A stretch of 64,000 nucleotides of DNA from Candidatus Binatia bacterium (GTDB lineage: Bacteria; Desulfobacterota; Binatia; HRBIN30): NCBI GenBank assembly GCA_026415395.1, contig JAOAHD010000017.1, forward strand, positions 147,001 through 211,000, written 5' to 3'. Positions 1 through 64,000 of the stretch are shown piece after piece (the stretch's first letter is position 1; every line of letters begins with the position of its first letter). The notes below the pieces were generated by a model. That model worked only from the letters and a program-made list of their open reading frames with translations, was not told where the DNA came from and ran no database searches. The position numbers and the translations under genes are program-made.

Positions 1-413
1 CCGCGGAGTTCTTGAATCAATTCCAGTACGACGTCCTCGATCTCCGAGCTTTCGATCTCCAGCGCGATGGCGAAGGCCTGCCGCAAACTCAAGCCCCTCG
101 CAGCTTCCCGATGTGCTGTGCGGAGATAACTCCGCAAATGATCCAGTCGCTCGGGGCGCAAATGGCGCTCGACAGCGAGTGTCCGATCCTTGCGCCCACG
201 GAGCAACCCCGCCACCAGGGCGAGCGCACCAAAATGGCGCGACTCGTGTTGCGCCATATCGAACCAAAACGACCTAAGTTCTTCAGGCTCGGCGAAAATG
301 CTTTCGAACCTGCAGTACAGCTCCATGGTTTGGCGCTCGAGCTCCATTGCATCACGGATCAGCGCCTCCAGCCTTGGCCGTGAAACAACTCCAGACCGAC
401 GTTTCAGGGGCAT
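1..413 (-). CDS. Ferritin-like (rubrerythrin-type) protein, 3' end cut by the window edge
   Basis: An open frame runs leftwards from an ATG at 413 to the window edge with no stop, giving 137 residues. It is all-helical and carries the spaced acidic/His pattern of ferritin-like four-helix bundles: LERQTMELY near the N terminus, MAQHESRHF about 30 residues later, and LEIESSEIE near the cut end. In this superfamily such Glu/His residues bind a di-iron centre, so a role in iron or oxidative stress is likely but unproven. No clear Shine-Dalgarno precedes 413 and the frame stays open upstream, so the start is uncertain. The missing C terminus prevents a finer family call. Confidence 0.6.
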   Translation of the reverse strand, partial: MPLKRRSGVVSRPRLEALIRDAMELERQTMELYCRFESIFAEPEELRSFWFDMAQHESRHFGALALVAGLLRGRKDRTLAVERHLRPERLDHLRSYLRTAHREAARGLSLRQAFAIALEIESSEIEDVVLELIQELR

Positions 414-557
414 AGCTTGGCGCCTATCACGCGGCTTTTAAAAGCGCTAGTTGCTCCACGTAGCCCGTGGAAATACCCCGTCACAGCATTCTGTGGTCAT
501 GATTCAACGGCTCCCGAACGCCCGCTAACTTGAGCCACTGCGAAGGAGGTGTTTCGC

Positions 558-899
558 ATGGCGTTACGAGATCGACATTGCGAGCCGAGTCAGCGGTCGA
601 CTCCACGGGTCTCTCCGTCTGAATTCCCCACTCTGCTGGCTGAGCTTCCGGGCTGGCAGATCGTGGATGACCACCACCTTTATAAGCGCTTCCAGTTTCC
701 CGATTTTGCCTCGGCACTCGCAGCGGTGCAGCGCGTAGGAGCGGTGGCGGAAGCCGAGGGCCATCACCCGGACATCGGGCTACGCTGGGGAGAACTGGAG
801 TTGCGCATTTGGACGCACGTCGTCGGTGGCTTAACGGAAAACGATTTCATCCTCGCAGCAAAATGCGAGGAAGCAATCAACAATCCCTCAAAGCCCTGA
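558..899 (+). CDS. phhB: Pterin-4a-carbinolamine dehydratase (4a-hydroxytetrahydrobiopterin dehydratase)
   Basis: The 113-residue product matches the PCD/DCoH family in length and motif: an N-terminal LPGWQ strand, then EAEGHHPDI with the paired histidines that bind the pterin, and a C-terminal RIWTHVVGGLTENDF segment. The enzyme dehydrates 4a-hydroxytetrahydropterin, recycling cofactor for aromatic amino acid hydroxylases; bacteria without such a hydroxylase may use it in Moco or folate metabolism. The ATG at 558 is chosen because AAGGAGG at 543-549 sits 8 bases upstream; a GTG at 549 overlaps that site. No hydroxylase gene lies in the window, so its partner is unknown. Confidence 0.9.
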   Translation: MALRDRHCEPSQRSTPRVSPSEFPTLLAELPGWQIVDDHHLYKRFQFPDFASALAAVQRVGAVAEAEGHHPDIGLRWGELELRIWTHVVGGLTENDFILAAKCEEAINNPSKP

Positions 900-1040
900 G
901 GGTCGCTCGCCGCCTCGGTCACGGACTTCCTTCCGCCGGCGCATTGTCGGAGTGCCCTGTACGGTGTCGCGAACGCCGCCCCCCTTTCGGTGTTGCCGGA
1001 CGCCGCCCTCCTCGCAAGTTTCGCTTTCCGCTGACCACCC

Positions 1041-2300
1041 TCAATGCGCAACGCTGATGAGGTGGGAGATCGTAAACACTTCCTCCACATTACCCGGCGC
1101 GTAGGGCGAGCGAGCGTTTGGCCCTTGGTTGAAGTACCAGGTATTTGGATCGGGCGAGGCTGGGCCCGGAATCATAATGACAGTGGCGTGATTCATCTGC
1201 GTGTCGATCATAGTCGCTGAGGTGAACCCCATCTCGTCTTCGTACACCAAGTCCGAACCTGGCGCCTGCCTACGGAAAGAAAAGTACTCGATCCAAACCT
1301 TCCAAAGCTCACCGCGCTTGTCGTAAATGTCCGAGGCCAAAACCACCCACGCCTCTGCATCGATGTAGAGCACCCTCTTGCCGTAAGCATACTGCGGCAG
1401 CTTGGTCACTCCTTCGATGACATAGACCTTGCGCTTCTCCCAATTGTCGCAAAACGCGAAGTCCGCCCCACCCTCACACCGTTGTGGCCGGAAATGCTCC
1501 CGGTGCAAAACTCCGAGCATCTCTTTAACGCCGAGGAGTTTCCACTCGCTCCAGGCAATGTGTCCACTGTATCCCCAAAACGAATCCTGGTCGGCGTCCT
1601 GCCCGAACAATGCATCGCTGCGTTGCGCGGTGGACATCCGCCGCACTCGGCGCACCGCTGGAACGTAGAGCCAGCTATCATCCTGCTTCGATGCATCGAT
1701 GTACCGGAAGTATAGGCCACCCACGCCCTTCATGTCATAGGGGGCCACAACCGGCGCTAGGAGCTCTTTATACCGAATGCCATCTGGGTTGGGCATTTCC
1801 GGTTTCGGATCAACGAACAAGCGACCGTTATAGTACAAACGGCGCATATCCCCGATGGTGAACTCTCGGTCGGGAACCATCGGTGCGGTGTAGGTGAGTG
1901 GCCCACTTGGTACCTGAAAGTCGCGCATCAAGACATCGTCGGTAATTAAAGGTTTGTACTGGTAATTCCACATGATCTTGATGGCGGCGTCCGGGTCGTT
2001 CACATCGATATTCGGGAACGGCATTCCCGCCACGTAATTCTCGAGGCGATTGCGATCGGGCGAAAGCCGCACCTGCGCAGAGTACTTTTCCGTGGCCTCG
2101 CGGTAACGGCGGGGCCATTCCACTCGACGCGGCTCAACAATCTTGAGCTTCATGCCGTGTTCCACGCACCAGCGAATGCCCGGACCGATCAAGTCGCCAG
2201 CCTTGGAAAGGTTTTCCTTCGTAATCACCTCGCCCGGCTGCACGTCAGCCATCGCCTGGGTAGCGACCAAGGCAAGCAGGCCCAAGACGGTGAGTTTCAT
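1041..2300 (-). CDS. DUF1329 family envelope protein
   Basis: A 419-residue secreted protein beginning MKLTVLGLLALVATQAMA, a standard signal peptide ending in AMA. The body has the DUF1329 layout (VQPGEVITKENLSKAG, then long beta-rich segments such as YRYID and VRRVRRMS). DUF1329 proteins are usually encoded beside DUF1302 proteins and RND/MMPL transporters and resemble lipoprotein-carrier folds; a part in moving hydrophobic molecules through the envelope is inferred in the literature rather than proven. The ATG at 2300 has GGAGAGGAGAGG just upstream; an upstream in-frame extension to 2384 lies inside the intergenic region and is unlikely. It follows the DUF1302 gene by 17 bases, surely in one operon. 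Confidence 0.85.
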   Translation of the reverse strand: MKLTVLGLLALVATQAMADVQPGEVITKENLSKAGDLIGPGIRWCVEHGMKLKIVEPRRVEWPRRYREATEKYSAQVRLSPDRNRLENYVAGMPFPNIDVNDPDAAIKIMWNYQYKPLITDDVLMRDFQVPSGPLTYTAPMVPDREFTIGDMRRLYYNGRLFVDPKPEMPNPDGIRYKELLAPVVAPYDMKGVGGLYFRYIDASKQDDSWLYVPAVRRVRRMSTAQRSDALFGQDADQDSFWGYSGHIAWSEWKLLGVKEMLGVLHREHFRPQRCEGGADFAFCDNWEKRKVYVIEGVTKLPQYAYGKRVLYIDAEAWVVLASDIYDKRGELWKVWIEYFSFRRQAPGSDLVYEDEMGFTSATMIDTQMNHATVIMIPGPASPDPNTWYFNQGPNARSPYAPGNVEEVFTISHLISVAH

Positions 2301-2317
2301 GATCCTCTCCTCTCCAC

Positions 2318-4102
2318 TTAAAACTGCACGGTCAGCTTGATTCCCGTCTCTGTGCGCCCTCGATTCAGGCCCCCGACACCCCACGCCTCGAACACAGGAC
2401 GCTCGGTAGTGTTAATGAAAAATCTCTGAGACAAGCTCAGGATTGCGTGGTTCGTAATGAAGTAATCCAGAAGCACCATTACTTCCTGGTTGAAGCGATT
2501 CACCGGGTCGAGAACATACACGACAAAAGGAACGATCTTGCCGCCCTTGTAAAAGGTGGTGGCCGTGAGCGTCATGAGCAGCTCCCAATCCCGCACCTTA
2601 TCGATGTAAGCGACCTGGCCCGGACTCCCGCTGGTCGCCACTCCACTGGTGGAAAACTGGCCGCGGAACCCCTTGCTCTGGCCACTGCGTGCACACGGTG
2701 GCCGCTCATTCGGGTCGCGGCAGGCGATGTCCGGGTTATCGATTAGGTAGTGCCAGAAAAATTGACCCAGAATTAGAAACGTCGCCTTGCGATTCAGTGG
2801 ACGAATCCAAGTCGGGCGGTCGAATCCAATCATACCCTTCCACATGTCGCGCTTGCTTACGCCGTACACATCGTTGGCCAAGATGGCGAAGGGCGAAGCC
2901 AGGTTGAAACTCTTCGATGCATCGAGAAAGGGCACTCCGAACTCGTAAATGGTCTCTAAGCGGTAAACCGTTTGCGTGTACTGCTCCTCTGCATAATTGG
3001 CCGACAGTCCAACAGCGTGCACGTACGGAGCAATGAACTCGATGGGCGCCTCCCCTCTTTGCACCGCAGCCCTAGCCTCCCGCGGGTCTAACACCGCTCG
3101 GAAGGAGGCTGCGTTGGTACCATCATCTCCAGGCCAGCGCTGATAGAAATAGTTCAGGGTGAACTGCAGACCCTCGGGAAGAAGTGGCGTCTCCGCACCG
3201 GTTACCCCGCTGAACCGCACCCCCACTTGGCTGTTGTCCTGCGGGTTGCGCACGTAATCCCCTTGCTGGAACAAGCGCGTCCCGCGGTAGAGCTTGGTAA
3301 TCGGACGCTGGTAGAAACGACTCAAGATTTGAAACAGCCCGCGCCCCCCTTCGGGCGGGGAGCGGGGGTCGTCCAGAGGATTTACGATCGGGGCACTCCA
3401 CGGGCGAGGAAGGAATGCCTTTTTTGCCGGGTACCAGTCGCCCGGGTTCCAGTAGAATTCCACGAAGGCGTTGTTCAGAGAGCCAAGCCGGTCGATGTCC
3501 CACAGCCCCTTGATGATCCAGAGAGGGATGCGGAGTTCGTCCCACGTCTCCTGCTGCAGATGCCAGGTGAAATCTAACGGATTCACCCGGTCGAGCATGC
3601 GAAAGTTGTCGGTTTCACCCCACACGATTTGCTGGCGCCCCAGGCGAAAGCTCAGGGGAAGGTGTTTCAGCTTCAGATCCAAGTATGCCTCCCGCAGGCG
3701 GTTCTCGAATCGGATGCCATCGCGCACCGATCGAGGGATGTCACTGAGGCGCAACCCGATGGGTAGACCATAAATGTCCGTCTGTTCAAAGCCCGGAGTC
3801 AGATCGTACACGCTGTCGTAAACGCCGCGATAGAGGAGGAAAAGCTTCGCGCGCTCGATCCCCGGTACCTCCAACAGCCCGGCCAAACGCCCGCGATCTA
3901 GGAGGTTGTAGTCCACCCGTAGCTTCACTGTGTTACGCTGTTGAATCAGGCCCCAAGTCTCCACGTCCGGCGAGCGAAACAATTGCTGGGCGCTCACGTT
4001 GCCACTGATCTCCAGCGGACCATACCGGGGTAACGCGCTGGCCCCGCTTGCGAGGAACAAAGCCACACTGAAAGCAGCCAACATCCGAGGAATGGACGCC
4101 AT
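2318..4102 (-). CDS. DUF1302 family outer-membrane beta-barrel protein
   Basis: A 594-residue protein with a signal peptide (MASIPRMLAAFSVALFLASGASA) followed by a beta-rich sequence typical of DUF1302. Characteristic stretches are LGRQQIVWGETDNFRMLDRVNP, where a WGE-D-F pattern is strongly conserved, and a C terminus ending in alternating residues with terminal Phe (TGIKLTVQF), as in outer-membrane barrels. DUF1302 proteins occur with DUF1329 partners in steroid, alkane and terpene degraders, so a channel for hydrophobic substrates is a fair inference. The start at 4102 follows GGAAGGAGGAGG. First gene of the pair, divergent from the ThDP enzyme at 4286. Confidence 0.85.
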   Translation of the reverse strand: MASIPRMLAAFSVALFLASGASALPRYGPLEISGNVSAQQLFRSPDVETWGLIQQRNTVKLRVDYNLLDRGRLAGLLEVPGIERAKLFLLYRGVYDSVYDLTPGFEQTDIYGLPIGLRLSDIPRSVRDGIRFENRLREAYLDLKLKHLPLSFRLGRQQIVWGETDNFRMLDRVNPLDFTWHLQQETWDELRIPLWIIKGLWDIDRLGSLNNAFVEFYWNPGDWYPAKKAFLPRPWSAPIVNPLDDPRSPPEGGRGLFQILSRFYQRPITKLYRGTRLFQQGDYVRNPQDNSQVGVRFSGVTGAETPLLPEGLQFTLNYFYQRWPGDDGTNAASFRAVLDPREARAAVQRGEAPIEFIAPYVHAVGLSANYAEEQYTQTVYRLETIYEFGVPFLDASKSFNLASPFAILANDVYGVSKRDMWKGMIGFDRPTWIRPLNRKATFLILGQFFWHYLIDNPDIACRDPNERPPCARSGQSKGFRGQFSTSGVATSGSPGQVAYIDKVRDWELLMTLTATTFYKGGKIVPFVVYVLDPVNRFNQEVMVLLDYFITNHAILSLSQRFFINTTERPVFEAWGVGGLNRGRTETGIKLTVQF

Positions 4103-4285
4103 GGGCCTCCTCCTTCCGGGGCGTAAACTCCTGCAGCAACTGTGCCCTACGGCAGGGACGCTCATCTTATTGCGGGTCTCATGCGCTCTTTACGAACCTA
4201 GCCACTCCACCTGCTTCCTGGTTTCAGCTTTGGAAATTCGCCCAGCTTGCATGACGAGCAGTATCTTCGTTAACCGGCGGCCGCT
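4103..4285. promoter_or_regulatory. Divergent intergenic region between DUF1302 and ThDP-enzyme operons
   Basis: These 183 bases separate two outward-facing transcription units and must hold both promoters. The only clear signal is the purine-rich Shine-Dalgarno of the left gene just after 4102. I could not pick a convincing -35/-10 pair for either direction, nor an obvious operator palindrome. Confidence 0.4.
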
Positions 4286-6055
4286 ATGGCGGAACAAGTC
4301 ACAGGCGGTTCTTTGATCGCGCGCATGCTCCGTGCCGAAGGGGTGGATGTGTTTTTCGGTATTGTCGACGGAACGTACACCCAGCTCTTTGCTCACTGTG
4401 TCGAGCAAGGAATGAAGATGTACTCTCCGCGGCACGAGGCAGTGGCCGCCCACATGGCCGGGGCGTACGCAAGACTCACGGGCCGCTTAGGTGTGTGCAT
4501 CGCAAGTAACGGCCCCGGTGTAGCAAACATGCTGCCCGGGGTGGCCGTAGAGAACGGGGAGGGGAACCGCGTCCTCTTGCTCACCAGTTGCCGGCGCACC
4601 GGCATCGCATACCCCGACCGAGGCGGGACTTACCAGTGCTTCGACCACGTGGCGGTGATTCGAGGCATGTCCAAGTGGTCGCAAACTGTTGCATCGCCGG
4701 CGCGTCTTGCCGAACTTCTCCGGGAGGCGCTACGTCACTGCTTTACAGGGCGCGCAGGAGTGGTGCATCTGGACGTGCCCGAGAACATCATCAACGGCTT
4801 TTGTGACGATCAGCCAATTTGGCCTCCTTCTGCATACCGGGCAACTGCCCCACTGCAACCTCAATCCGATCTCCTCGATCAGGCTGCACAATGGCTGATG
4901 AAGGCGCGCTTGCCCCTCGTGCACGCTGGTGCCGGGGTGATCTACGCGCAGGCCTGGCGGGAGCTGGAGGAACTTCTCGCACTCCTCCATTCCCCTCTGA
5001 CGACTTCGTGGAGTGCCCGCGGGGTGATTTCTGAGGACAATGACCTCGTTTGGCCCATGATTCACATTGATGCTTGCACCGAGCTGCGCAACACTGCAGA
5101 CCTCGTCCTCTGCATCGGCTCAGAAGTCGGAGAAACTGACTGGTGGGGAAAACCTCCTTATTGGGCTCCTCGTAGCCGCCAGCGGTGGATTCAAATTGAT
5201 CTTGATCCAGCCCGGATCGGCCGAACCCGACCCGTCGATTTGGGGATTGTCGGAGATGCCAAAGAGGCTCTGGCGGGCCTTCTCGCACGGCTGCGGCCGT
5301 TGGCCGGGCAGCTCGATCGCGAGCAGCGGGCAGGTATCCTCAAGCAACTCGAGGAAAAGAAACGTGCGGAGCGAGCCCAACTGGACCAGGCACTCGAAAA
5401 CCGCAGCGCACCGATGGTGACCGCACACGTACCGGTTGCTTGCCAGAAAGTACTTGGGCCGGATGCGATTGTGGTGCTTGACGGGGGCAACACCGCCGTG
5501 TGGGGTCACTTTTACACCGTCGCCCACCGGCCAAATAGCTTACTCAGCACTGCTCACTTCGGGCATCTCGGCGCAGGGGTGGGTCAGGCAATCGGAGCGG
5601 CGGTCGCGTATCCCGATCGACCGGTGTACTGCATCATCGGAGATGGGGCGATGGGCTACAACGTGCAAGAGATCGAAACCGCGGTACGCTACGGACTTCG
5701 TCCGATCTACGTCGTATGCAGCGACCGCCAGTGGGGCATGGTGAAAATTAACCAAATGATCGCCTTGCAAAGCTTTCGTCAACAACTACCCCACGCGCTC
5801 GGCCCCGACGGCACGCGTACCATCGAGACCGACTTCGTCGAGACCGACTGGGCCGCGGTCGCCCAAGCCATGGGCGCCTATGGAGAGAGAGTGGCGCATC
5901 CAAACGAGCTGGAATCTGCTTTGCAGCGTGCTCGAGAAAGTGGACGCTGCTCGGTGATTCATGTCGACGTCGACCCGGTGGCGCATTTGTTTGCCCCGGG
6001 CTTGCAAGCGTTCAAAGACATGCACCAGGAACCCGCGGGAACCTACGACGGGTGA
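4286..6055 (+). CDS. Thiamine diphosphate-dependent enzyme, acetolactate synthase/benzoylformate decarboxylase-like
   Basis: At 589 residues this has the three-domain layout of the acetolactate synthase superfamily. The N-terminal domain carries PRHEAVAAHMA, whose Glu activates ThDP. The middle domain is nucleotide-binding-like. The C-terminal domain has GDGAMGYNVQEIETA, the start of the ThDP/Mg motif. The usual NN that closes that motif reads CSDRQWG here (Ser-Asp), an uncommon substitution at a Mg ligand. Members decarboxylate or ligate 2-oxo acids; the substrate cannot be told, and no small regulatory subunit follows, so a biosynthetic IlvB role is less likely. It is followed 16 bases later by an epimerase-like gene, probably in one operon. 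Confidence 0.8.
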   Translation: MAEQVTGGSLIARMLRAEGVDVFFGIVDGTYTQLFAHCVEQGMKMYSPRHEAVAAHMAGAYARLTGRLGVCIASNGPGVANMLPGVAVENGEGNRVLLLTSCRRTGIAYPDRGGTYQCFDHVAVIRGMSKWSQTVASPARLAELLREALRHCFTGRAGVVHLDVPENIINGFCDDQPIWPPSAYRATAPLQPQSDLLDQAAQWLMKARLPLVHAGAGVIYAQAWRELEELLALLHSPLTTSWSARGVISEDNDLVWPMIHIDACTELRNTADLVLCIGSEVGETDWWGKPPYWAPRSRQRWIQIDLDPARIGRTRPVDLGIVGDAKEALAGLLARLRPLAGQLDREQRAGILKQLEEKKRAERAQLDQALENRSAPMVTAHVPVACQKVLGPDAIVVLDGGNTAVWGHFYTVAHRPNSLLSTAHFGHLGAGVGQAIGAAVAYPDRPVYCIIGDGAMGYNVQEIETAVRYGLRPIYVVCSDRQWGMVKINQMIALQSFRQQLPHALGPDGTRTIETDFVETDWAAVAQAMGAYGERVAHPNELESALQRARESGRCSVIHVDVDPVAHLFAPGLQAFKDMHQEPAGTYDG

Positions 6056-6071
6056 ACAGAGGCAAGCTTAC

Positions 6072-7049
6072 ATGGAAACAGCGAGCGCCGCGGCACGCCG
6101 CGTTCTTGTTACCGGCGCCGCCGGGTACATCGGACGTCAACTGGTGCGCCGGCTCGCGACCGATCCTGCCGTTGAAATCATCGTGGCGAGCGACCTGCGT
6201 CCGAGTACGAGCGACGACGGCGGAAAAATGGTCGTTGACGTTCGCGATATCCGTGATCCAGCGCTGGCCGAGGTCATGCTCAGCTACCGGATCGACTCTG
6301 TAATCCACTTAGCCTCCGTGGTCACTCCACCGCCGGGAATGCCGCGACAGGAAATCTACTCCATCGATGTCGGTGGCACGCAAAATGTACTCGAGGGTTG
6401 TTCGCGCGCGGGCGTTCGCCGGCTCATCGTGAGCAGCAGCGGCGCCGCTTACGGCTACCATGCCGACAATCCTGACTGGATCGACGAGACCGCACCGCTC
6501 CGCGGCAACGAATCGTTTGCGTACTCCCACCACAAGCGAATCATCGAAGAACTGCTCGCACGTTACCGCGACCAGCATCCGGAGCTGGTGCAAATCGTCT
6601 TCCGGTTTTGCACGATTCTCGGTAGGGAGGTGAACAATCAAATCTCCGCTCTGTTCGAGGGCAAGGTTGTTCTTGGTGTATCGGGGTCGCTGGCCCCATT
6701 TGTCTTTATCTGGGATGAGGACGTTGTCGAGGTCCTACGCTTGGCGTTGTGGCGGGAGCAATCAGGCATCTACAACGTCGCCGGCGACGGAGCTTTGACC
6801 CTCCCCGAAATCGCGCGTAAGGTTGGTAAGCCCTATGTGCCCCTCCCCCGCTGGCTGCTCATCGGTGCACTCGCCGTTCTCCATCGGCTGGGTCTGTCGC
6901 GCTATGGCCCGGAGCAGGTGGACTTCCTCGCCTTCCGACCAGTGCTCTCCAACCGGCGCTTGAAGGAAGAGTTTGGTTACGTTCCACGCTACTCCTCCAC
7001 CGAGGCGTTCGAACGGTACTGGGCCACACGTCAGTCTCGTGGGACCTGA
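6072..7049 (+). CDS. NAD(P)-dependent epimerase/dehydratase, extended SDR
   Basis: A 325-residue extended short-chain dehydrogenase/reductase. It opens with a Rossmann glycine motif (VTGAAGYIGRQL) and has the catalytic YSHHK (YxxxK form) preceded by the conserved SSSGAAYG segment, the pattern of UDP-sugar 4-epimerases and related dehydratases. The C-terminal half is substrate-binding and does not identify the substrate. The ATG at 6072 gives the motif within the first 20 residues; reading further upstream would run into the preceding gene in another frame. It lies 16 bases after the ThDP enzyme, suggesting a shared pathway, and converges on the peptidase at 7073. Confidence 0.82.
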   Translation: METASAAARRVLVTGAAGYIGRQLVRRLATDPAVEIIVASDLRPSTSDDGGKMVVDVRDIRDPALAEVMLSYRIDSVIHLASVVTPPPGMPRQEIYSIDVGGTQNVLEGCSRAGVRRLIVSSSGAAYGYHADNPDWIDETAPLRGNESFAYSHHKRIIEELLARYRDQHPELVQIVFRFCTILGREVNNQISALFEGKVVLGVSGSLAPFVFIWDEDVVEVLRLALWREQSGIYNVAGDGALTLPEIARKVGKPYVPLPRWLLIGALAVLHRLGLSRYGPEQVDFLAFRPVLSNRRLKEEFGYVPRYSSTEAFERYWATRQSRGT

Positions 7050-7072
7050 AATTCTCCGCCCGGCGGTGAACG

Positions 7073-8500
7073 TCACCTCGCCAGCGACTCGCTGCCGACA
7101 AGCGCCAACACGTCAACCAATACCGCACTAATCCGCCGCGCGGTTGGAAGATGAAGGAACTCGTTCGGTCCGTGCGCATTCGAGTTAGGGCCAAGCACAC
7201 CGGTTACCAAGTACTGAGCCTGCGGGAAGCGTCGCGCCAGCATGGACATAAACGGAATCGTTCCCCCTTCTCCCATGAAACAGGGGGGCGCACCGAAGTA
7301 ACTCTCCGAGGCTTGCATTAAACAGCGTTGAAGAGGCGGTACCAGCGGCGGCGCGTTCCAGCCGGTGGTCGCCTCCAAGCAATCCAGCGAGACACGCGCT
7401 CCGTAGGGAGGATCGGATTCGAGCACGCTTTTCAGTGCCTTCGCAGCTATCTGCCCGTCGACCAAAGGCGGCAACCGCAAGGAGAACTTGAGCTGGGTTG
7501 ACGGACGGAGCACGTTTCCCGCCGCTCCCGGCGGCGGTAGGCCAGCCGCACCGGTAATCTCCAGTTGCGGGCGCCACGTGCGGTTCAGCAACAACTCCGC
7601 CGTGTCATCGCTCACGGGTCGCACACCCGACAAGAAAGGAATGCCTGCGACAAAAGAGGCTCCCAACACCGCGGCCATGTGTTCGATCTCGCGCCGCCGA
7701 TCCTCCGGAATGGGCGCACACAACGCCGCCAAAGTAATCTGCCCAGTCTCTTCATCCTCGAAGCGCGAGAGAAGTTGCCGAACAATCCGAAATGACGACG
7801 GCACGACGCCACTTCCCGCCCCTGAATGAATGCCTTCGCGCAAAACGGCAACCGTCAGCAAGCCGTTCACCAACCCCCGCAAAGACACAGTCACCCAAAG
7901 CCGCTCGTAATCACCGCATCCAGAATCCAACGCGACCACAAGCTCGGGTGTGCCAATCCGCTCTCTCAGGGCCTCCACGTACGCCGGCAAATCACCGCTG
8001 CCGCTTTCCTCCGACGCCTCGATCAAAGCCACACAACGAGGGTGCGAAAGCTTTTGGTCCGCTAAGCAAGCCATTGCCGCAACGATGGCAAAGACGGCGT
8101 AGCCGTCATCGGCGCCCCCACGGCCATACAAGCGCTCGCCGCGGATCACGGGGTTGTAAGGACCCAGTCCGCTTTCCCATCCTTCAAAGGGCGGCTGCTT
8201 ATCGAGATGGCCGTAGAGAAGCACCGTCCGATCGACGCCGCCTGGCCACTCAAGCACCAGAAGCGGGGTACGCCCCGGAAGCCGGACAATCTCGCACGAA
8301 AGACCAGGTATGGACTGCGCCTGCACCCACTTCGCTGCCAGCCCGACAGCCTCGTCCAGCAACCCATTGCTTTGCCAATTCGGATCGAAGCCCGGAGATT
8401 GATTCGGGACACGAATGTACTCGCAAAGCGTGGGCACCGCAGCATCCGCCCAAAATTGCTCCATCCACTTGACGATTCTCTCCCGATCCAAAGCAGGCAT
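7073..8500 (-). CDS. M20 family metallopeptidase (dipeptidase-like)
   Basis: A 475-residue zinc hydrolase of the M20/ArgE-DapE-CPG2 group. The metal ligands are visible in order: His in YGHLDKQP, bridging Asp in GGADDGYA, Glu-Glu in EASEESGSG, Asp in LDSGCGDY, and the C-terminal His in SNAHGPNEF. The insert between the metal-binding halves is the dimerisation lid domain. There is no signal peptide, so it should act in the cytosol on dipeptides or N-acyl amino acids. Length and the YGHLDKQPP motif suit the M20 dipeptidase subgroup. A possible 28-codon reading frame with its own ribosome site ends 8 bases upstream of the ATG. Confidence 0.88.
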   Translation of the reverse strand: MPALDRERIVKWMEQFWADAAVPTLCEYIRVPNQSPGFDPNWQSNGLLDEAVGLAAKWVQAQSIPGLSCEIVRLPGRTPLLVLEWPGGVDRTVLLYGHLDKQPPFEGWESGLGPYNPVIRGERLYGRGGADDGYAVFAIVAAMACLADQKLSHPRCVALIEASEESGSGDLPAYVEALRERIGTPELVVALDSGCGDYERLWVTVSLRGLVNGLLTVAVLREGIHSGAGSGVVPSSFRIVRQLLSRFEDEETGQITLAALCAPIPEDRRREIEHMAAVLGASFVAGIPFLSGVRPVSDDTAELLLNRTWRPQLEITGAAGLPPPGAAGNVLRPSTQLKFSLRLPPLVDGQIAAKALKSVLESDPPYGARVSLDCLEATTGWNAPPLVPPLQRCLMQASESYFGAPPCFMGEGGTIPFMSMLARRFPQAQYLVTGVLGPNSNAHGPNEFLHLPTARRISAVLVDVLALVGSESLAR

Positions 8501-8508
8501 CGATACAT

Positions 8509-8595
8509 CTACCTCACTTGCAGTAGCCGCTGGGCAACCACGCCGAACAGCGCGGGATTCCTTCCGCCCATCATTGGTGGACTGCTGTATTGCAT
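8509..8595 (-). CDS. Possible 28-residue small ORF upstream of the M20 peptidase
   Basis: An ATG at 8595 is preceded by AAGGAG at good spacing and opens a 28-codon frame ending in TAG at 8509-8511, only 8 bases before the peptidase start. The peptide begins MQYSSPPMMGGR and has no recognisable domain. It could be a small protein, a translation-coupling leader or chance; position and ribosome site are the only support. Confidence 0.25.
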   Translation of the reverse strand: MQYSSPPMMGGRNPALFGVVAQRLLQVR

Positions 8596-9096
8596 CGCCA
8601 TTCTCCTTCGCCTCAACCCTCGTGCCGCGTACTCGTCACTCCGACAAGCGACCGCCGGCCGCACGTTAGCTGACGAACCGTCGAGCTCGCTAGCGCAAAC
8701 GGCCTGCAAAAGGCGCTGCTCAGCTCACGACCGCAAGATGTGGGAGCCGATCCTGCCCAGCCCCTAAATCAGCGGCGGCTCGGCTTGGCCACCCGTGGCC
8801 GTACGGACAAAAGGCAACTCCCGCCCCCTGCAGCCAAAAAGCGCCCAACGGACAGAGTCATGCGCCGATGGCGACCGAAGGCAGACCGAGCATTCTGCGC
8901 CCGAGCCCTCGAGCAGTCACGATGCCTACACCACAGCTGGGCCGTGAACATGCCTTCTCTCCCTGTTGCATCTCTGCTCGCGCGGCCACATCATGGTGTT
9001 TTCTCCAGGGGAGCTGTCTGCGGCAGCAGCCTCCATCCGCGACGGCCCCACCGCTGCCCTTCTCGAGCGGGGCTTGTTCCGATAGAAGCCTGCCCC
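8596..9096. other. Intergenic region without a supported gene
   Basis: About 500 bases lie between the divergent M20 and amidohydrolase genes. Open frames here are short or are out-of-frame extensions with arginine-rich, low-quality translations. I see no tRNA fold, repeat array or strong promoter pair. It must contain the promoters of both flanking genes. Confidence 0.5.
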
Positions 9097-10302
9097 ATGC
9101 TCGTTAACCGGAGAACGTTCCTTCGTTTCTGCTCGCTACTCGCCCTGTCCGCCTGTACTCCGGACAGCCGAGAGTACACAGACGAAGACCGGGATCGTCT
9201 TCGGCAACAAGAGTTGCAGGAGTCGCTTCGTTCAGGATCCGGCCCCTTTGGGCCCATGGTGTTTTCCGGTTACCGCGACTTGGCGCGCTTAAATTATTTC
9301 CGTCTCACCGAGGAAGGCCGCCTTGTCATCAACATTGACCTTCCGCCCGTGGTAGATTGCCACGCACACCTCGGCTGGTCTTACTTTCTGGCGCCAGCCG
9401 TGGACCTTCTGCGCCGCACGCCACGTACGCAGTACCTGATGGATTGTGACGGCCAAGAGCCCCCCTGCGAACTCGACCTCGATGTTTACGTGAACAGCAA
9501 TTTTACCGAGTCCATGTTGCGTGGCCTCCAGTGGGAGACGGTTCGCAGCCTCCTCTTCGGCAGCCGTGCCGCAGGCACACATACGATTCCCAATCTGCTG
9601 GCTGAAATGGACGACTTGCGAATCCCGCAGGCCGCCATCTTGCCCATTGCCGTTCCACTGCCGTTCAGTGGGGACCCGACCCTGTATCAGCTCGATGCCA
9701 TCGACCGCGCGCATGCCCGAGGCCGCCTGATTCCATTCGCCTCCGTTCATCCCAGCGATCCCAGTGCGGCAGCCAAGTTGCAGCAGTATCACGAGCGCGG
9801 GGTCCGCGGGCTCAAGTTGCACCCGGAGATGCAGCGCTTTTATCCAGATTCCGACGAAGCCATGGCCATTTACGCTGCATGCCGTAAACTCGCACTGCCA
9901 GTCATTTTTCACGCGGGGCGCTCGGGTATCGAGCCCGAATTCCTTCGCCCCTACGCGCTCATTCGCCGGCTACACCGGGCAATCGCCGAGTTTCGCGATG
10001 TGCGATTTCTCCTTGGCCATGCCGGCGCCCGCGACAGCGAGGACGCAGCGGAGTTAGCTCGCAATTACGACAATGTTTGGCTGGAGCTCTCGAGCCAAGG
10101 TTTAACCCGCATCTACGAACTGCAGCGCGACCTCGGAAGCACAAAGCTCGTGTACGGGAGCGATTGGCCGTTTTATCCGCAAGCGGTCGCCTTAGCGAAG
10201 GTCCTCTTAGTCACCGAGCACGATGAACGAGCCAGGGAACGCATTTTGTCGGGCAATGCGCGTGAGATCCTCGGCCTTCAACGGGCGCCTGATCCCTCGT
10301 GA
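9097..10302 (+). CDS. Amidohydrolase-family metal-dependent hydrolase, Tat-exported lipoprotein
   Basis: The 401-residue product starts MLVNRRTFLRFCSLLALSAC: a twin-arginine motif at residues 5-6 followed by a lipobox (LSAC, Cys 20), so folded export and lipid anchoring are predicted. The mature part is a TIM-barrel metal hydrolase of the COG2159 amidohydrolase/decarboxylase type: VVDCHAHLGW gives the HxH metal motif, FHAGRSG and LLGHAGARD supply further His, and YGSDWPF gives the late Asp. The long in-frame stretch upstream of 9097 lacks any signal, so that ATG is preferred. Substrate unknown. It stands alone, with a hairpin downstream at about 10580. Confidence 0.82.
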   Translation: MLVNRRTFLRFCSLLALSACTPDSREYTDEDRDRLRQQELQESLRSGSGPFGPMVFSGYRDLARLNYFRLTEEGRLVINIDLPPVVDCHAHLGWSYFLAPAVDLLRRTPRTQYLMDCDGQEPPCELDLDVYVNSNFTESMLRGLQWETVRSLLFGSRAAGTHTIPNLLAEMDDLRIPQAAILPIAVPLPFSGDPTLYQLDAIDRAHARGRLIPFASVHPSDPSAAAKLQQYHERGVRGLKLHPEMQRFYPDSDEAMAIYAACRKLALPVIFHAGRSGIEPEFLRPYALIRRLHRAIAEFRDVRFLLGHAGARDSEDAAELARNYDNVWLELSSQGLTRIYELQRDLGSTKLVYGSDWPFYPQAVALAKVLLVTEHDERARERILSGNAREILGLQRAPDPS

Positions 10303-10615
10303 GGCGTCATGGGAAGAAGCTCTGGGAAGCACTGGCTGCTTTCGACCTCGCGGCTCGAACCCTTCGTGCAGGGCCTACAGTCTACGCGGCGTGAGCAATA
10401 GGCTACCGGCTGCGGGCACCCGCAAGTTGCGGCAATTAGATCGGCATCATGCGCCACCCACGCTGCAGCCCCTCGGCAGGCGGCGCCAACCGCAGCGTCC
10501 TGGCCTGATAGATTCCAGTGGCAGGTACCCGATCGTGCTTTAGCAAGGCCCGATAGGCTCGCTTGTTTTCACCTTCGGTGCACGCCCGAAGGTGAGCGCT
10601 TTCATCACGAGCCGA
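10303..10615. other. Convergent intergenic region
   Basis: These 313 bases separate the ends of the amidohydrolase and acyl-CoA dehydrogenase genes. No protein, tRNA or repeat family is supported. The only clear structure is the perfect hairpin at 10569-10595, listed separately. Confidence 0.5.
10569..10595. terminator. Perfect 10-bp hairpin between convergent genes, possible bidirectional terminator
   Basis: TCACCTTCGG at 10569-10578 is exactly complementary to CCGAAGGTGA at 10586-10595, with a 7-base loop. It lies between two convergent genes, where a shared terminator is expected. No long T-run follows on either strand, so intrinsic termination would be weak; it might instead act as an mRNA 3'-end stabiliser. 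Confidence 0.5.
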
Positions 10616-11776
10616 CTAAATCTTGTAGCGCTCCAGGAGTTGCCGGGCGATGACCAACCGCTGGATTTCGTTCGTCCCCTCGCCAATGATCATCAGCGGC
10701 GCATCACGAAAGTACCGCTCCACCGGGAACTCAGCCGTGTAGCCGTAGCCTCCAAGTACGCGCATTGCCTCGGTGGCAACTTCGAGGCAGGTTTCCGACG
10801 CAAACAACTTCGCCATCCCGGCCTCCACATCGGCACGCTCGCCACGATCCTTCTTTTCCGCAGCCGAATAGGTCAGGAGCCGCGCCGCTTGGATTTTAGT
10901 TGCCATGTCGGCCAACTTAAGCTGAATCGCTTGGTGTTGGGCAATGGGTTTACCAAAGGTTTCCCGCTGCTGGGCGTAGCGAATGGCCTGCTCGAAGGCG
11001 GCAGTCGCCACACCGACGGCGCGGGCGGCAATGTTCACGCGCCCAACCTCCAAGCCGCTCATCACCTGTACGAAACCCCTGCCTTCAACGCCTCCTAACA
11101 AATTGGCCGTCGGAACCTCGTAGTCCTCCAAGTGGACCTCACACGTTTCGATTCCCTTGTAACCAAGCTTGTCGATATCACGGCTCACTGTGAGGCCCGG
11201 CCCCTTTTCTCCAAGAAACAAGCTCATTCCTTTATATGGGGGCTCGGCCTTGGGATCGGTTTTGGCGACGATTGCATAGATGGTTGCCGTACGTGCGTTG
11301 GTGATGAACATTTTGCTGCCGTTGAGCACGTACACATCACCGCGCCGCACGGCAGTGGTGCGGATGCGTTGCACATCGCTACCTGCGTGAGGCTCCGTCA
11401 GGCAGAGCGCCCCACGATGATCACCGCGCGCCATCGCTGGCAGGTAGCGCTGCTTTTGCTCGGCAGTGCCGTGCTCGCGCAGCAAGTAAGCAACCATGAG
11501 ATGCGTATTCAGCACGCCGCTTAAGCTCATCCATCCACGGGCCAGTTCCTCGACGATGCGAGCATACGTCGCAACGCTAAGCCCCAAGCCGCCGTATTGT
11601 ACTGGGATGGTAGCGCCGAACAGGCCGAGCTCCTTCATCCGCGCCACCAGTGCATGCGGGTATTCGTTGCGGTGCTCGAGTTCGCTAGCCACCGGCACCA
11701 CCTCGCGCTCCACGAAGCGCCGCACCGCCGCAACGATTTCGTCAGTAACGTCACTACGAACAGCTGTCTCGTCCAT
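10616..11776 (-). CDS. Acyl-CoA dehydrogenase
   Basis: A 386-residue flavoenzyme of the short/medium-chain type. The sequence shows the helical N-terminal domain, the FAD and substrate signature LCLTEPHAGSD, the middle beta domain, and the C-terminal IGEGTNEIQ motif containing the catalytic-base Glu of most family members. It would oxidise an acyl-CoA to the 2-enoyl-CoA and pass electrons to ETF. Chain length and substrate cannot be read. It is monocistronic here; no ETF, hydratase or hydroxyacyl dehydrogenase gene is adjacent. Normal length, no anomaly. Confidence 0.92.
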   Translation of the reverse strand: MDETAVRSDVTDEIVAAVRRFVEREVVPVASELEHRNEYPHALVARMKELGLFGATIPVQYGGLGLSVATYARIVEELARGWMSLSGVLNTHLMVAYLLREHGTAEQKQRYLPAMARGDHRGALCLTEPHAGSDVQRIRTTAVRRGDVYVLNGSKMFITNARTATIYAIVAKTDPKAEPPYKGMSLFLGEKGPGLTVSRDIDKLGYKGIETCEVHLEDYEVPTANLLGGVEGRGFVQVMSGLEVGRVNIAARAVGVATAAFEQAIRYAQQRETFGKPIAQHQAIQLKLADMATKIQAARLLTYSAAEKKDRGERADVEAGMAKLFASETCLEVATEAMRVLGGYGYTAEFPVERYFRDAPLMIIGEGTNEIQRLVIARQLLERYKI

Positions 11777-12024
11777 ACCGGGGACACTGTCGAGAACGAC
11801 CTCCTAAAGCAAGAGGACTCGGCGCTAGCGGCAGAACTTCACAAAGACATCAACCAAGAAGACAGTGACAAGGATCGCCACGCAAGCTTGGCAAGGGCCA
11901 GGCGTTCCTAAATCGCGGCCACCATTCCTTGGGGTCAGGAACACAACTCACGCCGGTCCCGGCCAAGATACGCTCCGTTGCTTGCGACCACCGCAACGTG
12001 CTGGTACTCACCGCAAGCGTTCAC

Positions 12025-14223
12025 ATGAAACGCCTCGCGCCGCTGCTTTGCGTTGTCTTGGTTAGTTCGGTCCGAGCAACGCCCACCCCCGAGCCGCTTC
12101 CCACTGCTGAGCTCTACCCCACTGCTCAGGAACGCCTCACGCAACGGGAGCGTCCGACCACGGCCACAACCACTTATTGGCACGTGAAGTTCGTCCTGCG
12201 TGCGCCCAACTTACCCAGCGGCAGCAGCGTGCGCGTGCTGCTGCCGCTGTCGGACACGCACCAAGAGGCCCACCGGCGGAGCTTGCGCAGCCCGGGCTTC
12301 CGATTTGGAGAGGAAGTTGTCAGCCCGAACCTGGTGGGGACCTGGACACACAACGGCGAGAGCGCCGACGACGAGATCGAGGCCGAGTTTGAATTCGCGG
12401 TTACGGACCGTATCTTCGACATCCCCGCGGAAAAGCTCTCGCAACTTGCCCCAGTAGACCAGGCGCTGCGCCGCTGGCTCGAACCTTCTCCATTGATTCA
12501 GAGCCGCGAGGGGGCTATTCGCCAGCGGGCTCGAGAACTCGCTGCCGGGGCACAAACAACGGAGCAGCTGCTGTGGAACATCTATCAATTCGTCGCCACT
12601 CAGATCCGCCTGGCTCCGGCAACCACCCGTGAGGACGCTTTGACGGTGCTCTCGCGCGAACGAGGTAGCGTTACCGGCAGGGCGCGCCTTTTAGCCGCGT
12701 TGCTGCAAGCCGCCGGGATTCCTGCACGGGTGGTCGGCGGCCTCAGCTTGGAAGACGCGATCAAAAAGCGGGCAACCATTTCGTGGGTGGAAGCCAACGT
12801 CGCTGGTCTGTGGATTCCACTCGATCCTAGCGGGGGCCACTTTGGCTGGCTCCCCAATCGGTACCTTGCCTTGTACCGTGGCGACCTGCCCCTCATCGTG
12901 CACCCGGCCGGTGCCCAAGTGGAGTACGAGTTCCTCGTGCGGCGGATGCGCAAAGCGGAAAGTGACACGTCTGCCACCACTAAAGAACGCGTGGTCACTC
13001 CACTGCAGCCGTTGGCGAAGACGGCATCTGCTTATGTCGACCAACCGCTTGCCACTGTGGTCATGTTCACGGACCAACCTCTAGCCCAGGCAACCAGCGA
13101 AAGAATCTTTCGCGAGGCTAACGAAGCGCAGGTGGACCTGGTGGTGCTCACCGTACCGCCTGCCCCCCGGTATTTTCGGCAGCAATATTTGCAGCGGCTT
13201 ATCGCCAACAACCTACCACTCGTGCAAAGTGCTCACGTTCTCGTGCTGCACACCAGCGACGACGCCGGTCTCTACGCAGCACTGGTTTTAGGGGAAACCA
13301 GTGTAAAGTTACAGGACGCACGGCTCGTCATTGCTGGCCAGTTTCCCGGTGCCGTCGGTATGACTTTGGGAGCTGTATTGTTCAGCCTGCTCGATGCGGG
13401 TGAAGTCGTATTGATTCCTCAGCCCACCAAAGTCGCTGCGTTATGGGCTCTTGCTCGGGCAAACGTTATCGATGGCACCCCGCTCGAGGAGGAAGCCCGC
13501 AAATGGTCGCTTAAGCCGATGATCGTGGATTACGTGGCGTACCACCGCTTAGGGACCTGGCGGCAAGCAGTTGTGGGTGCGTGGGCGCGGGCGGTCACAG
13601 CGCAGGTGCCCCTCCAGGCACTCACGTTCATTTTGGTCCTGCCGTTGATTGCCGCATTAGTCGTGGTGATTCGCATCGTGATTGGCATCGAGACGTTCGG
13701 CACATTTGCCCCGGTTATTGTCTCGCTCGCGTTTCTCACGACGGGGCTCAAGTGGGGGTTGTTCATTTTCGTCGCAATCGTGGGCACGGGTGCACTCGTG
13801 CGTGCAGCTCTACAGCGGGTCCGCCTACAGCTTGTGTCTCGCCTGGCGATTCTCATCACCATCGTTGCGGGAATCATGGCGGGCTTGGCCGTGCTCGGAG
13901 CCTCGTTCGGGATCGGTGCGCTACTTAACGTGAGCATCTTTCCCATGGTGATTATGTCCAACATGATCGAACATTTCGCTTCTTCCCGAGCGCAACTCGG
14001 AACGCGCGAGGCGGTGCGGCTCACCGCGAACACCCTACTCCTCGCCTCCATTTGTTACGGAGCGGTGGAATGGGGAGGGTTACAGGCACTTCTTCTCAGT
14101 TTCCCCGAAATCCTTCTGCTCGCCATCGTTGTCGATGTCCTGTTGGGAAAATGGCGCGGCTTGCGCGTGCTGGAATATAAACGCTTCTGGGCGCTCTTGG
14201 AAAATCGACAGCCATGGCGATGA
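12025..14223 (+). CDS. Inactive transglutaminase-like protein fused to a seven-helix membrane domain
   Basis: The 732-residue product starts with a signal peptide (MKRLAPLLCVVLVSSVRA). Residues about 190-285 form a transglutaminase-like core (LLAALLQAAGIPARVVGG, then SWVEANVAGLWIPLDPS), but the Cys position reads Val216 and the His position reads Ile252, so the catalytic triad is lost; only the Asp in PLDP remains. From about residue 515 there are several strongly hydrophobic segments. This is the known architecture 'inactive transglutaminase plus 7TM', generally paired with a RimK-like ligase, exactly as here: the next gene overlaps by a few bases. Role likely in peptide or envelope modification; no member function is assumed. 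Confidence 0.8.
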   Translation: MKRLAPLLCVVLVSSVRATPTPEPLPTAELYPTAQERLTQRERPTTATTTYWHVKFVLRAPNLPSGSSVRVLLPLSDTHQEAHRRSLRSPGFRFGEEVVSPNLVGTWTHNGESADDEIEAEFEFAVTDRIFDIPAEKLSQLAPVDQALRRWLEPSPLIQSREGAIRQRARELAAGAQTTEQLLWNIYQFVATQIRLAPATTREDALTVLSRERGSVTGRARLLAALLQAAGIPARVVGGLSLEDAIKKRATISWVEANVAGLWIPLDPSGGHFGWLPNRYLALYRGDLPLIVHPAGAQVEYEFLVRRMRKAESDTSATTKERVVTPLQPLAKTASAYVDQPLATVVMFTDQPLAQATSERIFREANEAQVDLVVLTVPPAPRYFRQQYLQRLIANNLPLVQSAHVLVLHTSDDAGLYAALVLGETSVKLQDARLVIAGQFPGAVGMTLGAVLFSLLDAGEVVLIPQPTKVAALWALARANVIDGTPLEEEARKWSLKPMIVDYVAYHRLGTWRQAVVGAWARAVTAQVPLQALTFILVLPLIAALVVVIRIVIGIETFGTFAPVIVSLAFLTTGLKWGLFIFVAIVGTGALVRAALQRVRLQLVSRLAILITIVAGIMAGLAVLGASFGIGALLNVSIFPMVIMSNMIEHFASSRAQLGTREAVRLTANTLLLASICYGAVEWGGLQALLLSFPEILLLAIVVDVLLGKWRGLRVLEYKRFWALLENRQPWR

Positions 14224-15197
14224 ACTTGGTCGCACGGCTTCGTACCCTTCACCGGCTCGCTCTCGGGCTAAACCGTCGCAATCACGATTTCGGCATCGCA
14301 TTGAATCCCCCGCACCTGGTGGCACTGGTCGACAACAAAAGTGCCACCAAGCTGGCATTGGCGGCGCGACAGGTTCCCACACCTCAGACCTTCGGCAGGT
14401 TCCGTTCCGTTGCGGAACTGAGAACGTTGGGAGACGCTCTCCGTAACCACACGAGCTTCGTGATGAAGCCAGCCCGCGGCGCCGGAGGCGAGGGAATCGT
14501 GGTCGTGACCGGTCGCAAGGGCAACACCTTCATCAAGGCGAGTGGAGAGACATTGCACTGGAACGATTTGCGCGCTCATGCTGCGGAAATTTTGGTGGGC
14601 GCCTACGCGTTGAACCAGACGTATGACGAGGTGCTCATCGAGGAGCGGCTGGAACTTCACCCGGATCTGGCCCGCTTCGTATTTCGCGGCATTCCTGACA
14701 TCCGCATCTTGGTTGCGTACGGCGTCCCCATCCTCGCGATGATGAGGCTCCCGACGCGTCGCTCCGACGGCCGGGCCAACTTACACTTGGGGGGTGTCGG
14801 TGTGGGCGTGGACCTCGAAAGCGGACAAGCCACCCATGCGGTCTGGGGGGAAAAGCCCGTTGTGGCCCATCCGGACACGCAGGCACCTTTGCGAGAGTTG
14901 CAAGTGCCGCAGTGGCAAAGCCTCCTGGAAGTTGCTGCAGCGTGTTTCGATTGCGTGCCTTTAGGATACTTCGGCGTCGACCTGGTATTAGATCCCCATG
15001 TCGGCCCGTGCGTCCTCGAGCTCAACGCTCGACCGGGCTTAGCCATCCAGTTGGCCAATCATGTCGGCCTGCGGCCATTGCTGACAGCGCTCCACTCCAA
15101 GCTAGCGCACCAGAACGGGCTTGGCGCCGAGGATCGCGTTCGCTTAGGCCTCGAAGTGTACCGGGCGCACAAAGCGGAAACCGCTTCCCGCGCTTGA
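14214..15197 (+). CDS. RimK-related ATP-grasp ligase (alpha-L-glutamate ligase-like)
   Basis: A 327-residue ATP-grasp protein. FVMKPARGAGGEGIVVV is the ATP-binding Lys/Gly loop, EVLIEERL the second lobe, and CVLELNARPGLAIQ the Mg-binding E-x-N motif. Family members join an amino acid, often glutamate, to a carboxylate; this subfamily is the one encoded beside inactive-transglutaminase/7TM proteins. Two starts are possible, ATG at 14214 and ATG at 14220; the latter forms an ATGA overlap with the preceding stop, so translation is coupled. The substrate is unknown, and the zinc protease often seen as a third member is not in the window. Confidence 0.82.
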   Translation: MAMNLVARLRTLHRLALGLNRRNHDFGIALNPPHLVALVDNKSATKLALAARQVPTPQTFGRFRSVAELRTLGDALRNHTSFVMKPARGAGGEGIVVVTGRKGNTFIKASGETLHWNDLRAHAAEILVGAYALNQTYDEVLIEERLELHPDLARFVFRGIPDIRILVAYGVPILAMMRLPTRRSDGRANLHLGGVGVGVDLESGQATHAVWGEKPVVAHPDTQAPLRELQVPQWQSLLEVAAACFDCVPLGYFGVDLVLDPHVGPCVLELNARPGLAIQLANHVGLRPLLTALHSKLAHQNGLGAEDRVRLGLEVYRAHKAETASRA

Positions 15198-15232
15198 CAG
15201 GGCATATGAACAATCGTTAGTCGGGGGCCGAC

Positions 15233-16828
15233 ATGCGAAGCCGTGGGCTTTGGCGACGCAGACGCACGTTGTTGCTCCCGACAACCACGGATTTCCTGCG
15301 CCTCCAGGCGATTCGGCATGGCGACGCTCGTGGACTCCTGTTTCATGAGCGGCTGTGGCCTTACGGTGCCCTTGCGGAATACGCGGAGCAACTCGCAGTT
15401 GCGTTGTCCGGAGTTGGCTGCGGCCGTGGAAGCCGCATCGCCTTCCGGGCGCCGAACAGTCCGTTGGCGGTTGCGAGCCACTATGCCGCCTGGTCGCTAG
15501 GAGCCACCGTAGCCCCGATCAGTGTGCGGGCGAGCGGAGAGGAGGTGCGCCGCGCGTTGGAGCTCGCCGAAGCGCACGCCCTCATCCTGGACCCAACTTC
15601 AGTGAGCACTTTGGAACCCACTTGGCGCGAGTTTTCCGTTCCGGTCCTGCAGGCGGGGGAAACGCCCGGCACGGCGCCGGCAGTGGTTCATCGGCCGCCG
15701 GCGGCGACCATGCAGGCGGCTGAGAGCAAAGCAGCCGCGGATTTGGCTGTGTTGGCTTTCACCTCGGGAACAACCGGGTCGCCCAAGGCCGTGATGCTCG
15801 CACACAGGAATCTCTTTTGGTCCGCGCTGGCTTGTTCGGCCGCTCGTGGGGACAACGGGTCGGAGGTCGGGGCAGCGCTGAGTTTGCTCAGCCACACTCC
15901 GGTGTTTGTTTCCCACGTTCTCTGCCGGATTTTGTTCGGTGCCACGGTTGTCCTCTTTCCTCGCTTCGACCTCGACCTCTTGCTGTGGGCGAGCGAGCGA
16001 TACGGCATCACCGATCTTACGCTGATCGGCGGCATGGTCGCCGATGTCGTGTCTCGGGGTCGTGTGCCGTCAAGCGTCCAAAAAACGGTGCGCAAGGTGT
16101 CCGTCGGAGGGGCGTTCACGCCCATGAGTGCGAAAGAAGCGCTGAGAGAGATCTTTCCGGCGGCTGAAATCATCGAGGCCTACGGTCAATCCGAAGCGAC
16201 GGATGGTGTGACTATGGCACGCCGATTCGAAGTGTTCGAGCACCGGGGCACTGTCGGCCGTCAAAACCCACACGTAGCGGTGCGCATCCGTAAAACGGAC
16301 GGAAGTTGGGCTGCGGACGGAGAAGAAGGCGAAATTGTTGTCGCGGGCCCGACGGTGATGCAAGGCTATTGGCGCAACCCGCTCGGAACCAAAGAGGTGC
16401 TCCGTGACAGCTGGCTCCACACAGGAGACCTCGGCCGTCGTGACGAGCAAGGCTTTTTTTACGTCACCGGCAGGATCAAAAACCTCATCATCACCGGCGG
16501 GGAAAATGTGTCACCTGTGGAGGTCGAAGAAGTGTTGCGGCAGCACCCGGCAGTGGCCGAGGTGGCGGTGATCGGCACGCCGCACCCCAAATGGGGCGAG
16601 CAGGTTACGGCGATTGTCGTGCGGCAGGCCGGAAGGGAAGTCACCGAGCAAGAGATCATCGAGTTCGCAGGGCGCCAGTTGGCTTCATTCAAAAAACCGC
16701 GGCGGGTCGAGTTCGTTACCGAACTTCCGCGCAACGCCACAAGCAAGGTCGATTTGGCAGCCCTGAAAGCTCGCTTTGCTACCTCTGGAACTTCATCGCA
16801 ATACGGATCACAGGAGGTGGAACGATGA
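15233..16828 (+). CDS. Class I adenylate-forming acyl-CoA synthetase
   Basis: A 531-residue AMP-binding enzyme. The P-loop TSGTTGSPKAV, the adenine motif EAYGQSEATDG, the hinge-region HTGDLGRRDE and the C-terminal lysine context ATSKVDLAAL are all present. It would activate a carboxylic acid via acyl-adenylate to the CoA thioester. It begins 35 bases after the ATP-grasp gene and ends in an ATGA overlap with the CoA-transferase gene, so it belongs to a ligase / transferase / ligase operon. Substrate unknown: the pocket region does not match a ligase I can name. An Arg-rich N-terminal dozen residues may mean the true start is slightly downstream. Confidence 0.88.
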   Translation: MRSRGLWRRRRTLLLPTTTDFLRLQAIRHGDARGLLFHERLWPYGALAEYAEQLAVALSGVGCGRGSRIAFRAPNSPLAVASHYAAWSLGATVAPISVRASGEEVRRALELAEAHALILDPTSVSTLEPTWREFSVPVLQAGETPGTAPAVVHRPPAATMQAAESKAAADLAVLAFTSGTTGSPKAVMLAHRNLFWSALACSAARGDNGSEVGAALSLLSHTPVFVSHVLCRILFGATVVLFPRFDLDLLLWASERYGITDLTLIGGMVADVVSRGRVPSSVQKTVRKVSVGGAFTPMSAKEALREIFPAAEIIEAYGQSEATDGVTMARRFEVFEHRGTVGRQNPHVAVRIRKTDGSWAADGEEGEIVVAGPTVMQGYWRNPLGTKEVLRDSWLHTGDLGRRDEQGFFYVTGRIKNLIITGGENVSPVEVEEVLRQHPAVAEVAVIGTPHPKWGEQVTAIVVRQAGREVTEQEIIEFAGRQLASFKKPRRVEFVTELPRNATSKVDLAALKARFATSGTSSQYGSQEVER

Positions 16829-18024
16829 CGACGCAAGCAGGCCCCCTTCAAGGAATTCGCGTGATTGACTTTAGCCACCAAGCAGCCGGTCCATGGTGCA
16901 CAACGTTACTCGGCGACATGGGGGCCGACGTCTGGAAGATCGAAAAACCGGGGCGAGGCGACAGCATTCGTTATGCACGCGGGGCAGACCCGCGCATCGG
17001 CAGTTTCAACTTTTGGGGGCTCAACCGAAACAAGCGCTCGGTTGCTGTGGACATCAAGCACCCCGAGGGTGCACGCCTAGCGCGAGAAATGGTGGCGCAA
17101 GCCGACGTCGTCGTCGAAAATTTTCGACCGGGCGTAATGGATCGCTTGGGTCTGGGGTACGAACAACTGCGCTCGGTGAACCCCCGGCTGATCTATGCCT
17201 CGATCACTGCATTCGGGGACCGCGGCCCGATGGCGCACCAGCCGGGGATGGATCTCATCTTACAAGCGACTGGCGGAATGATGGGGCTCACTGGATTCCC
17301 AGACGGACCACCGGCAAAAGCGGCCGGTCCCGTCGCCGACATTTCCTCGGGCATCTACTGCGCCTACGCCATCGCTTTGGCGTTATTTCATCGAGAGAAG
17401 ACCGGCGTCGGCCAGCGGATCGACCTGACCATGCTGGACGCTGTGATTTCCTTACTGGCGGACATTTCCACAGCCTACCTCAACACCGGCTACGATTACC
17501 CGAAGTTCGGCAACGGCCATCCTGACCTGGTTCCGTATCAGGCGTTTGCAGCCAGCGATGGGTACTTCATTCTGGCTTGTTTGACCAACGCCTTCTTCAA
17601 GCGATTGTGTACCGCGTTAGGGCGGGAGGACCTGCTGGCGGACCCGCGTTTTGCCACGAACACGGCGCGCTGCGCGAACCGGGAGTTGGTCGTCTCCACA
17701 CTGCAAGAGATTTTCCTCACGAACACTTGTGCTCACTGGATCGAGCTTTGCCAGCAGCACGACGTTCCGGCGTGCAAGGTGAATTCGCTGAAGGAACTCT
17801 TCGAGTTAGAGCAACTGAAGGTCTTGGGCTCGGTCGCCAACTGGGAGCACCCCAAGCTCGGGCCGTTCCGCACCATGAACGTGGTGTTCCGCATGAGCGA
17901 AACGCCGGGCTCCCTGCGGATTCCGCCCCCTCAACTCGGCGAACACACAGAGGAGTGCCTGCGTCTACTTGGAAAGTCGCCAGACGACATCGCTGCCCTC
18001 CGTGCCATGGGCGTGTGCGAATGA
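16825..18024 (+). CDS. Class III CoA-transferase (CaiB/BaiF family)
   Basis: A 399-residue class III CoA-transferase. It has the N-terminal GIRVIDFSHQAAGPW, the VVVENFRPGVMDRLGLGY segment and the catalytic Asp in GMDLILQATGG (residue 143), the nucleophile of formyl-CoA transferase relatives. It should move CoA between two carboxylic acids. The ATG at 16825 overlaps the stop of the upstream ligase (ATGA) and has AGGAGG 8 bases upstream, a clear sign of coupled translation. Flanking acyl-CoA ligases suggest the three enzymes handle related acids. Confidence 0.9.
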   Translation: MTTQAGPLQGIRVIDFSHQAAGPWCTTLLGDMGADVWKIEKPGRGDSIRYARGADPRIGSFNFWGLNRNKRSVAVDIKHPEGARLAREMVAQADVVVENFRPGVMDRLGLGYEQLRSVNPRLIYASITAFGDRGPMAHQPGMDLILQATGGMMGLTGFPDGPPAKAAGPVADISSGIYCAYAIALALFHREKTGVGQRIDLTMLDAVISLLADISTAYLNTGYDYPKFGNGHPDLVPYQAFAASDGYFILACLTNAFFKRLCTALGREDLLADPRFATNTARCANRELVVSTLQEIFLTNTCAHWIELCQQHDVPACKVNSLKELFELEQLKVLGSVANWEHPKLGPFRTMNVVFRMSETPGSLRIPPPQLGEHTEECLRLLGKSPDDIAALRAMGVCE

Positions 18025-18046
18025 TTCCGCCTCGGTAAAGACAACC

Positions 18047-19672
18047 GTGCGTGCACGAACCCTCTCGGCATTCGTTCGCGAGGCAGCCGCCCAGTTTGGG
18101 GCGCGGGAGATGCTCGCTTTCGCCCCGGAGAGTGCGGTAACCGCACGTTACTCGGGCACGGAGTTAGAGGAACAAATTCTAGCCACCGCGCGTTGGTTGG
18201 CCCGCCTCGGAGTCAGGAAAGGGACCCACGTTGGCCTTCTCTGGACGAATCGCCCAGAGTGGGTTTTCTACGCGTTTGGAGCGTGGACTCTAGGGGCGGT
18301 GGTCGTGCCGTTATCCACGTTGTGGAAAAGCCACGAGATTGCGTTCGCACTCCGGCACGCAGACGTCGAAGTGTTGTTGTCTATGACCGCCTTTCGAGGG
18401 CGGGATTTCGTTGACGAACTTTCGGCTTTGATTCCGGAAATCACGGCCCGCAGCGGAACGACGCCGCTATTCAATCTGGACTTCCCCAACCTAAGATGCG
18501 TGCGTTTCTTTGCGGCTCAAGACACACCAAAAGCTCCGACGGGTGATGGGCGGGACCCAGTCGACCTCGAGTATGTCGAGGCACTGGCCGAAACCGGGGA
18601 GCCCAGCGACCGGGCGGTGATCTTCTTCACCTCGGGCACGACCGCCCAACCGAAAGCAGTGGTCCACTGCCACGAGGCGCTGTTGGTTTCAGGGCGGCGT
18701 ATTGCTGAAGCGGTTGGCATCTCAGAAGAAGATTCTTGGTGGGGGCACATGCCCTTGTTTTGGACCGGAGGCTTTGTTCTCGGTTTGCTCGCCACTTGGA
18801 GCGGCCTCGGACGTGTAGTCCTGCACGAGCGGGTGGAACCTGCGCAAGCTTTGCAGCTCCTCGAGCAGGAGCGGTGCACAATCATGGCCGGATGGCACCA
18901 GGCCGGTCCCCTGTTGGAACATCCGGATTTCCCAAACCGCAAGCTCGCGTTGCGCAAAGGCTCGGCGCACCCACTAGCCGACCGCTTGCTCGTACAACCG
19001 CACTTTGCCGTGGGCATGTACGGCCTCAGTGAAACCGCTACCTGCGTGGCCTGCGCGCGGTGGACTGATCCCCGCGAGGTGCGGATGAACACCTGTGGAA
19101 ACCCACTTCCCGGTACGGAAATCCGCATCGTAAGCGCCGAGGACGGGCGGGTGCTTCCGTCAGGAGCGACGGGCGAAATCTGTGTGCGCGGTAGCACTCT
19201 CATGGAGGGCTATTACAAGGTACCCTATCACCAGACCTTTGACTCCGAGGGCTTCTTTCACACCGGCGATTTGGGCTTTGTCGACGACGACGGTCGGTTG
19301 CACTTTGTCGGCAGGCTCAAAGACGTGATCAAAACTGCAGGCGTCAACGTCGCGGCGCAGGAGGTCGAGGAGGCACTCGCGCAACATCCGGCAGTGCAGT
19401 CAGCCGCGGTCGTCGGTGTGCCTCATGAGGTCAGAGGCGAAAACGTCGCCGCCTTCGTGGTTCTTCGGCCGAGTATGACGGTTACAACCGAGGACATCGT
19501 TGCTTTTTGTCGCGATCGGCTAGCCAGCTACAAGGTGCCTCGTCACATCTTTTTTGTGAGCGCCACTGAGATTCCTCGCACTGCGACCGGGAAGATCGAA
19601 AAAGCCGCTCTGCGCGAAGAGGCTCGAAGAAGGGTCCAAGCCGATCCTGCCGCGCTCAGCAATCGACGCTGA
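18047..19672 (+). CDS. Second class I adenylate-forming acyl-CoA synthetase of the operon
   Basis: About 541 residues with the full set of ANL motifs: FFTSGTTAQPKAV (P-loop), GMYGLSETAT, FFHTGDLGFVDDDGR, VGRLKDVIKTAGVNV and the C-terminal TATGKIEKAAL lysine. The frame extends upstream to a TTG at 17969 inside the transferase gene, but the GTG at 18047 places the family start correctly and leaves a 22-base gap; I prefer it, with moderate certainty. It is clearly diverged from the first ligase in the operon rather than a recent copy, so the two probably activate different acids. Confidence 0.86.
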   Translation: MRARTLSAFVREAAAQFGAREMLAFAPESAVTARYSGTELEEQILATARWLARLGVRKGTHVGLLWTNRPEWVFYAFGAWTLGAVVVPLSTLWKSHEIAFALRHADVEVLLSMTAFRGRDFVDELSALIPEITARSGTTPLFNLDFPNLRCVRFFAAQDTPKAPTGDGRDPVDLEYVEALAETGEPSDRAVIFFTSGTTAQPKAVVHCHEALLVSGRRIAEAVGISEEDSWWGHMPLFWTGGFVLGLLATWSGLGRVVLHERVEPAQALQLLEQERCTIMAGWHQAGPLLEHPDFPNRKLALRKGSAHPLADRLLVQPHFAVGMYGLSETATCVACARWTDPREVRMNTCGNPLPGTEIRIVSAEDGRVLPSGATGEICVRGSTLMEGYYKVPYHQTFDSEGFFHTGDLGFVDDDGRLHFVGRLKDVIKTAGVNVAAQEVEEALAQHPAVQSAAVVGVPHEVRGENVAAFVVLRPSMTVTTEDIVAFCRDRLASYKVPRHIFFVSATEIPRTATGKIEKAALREEARRRVQADPAALSNRR

Positions 19673-19699
19673 GCTGGGGGCGTTCAACTAGAGCTGGGA

Positions 19700-20593
19700 T
19701 TAGAGCCCGAACTCGCGTAACCGCCGTGGGTCTTTCGTCCAGTCTTCCTGCACCCGTACAAACAACTGCAGGTAGACCTTTTTCCCGAGCATTTGTTCGA
19801 TTTGCTCGCGAGCTGACTGCCCGATCGACTTGATGCGGGAGCCGCCCTTGCCTATCACGATTGGCTTTTGCGACTCCCGCTCGACGTGGATCGTTGCGTG
19901 AATGACCACTACGTTCTTTTTTTCCTCGAAGCTTTCCACGGTCACGGCAACGGCGTACGGCACCTCTTGTCGGGTTTGCAACAACACTTGCTCGCGAATG
20001 ACCTCCTGAACCAAAGCCCGCTCGGTCTGATCAGTGAACGTTTCAGGGTCATACAGTCGTGGGCCGGGCGGGAGTTTACCGACCACCACGCGCAAAAGTT
20101 CGGCGATATTTCCACCCTCCGCCGCGCTAATCGGGATAACGTCAACGCCTGGAAGCAGCTGATCGAGTTCCGCCAAAATGGGAATCATTGCATTAGGTTT
20201 GATGCAGTCGATTTTGTTCAAGGCCACGGCAAGACAATCTCGAAAGCGCTGCAAACGCGCCGCGATTTGGCGGTCCTCGTTCGTAACTCCTTCCGTCGCA
20301 TCCACTAGCCATAGGATAACGTCAGCCTCTCCCATGGCTTCTTCTGCCACTTGCATCATGCGGCGGTTGATCAGCGTTTTCGCTTCATGAAGCCCCGGCG
20401 TGTCGACAAGCACAATTTGCGCTTCCGGAAGGGTTAAAATGCCCCGAATCCGCGAGCGAGTGGTTTGTGGCTTTGGGGTTACGATGGCAACCTTTTGCCC
20501 CAACAAACGATTGAGGAGCGTCGACTTGCCCACGTTGGGGCGCCCGACCAACACAACAAAGCCGGACCGGTGAGTCGTGTCGCTTTCTGCCAC
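19700..20593 (-). CDS. era: GTPase Era, ribosome assembly factor
   Basis: The 297-residue protein has the Era layout: G1 GRPNVGKS (17-24), G3 DTPGL (65-69), G4 NKID (127-130), and a C-terminal KH domain with VIGKGGSRIKSIG. Era binds the 3' end of 16S rRNA and helps mature the 30S subunit. The start is GTG at 20593; no in-frame ATG precedes it. It is not beside the usual rnc, ybeY or recO partners; here it converges on the acyl-CoA ligase gene and is divergent from the large metallohydrolase gene. Confidence 0.95.
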   Translation of the reverse strand: MAESDTTHRSGFVVLVGRPNVGKSTLLNRLLGQKVAIVTPKPQTTRSRIRGILTLPEAQIVLVDTPGLHEAKTLINRRMMQVAEEAMGEADVILWLVDATEGVTNEDRQIAARLQRFRDCLAVALNKIDCIKPNAMIPILAELDQLLPGVDVIPISAAEGGNIAELLRVVVGKLPPGPRLYDPETFTDQTERALVQEVIREQVLLQTRQEVPYAVAVTVESFEEKKNVVVIHATIHVERESQKPIVIGKGGSRIKSIGQSAREQIEQMLGKKVYLQLFVRVQEDWTKDPRRLREFGL

Positions 20594-20833
20594 GCCCGCT
20601 TGCTAGCACCATGGTGTTCGCACGCAATGAGCGATGAGGCCATCTCTAGGCCCGACTCGCTCCTTGCGCCCGCGTGCGGGGCTCGGCATCCTGCCCACGC
20701 GGATAAACCACCCGGCCCGCGGGCCCGCTAGGATGGCGCAGAGAGCGCGGAGCTATCTTGACATGCACGAGACAGAAAAGGGAAAAGGCCCGAGAGGAAG
20801 CGGCACGCTCGAAGTCAGCGGGAGGTGAGATCG

Positions 20834-23800
20834 ATGGGCAAGATTTTGTTTGCAGCAGCAATCGTGGCACTGGCGTTCAGTTGGCCTCAGCAATCGCGTG
20901 CTGCGTGCGGGCCTTGCAAGGCCGAACAAGTCACAGCCGCCACTGCAAACGCGCTGTTGTTTGGCGGCACGGACGCCGCTGGAGGCGTGGGGGACTGGTA
21001 CCTCACAAATGGCAAGGTTGTGGCCATTATCGACAACATCGACACCGAGACGATCAGCACCGTGGGAGGCAGCGCGACCGTCGATCTGACCTCATCGAAT
21101 GCCGTCCAAACCGGAGGTACGCTCATCGATCTCGGATTAAAGGGTAAGCACAACGACCAGTTTCCTCAGGGCTTCAATACGGGCGGATTCAGTCTCGCCA
21201 ACGTGTTTCTGTTCCGGAAAGGGGACGAAGTTGCCTGGGGCCTACCCGCGGGCAACAATCCCTGCGCCACCGTCGAAGGGTCCAATACACTGTGCCCAAC
21301 CGACCCCGACTGTGCAGCGATTACGGTGTACGGGATCATGCTCGGCTCTTGCACTTCCGGAACCGACTTTTGCTCCACCCGAGCGAACCCGAAGGTTCGG
21401 GTAAGAACCACGTACAAGGCATGCAAAAACCAACGCACACTGTTCGTGACCACCGAGGTTTGGAACCAAACCGGAAGCTCCCAGTTGCTCCCGATCTTTG
21501 ACGTGCTTCTGTGGGGCGGCCGCGGGTTGATGCCTTTTGTGCCGGACAAGGGGCGCGGATTCACTCACCCGATCCTCAACCTATCCAGCACTTCGGCAAT
21601 TCTCGCAGCGCTGACCTCGGCGCCGTTTTTTGCCGTGCCGGGTAACGTAGATGTCAAGGACGGCGTAGCCGCGCGAAACAAAAAGGCCGGAGCCATTGCT
21701 TATGGATATTTCTCCGACGGAGGCTTCGACGACTCCAATGGTCCCGCCCTAGGCGGCATACAGAATCCGATCGCTGACCAATTTGCGATGACAAGCTTGC
21801 AAGGCGGATTTCTCTCGGCAGCCACGCTGCCCACGCTTGTCGGTCCCTTTTTAGCGAATAACGCTTCGCGAACTTTTTCGCGCCGAATCATCGTTGGCGA
21901 TCGCAACGACCCAGCGGCGGTCATTGGCGACCAGCGCAACCCGGAAAGCATTCTCTATTCGACGCCTTTGTCCTCTCAGTTAGGTACCGTGTCCGGGCGT
22001 CTAAGCCCATCTTCTCCAGTGGAGGGAACGATCACGTTTATTCGCGTGGGTGGTCCCAGTTTCTCCGCTCTAGGATCGCAGTGGGGGTTGTTAGACAACG
22101 CGCCGATTTCCGCGGTACGAACCAAGAGTAGTTTCAGCAAGATTGTTCTCCCAGAGGGAGATTACCGTGCGCACGTGGTCGTACCCGGACAAGTTGACTT
22201 TTGGACCCCGCAGTTCACGGTCACCGCCGGGCAAAACACGACAATTCCGCCGATCGCCATCACCAAGCCAGGGAAACTCAAAATCGAAGTTCGCGACGCG
22301 GATAGCAACACCGGAATTCCGGCGAAAATCTCCCTGAGCCCGTCTCCTGACATGAAGCGCGAGTTCGCAACCTTTTCTTTCGATACGCGCAACGGGATGT
22401 GCTCCAACAATCTTTCTCAGGCTTGCACGAACGACTCTGACTGCGGTAGCGGCAACACGTGTTTTCGAACCTGCACGAACAAGGTCCCGGTTCGATGCAG
22501 CCCAGGATGTCCATCCGGGTTTGTCTGTGCCGCCGACGGACGTTGTCGCAAGCATGACTGCAATTCCGACGCCGATTGTGACCCAGGATATGTCTGCCGT
22601 GCCGATACTACTGATGGCGAGGCTGGTGTCCCTGGGATGCAGCCGGGTGGCGGCCAGGTGAACGTCATTTACACCGACGCCAAGGGAAAGGCGGTGGTCG
22701 ACATCAAACCGGGCACTTACACAGCCACGATTTCCCGTGGGCCTGAGTATACGATCGCGCAGGTGGCACCGGTAACCATCACGAGCGGGGCAGTCACCGA
22801 CTTGGGCATTCAGACGATCAAACGAGTTCTGGATACCACCGGATACATGTCTGCCGATTTTCACATCCACTCGGCTCGTAGCCTAGACTCCTCCGCGCCG
22901 CTCGAAGGCCGGGTTCGGAGTTTTGCTGGCGAGGGCCTGGAGGTGATGGTGTCGACTGACCACGACATCAACACCGACTATGCGCCAGTCATTAAGAAGC
23001 TCAAGATGCAACCGTTCATTGGCTCGATCGTGGGCACTGAGGTCACCACTTCCGTGCCCAACCCGCCGTTCCTCGCGAACGCGTGGGGTCACATCAACTC
23101 TTGGCCCTCGATTTTCGACCCGAATTTGCGGAGATCGGGATCCGTCGAGGACGAGAGTGTGAGCGCGAACGTAATTTACGATCGGTTGCGCGCGCAAAGC
23201 AACTTCCAGTGCGTGGGCGGTCCGAAGAACGGGCTTCCCTGCACTTCGAACTCACAGTGTGGCTCGGGCGCTTGCACCGACGTGGGCGAGCAAGTCGTGC
23301 AGCTCAATCACCCCCGTGCAGGGCTCGGCGGTGTGGTGAACATCGGAATGTTCGACAACATCGGTTTCAACCCACCTGGGTCCGTGGACACCTGCCAGCA
23401 ATACCCCGTGCGATGTTCGACCAATTCTTGCGCGGGAGGAACTAATGACGGCGTTGCTTGTACGAGCGACGCCCAGTGCACCGGCGGCGGAAAGTGTGGC
23501 TGCAACAGTGGCAGCATCCCTGGCGCCGCCAACGGCTGCAATCGCATTTTGCTCGATCTGAACGTTGTCCCCCAGGCAAGCTTGTGCACGACGAGCGGGT
23601 GCGGCGGCGGATTCGAGAACCCGAACGGGACCCGCAATATCGACTTTGACGTGATGGAAATCGACAACGGTGCCAACCGCAGCGGTTTCAATGACCTAAA
23701 GCTCGTGCGGCGCGACTGGCTAAGCCTGCTTAACCAAGGCATCCAGGTGGGTAAAGCTGGCCAGCGCCATCCCGTGTGGGGAACCGGGGTTTCCGACTCG

Positions 23801-24700
23801 CATCGCTTGGTGATCGAATTGCCCGGATACTCGCGAACGTTCGTGGGCGCGGGAGACTTCACGAACGCCACCAGCCTCGACGTCAAAGCCTTCAATACCG
23901 CCGTGCTAAATGGAAACATGAGCATATCTTCCGGCCCGTACATCGGATTCACCGCCAATGCTGGCGGCCCTCCAGTCAAAATGGGCCAGACGCTCGGGCC
24001 CAGTGTGACCTCGGTAAACTTACAAATCCAAGTGCAGGCCGCTCCGTGGGTTCCGGTAGAAGAAGTCCGCATCATCAAAAATGGCTGCGTTCTGGCCTGC
24101 TACAACAGCACAACGACCCCCGCGGTGGCGCCCAACCCTAGCAATCCCTTTGAGCAATCGAACGCCAATGTCGTACGCTTCAATGCCACCATCTCCGACA
24201 CCGTGAGTGGCGACAGTTACTACATCGTGGAAGCCAGTCAGAATCTCCCCCTGACGGGAGCTCCTCCCGCAGATCCAATCATGAATCTCGTGGCCAAAGA
24301 CGCGGTCCCCTGGGCGATGACCAACCCCATTTTCGTCGACGGAGACGGCGACTCTCAGTACTCCGGGATTTCACTTCCGCCGAACGCCGGAGAGCCAAGC
24401 TGTCCCGCACTCCCCCCGTCGTGTTCAGCAGGGGCCGCCACCGTAGGGCTGTTCCCGTCGCCGGTGATGGTCGCGAAGCAAGAGCAGTTAGAGCGCTTCT
24501 CCTGGCTGGCGAGATTGTTCGGTCGACTCATTGGCCGCGCCGTGGCGGATAGCGACGGGGCCTCCAAGGTGATGGACGACCGCGAGCGCGTGCGTGAGCG
24601 CGAGGAGGAACTTCAAAAAGGTGGTGGTGAACACCTCCCATGGAACCGCATTGTGTTTCCGACCCCTGCGCCCACGCCGCAGCAGCCTCCAGAGCAATGA
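20834..24700 (+). CDS. Very large secreted CehA/McbA-type (PHP-like) metallohydrolase with Cys-rich inserts
   Basis: A 1288-residue exported protein with a signal peptide ending SRA. The N-terminal half is beta-rich and resembles carbohydrate-binding or carboxypeptidase-regulatory repeats. From about residue 665 a PHP-like metal domain starts: DFHIHS (675-679), then VMVSTDHDIN and later SDSHR, as in CehA/McbA hydrolases. Three Cys-dense segments (around 520-590, 790-820 and 860-900) carry C-x-x-D-x-D-C-type spacings and are probably disulfide-linked. The tail is charged, then PTPAPTP. The ATG at 20834 follows GGGAGGTGA; a GTG at 20825 lies within that site. The next gene overlaps (ATGA). Substrate unknown. 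Confidence 0.75.
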   Translation: MGKILFAAAIVALAFSWPQQSRAACGPCKAEQVTAATANALLFGGTDAAGGVGDWYLTNGKVVAIIDNIDTETISTVGGSATVDLTSSNAVQTGGTLIDLGLKGKHNDQFPQGFNTGGFSLANVFLFRKGDEVAWGLPAGNNPCATVEGSNTLCPTDPDCAAITVYGIMLGSCTSGTDFCSTRANPKVRVRTTYKACKNQRTLFVTTEVWNQTGSSQLLPIFDVLLWGGRGLMPFVPDKGRGFTHPILNLSSTSAILAALTSAPFFAVPGNVDVKDGVAARNKKAGAIAYGYFSDGGFDDSNGPALGGIQNPIADQFAMTSLQGGFLSAATLPTLVGPFLANNASRTFSRRIIVGDRNDPAAVIGDQRNPESILYSTPLSSQLGTVSGRLSPSSPVEGTITFIRVGGPSFSALGSQWGLLDNAPISAVRTKSSFSKIVLPEGDYRAHVVVPGQVDFWTPQFTVTAGQNTTIPPIAITKPGKLKIEVRDADSNTGIPAKISLSPSPDMKREFATFSFDTRNGMCSNNLSQACTNDSDCGSGNTCFRTCTNKVPVRCSPGCPSGFVCAADGRCRKHDCNSDADCDPGYVCRADTTDGEAGVPGMQPGGGQVNVIYTDAKGKAVVDIKPGTYTATISRGPEYTIAQVAPVTITSGAVTDLGIQTIKRVLDTTGYMSADFHIHSARSLDSSAPLEGRVRSFAGEGLEVMVSTDHDINTDYAPVIKKLKMQPFIGSIVGTEVTTSVPNPPFLANAWGHINSWPSIFDPNLRRSGSVEDESVSANVIYDRLRAQSNFQCVGGPKNGLPCTSNSQCGSGACTDVGEQVVQLNHPRAGLGGVVNIGMFDNIGFNPPGSVDTCQQYPVRCSTNSCAGGTNDGVACTSDAQCTGGGKCGCNSGSIPGAANGCNRILLDLNVVPQASLCTTSGCGGGFENPNGTRNIDFDVMEIDNGANRSGFNDLKLVRRDWLSLLNQGIQVGKAGQRHPVWGTGVSDSHRLVIELPGYSRTFVGAGDFTNATSLDVKAFNTAVLNGNMSISSGPYIGFTANAGGPPVKMGQTLGPSVTSVNLQIQVQAAPWVPVEEVRIIKNGCVLACYNSTTTPAVAPNPSNPFEQSNANVVRFNATISDTVSGDSYYIVEASQNLPLTGAPPADPIMNLVAKDAVPWAMTNPIFVDGDGDSQYSGISLPPNAGEPSCPALPPSCSAGAATVGLFPSPVMVAKQEQLERFSWLARLFGRLIGRAVADSDGASKVMDDRERVREREEELQKGGGEHLPWNRIVFPTPAPTPQQPPEQ

Positions 24701-25116
24701 AGTCCGTTTGCGGAGTCGCGAGTAGGGCCCGCCAGCGCTGGTGGGCCCTTGCTGTTTATTCGGCCCTGATGGTTCCTATGACGATTCTCGTGCTCACCGC
24801 CCACGCACATTGGATTCCGCCAGACCAAATCGTTGCCTCTCTTCGCAACGACGAGACGCTCCGTACCCGCGTCGGTGTGCGCAGCATCGAGCGCCAGGGA
24901 AGAATATTGATGATCCGCGTCGACCCCAACCTATGGACCACCGTGGAGCCTAATCTGCGACGCGAGCTGGCAGAGAACTGGTATCAGGTGTGGCGGCACA
25001 ACGTCGAGCAAGGAATCGTTGCTGTCTTGGCGTTGCCGGATGATGCTCCCTTGGTCAACTTCGACGCCTCTGGGAACGCGCGGTTACTCAATTTAGAAAA
25101 GCCTTCAGTCAAGTGA
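24697..25116 (+). CDS. Small single-pass membrane protein coupled to the metallohydrolase gene
   Basis: A 139-residue protein that I cannot assign. An N-terminal basic stretch (SRARQRWW) is followed by one hydrophobic segment (ALAVYSALMVPMTILVLTA, about residues 18-37), so a signal anchor with the C-terminal 100 residues in the periplasm is likely. That soluble part has no known motif. Its ATG overlaps the stop of the large hydrolase (ATGA at 24697-24700), implying coupled synthesis and perhaps a shared job. It converges closely on the dGTPase gene (7-base gap). Confidence 0.6.
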   Translation: MKSVCGVASRARQRWWALAVYSALMVPMTILVLTAHAHWIPPDQIVASLRNDETLRTRVGVRSIERQGRILMIRVDPNLWTTVEPNLRRELAENWYQVWRHNVEQGIVAVLALPDDAPLVNFDASGNARLLNLEKPSVK

Positions 25117-25123
25117 GCGCGGT

Positions 25124-26278
25124 CTAGACCCGCTCGTCCGGGTCAAACAGCTTGCGATGCTCCTCGAGAGCAAAACGATCAGTCATGCCCGCGATGTAAT
25201 CGCAAACGACGCGCTGGAGCGTCTCGCCCTCCCGCTCACACCGGCCCAAAATATGCGGGGGCAACAACTTGGGCTCGGCGAGATAAGCGTGGAACAACTC
25301 TTCCATGACACGCTGGGCCTTCACCATCATCCTTGTTACCCGGTAGTGCCGGTACAGGTTCGCGAAGAGGAATTGTTTGAGCTCCAAGCGCTTCTCTTCC
25401 AGTTCCTCGCTGAAACCTACGATTGGCTTTGCGTAGTTGCGAACGGCAGCGAGCGAATCGATCTTCTCATGTTTCAGCTTGCGCGCGGTGGCGTTGATCA
25501 AGTCGGTAACGAAGAGATCGATCAAACGGCGCTGAGCCTGATAACGCCAAATGCGAAAACCTGCCTCCGGCCACCGCTGGCGAATATCGTCGAACGTTTC
25601 GCGCCATAGCCGGACCTCGTGAAGTTGCTCCAGTTCCAACAGGCCTGACTTAAGGCCGTCGTCGATGTCGTGGGTGTTGTACGCGATCTCATCGGCGTAA
25701 TCGACGATCTGTGCTTCGAGGGAAGGAGACAGCCCGGGATCGAAGCGTTGGGCCAATGGCTTATCGTAGGGGAGCGAGTGCTTCACGATCCCTTCTCGCA
25801 CTTCCCACGTGAGATTGAGCCCCCGAAACTGAGGGTAACGCTCCTCCAAGACTTCAACGATCCGAAGGCTTTGCGCATTGTGTTCGAAGCCTCCGTAAGG
25901 TTCCATGAGGCGGTGCAAGACCCGTTCACCGGCATGGCCAAATGGAGTGTGCCCGAGGTCGTGGGCAAGAGCGATGGCTTCCGCAAGGTCCTGGTTCAGC
26001 CGAAGCGCCTGGGCCACTGTGCGCGCGATTTGCGCCGCTTCCATCGTGTGGGTCAGGCGCGTGCGGTAATAGTCGCCTTCGTGGTTTACGAACACCTGCG
26101 TCTTATACTCCAAACGGCGAAACGCGGTGGAGTGAATGATGCGATCCCGGTCTCTTTGGAACGGAAGCCGAAATGCATGTTCATCCTCATCGTGATCCCG
26201 CCCTCGGCTGGCCGTACTCCGCACGGCGTACGGAGCAAGGAACTGATGTTCAAATTGGATAAGTTCGTCACGGGTCAT
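25124..26278 (-). CDS. dgt: Deoxyguanosinetriphosphate triphosphohydrolase-like HD-domain protein
   Basis: The 384-residue product has the dGTPase family signature: STAFRRLEYKTQVF near the start, HTMEAAQIAR with the first metal His, then HDLGHTPFGHAGE with the HD pair, and a late Asp in QIVDYADEIAYNTHDIDDG. Such enzymes cleave dNTPs to deoxynucleoside and triphosphate; this length matches the shorter 'dGTPase-like' type, so dGTP preference is not certain. Start ATG at 26278. Confidence 0.92.
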   Translation of the reverse strand: MTRDELIQFEHQFLAPYAVRSTASRGRDHDEDEHAFRLPFQRDRDRIIHSTAFRRLEYKTQVFVNHEGDYYRTRLTHTMEAAQIARTVAQALRLNQDLAEAIALAHDLGHTPFGHAGERVLHRLMEPYGGFEHNAQSLRIVEVLEERYPQFRGLNLTWEVREGIVKHSLPYDKPLAQRFDPGLSPSLEAQIVDYADEIAYNTHDIDDGLKSGLLELEQLHEVRLWRETFDDIRQRWPEAGFRIWRYQAQRRLIDLFVTDLINATARKLKHEKIDSLAAVRNYAKPIVGFSEELEEKRLELKQFLFANLYRHYRVTRMMVKAQRVMEELFHAYLAEPKLLPPHILGRCEREGETLQRVVCDYIAGMTDRFALEEHRKLFDPDERV

Positions 26279-26381
26279 TGCCGACGTTATAAGGAGCGCT
26301 CCCTTGCTTCTGCAACGAGCAGAGGCTCACCGCGGCAAATGATTCGAGGTAAAGCCACGTCACGGGGAGACTGCATTCTGG

Positions 26382-26409
26382 TTGAGGGTTACCCGTCATT
26401 TGCTATACG
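26382..26409 (+). promoter_or_regulatory. Possible promoter giving a leaderless mRNA for the gene at 26416
   Basis: TTGAGG (26382-26387) and TATACG (26404-26409) are 16 bases apart. Transcription would start about 7 bases later, at or next to the ATG at 26416, which lacks a Shine-Dalgarno. This fits a leaderless transcript, but the hexamers match only partly and the case is weak. Confidence 0.28.
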
Positions 26410-26415
26410 GCGTCA

Positions 26416-27099
26416 ATGAAGTCCTTACCGCCCGATTACGCTCAGGGGCTGTTCGGCAAAAACTTTTACGGCCCAGCGGAGGTTGAGCAGGCCTTTGGAA
26501 CCTCCGCGGGGCCGGTTCCGCACGTGCCATTTGACCAAAGCACTTTGAGGTCCGCAGCCGAAAGTGGTCTCCTGCTTATCCTGCGACAGCCAGCCTTGGG
26601 AGGTTCTCCGTTCGTGCTCGAGCGTGCCATTGCCTCGCACGAAGACTTGTTTGACGCGCGGTTTCTCCGGCAGGTCGGTTACCAGCTCAAAGACGAATGG
26701 GGAATTTTGCTCGAACCCGTGGCAAAAACGGAAACCCCCAGGCCCGGCTGGGCGCTCGTCAGTAGGTCTACGTTACCGGCAACACGAAACCGCAGCTACC
26801 ACGAGCAGACGAAGATCCTTGAGAACTGGGGGAAGCCCTGGAATTGTTCCGGCCTAGAAGTAGGACGGCGCTTAGCGGCCGAAATCGTGTATGACTGCAT
26901 TCTCGTTTTCCGCTCGCGTGGAGAGCGACTACTCGAGCGCGAGTGGGACTGGTCGGCCACCGCAACGGTCGATGGCGGCTACGTGAACGTCGGAGGGTTC
27001 GGACCAAAGGGAATGCAAATTTTCAGCTACTCGGCTGCGGTGCGTCATAGCTGGCTGGGCGTATGCCCGCAGATCCGTGGTTGCCTCGAGGGGGAATGA
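26416..27099 (+). CDS. Unrecognised 227-residue protein
   Basis: I do not recognise this gene. It has no signal peptide or membrane segment. The N-terminal region (PPDYAQGLFGKNFYGPAEVEQAFG) looks like a compact alpha-helical segment, followed by mixed alpha/beta sequence with several aromatic residues and three Cys. Coding character is supported by length, lack of competing frames and a second short gene starting 3 bases after its stop. There is no ribosome site before the ATG. The two genes probably form one unit of unknown purpose, divergent from dgt. Confidence 0.6.
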   Translation: MKSLPPDYAQGLFGKNFYGPAEVEQAFGTSAGPVPHVPFDQSTLRSAAESGLLLILRQPALGGSPFVLERAIASHEDLFDARFLRQVGYQLKDEWGILLEPVAKTETPRPGWALVSRSTLPATRNRSYHEQTKILENWGKPWNCSGLEVGRRLAAEIVYDCILVFRSRGERLLEREWDWSATATVDGGYVNVGGFGPKGMQIFSYSAAVRHSWLGVCPQIRGCLEGE

Positions 27100-27102
27100 G
27101 CC

Positions 27103-27387
27103 ATGTTCTTCGTAACCACGAAACATCCCGATTACGTGCTCTTTGCCATGACCCCGAGCGAGCGCGCGGCGATCGGCGTCACCGAGAAGCAGGAGGTCCA
27201 CCTCCTTTCTCGCGCGGCGGCGCGCACCCCTTGGCAGGTGTTCGCCAAGTGGGATGGACGGCAGTTTTCCCACACGGATTTCATGGTCGCGTGGCACCAT
27301 CGCGAGGAGCCGCAGGATCCTCGCGACTTGCTGGCCGTGCTTCCCGAGCAGTTGCGGCAAAGCGCTCGTGAGTCGTGCCTTCAGTAA
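27103..27387 (+). CDS. Unrecognised 94-residue protein, operon partner of the gene at 26416
   Basis: A 94-residue soluble, fairly acidic protein starting MFFVTTKHPDYVLFAMTPSE, with no motif I can name. GAGGGGGA shortly upstream serves as ribosome site, and the ATG lies 3 bases after the previous stop, so the two genes are co-transcribed. Confidence 0.6.
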   Translation: MFFVTTKHPDYVLFAMTPSERAAIGVTEKQEVHLLSRAAARTPWQVFAKWDGRQFSHTDFMVAWHHREEPQDPRDLLAVLPEQLRQSARESCLQ

Positions 27388-27525
27388 CCAGGCACCGCGT
27401 TGACTGGCCGCAGGCTGCGCGTCAAGCGGCCTAAACTCTGTATGGGCCGGGGCGCTGCAGTGGAGGCTCGGCTTGCCTTCCGGTCGGGTACCACACAAAA
27501 AGCGTGACCCGGAGCGGGGCGACCA

Positions 27526-28251
27526 TCACTCCGTCGTGGCTGCTGCAACAAGCGCCTGCTGGAGTGAACGGTTACGACGGGCGAGGTCGTGAGCTGCGGC
27601 TGTGATCTCAGCGACAGAGTTGCCGCTGGCAATCCACGTAACCTCGTAGACCCGCTGTTGTAAGCGCTGCAGCTCCGCCGCGCTGAAGTCACAAAGCTGC
27701 GCTGTGGAGCCGGACACAAAGTCGAGCAGCACGCGCACTAGTGCTTCTGAGGCCGGATCCACGTTGACCTCTCGACCATACACCAGTGCCCGCAACACCG
27801 TCCCGCCACTTCCGGCCATCAACATTTTCCGACAAGAAAGCACGTCGCGCGCCTCAGGATCCATGATGCGGTAACGCCCATCCGCTTCCGTTACGGTGTC
27901 CAGGTCGAGAGGCACGGGGCTATCGATGCGACCATCCGCAAAGTCGATCCAGTCGAGTTCAACCAGAGAAACTGGCACACCTACTCCGACTGCGCTGATT
28001 CCTTGCAGCGCCTGGGCGGGCGCGGCCAACAGCCGATCGAAGGCAAACTGCCTTGGCGGTACGCCATCGTCGCGAGCCATGACTCCGTTCGGGGCGAGCA
28101 CGAACCCGGTAATGATTGGTTCATTCGGCGGTCCGCTCGGCAGAACGGTTACCCCAGACGAGCCATCGCTCCCACATCCCGCAATCACGCAGCAGACAAA
28201 ACACGCCGCGAATGCCGCCCAGCCCCATCGGGACACCCTCGACTTTCCCAT
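27526..28251 (-). CDS. Putative lipoprotein of unknown function
   Basis: A 241-residue protein with a lipoprotein signal: MGKSRVSRWGWAAFAACFVCCVIAGC ends in the lipobox IAGC, followed by a Gly/Ser-rich tether (GSDGSSG). The mature domain starts like a carboxypeptidase-regulatory or transthyretin-like segment (ITGFVLAPNGV, VPVSLVELD, TVTEADGRYRI) and ends with a helical region. The ATG at 28251 has GAGAGG at suitable distance; the frame further upstream is not supported. Function unknown. Confidence 0.65.
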   Translation of the reverse strand: MGKSRVSRWGWAAFAACFVCCVIAGCGSDGSSGVTVLPSGPPNEPIITGFVLAPNGVMARDDGVPPRQFAFDRLLAAPAQALQGISAVGVGVPVSLVELDWIDFADGRIDSPVPLDLDTVTEADGRYRIMDPEARDVLSCRKMLMAGSGGTVLRALVYGREVNVDPASEALVRVLLDFVSGSTAQLCDFSAAELQRLQQRVYEVTWIASGNSVAEITAAAHDLARRNRSLQQALVAAATTE

Positions 28252-28531
28252 TGGAAACCTCTCTAAACCTCGCCTTATGACTCGATACCGAGATTGAGTT
28301 TGAACACTCTCAGAACTTCCGCGCTCCGTAGCTGACCACCGCGCAGCGGCGCTTGTCAAGCATATTCTCCCCGCGATGCCAAGAAAATTGCGCATCACCG
28401 TAGCCCTTCTGAGCGAACGGCACTCCAAGCAAAAACCCACCTCATCAACGCACGGCAGACTTTGCATCCGCCGACACTCTTGCTGGAGTGCTGCTGTACG
28501 ATGTGATAATTGCCCGCTGGCTTGGCGGACC

Positions 28532-29725
28532 ATGGTGAGCGCGCGTCCCTTGGGAGGCTTAAAAATTGTTGAGTGCGGAGGACTCGTTTCTGCTGCGTAC
28601 GCCAGTAAGCTCTTCGCCGATCTCGGCGCCGCCGTCATCAAGATCGAGCCGCCCTGGGGTGATCCCGCCCGGCGCCGCGGTCCGTTTCCCCGTGGAAGAC
28701 CCGATCCCGACGCTAGCGGCCTATTCATATACCTCAATTGCAACAAACTGGGCATCACGGCCGACCTCTCTCAACCCGAAGGCCGAGAGCTGCTCCAGGC
28801 CCTTGTGCGCGACGCCGACCTCCTCATCCACAATGTTCCGCCACCACGGATGGGCCGTTTGGGTCTCGAGTACGAACAGCTCGCCCGGCTCAACCCCAAG
28901 CTTGTCGAGGTGTCGATTACCCCTTTCGGCTTAACGGGTCCACTCCGCGACTACGAGGCAAGCGACATCACACTTTGGGCCGCTGGCGGATTGGCCTACT
29001 TAAACGGTGCCGGTCCTGGCAGCGACGACCTCCCGCCCCTCAAGCCTTTCGGTTTCCAAGCGGAGTTCCAGGGCGCCTTGAATGCTGCGGTTGCCGGGCT
29101 CGGTGCGTTGTTCTCACGGCGAAGAAGCGGCACCGGGCAGCATGTAGTTGTTTCCGTCCAACAGTGTGTAGCGTCGATTCTAGAGCTGACGTTCGAGTAC
29201 TACCCTTACATGGGCTTGATTGCTTCGCGACTCGGGCAAAAGCCCATCCAACCCCTAGACTTCTTCGAATGCCGCGACGGTTGGATTTTTGTTTGTTGTG
29301 TAGAAGAGCATCAGTGGCGGCAGCTCGTGGCACTCATGGGCCACCCGGAATGGGCAGATTTGGAAATCTTCGCCGATCGCCTTTCACGGGCTCGCAATTG
29401 GGATGCACTCAAGCTGCTCATGCAAGAGTGGATGTCGGAGCAATCGGTGCAAGACCTCTACCACGCGGGCCAAGCGCGCCGCATCCCCCTGGCTCCTGTG
29501 TCGACGATGGGCGATCTGCTGGACTCAAAGCATCTCGCTGCGAGAGGTTTCTTCGCGGTCATCGAGCAACCAGATGTGGGGCAAACCACGCTCCCCGGGG
29601 CTCCCTATCGCCTCAGTAGGACTCCCTGGCAACTACGCCGGCCAGCTCCACGGCTTGGGGAACACAACGAAGAACTTCGAACTGCCCTGGAGCGAGGAAG
29701 TCTATGGGAGCTCGCGTCGACCTGA
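28532..29725 (+). CDS. Class III CoA-transferase, first of an overlapping pair
   Basis: A 397-residue CaiB/BaiF-family protein with the usual N-terminal GLKIVECGGLVSAAYASKLFADLGAAVIKIEPP and a probable catalytic Asp in YEASDITLWAAGGL (residue 145), which aligns with the formyl-CoA transferase nucleophile. The start ATG at 28532 fits the family N terminus; the upstream in-frame extension is not family-like. Its stop lies 22 bases inside the next CoA-transferase gene, implying coupled expression and possibly a two-subunit enzyme. Substrate unknown. Confidence 0.87.
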   Translation: MVSARPLGGLKIVECGGLVSAAYASKLFADLGAAVIKIEPPWGDPARRRGPFPRGRPDPDASGLFIYLNCNKLGITADLSQPEGRELLQALVRDADLLIHNVPPPRMGRLGLEYEQLARLNPKLVEVSITPFGLTGPLRDYEASDITLWAAGGLAYLNGAGPGSDDLPPLKPFGFQAEFQGALNAAVAGLGALFSRRRSGTGQHVVVSVQQCVASILELTFEYYPYMGLIASRLGQKPIQPLDFFECRDGWIFVCCVEEHQWRQLVALMGHPEWADLEIFADRLSRARNWDALKLLMQEWMSEQSVQDLYHAGQARRIPLAPVSTMGDLLDSKHLAARGFFAVIEQPDVGQTTLPGAPYRLSRTPWQLRRPAPRLGEHNEELRTALERGSLWELAST

Positions 29726-30948
29726 AAAGTGGCTTCAGTATGAAACCGCTTGCCGGCATCCGGGTGGCAGATTTCACATGGGTATGGGCCGGCCCGTTTT
29801 GCACTCTTCAGCTTGCGCATCTTGGGGCGGAGGTGATCCGCGTCGAGAGCGCCACTCGCCCGTGTGTGACGCGTTTGCTGCCACCATGGCCAGATGGTCA
29901 ACCAGGCCTGAATCGCAGCGGGTACTTCAACCAGTACAACCAGGGCAAACTCAGCCTTGCTCTGGATTTAAAGCGCCCAGAGGCGATCGAAATCGCCAAG
30001 GATCTGGTGAGGAAATCCGACATTGTTTGCGAAAACTTTGCCGCGGGGGTCATGGAGCGCCTCGGGCTGGGTTACGATGTCCTCCGCACGATCCGCCCAG
30101 ATCTCATTATGATTTCCATGTCGGGTTACGGTGCCACGGGTCCGGAACGAGAGTACGTGTCTTACGGCCCGGCACAGGTCCCACTTGCAGGGCTTTCGTC
30201 ACTCACCGGGTATCGCGGCTATCCACCCATGCATGTCGGCATTTCCTACGGTGACCCCACAGCGGGGTTGCATGCGGCTTTCGCGGTCTTGGCTGCCCTG
30301 TGGCATCGGGAGGAAACTGGCGAAGGGCAACTGATCGACCTGTCGCAGTGGGAGACAACGATCAGCGTGATCCCTGAAGGGATCGTGCAGTACGGGTGGG
30401 ACGGTACACAGCCAGAGAGAAATGGGAATCGAGATCACTGTATGGTTCCGCATGGGATATTCCGCTGCGCCGGAGAGCAGCGCTGGGTCGCGATTGCGAT
30501 TCGCGACGACGCCGAATGGGAGCGCTTTGCGGCGGTGCTAGATCGTGCAGATCTCGCCTCAGACCCCGCTTTGAAAACGTTGCCGGGTCGGTTGCAAGCG
30601 GTGGATAAGATCGAGGAGGCTGTCGAGCGGTGGACGATGCAACGGTCCCCTCGGGAGGTTATAGCAATTCTCCAAAGTCGAGGAATTGCGGCCTTTCCTT
30701 GCTACGACAGTCGCGATCTTGCCGAGGACGAGCACTTGCGCGCTGAGAACTTCTTTGTCGAACTCGAGCACCCGGAGGTCGGCAAGAAGCTGCACATGGG
30801 TATTCCATGGAAAATGTCTGGCTCGCCATGCTGGGTCGAGCGCCCAGCTCCATTGCTCGGGGAACACACCGACTATGTGCTCCGCAGCATCTTGGGCTAC
30901 AACGAAGAGCACATTGAAGCCCTGCGGGCCTCTGGAGTGCTGCGATGA
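29704..30948 (+). CDS. Class III CoA-transferase family protein lacking the catalytic Asp
   Basis: A 414-residue CaiB/BaiF-family protein: GIRVADFTWVWAGPFCTLQLAHLGAEVIRVES, ENFAAGVMERLGLGYDVL and a C-terminal GEHTDYVL are typical. In the active-site segment the residue after Tyr is Gly155 (SYGPAQVPLAGL), where active members have Asp. It overlaps the upstream CoA-transferase by 22 bases; an alternative start at 29740 would remove the overlap. It may be a non-catalytic subunit or use other chemistry. The small membrane gene that follows starts in an ATGA overlap. Confidence 0.85.
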   Translation: MGARVDLKSGFSMKPLAGIRVADFTWVWAGPFCTLQLAHLGAEVIRVESATRPCVTRLLPPWPDGQPGLNRSGYFNQYNQGKLSLALDLKRPEAIEIAKDLVRKSDIVCENFAAGVMERLGLGYDVLRTIRPDLIMISMSGYGATGPEREYVSYGPAQVPLAGLSSLTGYRGYPPMHVGISYGDPTAGLHAAFAVLAALWHREETGEGQLIDLSQWETTISVIPEGIVQYGWDGTQPERNGNRDHCMVPHGIFRCAGEQRWVAIAIRDDAEWERFAAVLDRADLASDPALKTLPGRLQAVDKIEEAVERWTMQRSPREVIAILQSRGIAAFPCYDSRDLAEDEHLRAENFFVELEHPEVGKKLHMGIPWKMSGSPCWVERPAPLLGEHTDYVLRSILGYNEEHIEALRASGVLR

Positions 30949-31277
30949 TCACATATCAAGCGAGCTGGGGAGAGCGGACGCTCCACGACCTTTTCCTGCT
31001 CAATGTGGCGCTCCAGCTTTTCGATGGAGTGGCGACTTATCAGGGCCTACGGCTTGGGTTTCAGGAGGCCAATCCCCTTTTGCGCGCAACGTTTCAGTTG
31101 CTCGGGGTTGAAAACACCCTCCTTCTGTTCAAGGCGCACGCATGTGGGCTTTTGTTTCTTCTCCACCGCTATCGGCAACATCGGGTCATTCAGTTCGCCC
31201 TAGCAACGGTAGCGTTAGTGCACGTACTATTCTCGTTCTTGCCGTGGACCATCAAGCTCCTCTCGGCCGTGAGTTAG
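30945..31277 (+). CDS. DUF5658-like small membrane protein
   Basis: A 110-residue protein with three or four hydrophobic segments. LFLLNVALQLFDGVATYQGLRLG followed by EANPLLRATFQLLG is the pattern I associate with DUF5658, a small membrane family of unknown function. Its ATG overlaps the CoA-transferase stop (ATGA), so it is in the same transcript, though no functional link is obvious. Confidence 0.7.
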   Translation: MITYQASWGERTLHDLFLLNVALQLFDGVATYQGLRLGFQEANPLLRATFQLLGVENTLLLFKAHACGLLFLLHRYRQHRVIQFALATVALVHVLFSFLPWTIKLLSAVS

Positions 31278-31432
31278 AATGCTTACAGGATGACGCGAGT
31301 GCTTCCCCAGCGGCGGCAGGCTGAAGCGGCTGGCTCGCCGCGCGAGCGAAGCTCTCCCCTAGGACACGAATCCAAAGAGCGGCCCGAGACGCTCCACAGT
31401 ACACTCTAGATCAGCGGGCAAGGCGGAGGCGC

Positions 31433-31930
31433 TCAATTTGTGGGACTCGCCACCTTCTGCCGATTTTTCCGCCGTCGACGCGGCACGAATGGCAGGATTT
31501 TGTGTCGGCGGGCAGCGCGCAAACGGACGCGCCCAATCTTAGCGCGCATTTCCGGCGGCTGTGCCAGCAACTCCTCCTTCCATCGCAAGAGGTTACGCCG
31601 GAAGTACTGTGCGTCGATGTTCAGCACGCTGCAGATCGACTCGAATGAAAATACCCAACTGCTGTCGGTATCGAGAAACCACTCCTCCGCTTCCTTGAAC
31701 AAGCGGCGTGAGCGCGGGCGTGTAGCACCGGCGTATTTCTGAAAGCAGGCCACGGCGTCTTCCAAAATCGCCAGCATCAGTCGGCGCTCTCCTTCGAGAA
31801 TGCGCTGCTGGCGCATCCTTTGATAAAATTGCGAGGGCAGCAAAATCTCTGGAGCGACCAGTCGAGGCAATACGCCATCGAAGCTCGTGCCATCGTACTC
31901 CCGTGAACGACGCAACGAAATGCCCTCCAT
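31433..31930 (-). CDS. Conserved unknown protein with a helix-rich C-terminal region
   Basis: A 165-residue soluble, basic protein. GGGAGGGAGG just upstream of the ATG at 31930 fixes the start; the in-frame extension to 32056 is not needed. The segment RSRRLFKEAEEWFLDTDSSWVFSFESICSVLNID, followed by YFRRNLLRWKEE, is of a type I recall as recurrent in hypothetical proteins of deltaproteobacterial genomes, and it suggests a small helical, possibly DNA-binding-like domain. The tail is strongly basic (RRRRKNRQK). Function unknown; it may be a regulator. Confidence 0.6.
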   Translation of the reverse strand: MEGISLRRSREYDGTSFDGVLPRLVAPEILLPSQFYQRMRQQRILEGERRLMLAILEDAVACFQKYAGATRPRSRRLFKEAEEWFLDTDSSWVFSFESICSVLNIDAQYFRRNLLRWKEELLAQPPEMRAKIGRVRLRAARRHKILPFVPRRRRKNRQKVASPTN

Positions 31931-32147
31931 CCAGACCTCCCTCCCTGAAGTTGTGAACCCGGTGCGGATGCCTTGGTCTGCTTCAGGTTGCCTTGCAGAT
32001 GCGATGCCAAGGCGCGAGCATAGATTACTCGCGATAAAATCCGATTTCAGTTTCAAATCTACGGCCTACGAGCTGCCTTCACTGGGCCTTGCGCATCGTT
32101 TTCGGACAACCCCGTTGGGTGAAACTACGACAACTGCGCTTCAGGGC

Positions 32148-33296
32148 TCAGCTTGGCAACCCAAGGATAACGACGCACGCGACTGCGCCTGGTCCGCCGA
32201 CGTTGTGGGCGAGGCCGATTTCGGCGTTTTTCACTTGGCGCTCTCCACATTGCCCCCTGAGTTGGGTAACGCACTCGAAGATCATGCGGACGCCGCTAGC
32301 CCCAATCGGATGACCGAAGGACTTCAGTCCTCCGCTCGGGTTAATTGGCAGGTCACCACTCAAGGCGGTACGGCCCTCCCGCACCCAGTACGGTGCCTCC
32401 CCTTTTCCACAAAAACCGAGGTCTTCCATGTTGGATAGCTCGGTCCAGGTAAAGCAGTCGTGGACCTCGGCGAAGTCGATATCAGCTGGGCTCACACCCG
32501 CCATGCGATAAGCCTGCTGGGCCGCCTGTTGGGTTGACCGGAAACCGAGGTAATCGAACGTCGGATCAAAGTAAGGTCGCCCGGAGGTTACAGCGAGTCC
32601 GAATCCTTTTACGAGCACGAAGTCATCTCGGAAGCGTTTTGCCAGGTCCGCGCGGCAGACAATCGCTGCAGCGGCACCGTCGGTGGTGGGACAGCAGTCG
32701 AACAACCCAAACGGCCAAGCGATCATTGGGGCTTGCAGGACTTTTTCCTCCGTGATCTCCATGCGTAAATGGGCGCGCGGGTTACGAGCTCCGTTGTAAT
32801 GGTTTTTCACTGCCACTTTCGCCAGCACATCTCGACCAACTTTGAACGTGTGCATGTAACGGTTAGCGGCCAACGCAAATAACCCGGGCGCAGAATTTCC
32901 CTTAGCAAGCAAGGGGTGGCCGAAGCGCGGCAAGCCCCGCCCCGGGCGGTCTTTGAGCTTCTCCGCACCGACCACGAGAGCGATATCGTACGTACCCGAC
33001 GCCACGGCAATGCAAGCATTGCGAAACGCGTCGGTTCCCGTCGCACAGTAGTTCTCGACGCGGGTCACCGGCCGGTTGTACAGTCGGAGCGCATCGGCGA
33101 GTGACGTTGCCGACTTCCCCCCGCCCGGGCCGGGAAGATACGTACCAAGGTAGGCAGCCTGGATATCTTTTGGATCGATCTGCGCATCCGCGTAGGCCTC
33201 GAAGGCAGCCTCGCAGATCAACTCCTCGTACCCCTTATGGAAGAGGTCGCCAAATTGAGTGCATCCTACGCCAATCACTGCCACCTGATCGCGCAT
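32148..33296 (-). CDS. Thiolase (SCP2/acetyl-CoA acetyltransferase-like)
   Basis: A 382-residue thiolase-fold protein. The nucleophilic Cys is in ENYCATGTDAF, the active-site histidines in EVHDCFTW and GHPIGASG, and the C-terminal glycine loop is HNVGGPGA. This is the SCP2-type subgroup that usually works with a DUF35 or HMGCS-like partner, and such a gene lies 25 bases upstream. GGAGG precedes the ATG at 33296. Likely reactions are thiolytic or retro-aldol carbon-carbon cleavage of an acyl-CoA; the substrate cannot be told. Confidence 0.87.
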   Translation of the reverse strand: MRDQVAVIGVGCTQFGDLFHKGYEELICEAAFEAYADAQIDPKDIQAAYLGTYLPGPGGGKSATSLADALRLYNRPVTRVENYCATGTDAFRNACIAVASGTYDIALVVGAEKLKDRPGRGLPRFGHPLLAKGNSAPGLFALAANRYMHTFKVGRDVLAKVAVKNHYNGARNPRAHLRMEITEEKVLQAPMIAWPFGLFDCCPTTDGAAAAIVCRADLAKRFRDDFVLVKGFGLAVTSGRPYFDPTFDYLGFRSTQQAAQQAYRMAGVSPADIDFAEVHDCFTWTELSNMEDLGFCGKGEAPYWVREGRTALSGDLPINPSGGLKSFGHPIGASGVRMIFECVTQLRGQCGERQVKNAEIGLAHNVGGPGAVACVVILGLPS

Positions 33297-33321
33297 GGAC
33301 CAGAACCTCCAATCACGCACA

Positions 33322-34725
33322 CTATCGGATAGGGCGGGCCTTCCAAAAATAATTGTGATTCTGCCCACCTTCGTGAATGCGCCGAAAGGTGAGCCTGACA
33401 CGTCGGCCCACATCAACCTCACCCTCGGTAAAGTCAGTCACTTGGAGGTAAATTCGCCCACCTCCGTCTAACTCCACCACAGCCATCGGCAGAGGGTGCT
33501 CGACATTCGCGATGAGGTGATCCACCGTGTACGTGAACACCGTCCCGGTCAGGCCTAAGCGCAACTCGTCCATCGGGCCGGGCCGCCCACAGGAAATGCA
33601 CACCTGCGCCAGTGGGTACTGCACGGTGGCGCAGTGACGGCAGCGACTGCCGTGCAACCGCACGTTCTGCGCAAGTTCCTTGAATTCCAGCACGTTCGTA
33701 ATTGTTTCCTCGACCTCCTCCCTCCGCATGAGGCCGCGGTACTTGAGGTATTTCTGGTAAGACCGGAGCGGCTGCTTGGCGGCAAGCCAATCCTTCCACG
33801 AAGGGCCTGCTCGGCCATCACCAACCAAGGCGGTCGTACGCAGCAAAACGGCGTCTGCCCCCTCGCCAAAGGCGGCCACCACGATCCATTGGTTGGGCTC
33901 TGCCTCATCCAACACTCCGCCCAAGGCCAACAAACTTTCCGCTGCACCGACGGAGCCAATTGCCGCGCTAGCCGTGGGGGCAAGCTGACGGGTGGGGTCA
34001 AAGCTCAGCTTCCGAGCCACATCGACCGCAGCGCGGGGTTCCGGAGCGTGCAGGACAAGCCTTGCCACCTGGCTCGGCTGCAAATTGTGAGCGCTGAGGA
34101 GGCGATGGATCGCTTCTGCAACATCGCGAACATAGCCGTAGGTTTGCGAGAACTTGCCAGGATAAGCAGACACGAACGGCGAAGCGTCCGTTCGCCAGAA
34201 GTACGTAAACTCCTCGCTGATGCTTGCGCTGCCCACGATCTCCGCCGCTACATTCTCTCGTGCGACCAAGACTGCAGCCGCTCCATCTCCCAGCAACCCC
34301 TCCCACTCCGACTCGGGCTCTGCAAGCCTCGCTTCGGCCGCACTGACCAAGCACGACTGGATACGCCCACTCCTCACGGCCGCATCCGCCGCTAACAGGG
34401 CTTGCAAGCCCGCACGGGCTGAACCCCCGAAGTCGGAACAAAAGGTTTCCCGGGGGAGGTCGCAAACTGTGGCACCAAACGCGGACAACTGCTTCTCGAA
34501 ATAAGGAGGGCTCGTTGAAGCGAAAAACCAGCCTTCCGGCAGGTGTGGGCAGGACTCTAGGCAAATCAGCGCTGCCTCCAATGCAAGCGTGAACGCGTCT
34601 TCATCATAGTTTGCAACGGCAATTTCGCCCGCGGAGGGAGACTCCTTGCCCCAGGCACGCGCAATTTCAGCGCGGCTGAGGCGCAGGCGAGGCACATAGG
34701 CACTAAACTTCGCAATCCCGACCAT
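33322..34725 (-). CDS. HMG-CoA synthase-like protein fused to a DUF35 zinc-ribbon/OB domain
   Basis: A 467-residue fusion. Residues 1 to about 330 have the thiolase-like fold of archaeal-type HMG-CoA synthase (KFSAYVPRLRLSR at the start). Where active synthases have the Cys of a CxGGT motif, this protein has Asp98 in SDFGGSARAG; a Cys sits two residues earlier (Cys96). The C-terminal part is DUF35: a zinc ribbon (SRCRHCATVQYPLAQVCISCG) then an OB fold. The gene sits directly upstream of a thiolase gene, recalling the archaeal thiolase/HMGCS/DUF35 complex that channels intermediates. It overlaps the end of the FG-GAP gene by 23 bases. Confidence 0.8.
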   Translation of the reverse strand: MVGIAKFSAYVPRLRLSRAEIARAWGKESPSAGEIAVANYDEDAFTLALEAALICLESCPHLPEGWFFASTSPPYFEKQLSAFGATVCDLPRETFCSDFGGSARAGLQALLAADAAVRSGRIQSCLVSAAEARLAEPESEWEGLLGDGAAAVLVARENVAAEIVGSASISEEFTYFWRTDASPFVSAYPGKFSQTYGYVRDVAEAIHRLLSAHNLQPSQVARLVLHAPEPRAAVDVARKLSFDPTRQLAPTASAAIGSVGAAESLLALGGVLDEAEPNQWIVVAAFGEGADAVLLRTTALVGDGRAGPSWKDWLAAKQPLRSYQKYLKYRGLMRREEVEETITNVLEFKELAQNVRLHGSRCRHCATVQYPLAQVCISCGRPGPMDELRLGLTGTVFTYTVDHLIANVEHPLPMAVVELDGGGRIYLQVTDFTEGEVDVGRRVRLTFRRIHEGGQNHNYFWKARPIR

Positions 34726-37700
34726 CCCTTTTGCCCCTCGAAAACTTCTTTCGCATGTACAGCGACGCAAGCCACAGGAGGGCAAGCAAAAGCCATGGCT
34801 CCCCACTCTCCCGCGAACCGCCAACAACGGCACACCCTTTGCCGCTGACACACACGCCCCCAGCAAAACAGCGCGGGGTCGGGGTATCGGTGGGTCCAGG
34901 GGTTGAAGTGGGCACTCGCGTACGTGTAGGCGTCAAGGTGGGTGTTTCGGTTGGCGTCTCCGTCGGGGTCGGCGTGTCAGTCGGCGTAGGGGTTGTGGTG
35001 GGAGTTACTGTCCTGGTCCGCGTTGGTGTTGCAGTCATCGTAGGTGTGGGAGGCGGATTACTACTCAGTAGCATCGTGATGAGGCCGCCCGTACCCACCC
35101 CCGCGACGTCTGGGCGGCCGTCTCCGTCGTAGTCGCCAGTAGCAATCAGCCGTACACCAGCGCCCATCGAACAGCGGCCGCTCACAGTGTCAGCCATGTT
35201 GCAGAAGTTGGTCGTCTCCTCCAGGGACTGCCCGGTACCCAAGAACAACGCCAGGAGCGCTGAGTCCGCGCTGATTACGGCAACATCCAGCAAACCATCG
35301 CGATTCCAGTCAGCAAACCCCAAGTCGCTCGGCTGCGACAACGGTCGGAGAAAGTTAGTCGCCTGAGGCACGCCGAGCCTGTACAAACTGCCAGATGGAA
35401 TTGTTCCGAAAAGGACAACCAGCGTCCCGGAGGCACCCCCTCCTGCCACGATGACATCCAGGACACCGTCTCCATCCAGGTCTTCGATTTCCAGTGCGGA
35501 CGGCGCGATGGTTGCCTGACGGACATTAGCCAGATCGAAGCTTGGGTACCCTTGGTCATCGACGCCACCCTGCGTGTAGAGTGCCACGGTTCCCGTAGCA
35601 CGCGAGACCGTGAAGAGGTCCAGCCGCCCGTCTTGGTTTGCGTCTGCGACTCGGAGGCCGGTCACAGGGCCATCGGCACTCAGCCTACTTCCGCCAACGA
35701 ACGCGGTTTCCCGACGGTACAACACAGTGACGCGGTTATCATTGCCGCTGCCAACCACAACATCGTTACGACCATCAGCATCAATGTCGGCGATGCGAAT
35801 AACCTGCGGGTCGTTCCCGGCAGCGACCGGCTCCCCCGTAGCCACGAACTCCCCACGCCCTTGATTCACCAATACGACAACCCCGACGTCTGTGGCGACC
35901 GCTATATCGGGGAGCAAGTTCCCATCTACATCGCCGATGTCGATGCCGCGGGGGGCGCCCGGTAGGTTAACGCCACTGCGCACCATTCCATTGCGGCAGT
36001 CCCCATTGGCGAAGCGCTCTCGCGCTACGAGCCCTATCACGACCTGGTTACCGCTGACATCTGCAAGAGCTAGGTCAGTGCTGCCATCGCGATTTAGGTC
36101 ACCCTGGGCCCTCGCGACAAAGTTACCCGCAAACGGCAGCTCGCAAACCAAGAAGAGTTCTGCCGTGGCAAAGCGGCAAGGCCAAAGAGCCATGATCAAG
36201 AGTCCGCCGCTCGCAGCCCACAGCCGAGTGCGACCCAAGTACGATCGCTTTTTTTGAAGTCCGCGGCTTCGTCTTCGCAGAAACCAGCTAGCCGGAAGGA
36301 AGGTTGCAAGTGGCAGCGCATTCGAGCCTGTCGCAACGTTCGGGGCGACCGAGCACCCACCGGAGGAGAGATTCAAAGTCCCCGGTTTAAATGTTTTGGT
36401 AGCCGTGGCTGTGGGTAACGGGGTAGACGACCTGGTCCGTGTCGGAGTAGCGGTCGCGGTAGCTGTAAAAGAGGGGGTCGGCGTTCCCGTCTCGGTCGGG
36501 GAAGCCGTTACTGTGGGCGTGGCACTTTCTGTCGGGGTGGGCGTCGGACGAGGCGTGGGGGTTGCAGGCGGCCGACTACTTACCAAAACGCTGACGCTGC
36601 CCCTCAAGCCGACAACCACGTCCGCAATGCCATCTCCGTCGATGTCCCCGACCGCCAACGACAAGGGCTGACTGCCTCTCAAATCGACCGGCAGCGTCGG
36701 CGCAGCAAACGCACCGTCCGGTCGGGCCATGAAGAAAACGACACTATCGCTACTTTGATCTGCAATGACTAAGTCGACAGAACCATCGCGATTGAAATCC
36801 GCCGACGCCACTGCCACAGGCAGCGATGCGAGCTGCCCACCGGCCGGCGGAACCACAAGGCGCTGCCGCACCCGGTAGCTGACCCCTCCACCGCTCGGCC
36901 TCTGCCCCGAGATGATCAAGATGGCGCCCTCGGAACCACCGGTTGCCACTGCCAAGTCCGGCACGTCGTCGCTGGGATCGAACCAATCAGACCAAAGTGC
37001 CAATGGCGCTCCGGGCAAAGTAAAAGGCGTTAGCGGCCTCATCCCACCGGTGCCCGGAGGGCACACCTGGGAACCAGGCGTTGTAGACCCGACGTTTTGC
37101 TGTTGAAACACAACAAAGTCCGCTGTGGATTGGCTGCTAATACCGAGGTCTGCCCGGCCATCAACGTCCAAGTCCCGCGCTAAAACGAAATCCGGGCTCC
37201 GGCCGACACCCACCGTACAAGGAGCCATGTAGCTCCGCCGGTCAGTGACCGAGCGTGTTATGACAACAACTTCGTTACTACCTTGGCTCGGGCGTCCAGC
37301 CACGAGGTCCAATGCTCCATCGCGATTCACATCGACAACCTGGAGACTTCCAAAGGATGTCCCTTCCTCCAATGGACCGCCGGGGGCCGGTTGAAAGTTG
37401 CCCGCACCGTCGCCGTAAAAGACCCGAATGCCATCCGCTCCCGCTACTGCCAAGTCCAGCCGACCGTCGCTATCCAGGTCGGCAATGCGTACAGCGCTCG
37501 GCCCAGGCAAACCGATCTCCAGCACGTTCGACTGGACTCCCAAGACATCGCATGCTGTCGGGGCCCCGGGACGCGTGCGGGTAAACAGCACCAAAATGCG
37601 GCCGCCCTCTTGATCCGCGGCGACAACGTCGGGGCTCCCGTTTCGATCCAAGTCGCCGATTCCTACGGCAGCGATGGCACCACTCACGCGCGGCTGGCCG

Positions 37701-39097
37701 GCTTCGTTCGTGTTACAAACAGTGAACGGCGCAGTGGGAATCGGAGTGGCCGTCGGGCTTGCTGTGGGAGTAGCGGTGTCCACGGGCAGTGGGGTGCCAG
37801 TGGGAGTCGGGGTGTCTGCACTCGGGGTCCCCGAAGTCACAGTGGGAGTTGGGGTTTCTACTCCTGCCCCGGAACCACTGGTGTTCAGGAAAACCCTGAG
37901 ACCATCGCCCTCTTGAGTGAGCGCAAGCACGTCGGCTTTACGGTCGCCGTTGATGTCGACCGCCGCCACCGTTGCCAAGTTTCCGGGCAAGCCATTCGTC
38001 TGCTTTTGAAAGCCGTTTTCGTCCGGCAAAATTGGTGGCGGAAACGGTGGACCAGGGTCGTAGCAGAGGTCGCTCGGCTGCCGACAAAGCAGGTTAATTC
38101 CGATTCCTCCAGTGGCGTTGCTCACAACCAGATCCAGTTTGCCATCGCCATCTAAATCTCCTGCTGCGAGGCCCGTGGAGTCCACTTCCACAAAATCGGT
38201 GTTACCGGTGGTGAAGCCACCCGAGCCATCACTGATCATCAAAGTAACCTGGGCATCGACATCGACTCCGGTTACAACCGCGATGTCATCGACGTTGGCG
38301 TCGCCACCGAAATCCCCCACCACGAGGCCTCCGGGCCGTTCGCCCACACTAAACACTCGCGCTGCTTCAAAGGTTCCGTTCCCGCGGCCCAGCAGGACAG
38401 CAACGCGGTTGCCCCCACGGCTACTGACTGCAACGTCTAGCACGTTGTCCTGATTAAAGTAACCAACGCCTAAGGCGTAGTTCCCCTGAGTCCCAGGCCC
38501 CGTCGAAACGCTAGCGGGTGAGAAATCGACGAAGCGTCCATTGCCCTGCCCTTTCAGGAAATGAATTGTCGCTCCACTAAGCACAGCGAGGTCAAGGATT
38601 CTGTCGCCGTCGAGGTCCGCCGCCACAAGATCGACAGGCGCTGGATCGACGGGAAACCCGTCCAAGTAATTTTCGTCGGCCTCAAAAATCAGGTCGCTAC
38701 CCTGCAGTAAAACACTCACCGAATTGGCCAACGTGTTGGCGGTCGCGATGTCCACCCTCCGGTCACGGTTAAAGTCCCCGAGCACGACAGCCACGGGTCC
38801 GTCGGCAGTATCGGCCGAGTCAAACGGTTCAAAGGTTCCGCTTCCTTCATTCAGGAAGATGCTGACCTGACTCGCATCAGGCTGGGCGACCACGATATCT
38901 GACAACTGGTCTTCGTTAAGGTCGCCCACGGCAAACGCCCGCGGCCCCGGATTTTCCCCTGCCGAAACATCAACGGGAGGTGCCGCACGAAACGAGAGCC
39001 TGGCAGTCGCTGAAGTCGGCCCAACAAGCCACGCCAAAATCATTATGGGGATGAACCGGCAAATAATCCCGCTTCGTTTCATCAGCAGAGGGTACAT
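34703..39097 (-). CDS. Giant secreted FG-GAP/VCBS-repeat protein, apparently two proteins fused in frame
   Basis: An uninterrupted 1464-residue frame. It opens with a signal peptide (MKRSGIICRFIPIMILAWLVGPTSA; start 39097 or 39082, no clear ribosome site). The body is a run of FG-GAP/VCBS repeats with Ca-binding DxNxDGxxD loops such as DLDGDRILD and DINGDRKAD, split by Thr/Pro linkers. At 914-943 it has a full C-terminal sorting signal: Gly-Cys-Ser, a hydrophobic stretch, then RRR. At once a second signal peptide-like segment follows (LWAASGGLLIMALWPCRFATA, about 958-978), then more repeats and a second sorting-like tail (GKGCAVVGG, hydrophobic helix, RKKFSRGK). Probably two adjacent genes joined by loss of a stop or a frameshift. 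Confidence 0.72.
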   Translation of the reverse strand: MYPLLMKRSGIICRFIPIMILAWLVGPTSATARLSFRAAPPVDVSAGENPGPRAFAVGDLNEDQLSDIVVAQPDASQVSIFLNEGSGTFEPFDSADTADGPVAVVLGDFNRDRRVDIATANTLANSVSVLLQGSDLIFEADENYLDGFPVDPAPVDLVAADLDGDRILDLAVLSGATIHFLKGQGNGRFVDFSPASVSTGPGTQGNYALGVGYFNQDNVLDVAVSSRGGNRVAVLLGRGNGTFEAARVFSVGERPGGLVVGDFGGDANVDDIAVVTGVDVDAQVTLMISDGSGGFTTGNTDFVEVDSTGLAAGDLDGDGKLDLVVSNATGGIGINLLCRQPSDLCYDPGPPFPPPILPDENGFQKQTNGLPGNLATVAAVDINGDRKADVLALTQEGDGLRVFLNTSGSGAGVETPTPTVTSGTPSADTPTPTGTPLPVDTATPTASPTATPIPTAPFTVCNTNEAGQPRVSGAIAAVGIGDLDRNGSPDVVAADQEGGRILVLFTRTRPGAPTACDVLGVQSNVLEIGLPGPSAVRIADLDSDGRLDLAVAGADGIRVFYGDGAGNFQPAPGGPLEEGTSFGSLQVVDVNRDGALDLVAGRPSQGSNEVVVITRSVTDRRSYMAPCTVGVGRSPDFVLARDLDVDGRADLGISSQSTADFVVFQQQNVGSTTPGSQVCPPGTGGMRPLTPFTLPGAPLALWSDWFDPSDDVPDLAVATGGSEGAILIISGQRPSGGGVSYRVRQRLVVPPAGGQLASLPVAVASADFNRDGSVDLVIADQSSDSVVFFMARPDGAFAAPTLPVDLRGSQPLSLAVGDIDGDGIADVVVGLRGSVSVLVSSRPPATPTPRPTPTPTESATPTVTASPTETGTPTPSFTATATATPTRTRSSTPLPTATATKTFKPGTLNLSSGGCSVAPNVATGSNALPLATFLPASWFLRRRSRGLQKKRSYLGRTRLWAASGGLLIMALWPCRFATAELFLVCELPFAGNFVARAQGDLNRDGSTDLALADVSGNQVVIGLVARERFANGDCRNGMVRSGVNLPGAPRGIDIGDVDGNLLPDIAVATDVGVVVLVNQGRGEFVATGEPVAAGNDPQVIRIADIDADGRNDVVVGSGNDNRVTVLYRRETAFVGGSRLSADGPVTGLRVADANQDGRLDLFTVSRATGTVALYTQGGVDDQGYPSFDLANVRQATIAPSALEIEDLDGDGVLDVIVAGGGASGTLVVLFGTIPSGSLYRLGVPQATNFLRPLSQPSDLGFADWNRDGLLDVAVISADSALLALFLGTGQSLEETTNFCNMADTVSGRCSMGAGVRLIATGDYDGDGRPDVAGVGTGGLITMLLSSNPPPTPTMTATPTRTRTVTPTTTPTPTDTPTPTETPTETPTLTPTRTRVPTSTPGPTDTPTPRCFAGGVCVSGKGCAVVGGSRESGEPWLLLALLWLASLYMRKKFSRGKRDGRDCEV
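34880..35050 (-). repeat. Low-complexity DNA encoding a Thr/Pro linker
   Basis: A biased tract encoding a TPTxTPT-type linker ahead of the final sorting tail of the FG-GAP protein. Such linkers probably span the cell surface layer. The opposite strand reads as Val/Gly-rich false frames. Confidence 0.75.
36390..36560 (-). repeat. Low-complexity DNA encoding the central Thr/Pro linker
   Basis: The second Thr/Pro-rich tract of the same gene, directly ahead of the internal Gly-Cys sorting motif. Its composition is close to that of the C-terminal tract, so slippage or recombination between the two could have joined or duplicated modules. Confidence 0.7.
37740..37860 (-). repeat. Low-complexity DNA encoding a third Thr/Pro linker
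   Basis: A Thr/Pro-rich stretch separating the first and second blocks of FG-GAP repeats in the N-terminal half of the same protein. Confidence 0.7.
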
Positions 39098-39104
39098 TTG
39101 TCTG

Positions 39105-39154
39105 AAAAAAGCGAGGGCCAGGGCGGCATTCCGAGCTCGCCGCTGCCCTGGCCC
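39105..39154 (-). terminator. Strong intrinsic terminator downstream of groEL
   Basis: On the minus strand GGGCCAGGGC (39154-39145) pairs perfectly with GCCCTGGCCC (39124-39115), and a run of six T follows at 39110-39105. It lies 74 bases after the groEL stop and before the FG-GAP gene, so it should end the groESL transcript. Confidence 0.85.
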
Positions 39155-39227
39155 GCACCGCTGCTCAACAGGAAGAGTGGCACCCTATACCTGCCGCAAC
39201 CACATGAGGCGTGTTACACGAGTCGAA

Positions 39228-41164
<1,937 letters not shown>

Positions 41165-41220
41165 GGCATACCTCCTCAAGCGTCCGAACTCGCTGGGCTC
41201 AGCAGAAAAAGCCCGCCCGC

Positions 41221-41248
41221 AAGCTAACTGGTTCACGGAAACTTTCAA
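41221..41248 (-). promoter_or_regulatory. Candidate promoter for groES-groEL
   Basis: On the minus strand TTGAAA (41248-41243, within CTTGAAAG) is 16 bases from TAGCTT (41226-41221). The -35 overlaps the end of dnaA. CTTGAAA also resembles the -35 of heat-shock sigma promoters, but no matching CCCCAT-type -10 is present. Confidence 0.35.
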
Positions 41249-42627
41249 GACCGCTGCATTGCTCTTTGCTCGCTTTGTCCTGGCAGAAGGCTTCTCTCCA
41301 ACGCGGCGACCATTGTCGCCCACTCGGGGTCCTGCTGGCAGCGGCGCTCCGCGGCACGGATGGCGTAGAGTACGCTCGTATGGTCCCGGCCCCCGAATTC
41401 GCTCGCGATGCGCGACAAGGACACTCGACCCAGCGATTTGCACAAATACATGGCAATCTGCCGTGCTTGCGAGACTCTTTTCTCTCGACCATGACCCACA
41501 AGTTCGCTGGCTGTGAGGCCAAAGTGTTCCGCGACTGCGTCTCGAATCGAGGCAACACTGATTTGCCGCCTGACGGGTTCGATCCGGACAGGGCCGAGCA
41601 GCCGTTCCACTAGATCCACGCTTGCAGGTTGTTGCATCATCTCCATGTAGGCCGTCACCCGATTGAGCCCGCCCTCGAGCTCGCGGACACTCGGACCGCA
41701 ACGGGAGACAATCGCTTGAAGCACAATTTCGGGGAGTTCATGCCCCCGCCGCTCCAGCTTTCGCCGCAAGATTTCCAACCGCATCTCCTCCGTGGGCGCC
41801 TGCACATCAGTGATGAGGCCGCTCTCGAATCGGCTGCGTAACCGGGACTCAAGGCGCGCTACCGCACTCGGATGTTGATCGCAGGTCAGCACCACTTGTT
41901 TTTGGGCCCCGATCAGCCATTCGAAGGTGTGGAAAAATTCTTCCTGCGTCCTCTCCTTCCCGGCGAGGAACTGCACATCGTCCAAAATCAACACGTCGAG
42001 CTCACGGAACCGCTCTCGGAACTGAGCCATTCTGTCCGTGCGGAGCGCTTGGATCATCATGTTTGTGAAAAGTTCCGCTGAGAGACAGGCGACCCGTTTG
42101 TTCTTGCTCGCCCGCAGACTCTCATGCCCTATGGCGTTCACCAAATGCGTCTTCCCGAGCCCAACACCTCCCCAGACAAATAGCGGGTTGAACCTACGTC
42201 CGGGTTCCTGGGCGACTGCGCGTGCTGCCTTGGCAGCAAGTTCGTTTGTTGGCCCGACAACAAAGGAGTCGAAGTCGTAGCCATCGATCAAGCGGCCGAC
42301 CCTTGGAAGCGGTGCCGCTGCGCGCATTCGTAACTGCGTACGAGGCTTGCTACGCGACGGTTCGTCGTGCGCAACAACCTCGCCTTCGCACCGCACGCCT
42401 ATAACGACTTGCGGTTTTCGCTCATCCCCGAGAGCCTGCTTCAACGCATCTTCGATCGTTCGTAAAAGGTGGCGGGTCACCCATTCGCGGTGGAATCGGC
42501 TCGGCATCTCGAGGACAATGACGTCTCCTTTTCGAGACCAGGAAATCGGCTCGATCCACATTGTGAAGTTGCGCTCCCCTACGGCACGGCGTAGGTGCGA
42601 CAACGCGATCATCAACTCCGCATCCAT
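41245..42627 (-). CDS. dnaA: Chromosomal replication initiator DnaA
   Basis: The 460-residue protein has all DnaA parts: an N-terminal domain I ([11 protein letters not shown]), a linker, the AAA+ domain with Walker A GGVGLGKT (153-160) and Walker [11 protein letters not shown] (211-220), and domain IV ending in [12 protein letters not shown], the DnaA-box recognition motif. It opens DNA at oriC. dnaN, recF and gyrB are not adjacent; instead a VKOR-DsbA gene lies upstream and groES follows 80 bases downstream. GGAGGG is 10 bases before the ATG. It could be the sole DnaA or one of two. Confidence 0.95.
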
Positions 42628-43057
42628 CTGCGCGCCACCCTCCAGTAAAGCGCCGTTCGCTCGTCGGTTCGCGCAGTGCCGAACTGCAACTGGGCCTTGC
42701 TGCCAATCCTACCCAGTCCAGTGCATTGCCTTCACCCGCAACAGTCCACACTTCGTCCTCCATTCACCACACCCTCCCCGCGGCCGAGACCTTGGGGCAG
42801 TGCGCTGACCGACCCTGTCATCGTGTGACCACGACTTCGATGTTTTCGATCGCTTTCAACGGCGAGGTCGGCTCCCTACTGACGACACCGAATCTAGTCA
42901 ACACTGAGGTAGGGCAGCCTCTAGATACACGATGCAACGTAAAGTTTTCCCGAGGCCGGATATCGTTGCACGATGCAATTCTGGCTGTTCGGGGAAGTTC
43001 CCTGTTTATGACAGCGAACTTACGAGACTTTTCTGCGCTGTCCCTCACAAGCTCCAG
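42628..43057. other. 430-base intergenic region upstream of dnaA
   Basis: No gene is supported here. Regions upstream of dnaA often hold the origin, but I find no canonical DnaA boxes (TTATCCACA or close variants) and no AT-rich unwinding stretch. A 10-base repeat with a TTGCA-CGA-TGCAA palindrome is present (listed separately). The dnaA promoter must be in this stretch. Confidence 0.5.
42928..42978. repeat. Direct repeat CACGATGCAA with palindromic second copy upstream of dnaA
   Basis: CACGATGCAA occurs at 42928-42937 and again at 42969-42978, 41 bases apart (about four helical turns). The second copy is part of the palindrome TTGCA-CGA-TGCAA (42966-42978). This spacing and symmetry would suit a dimeric regulator, but chance cannot be excluded. 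Confidence 0.35.
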
Positions 43058-44260
43058 TCACGAGCCCGAGTCCCGAGCTAGCACTAACGCACGTTGTAAC
43101 GTCGCTGCGTCGAGCGCCCCCTTGACCATCCGCCCGTTCAAAAACATCGTTGGCGTAGAGTTCACGCCTAATTTCATGCCTACAGCGATATCGTCTTGGA
43201 CCCGGCGTCGAATGTTCGGGTCTTGCATGCACCGCCGAAAGCTAGGCATATCGAGCCCCAACTGTCGAGCCAGGGCATCTAGCAGTTCACCATCCAGTTG
43301 CCGCTGATGGTCAAACAGTCGGTCATGGTACTGCCAGAACTTCCCCTGCTCACCGGCGCACTCAGCGGCCACCGCGGCATCGCACGCTACGGGATGAAAG
43401 CGAGATCCCACCAACGGGTTACAGGCAGAATCCAGCGGGAAATGGCGGAAGACGACTCGCACCATTGTCGGCGATCGCAGCCACGTTTCCTGCAATGCCT
43501 TGTGAAGAGCGGCGCAGTGCACGCATTCGAAATCGGAAAACTCGACGATCGTCACTGCGGCATTCGCCGGTCCTCGAGAGTTTCGTGTGTCAACCGGAAC
43601 TTCCACTCTTGCCAAGCGTTGAAACCATTCAACGAATCGCGGATCCGTGCGCACAAGCTCGTCCACAGAATCTGGTTGTCGCGTATAGCGCCAAGCATCC
43701 CAAACAGCGCTTCCAATCAAGGTAAGCGCTGCCACCACTGCCCCGACATACAGCCACAGGTCGCGTCGGAGTGCTAACGCTTGTTCTACCCTCGATGCGA
43801 CCAGCAGCGAGCGGTGGAGGCGCCATGCAGCGACGAAGTTCGCAAGGCCCACCAAGTACAACCCGGTGCACAACACACACACGGCGCGAAGAACACCGAA
43901 GGAGACTACGGCCATGTAGACGGAAAAACCCAGCCCAGCCACTGCGAGTACGACCAGAGCGCCAGCGATCCGCCGCCGCACGCTAGCCACCTGGTTCATA
44001 AACGCTGCTAGCGCCAACACGCTGACGCTGACATAAAACACAGTTGCCAGCAACGAAACGGAGAAACCACCGAGTTCTGACCAGCGACTGCTCAAAACTA
44101 CGTCGCAGTTCACCACCTGGTTCACGTTGCAAAAGCTGGTGAAGCCGGCGTCGGTCTTGAGTTGGCGATGGACGACTTCCGCCTGGTATGCGATCCAGGT
44201 CCCGACCAGGCCAACGGCCAGAACCAATAACGCCTTCTTCCTTTGAGGATTCAGCTCCAT
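43058..44260 (-). CDS. VKOR-DsbA fusion: membrane disulfide-bond formation protein
   Basis: A 400-residue fusion. The N-terminal 180 residues form a vitamin K epoxide reductase domain with loop cysteines Cys44 and Cys52, the quinone-site CVLC (128-131) and several membrane helices. A further membrane segment leads to a DsbA-like thioredoxin domain with CVHC (246-249) and the cis-Pro loop VNSTPTMFLNG. The pair would put disulfides into exported proteins and pass electrons to quinone. That suits the Cys-rich secreted hydrolase at 20834, although the genes are unlinked. Start ATG 44260. Confidence 0.9.
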   Translation of the reverse strand: MELNPQRKKALLVLAVGLVGTWIAYQAEVVHRQLKTDAGFTSFCNVNQVVNCDVVLSSRWSELGGFSVSLLATVFYVSVSVLALAAFMNQVASVRRRIAGALVVLAVAGLGFSVYMAVVSFGVLRAVCVLCTGLYLVGLANFVAAWRLHRSLLVASRVEQALALRRDLWLYVGAVVAALTLIGSAVWDAWRYTRQPDSVDELVRTDPRFVEWFQRLARVEVPVDTRNSRGPANAAVTIVEFSDFECVHCAALHKALQETWLRSPTMVRVVFRHFPLDSACNPLVGSRFHPVACDAAVAAECAGEQGKFWQYHDRLFDHQRQLDGELLDALARQLGLDMPSFRRCMQDPNIRRRVQDDIAVGMKLGVNSTPTMFLNGRMVKGALDAATLQRALVLARDSGS

Positions 44261-44329
44261 GAGGTGGCTCGACAGCTACGGCCACCCATCTAGCGATTCG
44301 AATATCGCCAACACAACCGCTCCGCGAGC

Positions 44330-45223
44330 TTAACCACGTTCGGGAGCGGCAACCGTTTCACGGAGAACACGCACGTATTCCCACCCTCGCGCACCATAGG
44401 TCAGCACGGCAACAACCTCATTATCCTGACCTACGAGAACGGCGTTTTCTCCCACCTCGCCCTTCGGCAAGCCAGCGAGCACGTCCATTGCTCCGTGTCG
44501 GACCCGTTGGTAAAGCGCTGCTGGGAGGGGGAAGGCGCGGAGGTGTCGCAGGACCTCTCGCGTGGACAAAACCTGAGGAAGTTCTGCACCGCTCTCGACT
44601 TGGTCCAGGCTGACTGCAGAGGTCAAGTCAAAAGGTCCGAAGCGCACTCTCCGGAGCTCAATCAGATGGCCGATGGTATCGAGGACCTCCGCAATTTCCT
44701 CCGCCAACACTCGTAAGTACGTCCCTTTCGAGCAGCGTATGCGAAACCAGATTTTGTCGTTCGAGAGCGCTTCAAGTTTGATGAATTCGACTTCGATCTC
44801 TCGGGCTTCCCGTTCAACGACAATTCCCTGCCGGGCGAGCTTGTACAGCGGGACCCCGCCGCGTTTGATGGCCGAAAACATCGGGGGGATTTGCAGCCGC
44901 CTTCCTCCGAGTCGTTCGGGAACGCGAGGAAGCGACTGCATCACGTTCTTAGGAACCGTTAGCTCCTCAATCGTTTTGCCAGTGAGATCTCCCGTGTCGG
45001 TTTTCCTTCCGAGTTGAACGATCCCGACATACTCCTTGTCGGCACCCGCGATCAACTGGGCAATCTTCGTTGCCTCCCCGATGCAGACGGGCAACACCCC
45101 GGTGGCAAACGGATCCAGGGTCCCTAAGTGGCCAGTCCGAAGACCGTATCGGCGCTTGACCACCCGAACAACGTCCGCAGAGGTCGGCCCTGCTGGCTTA
45201 TCAATTACCAAAACCCCGTGCAT
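44330..45223 (-). CDS. truB: tRNA pseudouridine-55 synthase TruB
   Basis: The 297-residue product starts MHGVLVIDKPAGPTSADVV and has the catalytic Asp37 in GTLDPFATG, followed by the family segments ATKIAQ and RIRCSKGTYLRVLAEEI. It isomerises U55 in the T-loop of tRNAs. Its place directly after rbfA is the classical order of the nusA-infB operon; rpsO and pnp, which often follow, are absent here. Confidence 0.96.
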   Translation of the reverse strand: MHGVLVIDKPAGPTSADVVRVVKRRYGLRTGHLGTLDPFATGVLPVCIGEATKIAQLIAGADKEYVGIVQLGRKTDTGDLTGKTIEELTVPKNVMQSLPRVPERLGGRRLQIPPMFSAIKRGGVPLYKLARQGIVVEREAREIEVEFIKLEALSNDKIWFRIRCSKGTYLRVLAEEIAEVLDTIGHLIELRRVRFGPFDLTSAVSLDQVESGAELPQVLSTREVLRHLRAFPLPAALYQRVRHGAMDVLAGLPKGEVGENAVLVGQDNEVVAVLTYGARGWEYVRVLRETVAAPERG

Positions 45224-45235
45224 GGAGCGCTCCCG

Positions 45236-45583
45236 CTAATTTTCTGACGTTACATCTCGCAGCGCACGAGCCAAGCGCTCAATCTCTGGCAAAGTCGAGT
45301 CCACCTCGAACACCAACTGCGGGGCTCGTCTCAGATCCAGCCGTCGTAAAAGTTGGGCACGGAGAAAACCTTGGGCGCTACGCAAGCCAGCCAAGCAGCG
45401 CTGCTGAGAGGCCTCGTCTCCTAAGCACCGGAAACGAACCCACGCTGTGCCCAGGTCCGCGCTGACTCGGACAGACGTAATTGACACGGATCCCACTCTC
45501 GGGTCCTTAATCTCCCGCAGAATGACTTCTGCCAGCGCTTCTCGTAACGTCTCGCCAACGCGTTCGGCACGCCGCCCACTCAT
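45236..45583 (-). CDS. rbfA: 30S ribosome-binding factor RbfA
   Basis: A 115-residue RbfA: RRAERVGETLREALAEVILREIKDPRVG is the helical KH-like start, then a beta strand with VRVSADLGTAWVRF and the C-terminal ERLARAL. It acts in late 30S maturation and cold adaptation. Two starts are possible: ATG at 45583, preceded by GAAGG, which I use, and GTG at 45607, which leaves a 12-base gap after the DUF503 gene. It sits between infB/DUF503 and truB as in many bacteria. Confidence 0.9.
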   Translation of the reverse strand: MSGRRAERVGETLREALAEVILREIKDPRVGSVSITSVRVSADLGTAWVRFRCLGDEASQQRCLAGLRSAQGFLRAQLLRRLDLRRAPQLVFEVDSTLPEIERLARALRDVTSEN

Positions 45584-45619
45584 ATGACCTTCGAGTTCGG
45601 CGCTCACTCCGGGTAGCGC

Positions 45620-45913
45620 CTAAAAGTGTAGAATCTCGAGCTCTTCCTCGCCGAGCTCCGCCAGCTTCAGCGAATCGATGAACTGCACCACTTGCCTTAA
45701 CGCCGAGTCGACTTCACTGGCATCAGTTCCCACCCGACTGAAGCCCAAAACAGCGCGCTGCCAAAGATCGTGAGCGTCACATTCCGCCACCGAGACATTG
45801 AAGGTATTGGCGACACGGCTCTTTATACGGTTCAGTACCCCGCGCTTCCCTTTGAGGCTGTGATTTTCGGGAAGATACAGGGTCAGCTTCAGAACGCCGA
45901 CAACCAAGGGCAC
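45620..45913 (-). CDS. DUF503 family protein
   Basis: A 97-residue protein of the DUF503 family, recognised by VGVLKLTLYLPENHSLKGKRGVLNRIKSRVANTFNVSVAECDAHDLWQ-type content (SLKGKR and VSVAE are the hallmarks). Function is unknown; members are very often encoded between infB and rbfA, as here, so a role near ribosome assembly or translation is possible. Confidence 0.9.
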   Translation of the reverse strand: MPLVVGVLKLTLYLPENHSLKGKRGVLNRIKSRVANTFNVSVAECDAHDLWQRAVLGFSRVGTDASEVDSALRQVVQFIDSLKLAELGEEELEILHF

Positions 45914-45957
45914 GCTTGTCTACTTCCGGTGGTCCTCAGAACTCAGTGACAGGATGC

Positions 45958-48888
45958 CTAGCCCCTCCGGTCCCCCGCCGCGACGCGGCCTTGAGCGGGA
46001 GGCAATTGACGCGCCACCTCTTCCTTCTGGAAGGCCTCGATGACGTCCCCGACCTTGATGTCCTGGAAGTTTTCAAGACCGATCCCACATTCGTACCCAG
46101 TCGATACCTCACGAACGTCTTCTTTGAAGCGACGCAAGCTCGCAATCTTCCCCGTGTACACTACAACACTGTCTCGAACCAGCCGCACCTCGGCACCGCG
46201 CAAAATTTTCCCCTCTATGACCTGCGCGCCTGCAACGTTGCCCACCCCAGGGACTCTAAACACTTCGCGGACTTCCGCTCGGCCCAGGCTGACTTCACGA
46301 ATTGTCGGAGCCAGCAAGCCCTGCAAGGCATCACGCACGTCGTTAACCACGTTATAGATCACGTCGTACAAGCGGATTTCTACCCCTTGTCGGCGCGCTT
46401 CCTCCGTGGCCTTTGCTTCCGGCCGCACATTGAAGCCGATGACGATCGCATTCGACGCCGCGGCAAGGTCAACATCAGACTCCTTGATGCCGCCGACCGA
46501 AGCGTGCAGAACCTTGAGCTTCACCTCCTCCGTAGAAAGCTGACTGAGCGCCGTTGACAACGCCTCCACAGATCCTTGCACATCCGCCTTCAGTACGACG
46601 CGCAGCTCTTGGCTCTCACCCGCCTGCACCCGGCGGTTCAGGTCCTCCAGGGTTACCCGCGACGACTTCGTGAGAGACGCCTCTCGCAACTTCTGCTGTC
46701 GCTTCTCCGCTATGCTCCGAGCGGTAGCTTCGTCTGGCGCCACAACGAAAGAGCTGCCAGCCTCCGGCACACCGTCAAAACCCAGAATTTCAACGGGCAT
46801 AGATGGACCCGCTTCCTTCACCCGCTGGCCCTTGTCATTGATCAGAGCGCGGACGCGTCCGAAAAACGGTCCGCAAACAAAGGGCTCACCCTCGTGTAGC
46901 GTGCCTTCTTCGATCAAAACCGTCGCCACCGGCCCGCGGCCTCGATCGAGCTTAGCCTCGATAATCGTGCCCCGCGCTCGCTTATTTGGGTTCGCCTTTA
47001 AATCAAGAACATCTGCCTGCAGCAAAATCATTTCCAGCAATTCCGGCAGCCCCTCCTTGGTCTTGGCGGACACCTTGACGAAAATCGTATCCCCGCCCCA
47101 TTCTTCCGGAACTAGACCATGGTCCGAGAGTTGACGCGTCACCCGCTCGACGTTCGCATCCGGCTTGTCGATCTTGTTCACCGCCACGATGATGGGAACA
47201 CCCGCCGCTCGTGCGTGATTGATGGCCTCAATCGTCTGCGGCATCACGCCATCGTCGGCAGCGACCACCAAGACGACAATGTCTGTGACCTTCGCACCGC
47301 GGGCACGCATTGCGGTGAACGCTTCGTGCCCCGGGGTATCCAGGAAGGTGATTTGCCGTCCGTGAACATCCACAGTGTACGCACCAATGTGCTGGGTAAT
47401 CCCCCCAGCCTCCTGAGCCGTGACGTTCGTCTTTCGGATCGCATCGAGCAGTGAGGTCTTACCGTGGTCGACATGACCCATAATGGTGACGACCGGGGGC
47501 CGCGGTTGGAGTTGCTCCTCAGCAACCGACGCAGCGATGTCCTCGTCCAACCGGGACTCCAAACTGTCCACGGCGAGTTCGACCGTAAAACCGAACTTAT
47601 CGGCGACCAAAGTTGCCGTATCGAAATCTACCACCTGGTTGACCCCGACGGTAACGCCGAGCTCCAGCAGTTCTTTCACGACCTGGTTCTCGCGAACGGC
47701 CATCTCCCGGGCCAACTCGCGCACCGTGATCGACTCGGTCGCCAACCGGATGACTCGCTTGTGCGCGCGGGGAACGGTGATTTCGGTCCTCTGCACTTCC
47801 TGGTTGGGTGCAGCCTTCTTTTTCTTTGGAACTCGAGTCCGCTGGCGATCCAACTCTAGCGGCTCTGACGTCTCGCCCCGCTCCACCACTCGACGTTTCT
47901 TCTTTCGGGGGCGGTCATCCATCGGAGCTGGCGGGGGGAGCGTCGGTAAAGCCCGGTCCCGGCCTGCAGGCACCCCAGCCACACCTGGGCGCTCGCGAGC
48001 AACGCGTCCCCGTGCAGTTTGTGGGTTCAGTTGCTTTGGATCAATGCGCCCCAGCACCTTCGGCCCTCGACGCGGTGAGTCCGTAACCGCTTCACCCTCT
48101 GGCGAACTGGCTTCCAAAGAGCGGGCCTCAGGTTGCGAGGGAATTCGTTCCGGCTGCACGGAGGTTTCAGCGAGGGCGGACCACGTTTGCTCAGCACGCT
48201 GCAATCCTTCGGCACGCTGCAATCCTTCGGCACGCTGCGCACTCCCAGGAGCCTCCTCTGACCTCGGCTGGGCTCCCAGGACAGGCGTGTCTAGAACAGC
48301 AACATCCCCCTCTTGTTCGGGTCGGGCCTGCGGAGCCTTAAAAGTCGCTTCACTCCCCACCTCCGCCAGTTCCGCGGGCGGCAATGGAGACACGTTCGCG
48401 TCCGCCAAACCCGCAACCAACTCTCCCTCCGAAAGGAGCGGAGGAGGAAGCATCGATTCGTCGAGGGAAGGAGGCACAACCGCTTCCAAGGCCTCCAAAA
48501 CCGATTCACCGGCGTCCAATGGGCTCGACTCCGCCAGCGCGCTGGCCGATTGGGTATTTGGTTCGGGAGTTGGGGGAGCTGCCTCACTACGACTCGGTGA
48601 CGAGGCGGCACGCCGTCGAATGATGTTGGCACTCACGCGGCGCTCGACAATCGTTTGCCCCTCTTGGTCGGTGACGACACGCTCCTCGCCGACAACAACC
48701 GCAGGAGATGCTTCGCTCTCTCGGCTGAGAACTTGCAGGACCCTCCGCACCTCTTCCTCTGTTAGGCCACTGAGCGGACGTTTGCCGTGGACACCCGCCC
48801 GCTCTGCCGCGCTGAGGAAGGCCCCAATCTCGACTCCCAATTCTTTTGCTAAGTCTCGAACCCGTTTCGTACCTACTGTTGATGCCAT
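45958..48888 (-). CDS. infB: Translation initiation factor IF-2
   Basis: A 976-residue IF-2. It starts with an IF2_N domain ([25 protein letters not shown]), then a long acidic, Ala/Glu-rich linker, a second IF2_N-like segment ([15 protein letters not shown]), the G domain with GHVDHGKT (471-478), DTPGHE and NKIDKP, and the C-terminal domains. It brings initiator tRNA to the 30S subunit. The linker holds a short 18-base tandem repeat (about 48194-48238). The gene lies in the rimP-nusA-ylxR-infB operon. Confidence 0.97.
48194..48238 (-). repeat. 18-bp in-frame tandem repeat in the infB linker
   Basis: Two exact 18-base units (48194-48211 and 48212-48229) plus half of a third encode RAEGLQ repeats in the unstructured IF-2 linker. 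Copy number could vary between strains without harming the protein. Confidence 0.8.
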
Positions 48889-48922
48889 CCCTGAAATCGT
48901 TTCCTTAGAAGAAAGTCAGCCG

Positions 48923-49195
48923 TCAGATCTCTTTAGCCATCGCAGCGAGCGTATGCACCAGGGCTTCCCGGAGATTACGTTCCACACCGCGCCCCAGCGA
49001 TCGCACGGTTCCTTTGCGCGCAGCGAACTGCTGCCAGCAATTTGGGTCGCGATGCAGATATGCTCCGCGCCCTTCAGACCACGGGGAGACCTTCAAAGTA
49101 CCTTCTTTATCGACCGTGAAGCGAATCATCTCCTCCTTCGGCGAGCGTTTACCACAACCAACGCAGAGGCGACTAGGAGTGTGGCGGTGGGGCAT
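48923..49195 (-). CDS. rnpM: YlxR/RnpM family RNA-binding protein
   Basis: A 90-residue YlxR (DUF448) protein: RLCVGCGKRSPKEEMIRFT is the family signature, followed by the GRGAYLHRDPNCW segment. In Firmicutes the homologue was shown to bind and modulate RNase P (RnpM); whether that holds here is unknown. It lies 6 bases after nusA, in the usual place before infB. Confidence 0.93.
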   Translation of the reverse strand: MPHRHTPSRLCVGCGKRSPKEEMIRFTVDKEGTLKVSPWSEGRGAYLHRDPNCWQQFAARKGTVRSLGRGVERNLREALVHTLAAMAKEI

Positions 49196-49201
49196 TTTTC
49201 T

Positions 49202-50572
49202 CTACGATCCCTGCCCTTCCTCCGCCACTTCTGCCGCAGCTCGCTCCTCCCCCTCTCTCACACCGAGTCCTGAGCCGCTTTGCTCAGCAGTTGCGGTCCC
49301 GACAGATGGCTCAGTGCCAGACGCTGAATTCGTGACCGCACGCTGCGCCGCCTCAATCAGCTCGCTTACCTTCCCGGGGTCCAATTCTGCAACATCTGCC
49401 AGATCCAGCGCATTCGCTGCCGCGAGCTCCTCAATGCTCTTGATGCCTGCCTCGTACAACTGGTCTGCAAGCGTCTCGCTTACACCCGGCAACTGCATCA
49501 AGGAAACTCGCGCGTCGTGCTGCTCTTTGGCAACCTCTGATTCGCTCTTCACCGTCAGGTCGAACCCGGTAAGCTTTGAGGCTAGCCGGACGTTTTGCCC
49601 CCGACGACCAATCGCAAGCGACAGTTGGTCGTCGGGAACGATGATCTCCATTTTCCGTTCTTCGTCATCGATGATGATCCGGCTCACCTTTGCAGGCGCC
49701 AACGCACGGCAGACAAATTCGGCTGGGTCGGGGCTCCAAGGAACAATGTCAATTTTTTCACCACGAAGTTCTTGCACCACTCCTTGCACACGCGTGCCCC
49801 GCGGGCCCACACACGCACCAACAGGGTCCACGTCGGGGTCCCTCGAAGTCACTGCGATTTTCGCCCTGACGCCCGGCTCCCTTGCCGCACCCTTAACCTC
49901 AACGATGCCTTCGGCAATCTCCGGAACCTCATGTTCGAACAGTTTGATCAAAAACCCAGGATGGGTCCGCGATAATACAATCCTCGGCCCGCGACTCGGA
50001 GACATCTCTACATCGAGAATGTAGGCACGAATACGGTCTCCCTGGCGGTAGCGCTCGCGGGGGATTTGCTCCTTCTCGGGCAAAACTGCTTCGGTTCGAC
50101 CCAGATTGACGATAATATCCTTCCGCTCGAATCGCTGGACCGTACCGAGGTGGGTTATCTCTCCTTTTCGGTTCTTAAACTCGTTGTAGATCAACGCCCG
50201 CTCTGCGTCCCGAAGCCTCTGCGCGAGATTTTGGCGTGCCGCTTGCGCCGCGATGCGGCTGTGCCGCTGATCGAGTTTCTCCAAAATTTCGTCACCCAAC
50301 TGTGCTTCTTCATCGTAGCGCTGCCGCGCCTCTTGCAACGAAATCTCAGCTTCGGGATCCTTGACCTGCTCCACCACCGTGAGCGTCCGAAACAGCTCGA
50401 CCTCACCTATTTCTGGATTGTACTTTGCTTCGAGCCGAATTGACTGCGGCAGATTCCGCCTTGCCGCCGAGAGCACCGCCTGTTCCACCGCCTCGATCAC
50501 CTGATCGCGGTCAATACCCTTTTCACGGCTGACCTGCTCGATAACCCGACTCAACTCCGTTTGAACCGGCAT
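49202..50572 (-). CDS. nusA: Transcription termination/antitermination protein NusA
   Basis: About 456 residues: N-terminal RNA-polymerase-binding domain (VIEQVSREKGIDRDQVIEAVE), S1 domain (GTVQRFERKDIIVNLGRTEAVLP), two KH domains (GACVGPRGTRVQGV; LAIGRRGQNVRLAS) and one C-terminal helix-hairpin-helix module (PGVSETLADQLYEAGIKSIEEL), then an acidic tail. The ATG at 50572 is preceded by GAGGTGG; the track back to a TTG at 50584 lies in that site. It controls pausing, and may act on the hairpin upstream of rimP in the same operon. Confidence 0.96.
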   Translation of the reverse strand: MPVQTELSRVIEQVSREKGIDRDQVIEAVEQAVLSAARRNLPQSIRLEAKYNPEIGEVELFRTLTVVEQVKDPEAEISLQEARQRYDEEAQLGDEILEKLDQRHSRIAAQAARQNLAQRLRDAERALIYNEFKNRKGEITHLGTVQRFERKDIIVNLGRTEAVLPEKEQIPRERYRQGDRIRAYILDVEMSPSRGPRIVLSRTHPGFLIKLFEHEVPEIAEGIVEVKGAAREPGVRAKIAVTSRDPDVDPVGACVGPRGTRVQGVVQELRGEKIDIVPWSPDPAEFVCRALAPAKVSRIIIDDEERKMEIIVPDDQLSLAIGRRGQNVRLASKLTGFDLTVKSESEVAKEQHDARVSLMQLPGVSETLADQLYEAGIKSIEELAAANALDLADVAELDPGKVSELIEAAQRAVTNSASGTEPSVGTATAEQSGSGLGVREGEERAAAEVAEEGQGS

Positions 50573-50593
50573 GCTCCACCTCAATCGCTAGCG

Positions 50594-51058
50594 TTACGGT
50601 TCCACAATCAAATTCGCTCGGGCAATCTGCTCAAAGCGGATCCAATGATCCCCCGCAGCATCCCGAACCCGGATTCGTTCGAAATCCACTTCCTCCAACA
50701 CGCCGGAAAAAGAGCGACGCCCTTCAATCGCTTCGCTCGTTCGCACCTGCACCCTCTGCCCAATGTAGCGCCGAAAATGATCCGGCCGCCGCAATCGGCG
50801 GTTGATTCCCGGCGACGACACTTCCAGCGTGTAACTGCCCGGCACAATGTCGTGCACATCCAACAGATCGCTCAACTGCCGGCTTACGTGGCTCAGTTCG
50901 TTCAACGTTACCCCTTGGCCGTCAGTTCGGTCCACAAACAAGCGCAACACAAGCCCGCTGTGCTCGCGCCGAAACTCAATGTCGAAGATCTCCATGCCTT
51001 CGCTTTCCAACAGCGGCTCCGCAATTCGCCAGACTTGAACCGGTACGTCCTCGGTCAT
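50594..51058 (-). CDS. rimP: Ribosome maturation factor RimP
   Basis: A 154-residue RimP: MTEDVPVQVWRIAEPLLESEGMEIFDIEF, then LRLFVDRTDG and SPGINRRLRRPDHFRRYIG are the family hallmarks. It works in 30S assembly. GGAAGTGAAG precedes the ATG at 51058; a longer reading to 51184 crosses the leader hairpin and is not family-like. First gene of the nusA-infB operon, with a terminator-like hairpin 12-40 bases before its start. Confidence 0.95.
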   Translation of the reverse strand: MTEDVPVQVWRIAEPLLESEGMEIFDIEFRREHSGLVLRLFVDRTDGQGVTLNELSHVSRQLSDLLDVHDIVPGSYTLEVSSPGINRRLRRPDHFRRYIGQRVQVRTSEAIEGRRSFSGVLEEVDFERIRVRDAAGDHWIRFEQIARANLIVEP

Positions 51059-51069
51059 CTTCACTTCCA

Positions 51070-51140
51070 AAACAAAAAAAGTGGGCCATGAACCCACTTT
51101 ATAAAGCGGTTCACCAATTTGTGCGCGGTTTTCTAGCATA
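51070..51140 (-). promoter_or_regulatory. rimP leader with mutually exclusive hairpins (possible attenuator) and candidate -10
   Basis: On the minus strand a possible -10 (TATGCT, 51140-51135) is followed by the leader. A TGAACC segment (51113-51108) can pair with GGTTCA (51094-51089). That second half is shared with the terminator hairpin at 51100-51078, so the two folds exclude each other. This is the geometry of an antiterminator/terminator switch. The alternative helix is only 6 bp and the -35 is not clear. Confidence 0.42.
51074..51100 (-). terminator. Intrinsic terminator-like hairpin in front of rimP
   Basis: On the minus strand AAAGTGGG (51100-51093) and CCCACTTT (51085-51078) form an 8-bp stem with a 7-base loop, continued by T residues to 51074 and more Ts after a G. 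It can end readthrough from greA, or attenuate the rimP operon if the promoter lies upstream of it. Confidence 0.8.
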
Positions 51141-51344
51141 CACCGGGCCAGAGCCGCAAGAACGCGCCGTTCCCTTACCCACACTCTCGCGCGAGCCCTG
51201 AGCGCTCGCCGAGCCGTCTGCGCCGGGGCAGGTTCGTGCTCTCCAGCCTGTGGAGCACGGGCTTTCAGAAGTGTGGCAGGAACGCGCTTGCTATGGCCCC
51301 TTCCTCTTCAGCCCGCCATAAAAGCTCAGAAAGGAGCTTGCGCT

Positions 51345-51827
51345 TCAGAGAGACTCGCGGTCGTGCAACGTCACCAATTCCACAATTGTGTACGTGCGCT
51401 CGCCGCGCGGAGTTTTCACCTCCACTTCGTCTCCCACCTTTTTATGAAGCAATGCCTGACCCAACGGCGAACTTAACGAAATCAGCCCGGCCGCAGGGTT
51501 TACCTCCTCCGGCATCACAATCTCGAACACCGAACGGCTTCCGTCCTCCACATCTTCCAGCGTCACCCGACTTCCGTAACCCACCACATCCCGGGGCACG
51601 GAGTTCAAGTTATAAAGGGAGAGCTGACTGATTCTGGACTGCAATTGCGCAATCCGCGCGCGAACGTACTCTTGCCGATGCTTTGCAGCATCGTATTCAG
51701 CATTTTCGCTTAAATCCCCATGGCTGGCTGCCTCTTGCAACTCCTTTGGCAGCTTCCGTGTGAGCTCGTATTGTAGATCAGCTAGCTCCTTCTTCAGCTT
51801 CTCGATGATTGGTAGTTCGTTTGGCAT
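51345..51827 (-). CDS. greA: Transcription elongation factor GreA
   Basis: A 160-residue GreA: an N-terminal coiled coil (IEKLKKELADLQYE...) with the acidic tip GDLSENAEYDAAKHRQ, which reaches the RNA polymerase active site, and a C-terminal FKBP-like domain (GSRVTLED, ISLSSPLGQALLHKKVGDEVEV). It rescues backtracked polymerase by transcript cleavage. It begins 3 bases after the stop of a CoA-transferase gene, so the two share a transcript, which is an odd pairing. Confidence 0.96.
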   Translation of the reverse strand: MPNELPIIEKLKKELADLQYELTRKLPKELQEAASHGDLSENAEYDAAKHRQEYVRARIAQLQSRISQLSLYNLNSVPRDVVGYGSRVTLEDVEDGSRSVFEIVMPEEVNPAAGLISLSSPLGQALLHKKVGDEVEVKTPRGERTYTIVELVTLHDRESL

Positions 51828-51830
51828 AGC

Positions 51831-53048
51831 TTAGATCACCCCATCCTGCCTCAATGAAGCGAGCTCGTCGTCGCTCAAACCGAGCAAGTTACAATAAACG
51901 TCGCGATTGTGCTCGCCAAGTTCCGGGCCCAACCATCGAATCGCTCCAGGGGTTTCCGCAAACTTCACTGGAATCCCCGCGACAGCAACTTTGCCCAGGC
52001 GCGCGTCAGGCACCTCGACAACCATCTCGCGAGCACGGACATGCGGATCGTGCAACAGTTCTGGTATCTCCATTACGGGTGCGCAAGGAACGTTTGCGCC
52101 ATCTGGACCAAGCACACTGAGTACTTCGTTCACGGTCCGACCTGCCACCCAGTCTTGAACGAGCGCGTGCACTTCGTCACAATTGTCCAATCGTGCCTGT
52201 GGCGATTTAAAGCGCGGATCTCGCCCGAGGTCCTCGCGCCCTATGGCGGCCATCAAAGCCCGAAACAATGCGCTGTTGCCCACCGCAATCACCACCCAGC
52301 CATCACGAGCTCGAAAGCAATCATACGGGGCGGTGAAGGGATGCCTGTTGCCCATCCTCCTGGGCGGTTGTCCGGTGACGTCGGTTACGGTGACCCAATT
52401 GTCGGTCATGCTCAAAATTGCGTCCATGTTGGACACATCCACAAATTGCCCTATTCCAAACTGTTCCCGGCAGCGAACAGCGCACACCACAGCAAACGCT
52501 GTCAGTAACCCGCCGATAAAATCACCCAAGGCACCGCCTCCGCGAATGGGTGGGCCATCCGCAAAGCCTGTCAGCCCCATCAACCCGCCCATGGCTTGTG
52601 CGATGATGTCGTAACTCGTGCGTGCTGCGTACGGACCGGTATGCCCAAAACCGGAAAGTGCAACATAAACAAGCCGTTCATTGTGTTCTTTCAACTCTCG
52701 ATACCCGAGCCCCCACCTTTCCATCGTTCCGGCGGAGAAGTTCTCCACCAGAACATCCGACCTCGCCACCAGCTCCCGCAGCAGGCGCTTACCAGCATCC
52801 TTGCGTAGATCCAGGGTAATCCCCTTCTTGTTCCTGTTCAGCGCCGCAAAAGCCAAGGGAACCCCACTAACAGTAGGGTAACCATACCGCCCGTCATCAC
52901 CCTTGGCAGGCAGCTCAACCTTAATGACCTCCGCCCCCAAATCCGCGAGGAGCATGGTCGCATATGGCCCAGCAACAACGCGTGTGAGATCAACAATCCG
53001 TATGCCGTGCAAGGGCCCGGTGAGGCTGGCCTGACGATCAGTTGCCAA
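51831..53048 (-). CDS. Class III CoA-transferase (CaiB/BaiF family)
   Basis: About 405 residues with GIRIVDLTRVVAGPYATMLLADLGAEVIKVE, VENFSAGTMERWGLGY and the catalytic Asp in TSYDIIAQAMGGLMGLTG. I prefer a TTG start at 53048: GGGAG precedes it and it overlaps the upstream small gene by only 11 bases; longer starts at 53078 and 53126 run deep into that gene. The product should transfer CoA between acids; it is the fourth such enzyme in the window. It sits 3 bases upstream of greA. Confidence 0.87.
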   Translation of the reverse strand: MATDRQASLTGPLHGIRIVDLTRVVAGPYATMLLADLGAEVIKVELPAKGDDGRYGYPTVSGVPLAFAALNRNKKGITLDLRKDAGKRLLRELVARSDVLVENFSAGTMERWGLGYRELKEHNERLVYVALSGFGHTGPYAARTSYDIIAQAMGGLMGLTGFADGPPIRGGGALGDFIGGLLTAFAVVCAVRCREQFGIGQFVDVSNMDAILSMTDNWVTVTDVTGQPPRRMGNRHPFTAPYDCFRARDGWVVIAVGNSALFRALMAAIGREDLGRDPRFKSPQARLDNCDEVHALVQDWVAGRTVNEVLSVLGPDGANVPCAPVMEIPELLHDPHVRAREMVVEVPDARLGKVAVAGIPVKFAETPGAIRWLGPELGEHNRDVYCNLLGLSDDELASLRQDGVI

Positions 53049-53214
53049 GGATCTCCCGGGCTTTTTCGTGCGCCGCATCTCCCCTGTAGGTCGAGGCATT
53101 TTTGTTGAGCCACGACCAAGCTTCACCCCACGTGGCCTCTCCGTGGTGAAGTATCCAATACATCACCCCAATACCAGCTAGGAAGCCCAGGAAAAACCGC
53201 TTAAAAGCGTTCAT
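53038..53214 (-). CDS. Small single-pass membrane protein
   Basis: A 58-residue peptide starting MNAFKRFFLGFLAGIGVMYWILHH: a short basic start, one hydrophobic helix, then a polar tail (WGEAWSWLNKNASTYRGDAAHEKAREILGN). It resembles small membrane proteins with an amphipathic tail; I cannot name a family. An alternative GTG start at 53274 would add 20 residues. The overlap with the CoA-transferase start suggests coupled translation. Confidence 0.55.
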   Translation of the reverse strand: MNAFKRFFLGFLAGIGVMYWILHHGEATWGEAWSWLNKNASTYRGDAAHEKAREILGN

Positions 53215-53295
53215 ACCCTCGTTTATTTCGACCTGCGCGCCAGCAGTCAACAAGAAACGGCATGGAGCATCCACCCTTGACCAGCCGAGCCACGG

Positions 53296-53724
53296 CTACT
53301 CCTTTGGATCGACAAAGATCGTCAATTCGTCGCGCCCCCAGCGATCGTCGACATCGTCAATCCTGCACGAGACCTTGTATTCACCTGGCTTCTTGTACGT
53401 GTGCGTCGGGCTGCGCTCCTTTGAGGTGCTACCGTCCCCGAAATCCCAGTGAAATCGTGGCTTACGCAGCTCCTCGCCGAGGAGATCGACGGTAAACTTT
53501 ACCTTAAGGGGCGCCACTCCACTGTCTGGCTCCGCCTCGATCGTGAAGATAATTTTTTTGAGGAGTTCTAAGTCTTCGGCGCTTAACGTAGGCGGCACAG
53601 ACGGCTGAGGCGTCGACGGACTAACCTTCGGGGTCTCCGCTCTCGGCTGAACGGTCTTCTCCGCGGCGTGCACGGCTGCCCCCATGATGACCAAGATGGC
53701 TAACGTCAGCATGCCTCTACGCAT
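53296..53724 (-). CDS. Secreted PKD-domain protein
   Basis: A 142-residue exported protein: signal peptide MRRGMLTLAILVIMGAAVHAAEK, a Pro/Thr/Ser-rich spacer, then one PKD domain (FHWDFGDGSTSKERSPTHTYKKPGEYKVSCRIDD, with the family WDFGDG motif) preceded by the EAEPDSGVAPLKVKF entry strand. PKD domains mediate binding at the cell surface. GAGGAGG is 6 bases before the ATG at 53724. Single-domain, no catalytic part; the partner is unknown. Confidence 0.8.
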   Translation of the reverse strand: MRRGMLTLAILVIMGAAVHAAEKTVQPRAETPKVSPSTPQPSVPPTLSAEDLELLKKIIFTIEAEPDSGVAPLKVKFTVDLLGEELRKPRFHWDFGDGSTSKERSPTHTYKKPGEYKVSCRIDDVDDRWGRDELTIFVDPKE

Positions 53725-53888
53725 GACAATCCTCCTCACCACCAAGCCTTGGATTGGCAGCGCGCCTTCTAAAAGACCCCCTGGTGGTCCGCAAGGTTAA
53801 TGGGACAGCTTTAGCCTCCGTGTGTCCAATAAAGTAGGCCAACTTTGGCTGACTTCCCTGTGAATCCCCGAGTTCTTACAATTTGGTC

Positions 53889-54617
53889 ATGGCCTTGTCG
53901 AGCTGGGTCCTAGATGCACTCTACCCACAAGTGTGTGCATCCTGCGAACGGTTAACCAAGCAGGCGTTTGCGTTTTGCCCCGACTGTGCTCGTGCGTTGC
54001 GACCTCTCATAAGGCCTTGGTGTTCTGTCTGCGGTACACCGCTCGCCGGCAATCACGACCAAGAAGTGCCCTGTGGGGAGTGCATTCGCCGGGAACCAGC
54101 ATTCAATCGGGCACGCGCAGCCTTCATCTACGGCCAACGGGAGCAGAACAGCCCTTTGGCCATGGCGATCGCTCGGTTCAAGTACGGTCGCGTGGTCGCC
54201 CTTGCCGCAACGCTTGGCGAGCTGCTCCTTCACTCCAGCCCCATCAATCCGTCCCAGTACGACTGGGTCATTCCTGTACCGCTTACACGCGACCGGCTTC
54301 GCTGGCGGGGATTCAACCAGGCACTGTTGCTTGCGCGATTCCTGGCCCCCGCAAACCAGATCGGGCCTGACGTGCTGGAGCGTTGGAAGGCTACAGCGGC
54401 GCAGGCCGAGCTCAACCGGCGCGACCGCCAAGAGAACGTCAGAGATGCCTTCCGAGTCCGCCCATCTTGGGCAACCAAAATTCGCGGTGCTTCCGTACTG
54501 CTGATCGACGATGTGATGACAACCGGGGCCACCGTCCACGAGTGCAGCGCCGCCCTGCGTCGCGCTGGAGCCGAGAACGTGGACGTTGTAGTTCTTGCGC
54601 GCGTTACCCTTCCTTGA
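53889..54617 (+). CDS. ComF family phosphoribosyltransferase-like protein
   Basis: A 242-residue ComF-type protein. Two N-terminal zinc-binding Cys pairs (CASC, CPDC, CSVCG, CGEC) are followed by FKYGR, VPVPLTRDRLRWRGFNQ and the PRPP-loop VLLIDDVMTTGAT. ComF proteins are linked to DNA uptake in competent bacteria, but homologues are wide-spread, and the enzymatic role is uncertain. The ATG at 53889 is preferred over a TTG at 53883. It is followed closely by a methyltransferase gene. Confidence 0.88.
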   Translation: MALSSWVLDALYPQVCASCERLTKQAFAFCPDCARALRPLIRPWCSVCGTPLAGNHDQEVPCGECIRREPAFNRARAAFIYGQREQNSPLAMAIARFKYGRVVALAATLGELLLHSSPINPSQYDWVIPVPLTRDRLRWRGFNQALLLARFLAPANQIGPDVLERWKATAAQAELNRRDRQENVRDAFRVRPSWATKIRGASVLLIDDVMTTGATVHECSAALRRAGAENVDVVVLARVTLP

Positions 54618-54630
54618 CTGGGGTGCCAAG

Positions 54631-55230
54631 GTGTACAGCGACAAACTCAAGTGGGAGGCCCGGTACCGAGACGGTAAACGAGCCACGACAGCCCCGGCAC
54701 CCTTGCTTGTCCAGTGGCACCACCTGCTGCAAGCCCCCGTTCTCGACCTGGCGGGGGGAAACGGGCGGAACGCTTTGTTTCTGGCGCGGCGGCGTCTCCC
54801 CGTGCAGGTCATCGACATTGCCCATGTCGCGCTGCAGCACCTCATGCGCAACGCCCGCCCGGAGAATCTTCCAATCTCCGCCATCGCCGCGGACCTAGAG
54901 CACTTTCCGCTGCCCCATCAGCGCTACGGGGGTATCGTGATTTTTCACTACCTGCAGCGCGACCTCTTTGATGGCATCCGCGCCGCGCTTCGGCCTGGGG
55001 GAGTTGTGATTTATGAAACTTTTTTGGTGGACCAGCAAAAGATCGGGCACCCACGCAATCCAAATCATCTGCTGCAGCGCGGCGAACTTCTAGCTCACTT
55101 CGCGGACTTTGAGCTTCTTCTCTACGAGGAGGGCTTGCTGGAATATCATCCACCAGCTTATCTTGCCCGCCTTGTGGCCCGACGTCCCAACAAGGCAGCG
55201 GGAGCTGCCAACACCGCGAGATGGAGATGA
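54631..55230 (+). CDS. Class I SAM-dependent methyltransferase
   Basis: About 199 residues. KLKWEARYRDGKRA then VLDLAGGNGRNALFLARR (motif I, SAM binding), an acidic strand end at QVIDIAHVAL and IVIFHYLQRD (motif IV region) are typical of the TehB-like class I fold. The substrate is unknown. The GTG at 54631 fits the family start and follows GGGGTGCC; the frame also extends back to 54595, overlapping comF. It precedes a lipoprotein gene by 4 bases. Confidence 0.78.
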   Translation: MYSDKLKWEARYRDGKRATTAPAPLLVQWHHLLQAPVLDLAGGNGRNALFLARRRLPVQVIDIAHVALQHLMRNARPENLPISAIAADLEHFPLPHQRYGGIVIFHYLQRDLFDGIRAALRPGGVVIYETFLVDQQKIGHPRNPNHLLQRGELLAHFADFELLLYEEGLLEYHPPAYLARLVARRPNKAAGAANTARWR

Positions 55231-55234
55231 TTCG

Positions 55235-56728
55235 ATGCGGCCGCTTTTGCTCGCGCTCGTTGTTGGTACTGCCATCATCACCGGCTGCAACTCGGGGGGC
55301 TCGGGCAGTAGCGCACTGGCCTCCTCTGCATGGCCGCGGTTTCGACATGACGCCGCGCACACGGGGGCCGGCATCGGCCGAGTGAGCACAGCCCGTGGCA
55401 ACCCTTTGGGTGTACCCGTGGATGGCGCGGCGCCGTATTCGCCGGTGGTCGCGTCCCCAGCTCTGGGGATTGACGGGAGCGCGTACGTCGTGAGCACGGG
55501 AGGTACGCTGGCGGCCGTTAAAAGCAACGGTGAGCTCAAGTGGCGAACTGGAGAGTGCGAGGCGTGTCCAGACGGAAATACCACAATCGGACCCACGCTC
55601 TCCTCCCCGACCGTCTTCGCCCCGCCTGCTGGCGCAACGGTGGTTTACTTCGGATCTGCGAGCGGACGAATCTACGGCTTTGAAGATCGGCAGACGCATC
55701 CCGCGTGTACCCTCTGCTTCCAAGCCACCACTGTTCGCAGCGACCTGGAGGCCGTCACTTTTACCGCGCCGGTGACCTTGTTCACGCACGTGGTGACGGG
55801 AAGGGTAACGCAGATTCTCGCGCCGGCAGGGGTGAGGAGCAAAGGCTCTCCCCAGGAGACGGGGTTGGTCTTCGCGATTACGACAAGTGGGGACCTACTC
55901 TGGACCTATCCGCGTACGGCCACGTACCCCTTCCCCTTTATCACCGCGGCAGCTCTCGGTGCGGGATCGACGTTGATTTTCGGAAGCGGCGATGGCTGGC
56001 TGCACGCCGTAAATGTGCTGCTGGGCGGCGAGCCAATGTGGACAACGTTTGTGGGTCCGTTTGAGGATCCCGATACGCCTGTCGCACTTGCTCCTGTGAC
56101 CTCAGGCTCGACCCTATTCGCTTATACTTCGGACGGCACCGTTGTTGCGCTCTCCGCAAGCGGCGCAGTGCAGCTCTGGCGGCGCAAATTACCCGCGACG
56201 CAAGTGGCCGCGTCGTTCGCTCTCGGTGTGCAAGCGGCAGTACCGACGCCTGAAGACACACCCACTCCGGAGCCAACGCCCTCGCCTAGTCAGCCTGTTT
56301 TGCCAGTGCCCACCGCTACGCCCAGCAACGGCGCCCCGCAGCCCACGCCCACAACAACTGCAACCCCGTCACCCACGGCCACCGCCACTCCCCTCTCCCT
56401 GGCATCAAGTCTTTTCATCGTCACGAAAGATGGCCGCCTACTTGTTCTGAACTCTGTGAACGGGGCTGATGTAAGAACTGGGGATGTCCAACAGGCCGTG
56501 GACGGTGAAGTTCTGTCGAGCCCAGCGCTGTCGCTCGACTCATACCTCGTATTCGGCAGCACAGCGGGTACACTGTACGCAATCGACACGAGCTCCGGGC
56601 GGTCAGCTTGGCCTCCGATCGCCCTGGCGCCAGGAGTGCCTCTTCGTTCGTCACCAGCAGTTGACCGCGACGGCACAATCTGGATCGGTGCCGATAACGG
56701 GTATCTGTACAGAATTGGAGGCCAGTGA
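55235..56728 (+). CDS. Lipoprotein with PQQ-type beta-propeller repeats
   Basis: A 497-residue lipoprotein: MRPLLLALVVGTAIITGC ends in the lipobox ITGC. The mature protein starts with WPRFRHDAAHTGAG, the usual opening of PQQ-like (BamB/quinoprotein-like) propellers, then repeats with GSASGRIYGF, GSGDGWLHAVN and GSTAGTLYAID. A Thr/Pro-rich linker interrupts the propeller around residues 330-385. Such proteins bind or scaffold rather than react; no dehydrogenase active site is seen. GGAG is 8 bases before the ATG. Confidence 0.82.
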   Translation: MRPLLLALVVGTAIITGCNSGGSGSSALASSAWPRFRHDAAHTGAGIGRVSTARGNPLGVPVDGAAPYSPVVASPALGIDGSAYVVSTGGTLAAVKSNGELKWRTGECEACPDGNTTIGPTLSSPTVFAPPAGATVVYFGSASGRIYGFEDRQTHPACTLCFQATTVRSDLEAVTFTAPVTLFTHVVTGRVTQILAPAGVRSKGSPQETGLVFAITTSGDLLWTYPRTATYPFPFITAAALGAGSTLIFGSGDGWLHAVNVLLGGEPMWTTFVGPFEDPDTPVALAPVTSGSTLFAYTSDGTVVALSASGAVQLWRRKLPATQVAASFALGVQAAVPTPEDTPTPEPTPSPSQPVLPVPTATPSNGAPQPTPTTTATPSPTATATPLSLASSLFIVTKDGRLLVLNSVNGADVRTGDVQQAVDGEVLSSPALSLDSYLVFGSTAGTLYAIDTSSGRSAWPPIALAPGVPLRSSPAVDRDGTIWIGADNGYLYRIGGQ

Positions 56729-58020
56729 TGTGCTGCAGACGTAATCGGGTTGTGGCGGGGATCGTTGTCAGTTTGCTTGTCGTGTTAACCGCATGCAGCT
56801 CCGGTGATGGAGTGCGCTGCAGCTTTGCTCAGCCGGCCCGACTAGCGAATTCCAGTTGGCCGAAATTCCAAAGGGATCTTCAAAACACCGGGGCAATCCG
56901 GAGCAGGACACCGTTCGAACAGCCGCTCATACGAGCGCAATTTCGCACCCCCGACGGAGGTCGCTTTTTCGCAGGGCCTGTACTTGGAAATGGAGGGCCA
57001 GCGAGCTCGGCTGCAGATCGCCGCCTCTACGTCGGGGACTCCAACGGGCGGATGTACGCCTTAGATAGTGAGAACTTGACCCCGCTCCTAGATTCCGAGT
57101 TCTCGTTTCTGATTACCTCAGCAATTCGTACCACGCCACTGGTCGCCGTCCGCCAGGATCAAGAGGCGCTATTTTTCGGCAGTGAGCTCGGCTTCGTCTA
57201 CGCAGTTACGCAGAACGGGAGTCCGCAGCCACAGGTTTGGCCGTTGAATACCGGAGGCAGCGTCGGCCTCACGGTCGCTTTGCACCCGACGGACGGAACC
57301 GTCTATGCCCCTTCAGCGGCTCGAGCTTTGTATGGGATCTGCCCCAACGGCGTCATCCGCTTCTCGAGCGTCAGTGTGGCCCCTCTTTCAGGCGGCCCCG
57401 CTGTCACTCCAACTGGGGAAGTCGTGTACGGGGGTGACGATCGTTTGCTCCGGATGGAACGCAGCGACGGATTCCTCCTCTGGGCGGTGAGCGTGTCCGC
57501 CCCGGTGCGCAATGCGCCAGTGATCGAGTTAGATGAATCCAACCCTTCCAACGTGAAAGCCATATACGCCCTCGATGCAAACGCCCGACTCTTCAAGATA
57601 TCGCCTTCCGGGCAACTCCAATACGTTGCGTCACTGAGCGACAACATAGGCAACGGCGGTCCACAGGACGCGGTCGTGGCGAGCCCAGCCTTGGCCAACG
57701 GCCGGTTGTACGTTGCGGTTCCTGGAGGTCAGCTCGTTGCCGTTGATGCGAACTCCGGTGTTCCCATATGGTCGTTTTTCGCTGCCGGCGAGATCGTCGC
57801 ACCGCCGGTGGTTTTGCTGCACGAGTCAGGCACCACCGTTGTGTTTGGGAGCACCGCGGGCGACCTACACCTGGTCGAAGACGCGGGTAACGTTAGCGGT
57901 GCAGTGAGCACCGTGTCCGTTGGGGCACCGATTCGAACTCCGCTCGCCGTCAGCGTCGCCGGTCCGGCTCCCGTGTTCTATGTCGCGGACGACTCCGGAA
58001 CCGTTTCCCGAATTGAATAG
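56728..58020 (+). CDS. Second PQQ-type beta-propeller lipoprotein, tandem paralogue
   Basis: A 430-residue lipoprotein whose signal ends in LTAC. The mature start WPKFQRDLQNTGAIR matches the WPRFRHDAAHTGAG of the preceding gene, so the two arose by duplication; the rest has repeats such as GDSNGRMYALD and GSTAGDLHLVED. It lacks the Thr/Pro linker of its neighbour. The ATG overlaps the previous stop (TGATG) with GGAGG upstream, so translation is coupled and the two may form a complex at the envelope. Confidence 0.82.
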   Translation: MCCRRNRVVAGIVVSLLVVLTACSSGDGVRCSFAQPARLANSSWPKFQRDLQNTGAIRSRTPFEQPLIRAQFRTPDGGRFFAGPVLGNGGPASSAADRRLYVGDSNGRMYALDSENLTPLLDSEFSFLITSAIRTTPLVAVRQDQEALFFGSELGFVYAVTQNGSPQPQVWPLNTGGSVGLTVALHPTDGTVYAPSAARALYGICPNGVIRFSSVSVAPLSGGPAVTPTGEVVYGGDDRLLRMERSDGFLLWAVSVSAPVRNAPVIELDESNPSNVKAIYALDANARLFKISPSGQLQYVASLSDNIGNGGPQDAVVASPALANGRLYVAVPGGQLVAVDANSGVPIWSFFAAGEIVAPPVVLLHESGTTVVFGSTAGDLHLVEDAGNVSGAVSTVSVGAPIRTPLAVSVAGPAPVFYVADDSGTVSRIE

Positions 58021-58048
58021 GGCTGTGGGCAATTACCCCGAGGCGGAC

Positions 58049-58294
58049 TCAGTTGCGCCGCGTCAGCACTTCCCGCTCTCCGTACAGTTTCTTAACCTTT
58101 ACTCCTCCGGGAGGAGCAACGGCTAGGCACAACTCGCAGAGCGTACATTCATCCAAGTTTTTCTCGACGATTTCGAGCGAGTCCTTGGGCCCGAGCGCGA
58201 AGATATTCACAGGGCACACTTCGACGAGCTTGCGCGCTAAGTCGGTATCTCGAGCAACCTTTGGGTCGACTTCAACGTCGATAAATAACGCCAT
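58049..58294 (-). CDS. Single-cluster [4Fe-4S] ferredoxin-like protein
   Basis: An 81-residue ferredoxin. The Cys-Pro of EVCPVNIFALG plus CTLCELC supply four ligands for one cubane cluster. The fourth position of the usual C-terminal CxxCxxCxxxCP is Ala (LAVAPP), so the second cluster is lost, as in FixX-type and related proteins. It is small and soluble, an electron carrier. The ATG at 58294 follows GGAGGAG. It comes 20 bases after the SucD-like gene, so all three genes are likely one operon. Confidence 0.82.
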   Translation of the reverse strand: MALFIDVEVDPKVARDTDLARKLVEVCPVNIFALGPKDSLEIVEKNLDECTLCELCLAVAPPGGVKVKKLYGEREVLTRRN

Positions 58295-58314
58295 TGCAGG
58301 GCTCCTCCTCACAC

Positions 58315-59214
58315 TCACAAGCCCAAGCGGCTCTTGACTATCCCGGGGATATCTTCGATCCGCTCCGCAACAGAGATCCCGGCGGCTTCCATGCGGGCAA
58401 TCTTTTCCGCCGTGGTGTCGGCTTTACCCTCGACAATCGTTCCAGCATGCCCAAACCGCATCCCCGGCATTTCATCCATGAATCGCCCCGCCATAAATGC
58501 CACAATGGGAAGTCTGGATTTCTTCTCGACCACGTATTGAGCGAGCTCGGCCTCCATTCGACCGCCTGGTTCACAGTAAATCACTATCGCTCGGGTTTCT
58601 GGGTCTGCTTCAAAAAGCGGCATCAAGTCGGCGTAAGTCGACCCGATGATCGGGTCGCCACCGATGGACACTGCGGTCGACTGCCCGAGGCCGGCCGCAC
58701 TCAGGGTATTGCACATTTCAGTTGTCATCCCTCCGCTTCGGGACATCACGCCGACGAAGCCCTTCTTAAAAGCCTTTCGCGCATCCTCCGCCCGGCCCCC
58801 GAGTCCTCCCATTTTCGCCTCGTCTGGAGAAAGAATTCCTAAACAGTTCGGGCCAATAATCCGCGCCCCTCGCACCCTGGCCATCTCCACCATTTGTGCA
58901 ACTTCGTACCGAGGAATCCTCTCCGTCACGATCACAACGAGCTTGATTCCAGCATCGAGAGCCTCGAGCACCGCGTCTTTGGTGAAGGCGGGCGGCACAG
59001 CGACAACCGAGCCGTCAACGCGCATGCGAGAAGTAATTTGCCGCACGGTGTCGTACACCGGCACACCATACACTTCGCGTCCGCCGCGTCCCGGAGTCAC
59101 CCCACCCACGATTTTGGAACCGTAATCGAGGCACTCCCGAGTCATGTTGACCGCTTCACGGCCCGTGATTCCCTGGATAATGAACGTAGTGTCCCGCGTA
59201 ATCAGGATCGACAT
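58315..59214 (-). CDS. ADP-forming acyl-CoA ligase alpha subunit, SucD-like
   Basis: A 299-residue SucD-family protein: QGITGREAVNMTREC (CoA-binding Rossmann start), GGVTPGRGG, IGPNCLGI, and the phospho-His in GHAGTIVEG. It should phosphorylate and activate a dicarboxylic acid with the beta subunit encoded 2 bases upstream. The loop reading SRSGGMTTEM differs from the SRSGTLTYE of standard SucD, so the substrate may not be succinate. It is not next to other TCA genes. Confidence 0.85.
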   Translation of the reverse strand: MSILITRDTTFIIQGITGREAVNMTRECLDYGSKIVGGVTPGRGGREVYGVPVYDTVRQITSRMRVDGSVVAVPPAFTKDAVLEALDAGIKLVVIVTERIPRYEVAQMVEMARVRGARIIGPNCLGILSPDEAKMGGLGGRAEDARKAFKKGFVGVMSRSGGMTTEMCNTLSAAGLGQSTAVSIGGDPIIGSTYADLMPLFEADPETRAIVIYCEPGGRMEAELAQYVVEKKSRLPIVAFMAGRFMDEMPGMRFGHAGTIVEGKADTTAEKIARMEAAGISVAERIEDIPGIVKSRLGL

Positions 59215-59216
59215 CT

Positions 59217-60425
59217 TCAGCCCTCGCGCATCTTTGCCACGGCCCGACCGGCGGCTTCGTACATCGACACCGTACGGTCGCAGTAGTCCACACCGTAATC
59301 TTGAAGAATTTTAAAACCTTCCGACTCCCAAGAACCGGGGATCCGGAAAATCGCGATTTTCTCCGAAGGTTTGTACCCTGATTCGATCACACCTTTGATG
59401 ACACCACGGGCCACGAGGTCCACCCGCGTGTTGGACACGACGTTCATCATGACCGCGATTTTCTTCACGCCAGGTTTAGAAAGGATCAGTTTGGTCAATG
59501 CACACGTCTTCGCCACACTCGGGTTGCCGCCAATTTCGCAATAGTTTGCCGGCCGCCCGCCGTGTTTGCGGATGGCGTCGAACAGCGTCAACGACCCGCC
59601 CCCGGCACCGATAATCAAACCCAAATCCCCGTCGAACTCCACCACGTTGCCCGCCACACCTCTCGGATCCGAGGCATCGATCTGCGCGCCGCGAATCTCG
59701 AATTCTGTCGGCGGCCGTGCTTGCCGCTTTTCACTCGGGTCAATACCCAGTTCCTCCAACAGTGCCCGCTGCGACTCTCGAGCATCGTCTTCCAAATCGA
59801 CGTGACCGTCGAGACACACAAAGCGCCCATCCTCGAGCCGTGCCAACGGGTTGATTTCCGCTAACGTCAGCCCGTGGTTCTGAAACGCACGAGCCAATTG
59901 CGCGGCAATGTGCGTCAGGCGCAGCAGAGGCGTGCCACTGACACCGAGCGAAGCAATGAGTTCTTTGGCCATGTAGTCCGAGAAGGGATGAATCGTGGAA
60001 AAGTGCCGCTTGGCGATGTGCTCCGGGTGCTTCTCCGCCACTTCCTCCACATCAATCCCACCCATATCGCTGAAGATCATCACCGGCAGGCGAGCGAACC
60101 CATCCCAGGTCACACCCAAATAGTATTCCTGCTCCACGGGGGCACGCCCCTCAACGAGTACGCCTCGTGGCGTGTGCCCTTTAATCACTAGGCCGAGGAT
60201 CTTCTCTGCGGCGTGCGCCGCTTCAGACGGGGTCTCAGCAAACAAGACTCCACCGGCCTTCATCCGACCGCCGGTGAGAACCTGAGCCTTAAGCACCACG
60301 GGCCCGCCAATTTGCTCCGCGATGGCCGCTGCCTCCTCAGGCGACTGGGCCACGCGGGACCCCGCCGGCAATGGGATTCCATACTTGCCAAACAGCTTTT
60401 TTGCCTCAAACTCGTAAAACCGCAT
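59217..60425 (-). CDS. ADP-forming acyl-CoA ligase beta subunit, SucC-like
   Basis: A 402-residue ATP-grasp subunit: MRFYEFEAKKLFGKYGIPLPAGSR, then VVLKAQVLTGGRMKAGGV with the nucleotide-binding Lys, and LAEINPLARLEDG. The C-terminal half departs from standard SucC: the GGGA-type and NIFGGI segments read EIGGNPSVAKT and NVVSNTRVD, closer to the pattern I associate with citryl-CoA or other acyl-CoA synthetases. Function is therefore best given as 'succinyl-CoA synthetase family, substrate open'. GAGGAG precedes the ATG. Confidence 0.83.
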   Translation of the reverse strand: MRFYEFEAKKLFGKYGIPLPAGSRVAQSPEEAAAIAEQIGGPVVLKAQVLTGGRMKAGGVLFAETPSEAAHAAEKILGLVIKGHTPRGVLVEGRAPVEQEYYLGVTWDGFARLPVMIFSDMGGIDVEEVAEKHPEHIAKRHFSTIHPFSDYMAKELIASLGVSGTPLLRLTHIAAQLARAFQNHGLTLAEINPLARLEDGRFVCLDGHVDLEDDARESQRALLEELGIDPSEKRQARPPTEFEIRGAQIDASDPRGVAGNVVEFDGDLGLIIGAGGGSLTLFDAIRKHGGRPANYCEIGGNPSVAKTCALTKLILSKPGVKKIAVMMNVVSNTRVDLVARGVIKGVIESGYKPSEKIAIFRIPGSWESEGFKILQDYGVDYCDRTVSMYEAAGRAVAKMREG

Positions 60426-60604
60426 ACAATTCGGCTCCTCTTCGGCCGCGAAGGCAGGGCTCGCCGGTAGCCATTCCGTGCCTCAGGGTCAACAGAGACA
60501 CGGCCCCTACTACCCATCCCACCTGCTGCCGGCCGAAGCTCCCTTCTCAAACGAGCCGAGGCGGCACCGGATCGCCGCAATATCCAGTAGAGTAAGCTCC
60601 GTTC

Positions 60605-61018
60605 TCACAAATCGCGCGGAAGCAAAAGAACGTCGCCGCGCAAACGCACTGCCCCGAAGTGGCGGAGATCAAGGGTGGCGATGGCTTCGGCCCGCCGCCG
60701 CTCGGCAATAGCCATCACCACGCCATCCACCAAACCAAGCTGCAGCGCCCGGTAACGCCGGTTGAGTGCATAAGCTCGATCCAAATCGGCTGGGTCCCCC
60801 CACTCGACGATGAATGCGCCCGAAACAAGGTCCTCCCGGAACGCGTCGGCAACCCGCTCCCCCAGTTGAGTGCGCGCAAGGTAGTCGACCTCGGGAAGAA
60901 TCGCCCAGGGCAAGAGCCACGCTGCGGGATCCTGTTCAAATAAAACGCGAATCACCTTGTGGTGCCGATCATCGGCATCGAGCAAGCTTAAAACGGCACC
61001 AGTATCCGCGACAATCAT
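60605..61018 (-). CDS. PIN-domain toxin (VapC-like ribonuclease)
   Basis: A 137-residue PIN protein with the acidic metal site at Asp5, Glu43, Asp98 and Asp117. It is 4 bases overlapped by the start with the upstream antitoxin stop (ATGA), the usual toxin-antitoxin arrangement. VapC-type toxins cut tRNA or rRNA when the antitoxin is lost. The target is unknown. Confidence 0.85.
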   Translation of the reverse strand: MIVADTGAVLSLLDADDRHHKVIRVLFEQDPAAWLLPWAILPEVDYLARTQLGERVADAFREDLVSGAFIVEWGDPADLDRAYALNRRYRALQLGLVDGVVMAIAERRRAEAIATLDLRHFGAVRLRGDVLLLPRDL

Positions 61019-61248
61019 GAGCGCCCCAAACCCTCAAGGAGCTCCTCGGCACGCTCGCTGAGGTCACCTTTGCCGCTGTGCCCCTTACCAAGGCTTGCGG
61101 GCAACCTGGCACCGTGCTCCCGCGCGTACCAAGCAACAGCCTCGCGCACAAGTTCCGCTGGTTTGCGGCCTTGTTTGCGGGCCAGGGCCTTCAGCCGCTC
61201 GTAGTCGGCCCTGTCCAGGTAGACTGTGGTTTTGTGTGGCGTTTTCAT
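61015..61248 (-). CDS. Ribbon-helix-helix antitoxin paired with the PIN toxin
   Basis: A 77-residue CopG/RHH protein: TTVYLDRADYERLKALARKQGRKPAELVREAVAWY is the ribbon strand and two helices, and the C-terminal EELLEGLG tail would cover the toxin. It should bind DNA as a dimer of dimers and repress its own operon. Its stop overlaps the toxin start. A repeated ATATGGCAA element lies at its start. Confidence 0.83.
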   Translation of the reverse strand: MKTPHKTTVYLDRADYERLKALARKQGRKPAELVREAVAWYAREHGARLPASLGKGHSGKGDLSERAEELLEGLGRS

Positions 61249-61270
61249 ATGGCAACCATATATGGCAATT
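61246..61270. promoter_or_regulatory. Likely autoregulatory operator at the antitoxin start
   Basis: ATATGGCAA occurs twice, at 61247-61255 and 61260-61268 (13-base period), with the palindrome CCATATATGG at 61256-61265 between. The element overlaps the antitoxin start codon. Direct repeats of this kind suit ribbon-helix-helix dimers, so autorepression is the likely function. Confidence 0.55.
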
Positions 61271-61640
61271 CAAGGAAGAACGCAAGCCTTACCTTCAGGC
61301 TTTCCAACCCACCGGGCTGCAGAGAGAATGCCTGCACACTGCCACTTTGTTCGCTGACAACGAACTCAACGCACGCTCGGCTGCAACCCTGGCGGTGCTT
61401 TCAGCTCCACTGAGTCCCTCAACCAGCCGTACTGTTAGCCAGAACAACAGTTGTCTGACCAGGCAAAAAATCGAGGACCGTCTGCCTGTGCGCGGAGGGT
61501 CCAAATGTCGCCCACCTTGCAAGGAAACCAACGTATGTGGCCGCGCTTGTCGCGGTGGCCCGCGGGCTACGCGGTCCGCACGATGAATTACCGCGTGCGC
61601 CAATTCCCCTTCGCTCCAGAGGCAGCTAGACTGCCCAGGC
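61249..61640. other. Intergenic region without a supported gene
   Basis: About 390 bases lie between the divergent antitoxin and radical SAM genes. Apart from the operator at its left edge, I see no protein with a ribosome site, no tRNA and no repeat. Open frames in it are overlapping shadows. Confidence 0.5.
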
Positions 61641-62729
61641 GTGGCAGCATGGCAAGCAGAGGCGCCAGAGGGCAGTTCCACAAGACTCCCCGAGGCAATC
61701 GCACGCTTTGTCGTTACACCGCCGCCGGAGCCCGGCTACTTGCGCTTGTTGCGTAACGGAGAGCTCGCTCGTCGAGTTGTCCTAGCGCGCGCAGAACTCA
61801 GCAAGTGTGAGATGTGCCCACGGCGTTGCAGGGTAGACCGCCTGCATGCCGACGCTACTGATCGGTCCGAGGGCGAGGCAACCGAGTTCCGGGGCTCGGC
61901 TCGCATGGTACCCCTACACATTCCGAAGGGCACTGCCTGCTTCACCGGCCGGTGGGCCCGCGTGGCTAACGCCTTTCCTCATTTCGGAGAGGAAGATTGT
62001 CTGCGTGGATGGAAAGGCTCAGGCACCGTTTTCTTCTCTTTTTGCAACTTGCGCTGTGTTTTTTGTCAGAACTGGGACGTCAGCCAGCTCGGCGAAGGGA
62101 CAGAAGTGCAAGCCGAAGAACTCGCGGCACTGCTCTTAGACCTTCAGCGCCGGGGTTGTCACAACATTAACTTGGTCACTCCCGAGCACGTCGTGCCGCA
62201 GCTTCTCGAGGCTGTGCTGCTGGCCGCTGAGGCCGGGCTCGAGTTGCCCCTCATTTACAACACTAGTGGGTACGATTCTCTGGCTAGCCTCCGCTACCTC
62301 GACGGTGTCATCGATATTTACATGCCGGATTTCAAATACGCCTCACCGGCGTTGGCCAAGCTGTACCTGAAAGCCGAAGATTACCCCCAAGTGGCACGAG
62401 CGGTCGTCCGCGAAATGCATCGACAAGTGGGGCCGCTTTGTTTTGACAGCCGTGGTCTTGCGCGCCGAGGTCTACTCGTGCGCCACCTCGTCATGCCCGG
62501 GGCTAAGGATGATGCCCTCGAGATTCTTCGGTTCCTCGCGGAGGAAATCTCGCCGGATACCTACGTGAACCTCATGGACCAGTTTCATCCGGCAGGAGCA
62601 GTTTTGGCCGGCAAGTATCCAGAGCTTCTGATTCACAACGTCAAACGGGATCGGGATGAACTTGAAATTGCCGCGCGCTCCTTTGGGCTTTGGCGTTTTG
62701 ACTTCCGCTGGCGAACGGCCTGGTGGTAG
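61641..62729 (+). CDS. Radical SAM protein, PflX / COG1313-like activating enzyme
   Basis: A 362-residue radical SAM protein. The cluster motif CNLRCVFC gives Cys135, Cys139 and Cys142, and CEMCPRRCRVDR about 80 residues earlier is a second Cys group typical of the COG1313/PflX group. Later motifs LPLIYNTSGY and DIYMPDFKY are the SAM-domain core. Substrate and partner are unknown; no glycyl-radical enzyme gene is in the window. The GTG at 61641 is the best start I see; there is no convincing ribosome site. Confidence 0.83.
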   Translation: MAAWQAEAPEGSSTRLPEAIARFVVTPPPEPGYLRLLRNGELARRVVLARAELSKCEMCPRRCRVDRLHADATDRSEGEATEFRGSARMVPLHIPKGTACFTGRWARVANAFPHFGEEDCLRGWKGSGTVFFSFCNLRCVFCQNWDVSQLGEGTEVQAEELAALLLDLQRRGCHNINLVTPEHVVPQLLEAVLLAAEAGLELPLIYNTSGYDSLASLRYLDGVIDIYMPDFKYASPALAKLYLKAEDYPQVARAVVREMHRQVGPLCFDSRGLARRGLLVRHLVMPGAKDDALEILRFLAEEISPDTYVNLMDQFHPAGAVLAGKYPELLIHNVKRDRDELEIAARSFGLWRFDFRWRTAWW

Positions 62730-62744
62730 ACCGCACCCGAACCC

Positions 62745-63764
62745 TCATCCGAGTACGAGCTCTGCCATCGTCCGCACTACGGACATGTCGTGAGACATAA
62801 TCAGGAGCATGGTCACAGGACTTTCCCGCCACGCCTCGAGTCGATCCCGGATACGTTCTTTCGGCCCAACTAGAGAAATTTCATCCGCGAACTGATCCGG
62901 GACCGCAGCAACTGCTTCATCCCGCCGCCCCTCCAAAAATAGTTGCTGGATCCTCTCGGCCTCGGCTTCGAAGCCCATCCGCGCCATGAGTTCTTTGTGG
63001 AAGTTGCGCTTTTGTGCCCCCATGCCTCCGATATAAAAGCCCAACATTGCCTTCACCGGAAGTAAGGCTGTGTCCACATCATCTCCGACGTTCACAAAGA
63101 CGAGAGGAGCAATTGCAAACCCGGGCTTCGCATGACGAATTTGCTCCGCATAAACCTCAGGCCGATACGGGGAATAATACAGCGGAAACCAGCCATCACA
63201 AATCTCGGCCGCGAGCGCGACGTTCTTCGGTCCCTCAGCCCCGAGCCAGATTGGCAAGTCCGCTCGTAACGGGTGTGTGATTGAGCGCAACGGCTTTCCC
63301 AAACCCCACGATCCTGGACCAGAGTACGGCAAAGGATAATGTGGGCCAGGGTTCATCACCGGGCCTTCCCGCCTCAGGACCTGACGGATGATTGCAACGT
63401 ATTCGCGCGTCCGCGCAAGTGGCTGGCCGAATGGCTGACCGTACCAACCCTCGACCACTTGCGGCCCCGAAACCCCTAATCCCAAGATGACGCGGCCACC
63501 CGACAGGTGGTCAAGCGTCAGTGCAGCCATGGCCGTCGCCGTCGGTGTCCGCGCAGAGATTTGCGCGATTGCCGTACCTAAGCGAATGCGCGTGGTGTGA
63601 GCGCCAATCCATGCTAGCGGAGTAAAGGCATCCGACCCCCAAGCCTCCGCGGTGAAAACCGCCGAGTATCCAAGCCGTTCTGCTTCTTGCGCAGCCTCCA
63701 CAAACCCTTGGCGCGGCTGCGCTCCCCAATACCCGAGCTGCAAACCTAATTCGAGATTCTTCAT
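62745..63764 (-). CDS. LLM-class flavin-dependent oxidoreductase (F420- or FMN-type)
   Basis: A 339-residue TIM-barrel flavoprotein of the luciferase-like family: LGLQLGYWG at the start, RIRLGTAIAQISARTPTATAMAA, the LGLGVSGPQVVEGW segment, and PIWLGAEGPKNVALAAEICDGW near the middle, all usual in F420-dependent members. Whether F420 or FMN is used cannot be decided. The ATG at 63764 gives the family N terminus; an upstream extension to 63869 is not supported. It is divergent from the gene at 63898. Confidence 0.88.
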   Translation of the reverse strand: MKNLELGLQLGYWGAQPRQGFVEAAQEAERLGYSAVFTAEAWGSDAFTPLAWIGAHTTRIRLGTAIAQISARTPTATAMAALTLDHLSGGRVILGLGVSGPQVVEGWYGQPFGQPLARTREYVAIIRQVLRREGPVMNPGPHYPLPYSGPGSWGLGKPLRSITHPLRADLPIWLGAEGPKNVALAAEICDGWFPLYYSPYRPEVYAEQIRHAKPGFAIAPLVFVNVGDDVDTALLPVKAMLGFYIGGMGAQKRNFHKELMARMGFEAEAERIQQLFLEGRRDEAVAAVPDQFADEISLVGPKERIRDRLEAWRESPVTMLLIMSHDMSVVRTMAELVLG

Positions 63765-63897
63765 CGCCGACGCCTCAACGAGTTTTTTGCCGATAGTGCA
63801 TCCTGCCGGCCATCGCAAACCACAGGCCTTCAACTTCCGATTGCGTGTAGAAGCAAACATCGGCAACATCGAGAGCGGAGGTGAACAAGGAGGTTAC

Positions 63898-64000
63898 GTG
63901 GTGGAACGAACAAGCAGCACCTGGGCTTCTGTCCTGACTCTAGTCTCCCTCGTTTGCGTACTCATCGGTGGGGCCGTCGCCACGCGCGCAGACACCGCGC
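63898..64000 (+). CDS. Start of a secreted protein, truncated by the window edge
   Basis: A GTG at 63898 (or the next codon, GTG at 63901) is preceded by AAGGAGG at 63887-63893 and opens a frame that runs off the edge. The 34 visible residues read as a signal peptide: basic-polar start (VERTSS), hydrophobic core (LTLVSLVCVLIGGAV), then ATRADTA with a likely cleavage site. The identity of the mature protein is out of view. Confidence 0.6.
   Translation, partial: MVERTSSTWASVLTLVSLVCVLIGGAVATRADTA

Follow-up and report, generated by a model that had tools for sequence, protein, structure and literature searches.

Results

The window analyzed here is a 64,000-nucleotide stretch of Candidatus Binatia bacterium (GenBank assembly GCA_026415395.1, contig JAOAHD010000017.1, positions 147,001 to 211,000). 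It contains a single minus-strand reading frame of 1464 aa, beginning at ATG, in which 2 secreted FG-GAP proteins, A and B, follow one another directly (Table 1). A has a signal peptide (SP1), two propellers, a Thr/Pro stalk and a Cys/hydrophobic/Arg tail; B has its own signal peptide (SP2), one propeller, a stalk and a tail. At the base composition of the frame (60.5% GC, 0.032 stops per codon), an open frame of this length has a chance probability of about 2e-21. Chance is also excluded by the same junction in three further genomes. A Pfam search found 11 FG-GAP_3 stretches (PF13517, 7.8e-86), and integrin alpha and CRTAC1 are among the relatives. The observation in the preliminary description, that one frame holds two complete secreted proteins end to end, is thus confirmed, although its placement of the second signal at residues 958-978 differs from ours by a few residues.

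Table 1. Features of the fused A-B frame (positions within the 64,000-nucleotide window)
Position	Strand	Feature	Basis
34703..39097	-	Fused A-B open reading frame, 1464 aa	Pfam; same fusion at loci L021, L022 and L047 of other genomes
39002..39097	-	N-terminal signal peptide of A (SP1), residues 1-32, ...TSATA|R	AxA rule, by eye
36383..39001	-	Mature A: FG-GAP propeller 1, Thr/Pro linker, FG-GAP propeller 2, Thr/Pro stalk	Pfam; AF2 model from the second propeller onward
36260..36382	-	Internal tripartite sorting tail: GTLNLSSGGC(915)SV..., hydrophobic 927-940, then RRRSR	Tail HMM 52.1 bits, E 3.4e-13, own row included in the model; Cys invariant in 23/23 tails
36353-36355	-	Cys915 of the internal tail	
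36278-36319	-	Hydrophobic residues 927-940, followed by RRR 941-943	
36218..36277	-	Short basic loop RRRSRGLQKKRSYLGRTRLW between the two hydrophobic segments, predicted cytoplasmic	9 K/R, 0 D/E
36249..36255	-	A7 run (A AAA AAG in the reading frame), possible slippage site	Not conserved in relatives
36161..36238	-	Internal signal peptide of B (SP2), residues 954-979, predicted signal peptidase I site ATA|ELF	AxA-type site kept in all four fused genomes
35051..36160	-	Mature B: complete FG-GAP beta-propeller (predicted), starting right after the AxA site	AF2 pLDDT 93.5, pTM 0.91
34856..35050	-	B stalk, Thr/Pro-rich, ending in CFAGG	Translation
34706..34855	-	C-terminal tripartite sorting tail of B (VCVSGKGCAVV... 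hydrophobic ...RKKFSRGKR)	Tail HMM 52.4 bits, own row included in the model; JDVT-CTERM (NF033191) 16.5 bits, below its 27-bit cutoff

The same uninterrupted fusion, with both mid-protein signals, was found in two other species of the genus (G001 and G002; ~57-60% identity) and in a fourth genome, G007, that belongs to another family. The preliminary description had named, as one outcome that would refute it, a conserved fusion lacking the second signal; this is not what was found, since the relatives keep the second signal and its AxA-type site. GGC, and with it the tail Cys, is kept in the internal tail of all four fused copies, and a small-x-Ala site is kept at the end of SP2 (ATA, AGA, ATA and SFA), while the hydrophobic cores diverge. 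Synonymous sites are near-saturated among the three congeneric species, and the internal tail and SP2 diverge fast (pN/pS 0.56-0.65). Each of the four fusions has an internal n-region, a hydrophobic core and an AxA-type site at the joint, as judged by rule rather than with a trained predictor, and the basic loops have almost no acidic residue. However, the hydrophobic segment of the internal tail in the source genome is short (14 residues, two prolines, peak Kyte-Doolittle 1.5 against 2.5-2.8 in the other fused A-B copies), so that it could be a poor stop-transfer. In a longer AF2 model, the stalk-tail-SP2 stretch is a low-confidence region between two propellers and the second signal is not drawn as a helix, but this model rests on a 4-row alignment.

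Other genomes of the order, in other genera, carry A and B as separate neighboring genes, often abutting or overlapping, and where the flanks could be checked they lie at the same locus, in the context dnaA-(groESL)-A-B-HMGCS-thiolase. Some of these split pairs are only a stop away from fusion (locus L051). As to the number of fusion events, the HMGCS+thiolase tree allows a single origin (98/98), but the A and B trees need two changes and G007 is in another family; two fusions, or an ancestral fusion with re-splitting, are likelier. The same tail-plus-signal joint also occurs in four further unrelated gene pairs. For one such pair the source genome keeps a stop (L099/L194) where G001 has a fusion (L190), and in the fused paralogues of G002 the junction is under purifying selection (omega 0.24 for the pair C169/C202, 0.33-0.49 for the others).

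The tails have the tripartite layout of MYXO-CTERM tags, with a Cys invariant in 23/23 and an Arg/Lys cluster after the hydrophobic part, but the tails of the frame fall below the cutoff of the curated model (TIGR03901): the internal tail in the source genome scores 11 bits against a cutoff of 20. Of the 23 tails, 12 match at E<=1, the best at 1.8e-5. The tail HMM used here, which was built from 23 rows that include both tails of the frame, scores them at E about 3e-13. The preliminary description noted that no sortase-like protease is in the window, which is correct but incomplete, since a borderline myxosortase-family gene lies elsewhere in the source genome (G000:C16:10072-10374). It scores 100.5 bits against the 100-bit cutoff of Mrt_core (NF040914) in a genome search and 99.0 bits in a whole-protein scan. 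The EExxxR and HxxxN motifs given in PMC11980579 are visible in its translation (GLSEEFFFRAY and YHGFSNIL). Across 148 genomes of the class, Mrt_core matches of 90 bits or more are in 14 of 15 genomes of the order plus one other, and tails are in 15 of 15 and in 3 of 130 others; those three (L127-L129) look like false hits to ordinary multispanning membrane proteins. A search for rhombosortase (TIGR03902) yielded only a generic rhomboid, at 20.8 bits against a cutoff of 84. A type II secretion secretin, GspD, is encoded (569.9 bits).

Discussion

The best reading of this locus, and one we hold with reasonable though not full confidence, is that the frame encodes a natural bacterial polyprotein made by fusion of two tandem paralogous surface-protein genes. 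The sequences themselves establish the uninterrupted frame, its conservation in the genus and presence in a second family, the retention of both mid-protein signals, and the separate genes in other relatives; in contrast, everything that concerns processing, including cleavage by either protease, lipidation and surface location, is inferred from sequence alone. In this view, SP1 would start Sec export of A, and the hydrophobic segment of the internal tail would stop transfer and span the inner membrane out-to-in, leaving the Arg-rich loop in the cytoplasm. SP2 would then re-initiate export in-to-out, so that B is also delivered outside. Signal peptidase I would cut after ATA979, freeing B and leaving the tail of A as a near-terminal membrane hairpin. 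Finally, the myxosortase-family protease would cut near Cys915 of A and the Cys of the tail of B, probably after lipidation, and both propeller proteins would be anchored at the surface, with the type II secretin serving the outer-membrane step. From this perspective, tail plus signal peptide acts as a cleavable joint, and the stop codon between tandem surface genes became dispensable.

The interpretation in the preliminary description is partly supported. Of the three alternatives it offered, assembly error is rejected, two genes with a lost stop fits the probable origin, and unusual polyprotein is the best description of the product. Its statement that a sorting signal followed by a signal peptide should not work as one protein is not supported, since the topology is self-consistent, the architecture recurs in five gene pairs, and internal sorting signals are reported to be processed (PMC7157517, experimental; PMC11980579, proposed).

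The rival that survives best, and that can be entertained only tentatively, shares this processing mechanism and differs only about selection: stop loss between tandem surface genes may be a neutral accident, tolerated because processing still separates the products. Fusions do occur piecemeal in several pairs, and some split pairs need only lose a stop. Moreover, by composition the chance of an open 20-codon joint in four genomes is 7%, so openness alone is weak evidence for selection. Against this, the A-B fusion persists across a genus with near-saturated synonymous divergence. A second possibility, which we consider unlikely, is that the chain is exported but remains uncut, the internal tail and SP2 staying as a transmembrane hairpin that holds two sets of propeller domains on the outer face of the inner membrane. 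The topology would be the same, the long stalks would fit display, and the fast divergence of the internal tail and SP2 is in its favor. However, the retained AxA-type site and GGC, and the purifying selection on the G002 junctions, are marks that matter mainly if the protein is cut, though with few genomes the argument is limited.

Less likely still is the notion that these are overlapping genes in practice, with B mostly made from its own start and the missing stop merely adding B to a fraction of A chains. Weak in-frame starts, TTG954 in the source genome, GTG987 in G001 and ATG827 in G002, would each give a plausible signal peptide, so that B might also be made separately, and split relatives show coupled overlapping starts, several with good SD pairing. 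But these starts have no better SD pairing than background (-1.8, -0.8 and -2.9 kcal/mol against background means of -3.1 to -3.8), they are not conserved in position, and G007 has no in-frame ATG or GTG in the junction at all; any ribosome that finishes A must read into B. A programmed frameshift at A AAA AAG was set aside because the run is not conserved in the relatives. An assembly or base-calling error at the A7 run, which lies exactly at the joint and after which the +1 frame would soon end, is refuted for the architecture by three other genome assemblies whose different junction DNA lacks the run, even if a base difference in this one genome could still exist.

A broader possibility, about as likely as not, is that in one order of Binatia a sorting tail joined to a signal peptide is a general, evolutionarily reusable cleavable joint. 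Unrelated tandem surface-protein genes would have repeatedly fused into polyproteins that signal peptidase I and a myxosortase-type protease resolve into separately anchored proteins, giving fixed stoichiometry, as in viral glycoprotein polyproteins. Cellular polyproteins resolved by signal peptidase are rare in bacteria, and a search of the literature available to us for bacterial internal-signal polyproteins returned nothing useful, nor did one for fbcH. The recurrence of the joint in five unrelated gene pairs offers a natural test of whether myxosortase-type proteases accept internal tags, and of how stop codons between tandem surface genes can be lost. It also recommends caution to annotators, since such frames are neither assembly errors nor simple multidomain proteins.

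Internal sorting tags arising from gene fusion are already known, in the literature we could read, from two single examples; what differs here is the signal peptide that follows the tag and the recurrence of the arrangement. In HVO_0405 of Haloferax volcanii, a substrate of the archaeosortase ArtA, ArtA-dependent cleavage was shown experimentally (PMC7157517). That system is archaeal, has a PGF-type signal and an unrelated protease, and is described as strain-specific. A second signal peptide is not known to follow its tag, whereas here the tag is Cys-type, a signal peptide follows, and five unrelated pairs show it. MXAN_5598 of Myxococcus xanthus is bacterial and has an internal Cys/TM/Arg tag attributed to fusion of two genes, with processing by myxosortase proposed (PMC11980579); it is a single case, and its second half is an outer-membrane barrel with OmpA domains. 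Surface sorting by MYXO-CTERM and the myxosortase MrtX (PMC11980579) shares the tail with invariant Cys, hydrophobic helix and Arg cluster, the CPBP-family protease and type II secretion, but the tails of our frame fall below the MYXO-CTERM cutoff, the candidate protease lies at the edge of the family-core cutoff, and the lineage is Binatia, not Myxococcota. Finally, in the Bradyrhizobium fbcH cytochrome b/c1 precursor, one bacterial gene likewise gives two proteins, separated at an internal signal sequence by signal peptidase; these are respiratory membrane proteins, and no sorting tail is known to precede the internal signal.

Results

The minus-strand frame is a single ORF of 1464 aa with 11 FG-GAP_3 stretches. 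From the 5′ end, it encodes a signal peptide, two propeller regions with a Thr/Pro linker between them, a Thr/Pro stalk, and a tail (GTLNLSSGGCSV...) in which a Cys is followed by a hydrophobic stretch and then by RRRSR; these parts make up protein A. Directly after come a basic loop and then a second signal-peptide-like segment, one propeller, a stalk, and a second Cys/hydrophobic/basic tail; the parts from the second signal on make up protein B. The observation of the preliminary description, that one frame holds two secreted FG-GAP proteins end to end, thus holds. A structural model of mature B is a complete beta-propeller (pLDDT 93.5, pTM 0.91); its sequence relatives in the PDB include integrin alpha and CRTAC1, and Foldseek lists many propellers. 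A model running from the second A propeller through B gives two separate propellers, joined by about 140 low-confidence residues that hold the stalk, the tail, and the second signal.

Locations of the features in the window and elsewhere in the same genome (G000)
Feature	Nucleotide positions	Strand	Residues
Fused A-B frame	34703-39097	minus	1-1464
Signal peptide 1			1-32
Cys of the internal tail			915
Hydrophobic stretch of the internal tail			927-940
End of the second signal (ATA)			979
Start of modelled mature B (E)			980
A7 run (A AAA AAG heptamer) at the A/B joint	36249-36255		
dnaA, groES, and groEL, just upstream of the A-B frame	39228-42627		
Borderline myxosortase-family gene	G000:C16:10072-10374		
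Tail-bearing gene and same-frame downstream gene, one stop codon between them	G000:C20:1-12000 (L194), near 4226-5659	minus	

An assembly error does not account for this arrangement. A scan of genome contigs returned 2 relatives over nearly the whole length, L021, a Candidatus Binatia MAG (1490 aa, uninterrupted), and L022, bacterium HR30 (1342 aa, with its 5′ part cut by the contig end), and both carry the tail and then the second signal. A third case, G007, a genome in another family of the same order, is an 1849-codon stop-to-stop frame with ...GGCRIS...FFLLFPALLSWLRRAVGSR / IFLPILLLCSLAGSSFA / QGLPRYVAC.... The A7 homopolymer lies exactly at the joint and could slip in this species only, but it is absent in the relatives and so does not explain the architecture.

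In 9 other genomes of the order, A and B are separate neighboring genes, often abutting or overlapping by a few bases at the stop/start. Where the stretches examined were long enough, the surroundings are the same: dnaA (which recurs next to A in several other genomes of the order), in some groES-groEL, A, B, an HMG-CoA-synthase-like/OB protein, and a thiolase, these names being our reading of the sequences. The A tree and the B tree both require 2 changes between split and fused, but the tree of the 2 downstream enzymes groups the fused genomes together (98/98). Hence, one or two origins cannot be distinguished from these trees, although two, or an ancestral fusion with later splits, fits A, B, and the family assignment better.

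Two Rce1-like genes exist in the genome, neither of them in the window. One scores 100.5 bits against a 100-bit cutoff for the myxosortase core, or 99.0 as a whole protein, so that its formal membership is borderline; EEFFFR and HGFSN can be read in its sequence. Over 148 genomes of the class, matches of 90 bits or more are confined to 14 of the 15 genomes of this order and 1 other, so that strong members of the family are almost confined to this order within the class, matching the spread of the tails. A 43-position tail model, built from tails of this order, finds tails in 15 of 15 genomes of the order and in 3 of 130 others, and those 3 look like ordinary multispanning membrane proteins rather than tails. 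The genome also has a type II secretion secretin (569.9 bits). By the strict cutoffs, its own tails are not MYXO-CTERM (A tail, 11 versus 20 bits) nor JDVT-CTERM (B tail, 16.5 versus 27 bits); they work like them, as far as layout shows.

The joint recurs. Of the tails that could be placed, about 75 are at the C-terminus, and the true internal ones are each followed by a hydrophobic signal-like segment. Besides A-B, there are 4 further unrelated gene pairs in which an internal sorting tail and such a segment lie in one frame: in genome G008 (contig 30), a DUF5122 propeller protein joined to a short stalk protein, with a second tail at its end; in G001 (contig 7), a tail-bearing gene joined to a subtilase-like start; in G002 (contigs 169, 202, and 18), a beta-helix-like protein joined to a protein with ELWxSDGT repeats, in 3 paralogues of which the third has a shortened first part; and in G004 (contig 191), a 2095-codon frame. 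This census is incomplete, since at most 50 candidates per genome were scored in the class search, and each of these extra fusions rests on one genome. For the G001 pair, our own genome keeps one stop codon between the same 2 genes, and the downstream frames in both genomes look truncated and may be decayed. The G002 paralogues on contigs 169 and 202 have dS about 0.3 and omega 0.24 in the first protein, 0.24 across the joint, and 0.36 in the second, as expected if the entire frame is used, but in the G002 copies the AxA site is less clear.

Discussion

The order of signals is topologically sound: an export signal, an outside domain, a stop-transfer helix running out-to-in with Arg on the inside, then an export signal running in-to-out, and another outside domain. 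The interpretation in the preliminary description, that a sorting signal followed by a signal peptide should not work as one protein and might reflect an assembly error, two genes with a lost stop, or an unusual polyprotein, is only partly supported. In all 4 A-B fusions, the loop between the hydrophobic segments is basic and lacks acidic residues, the Gly-Gly-Cys is kept, and the second signal ends in small-x-Ala, although the hydrophobic parts are otherwise divergent (pN/pS 0.56-0.65 at the joint against 0.15-0.45 in bodies and stalks, with synonymous sites near saturation). Signal peptidase I is thus expected to cut after the ATA that ends the second signal, and the tail would then be a near-terminal membrane hairpin that a sorting protease could treat as usual. 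While the frame and its signals are read directly from the sequences, cleavage by the protease, lipidation, and surface anchoring are inferences from the MYXO-CTERM work (PMC11980579), where lipidation is itself a proposal.

ALTERNATIVES. The fusion may be selected or merely tolerated, since an open joint by itself is not improbable (7% for four 20-codon joints by composition). On present evidence, an uncut two-anchor protein cannot be excluded. Nor can separate initiation of B be excluded in the genus, though the candidate starts are weak and not conserved, and G007 has neither ATG nor GTG in frame in the joint.

Two precedents for internal sorting tags arising from gene fusion were found in the literature examined: HVO_0405, cut by archaeosortase in Haloferax (PMC7157517), and MXAN_5598, for which processing by myxosortase is proposed (PMC11980579). 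Internal tags of this origin are therefore already known, and what the present case adds is a signal peptide right behind the tag and recurrence across unrelated gene pairs in one bacterial order.
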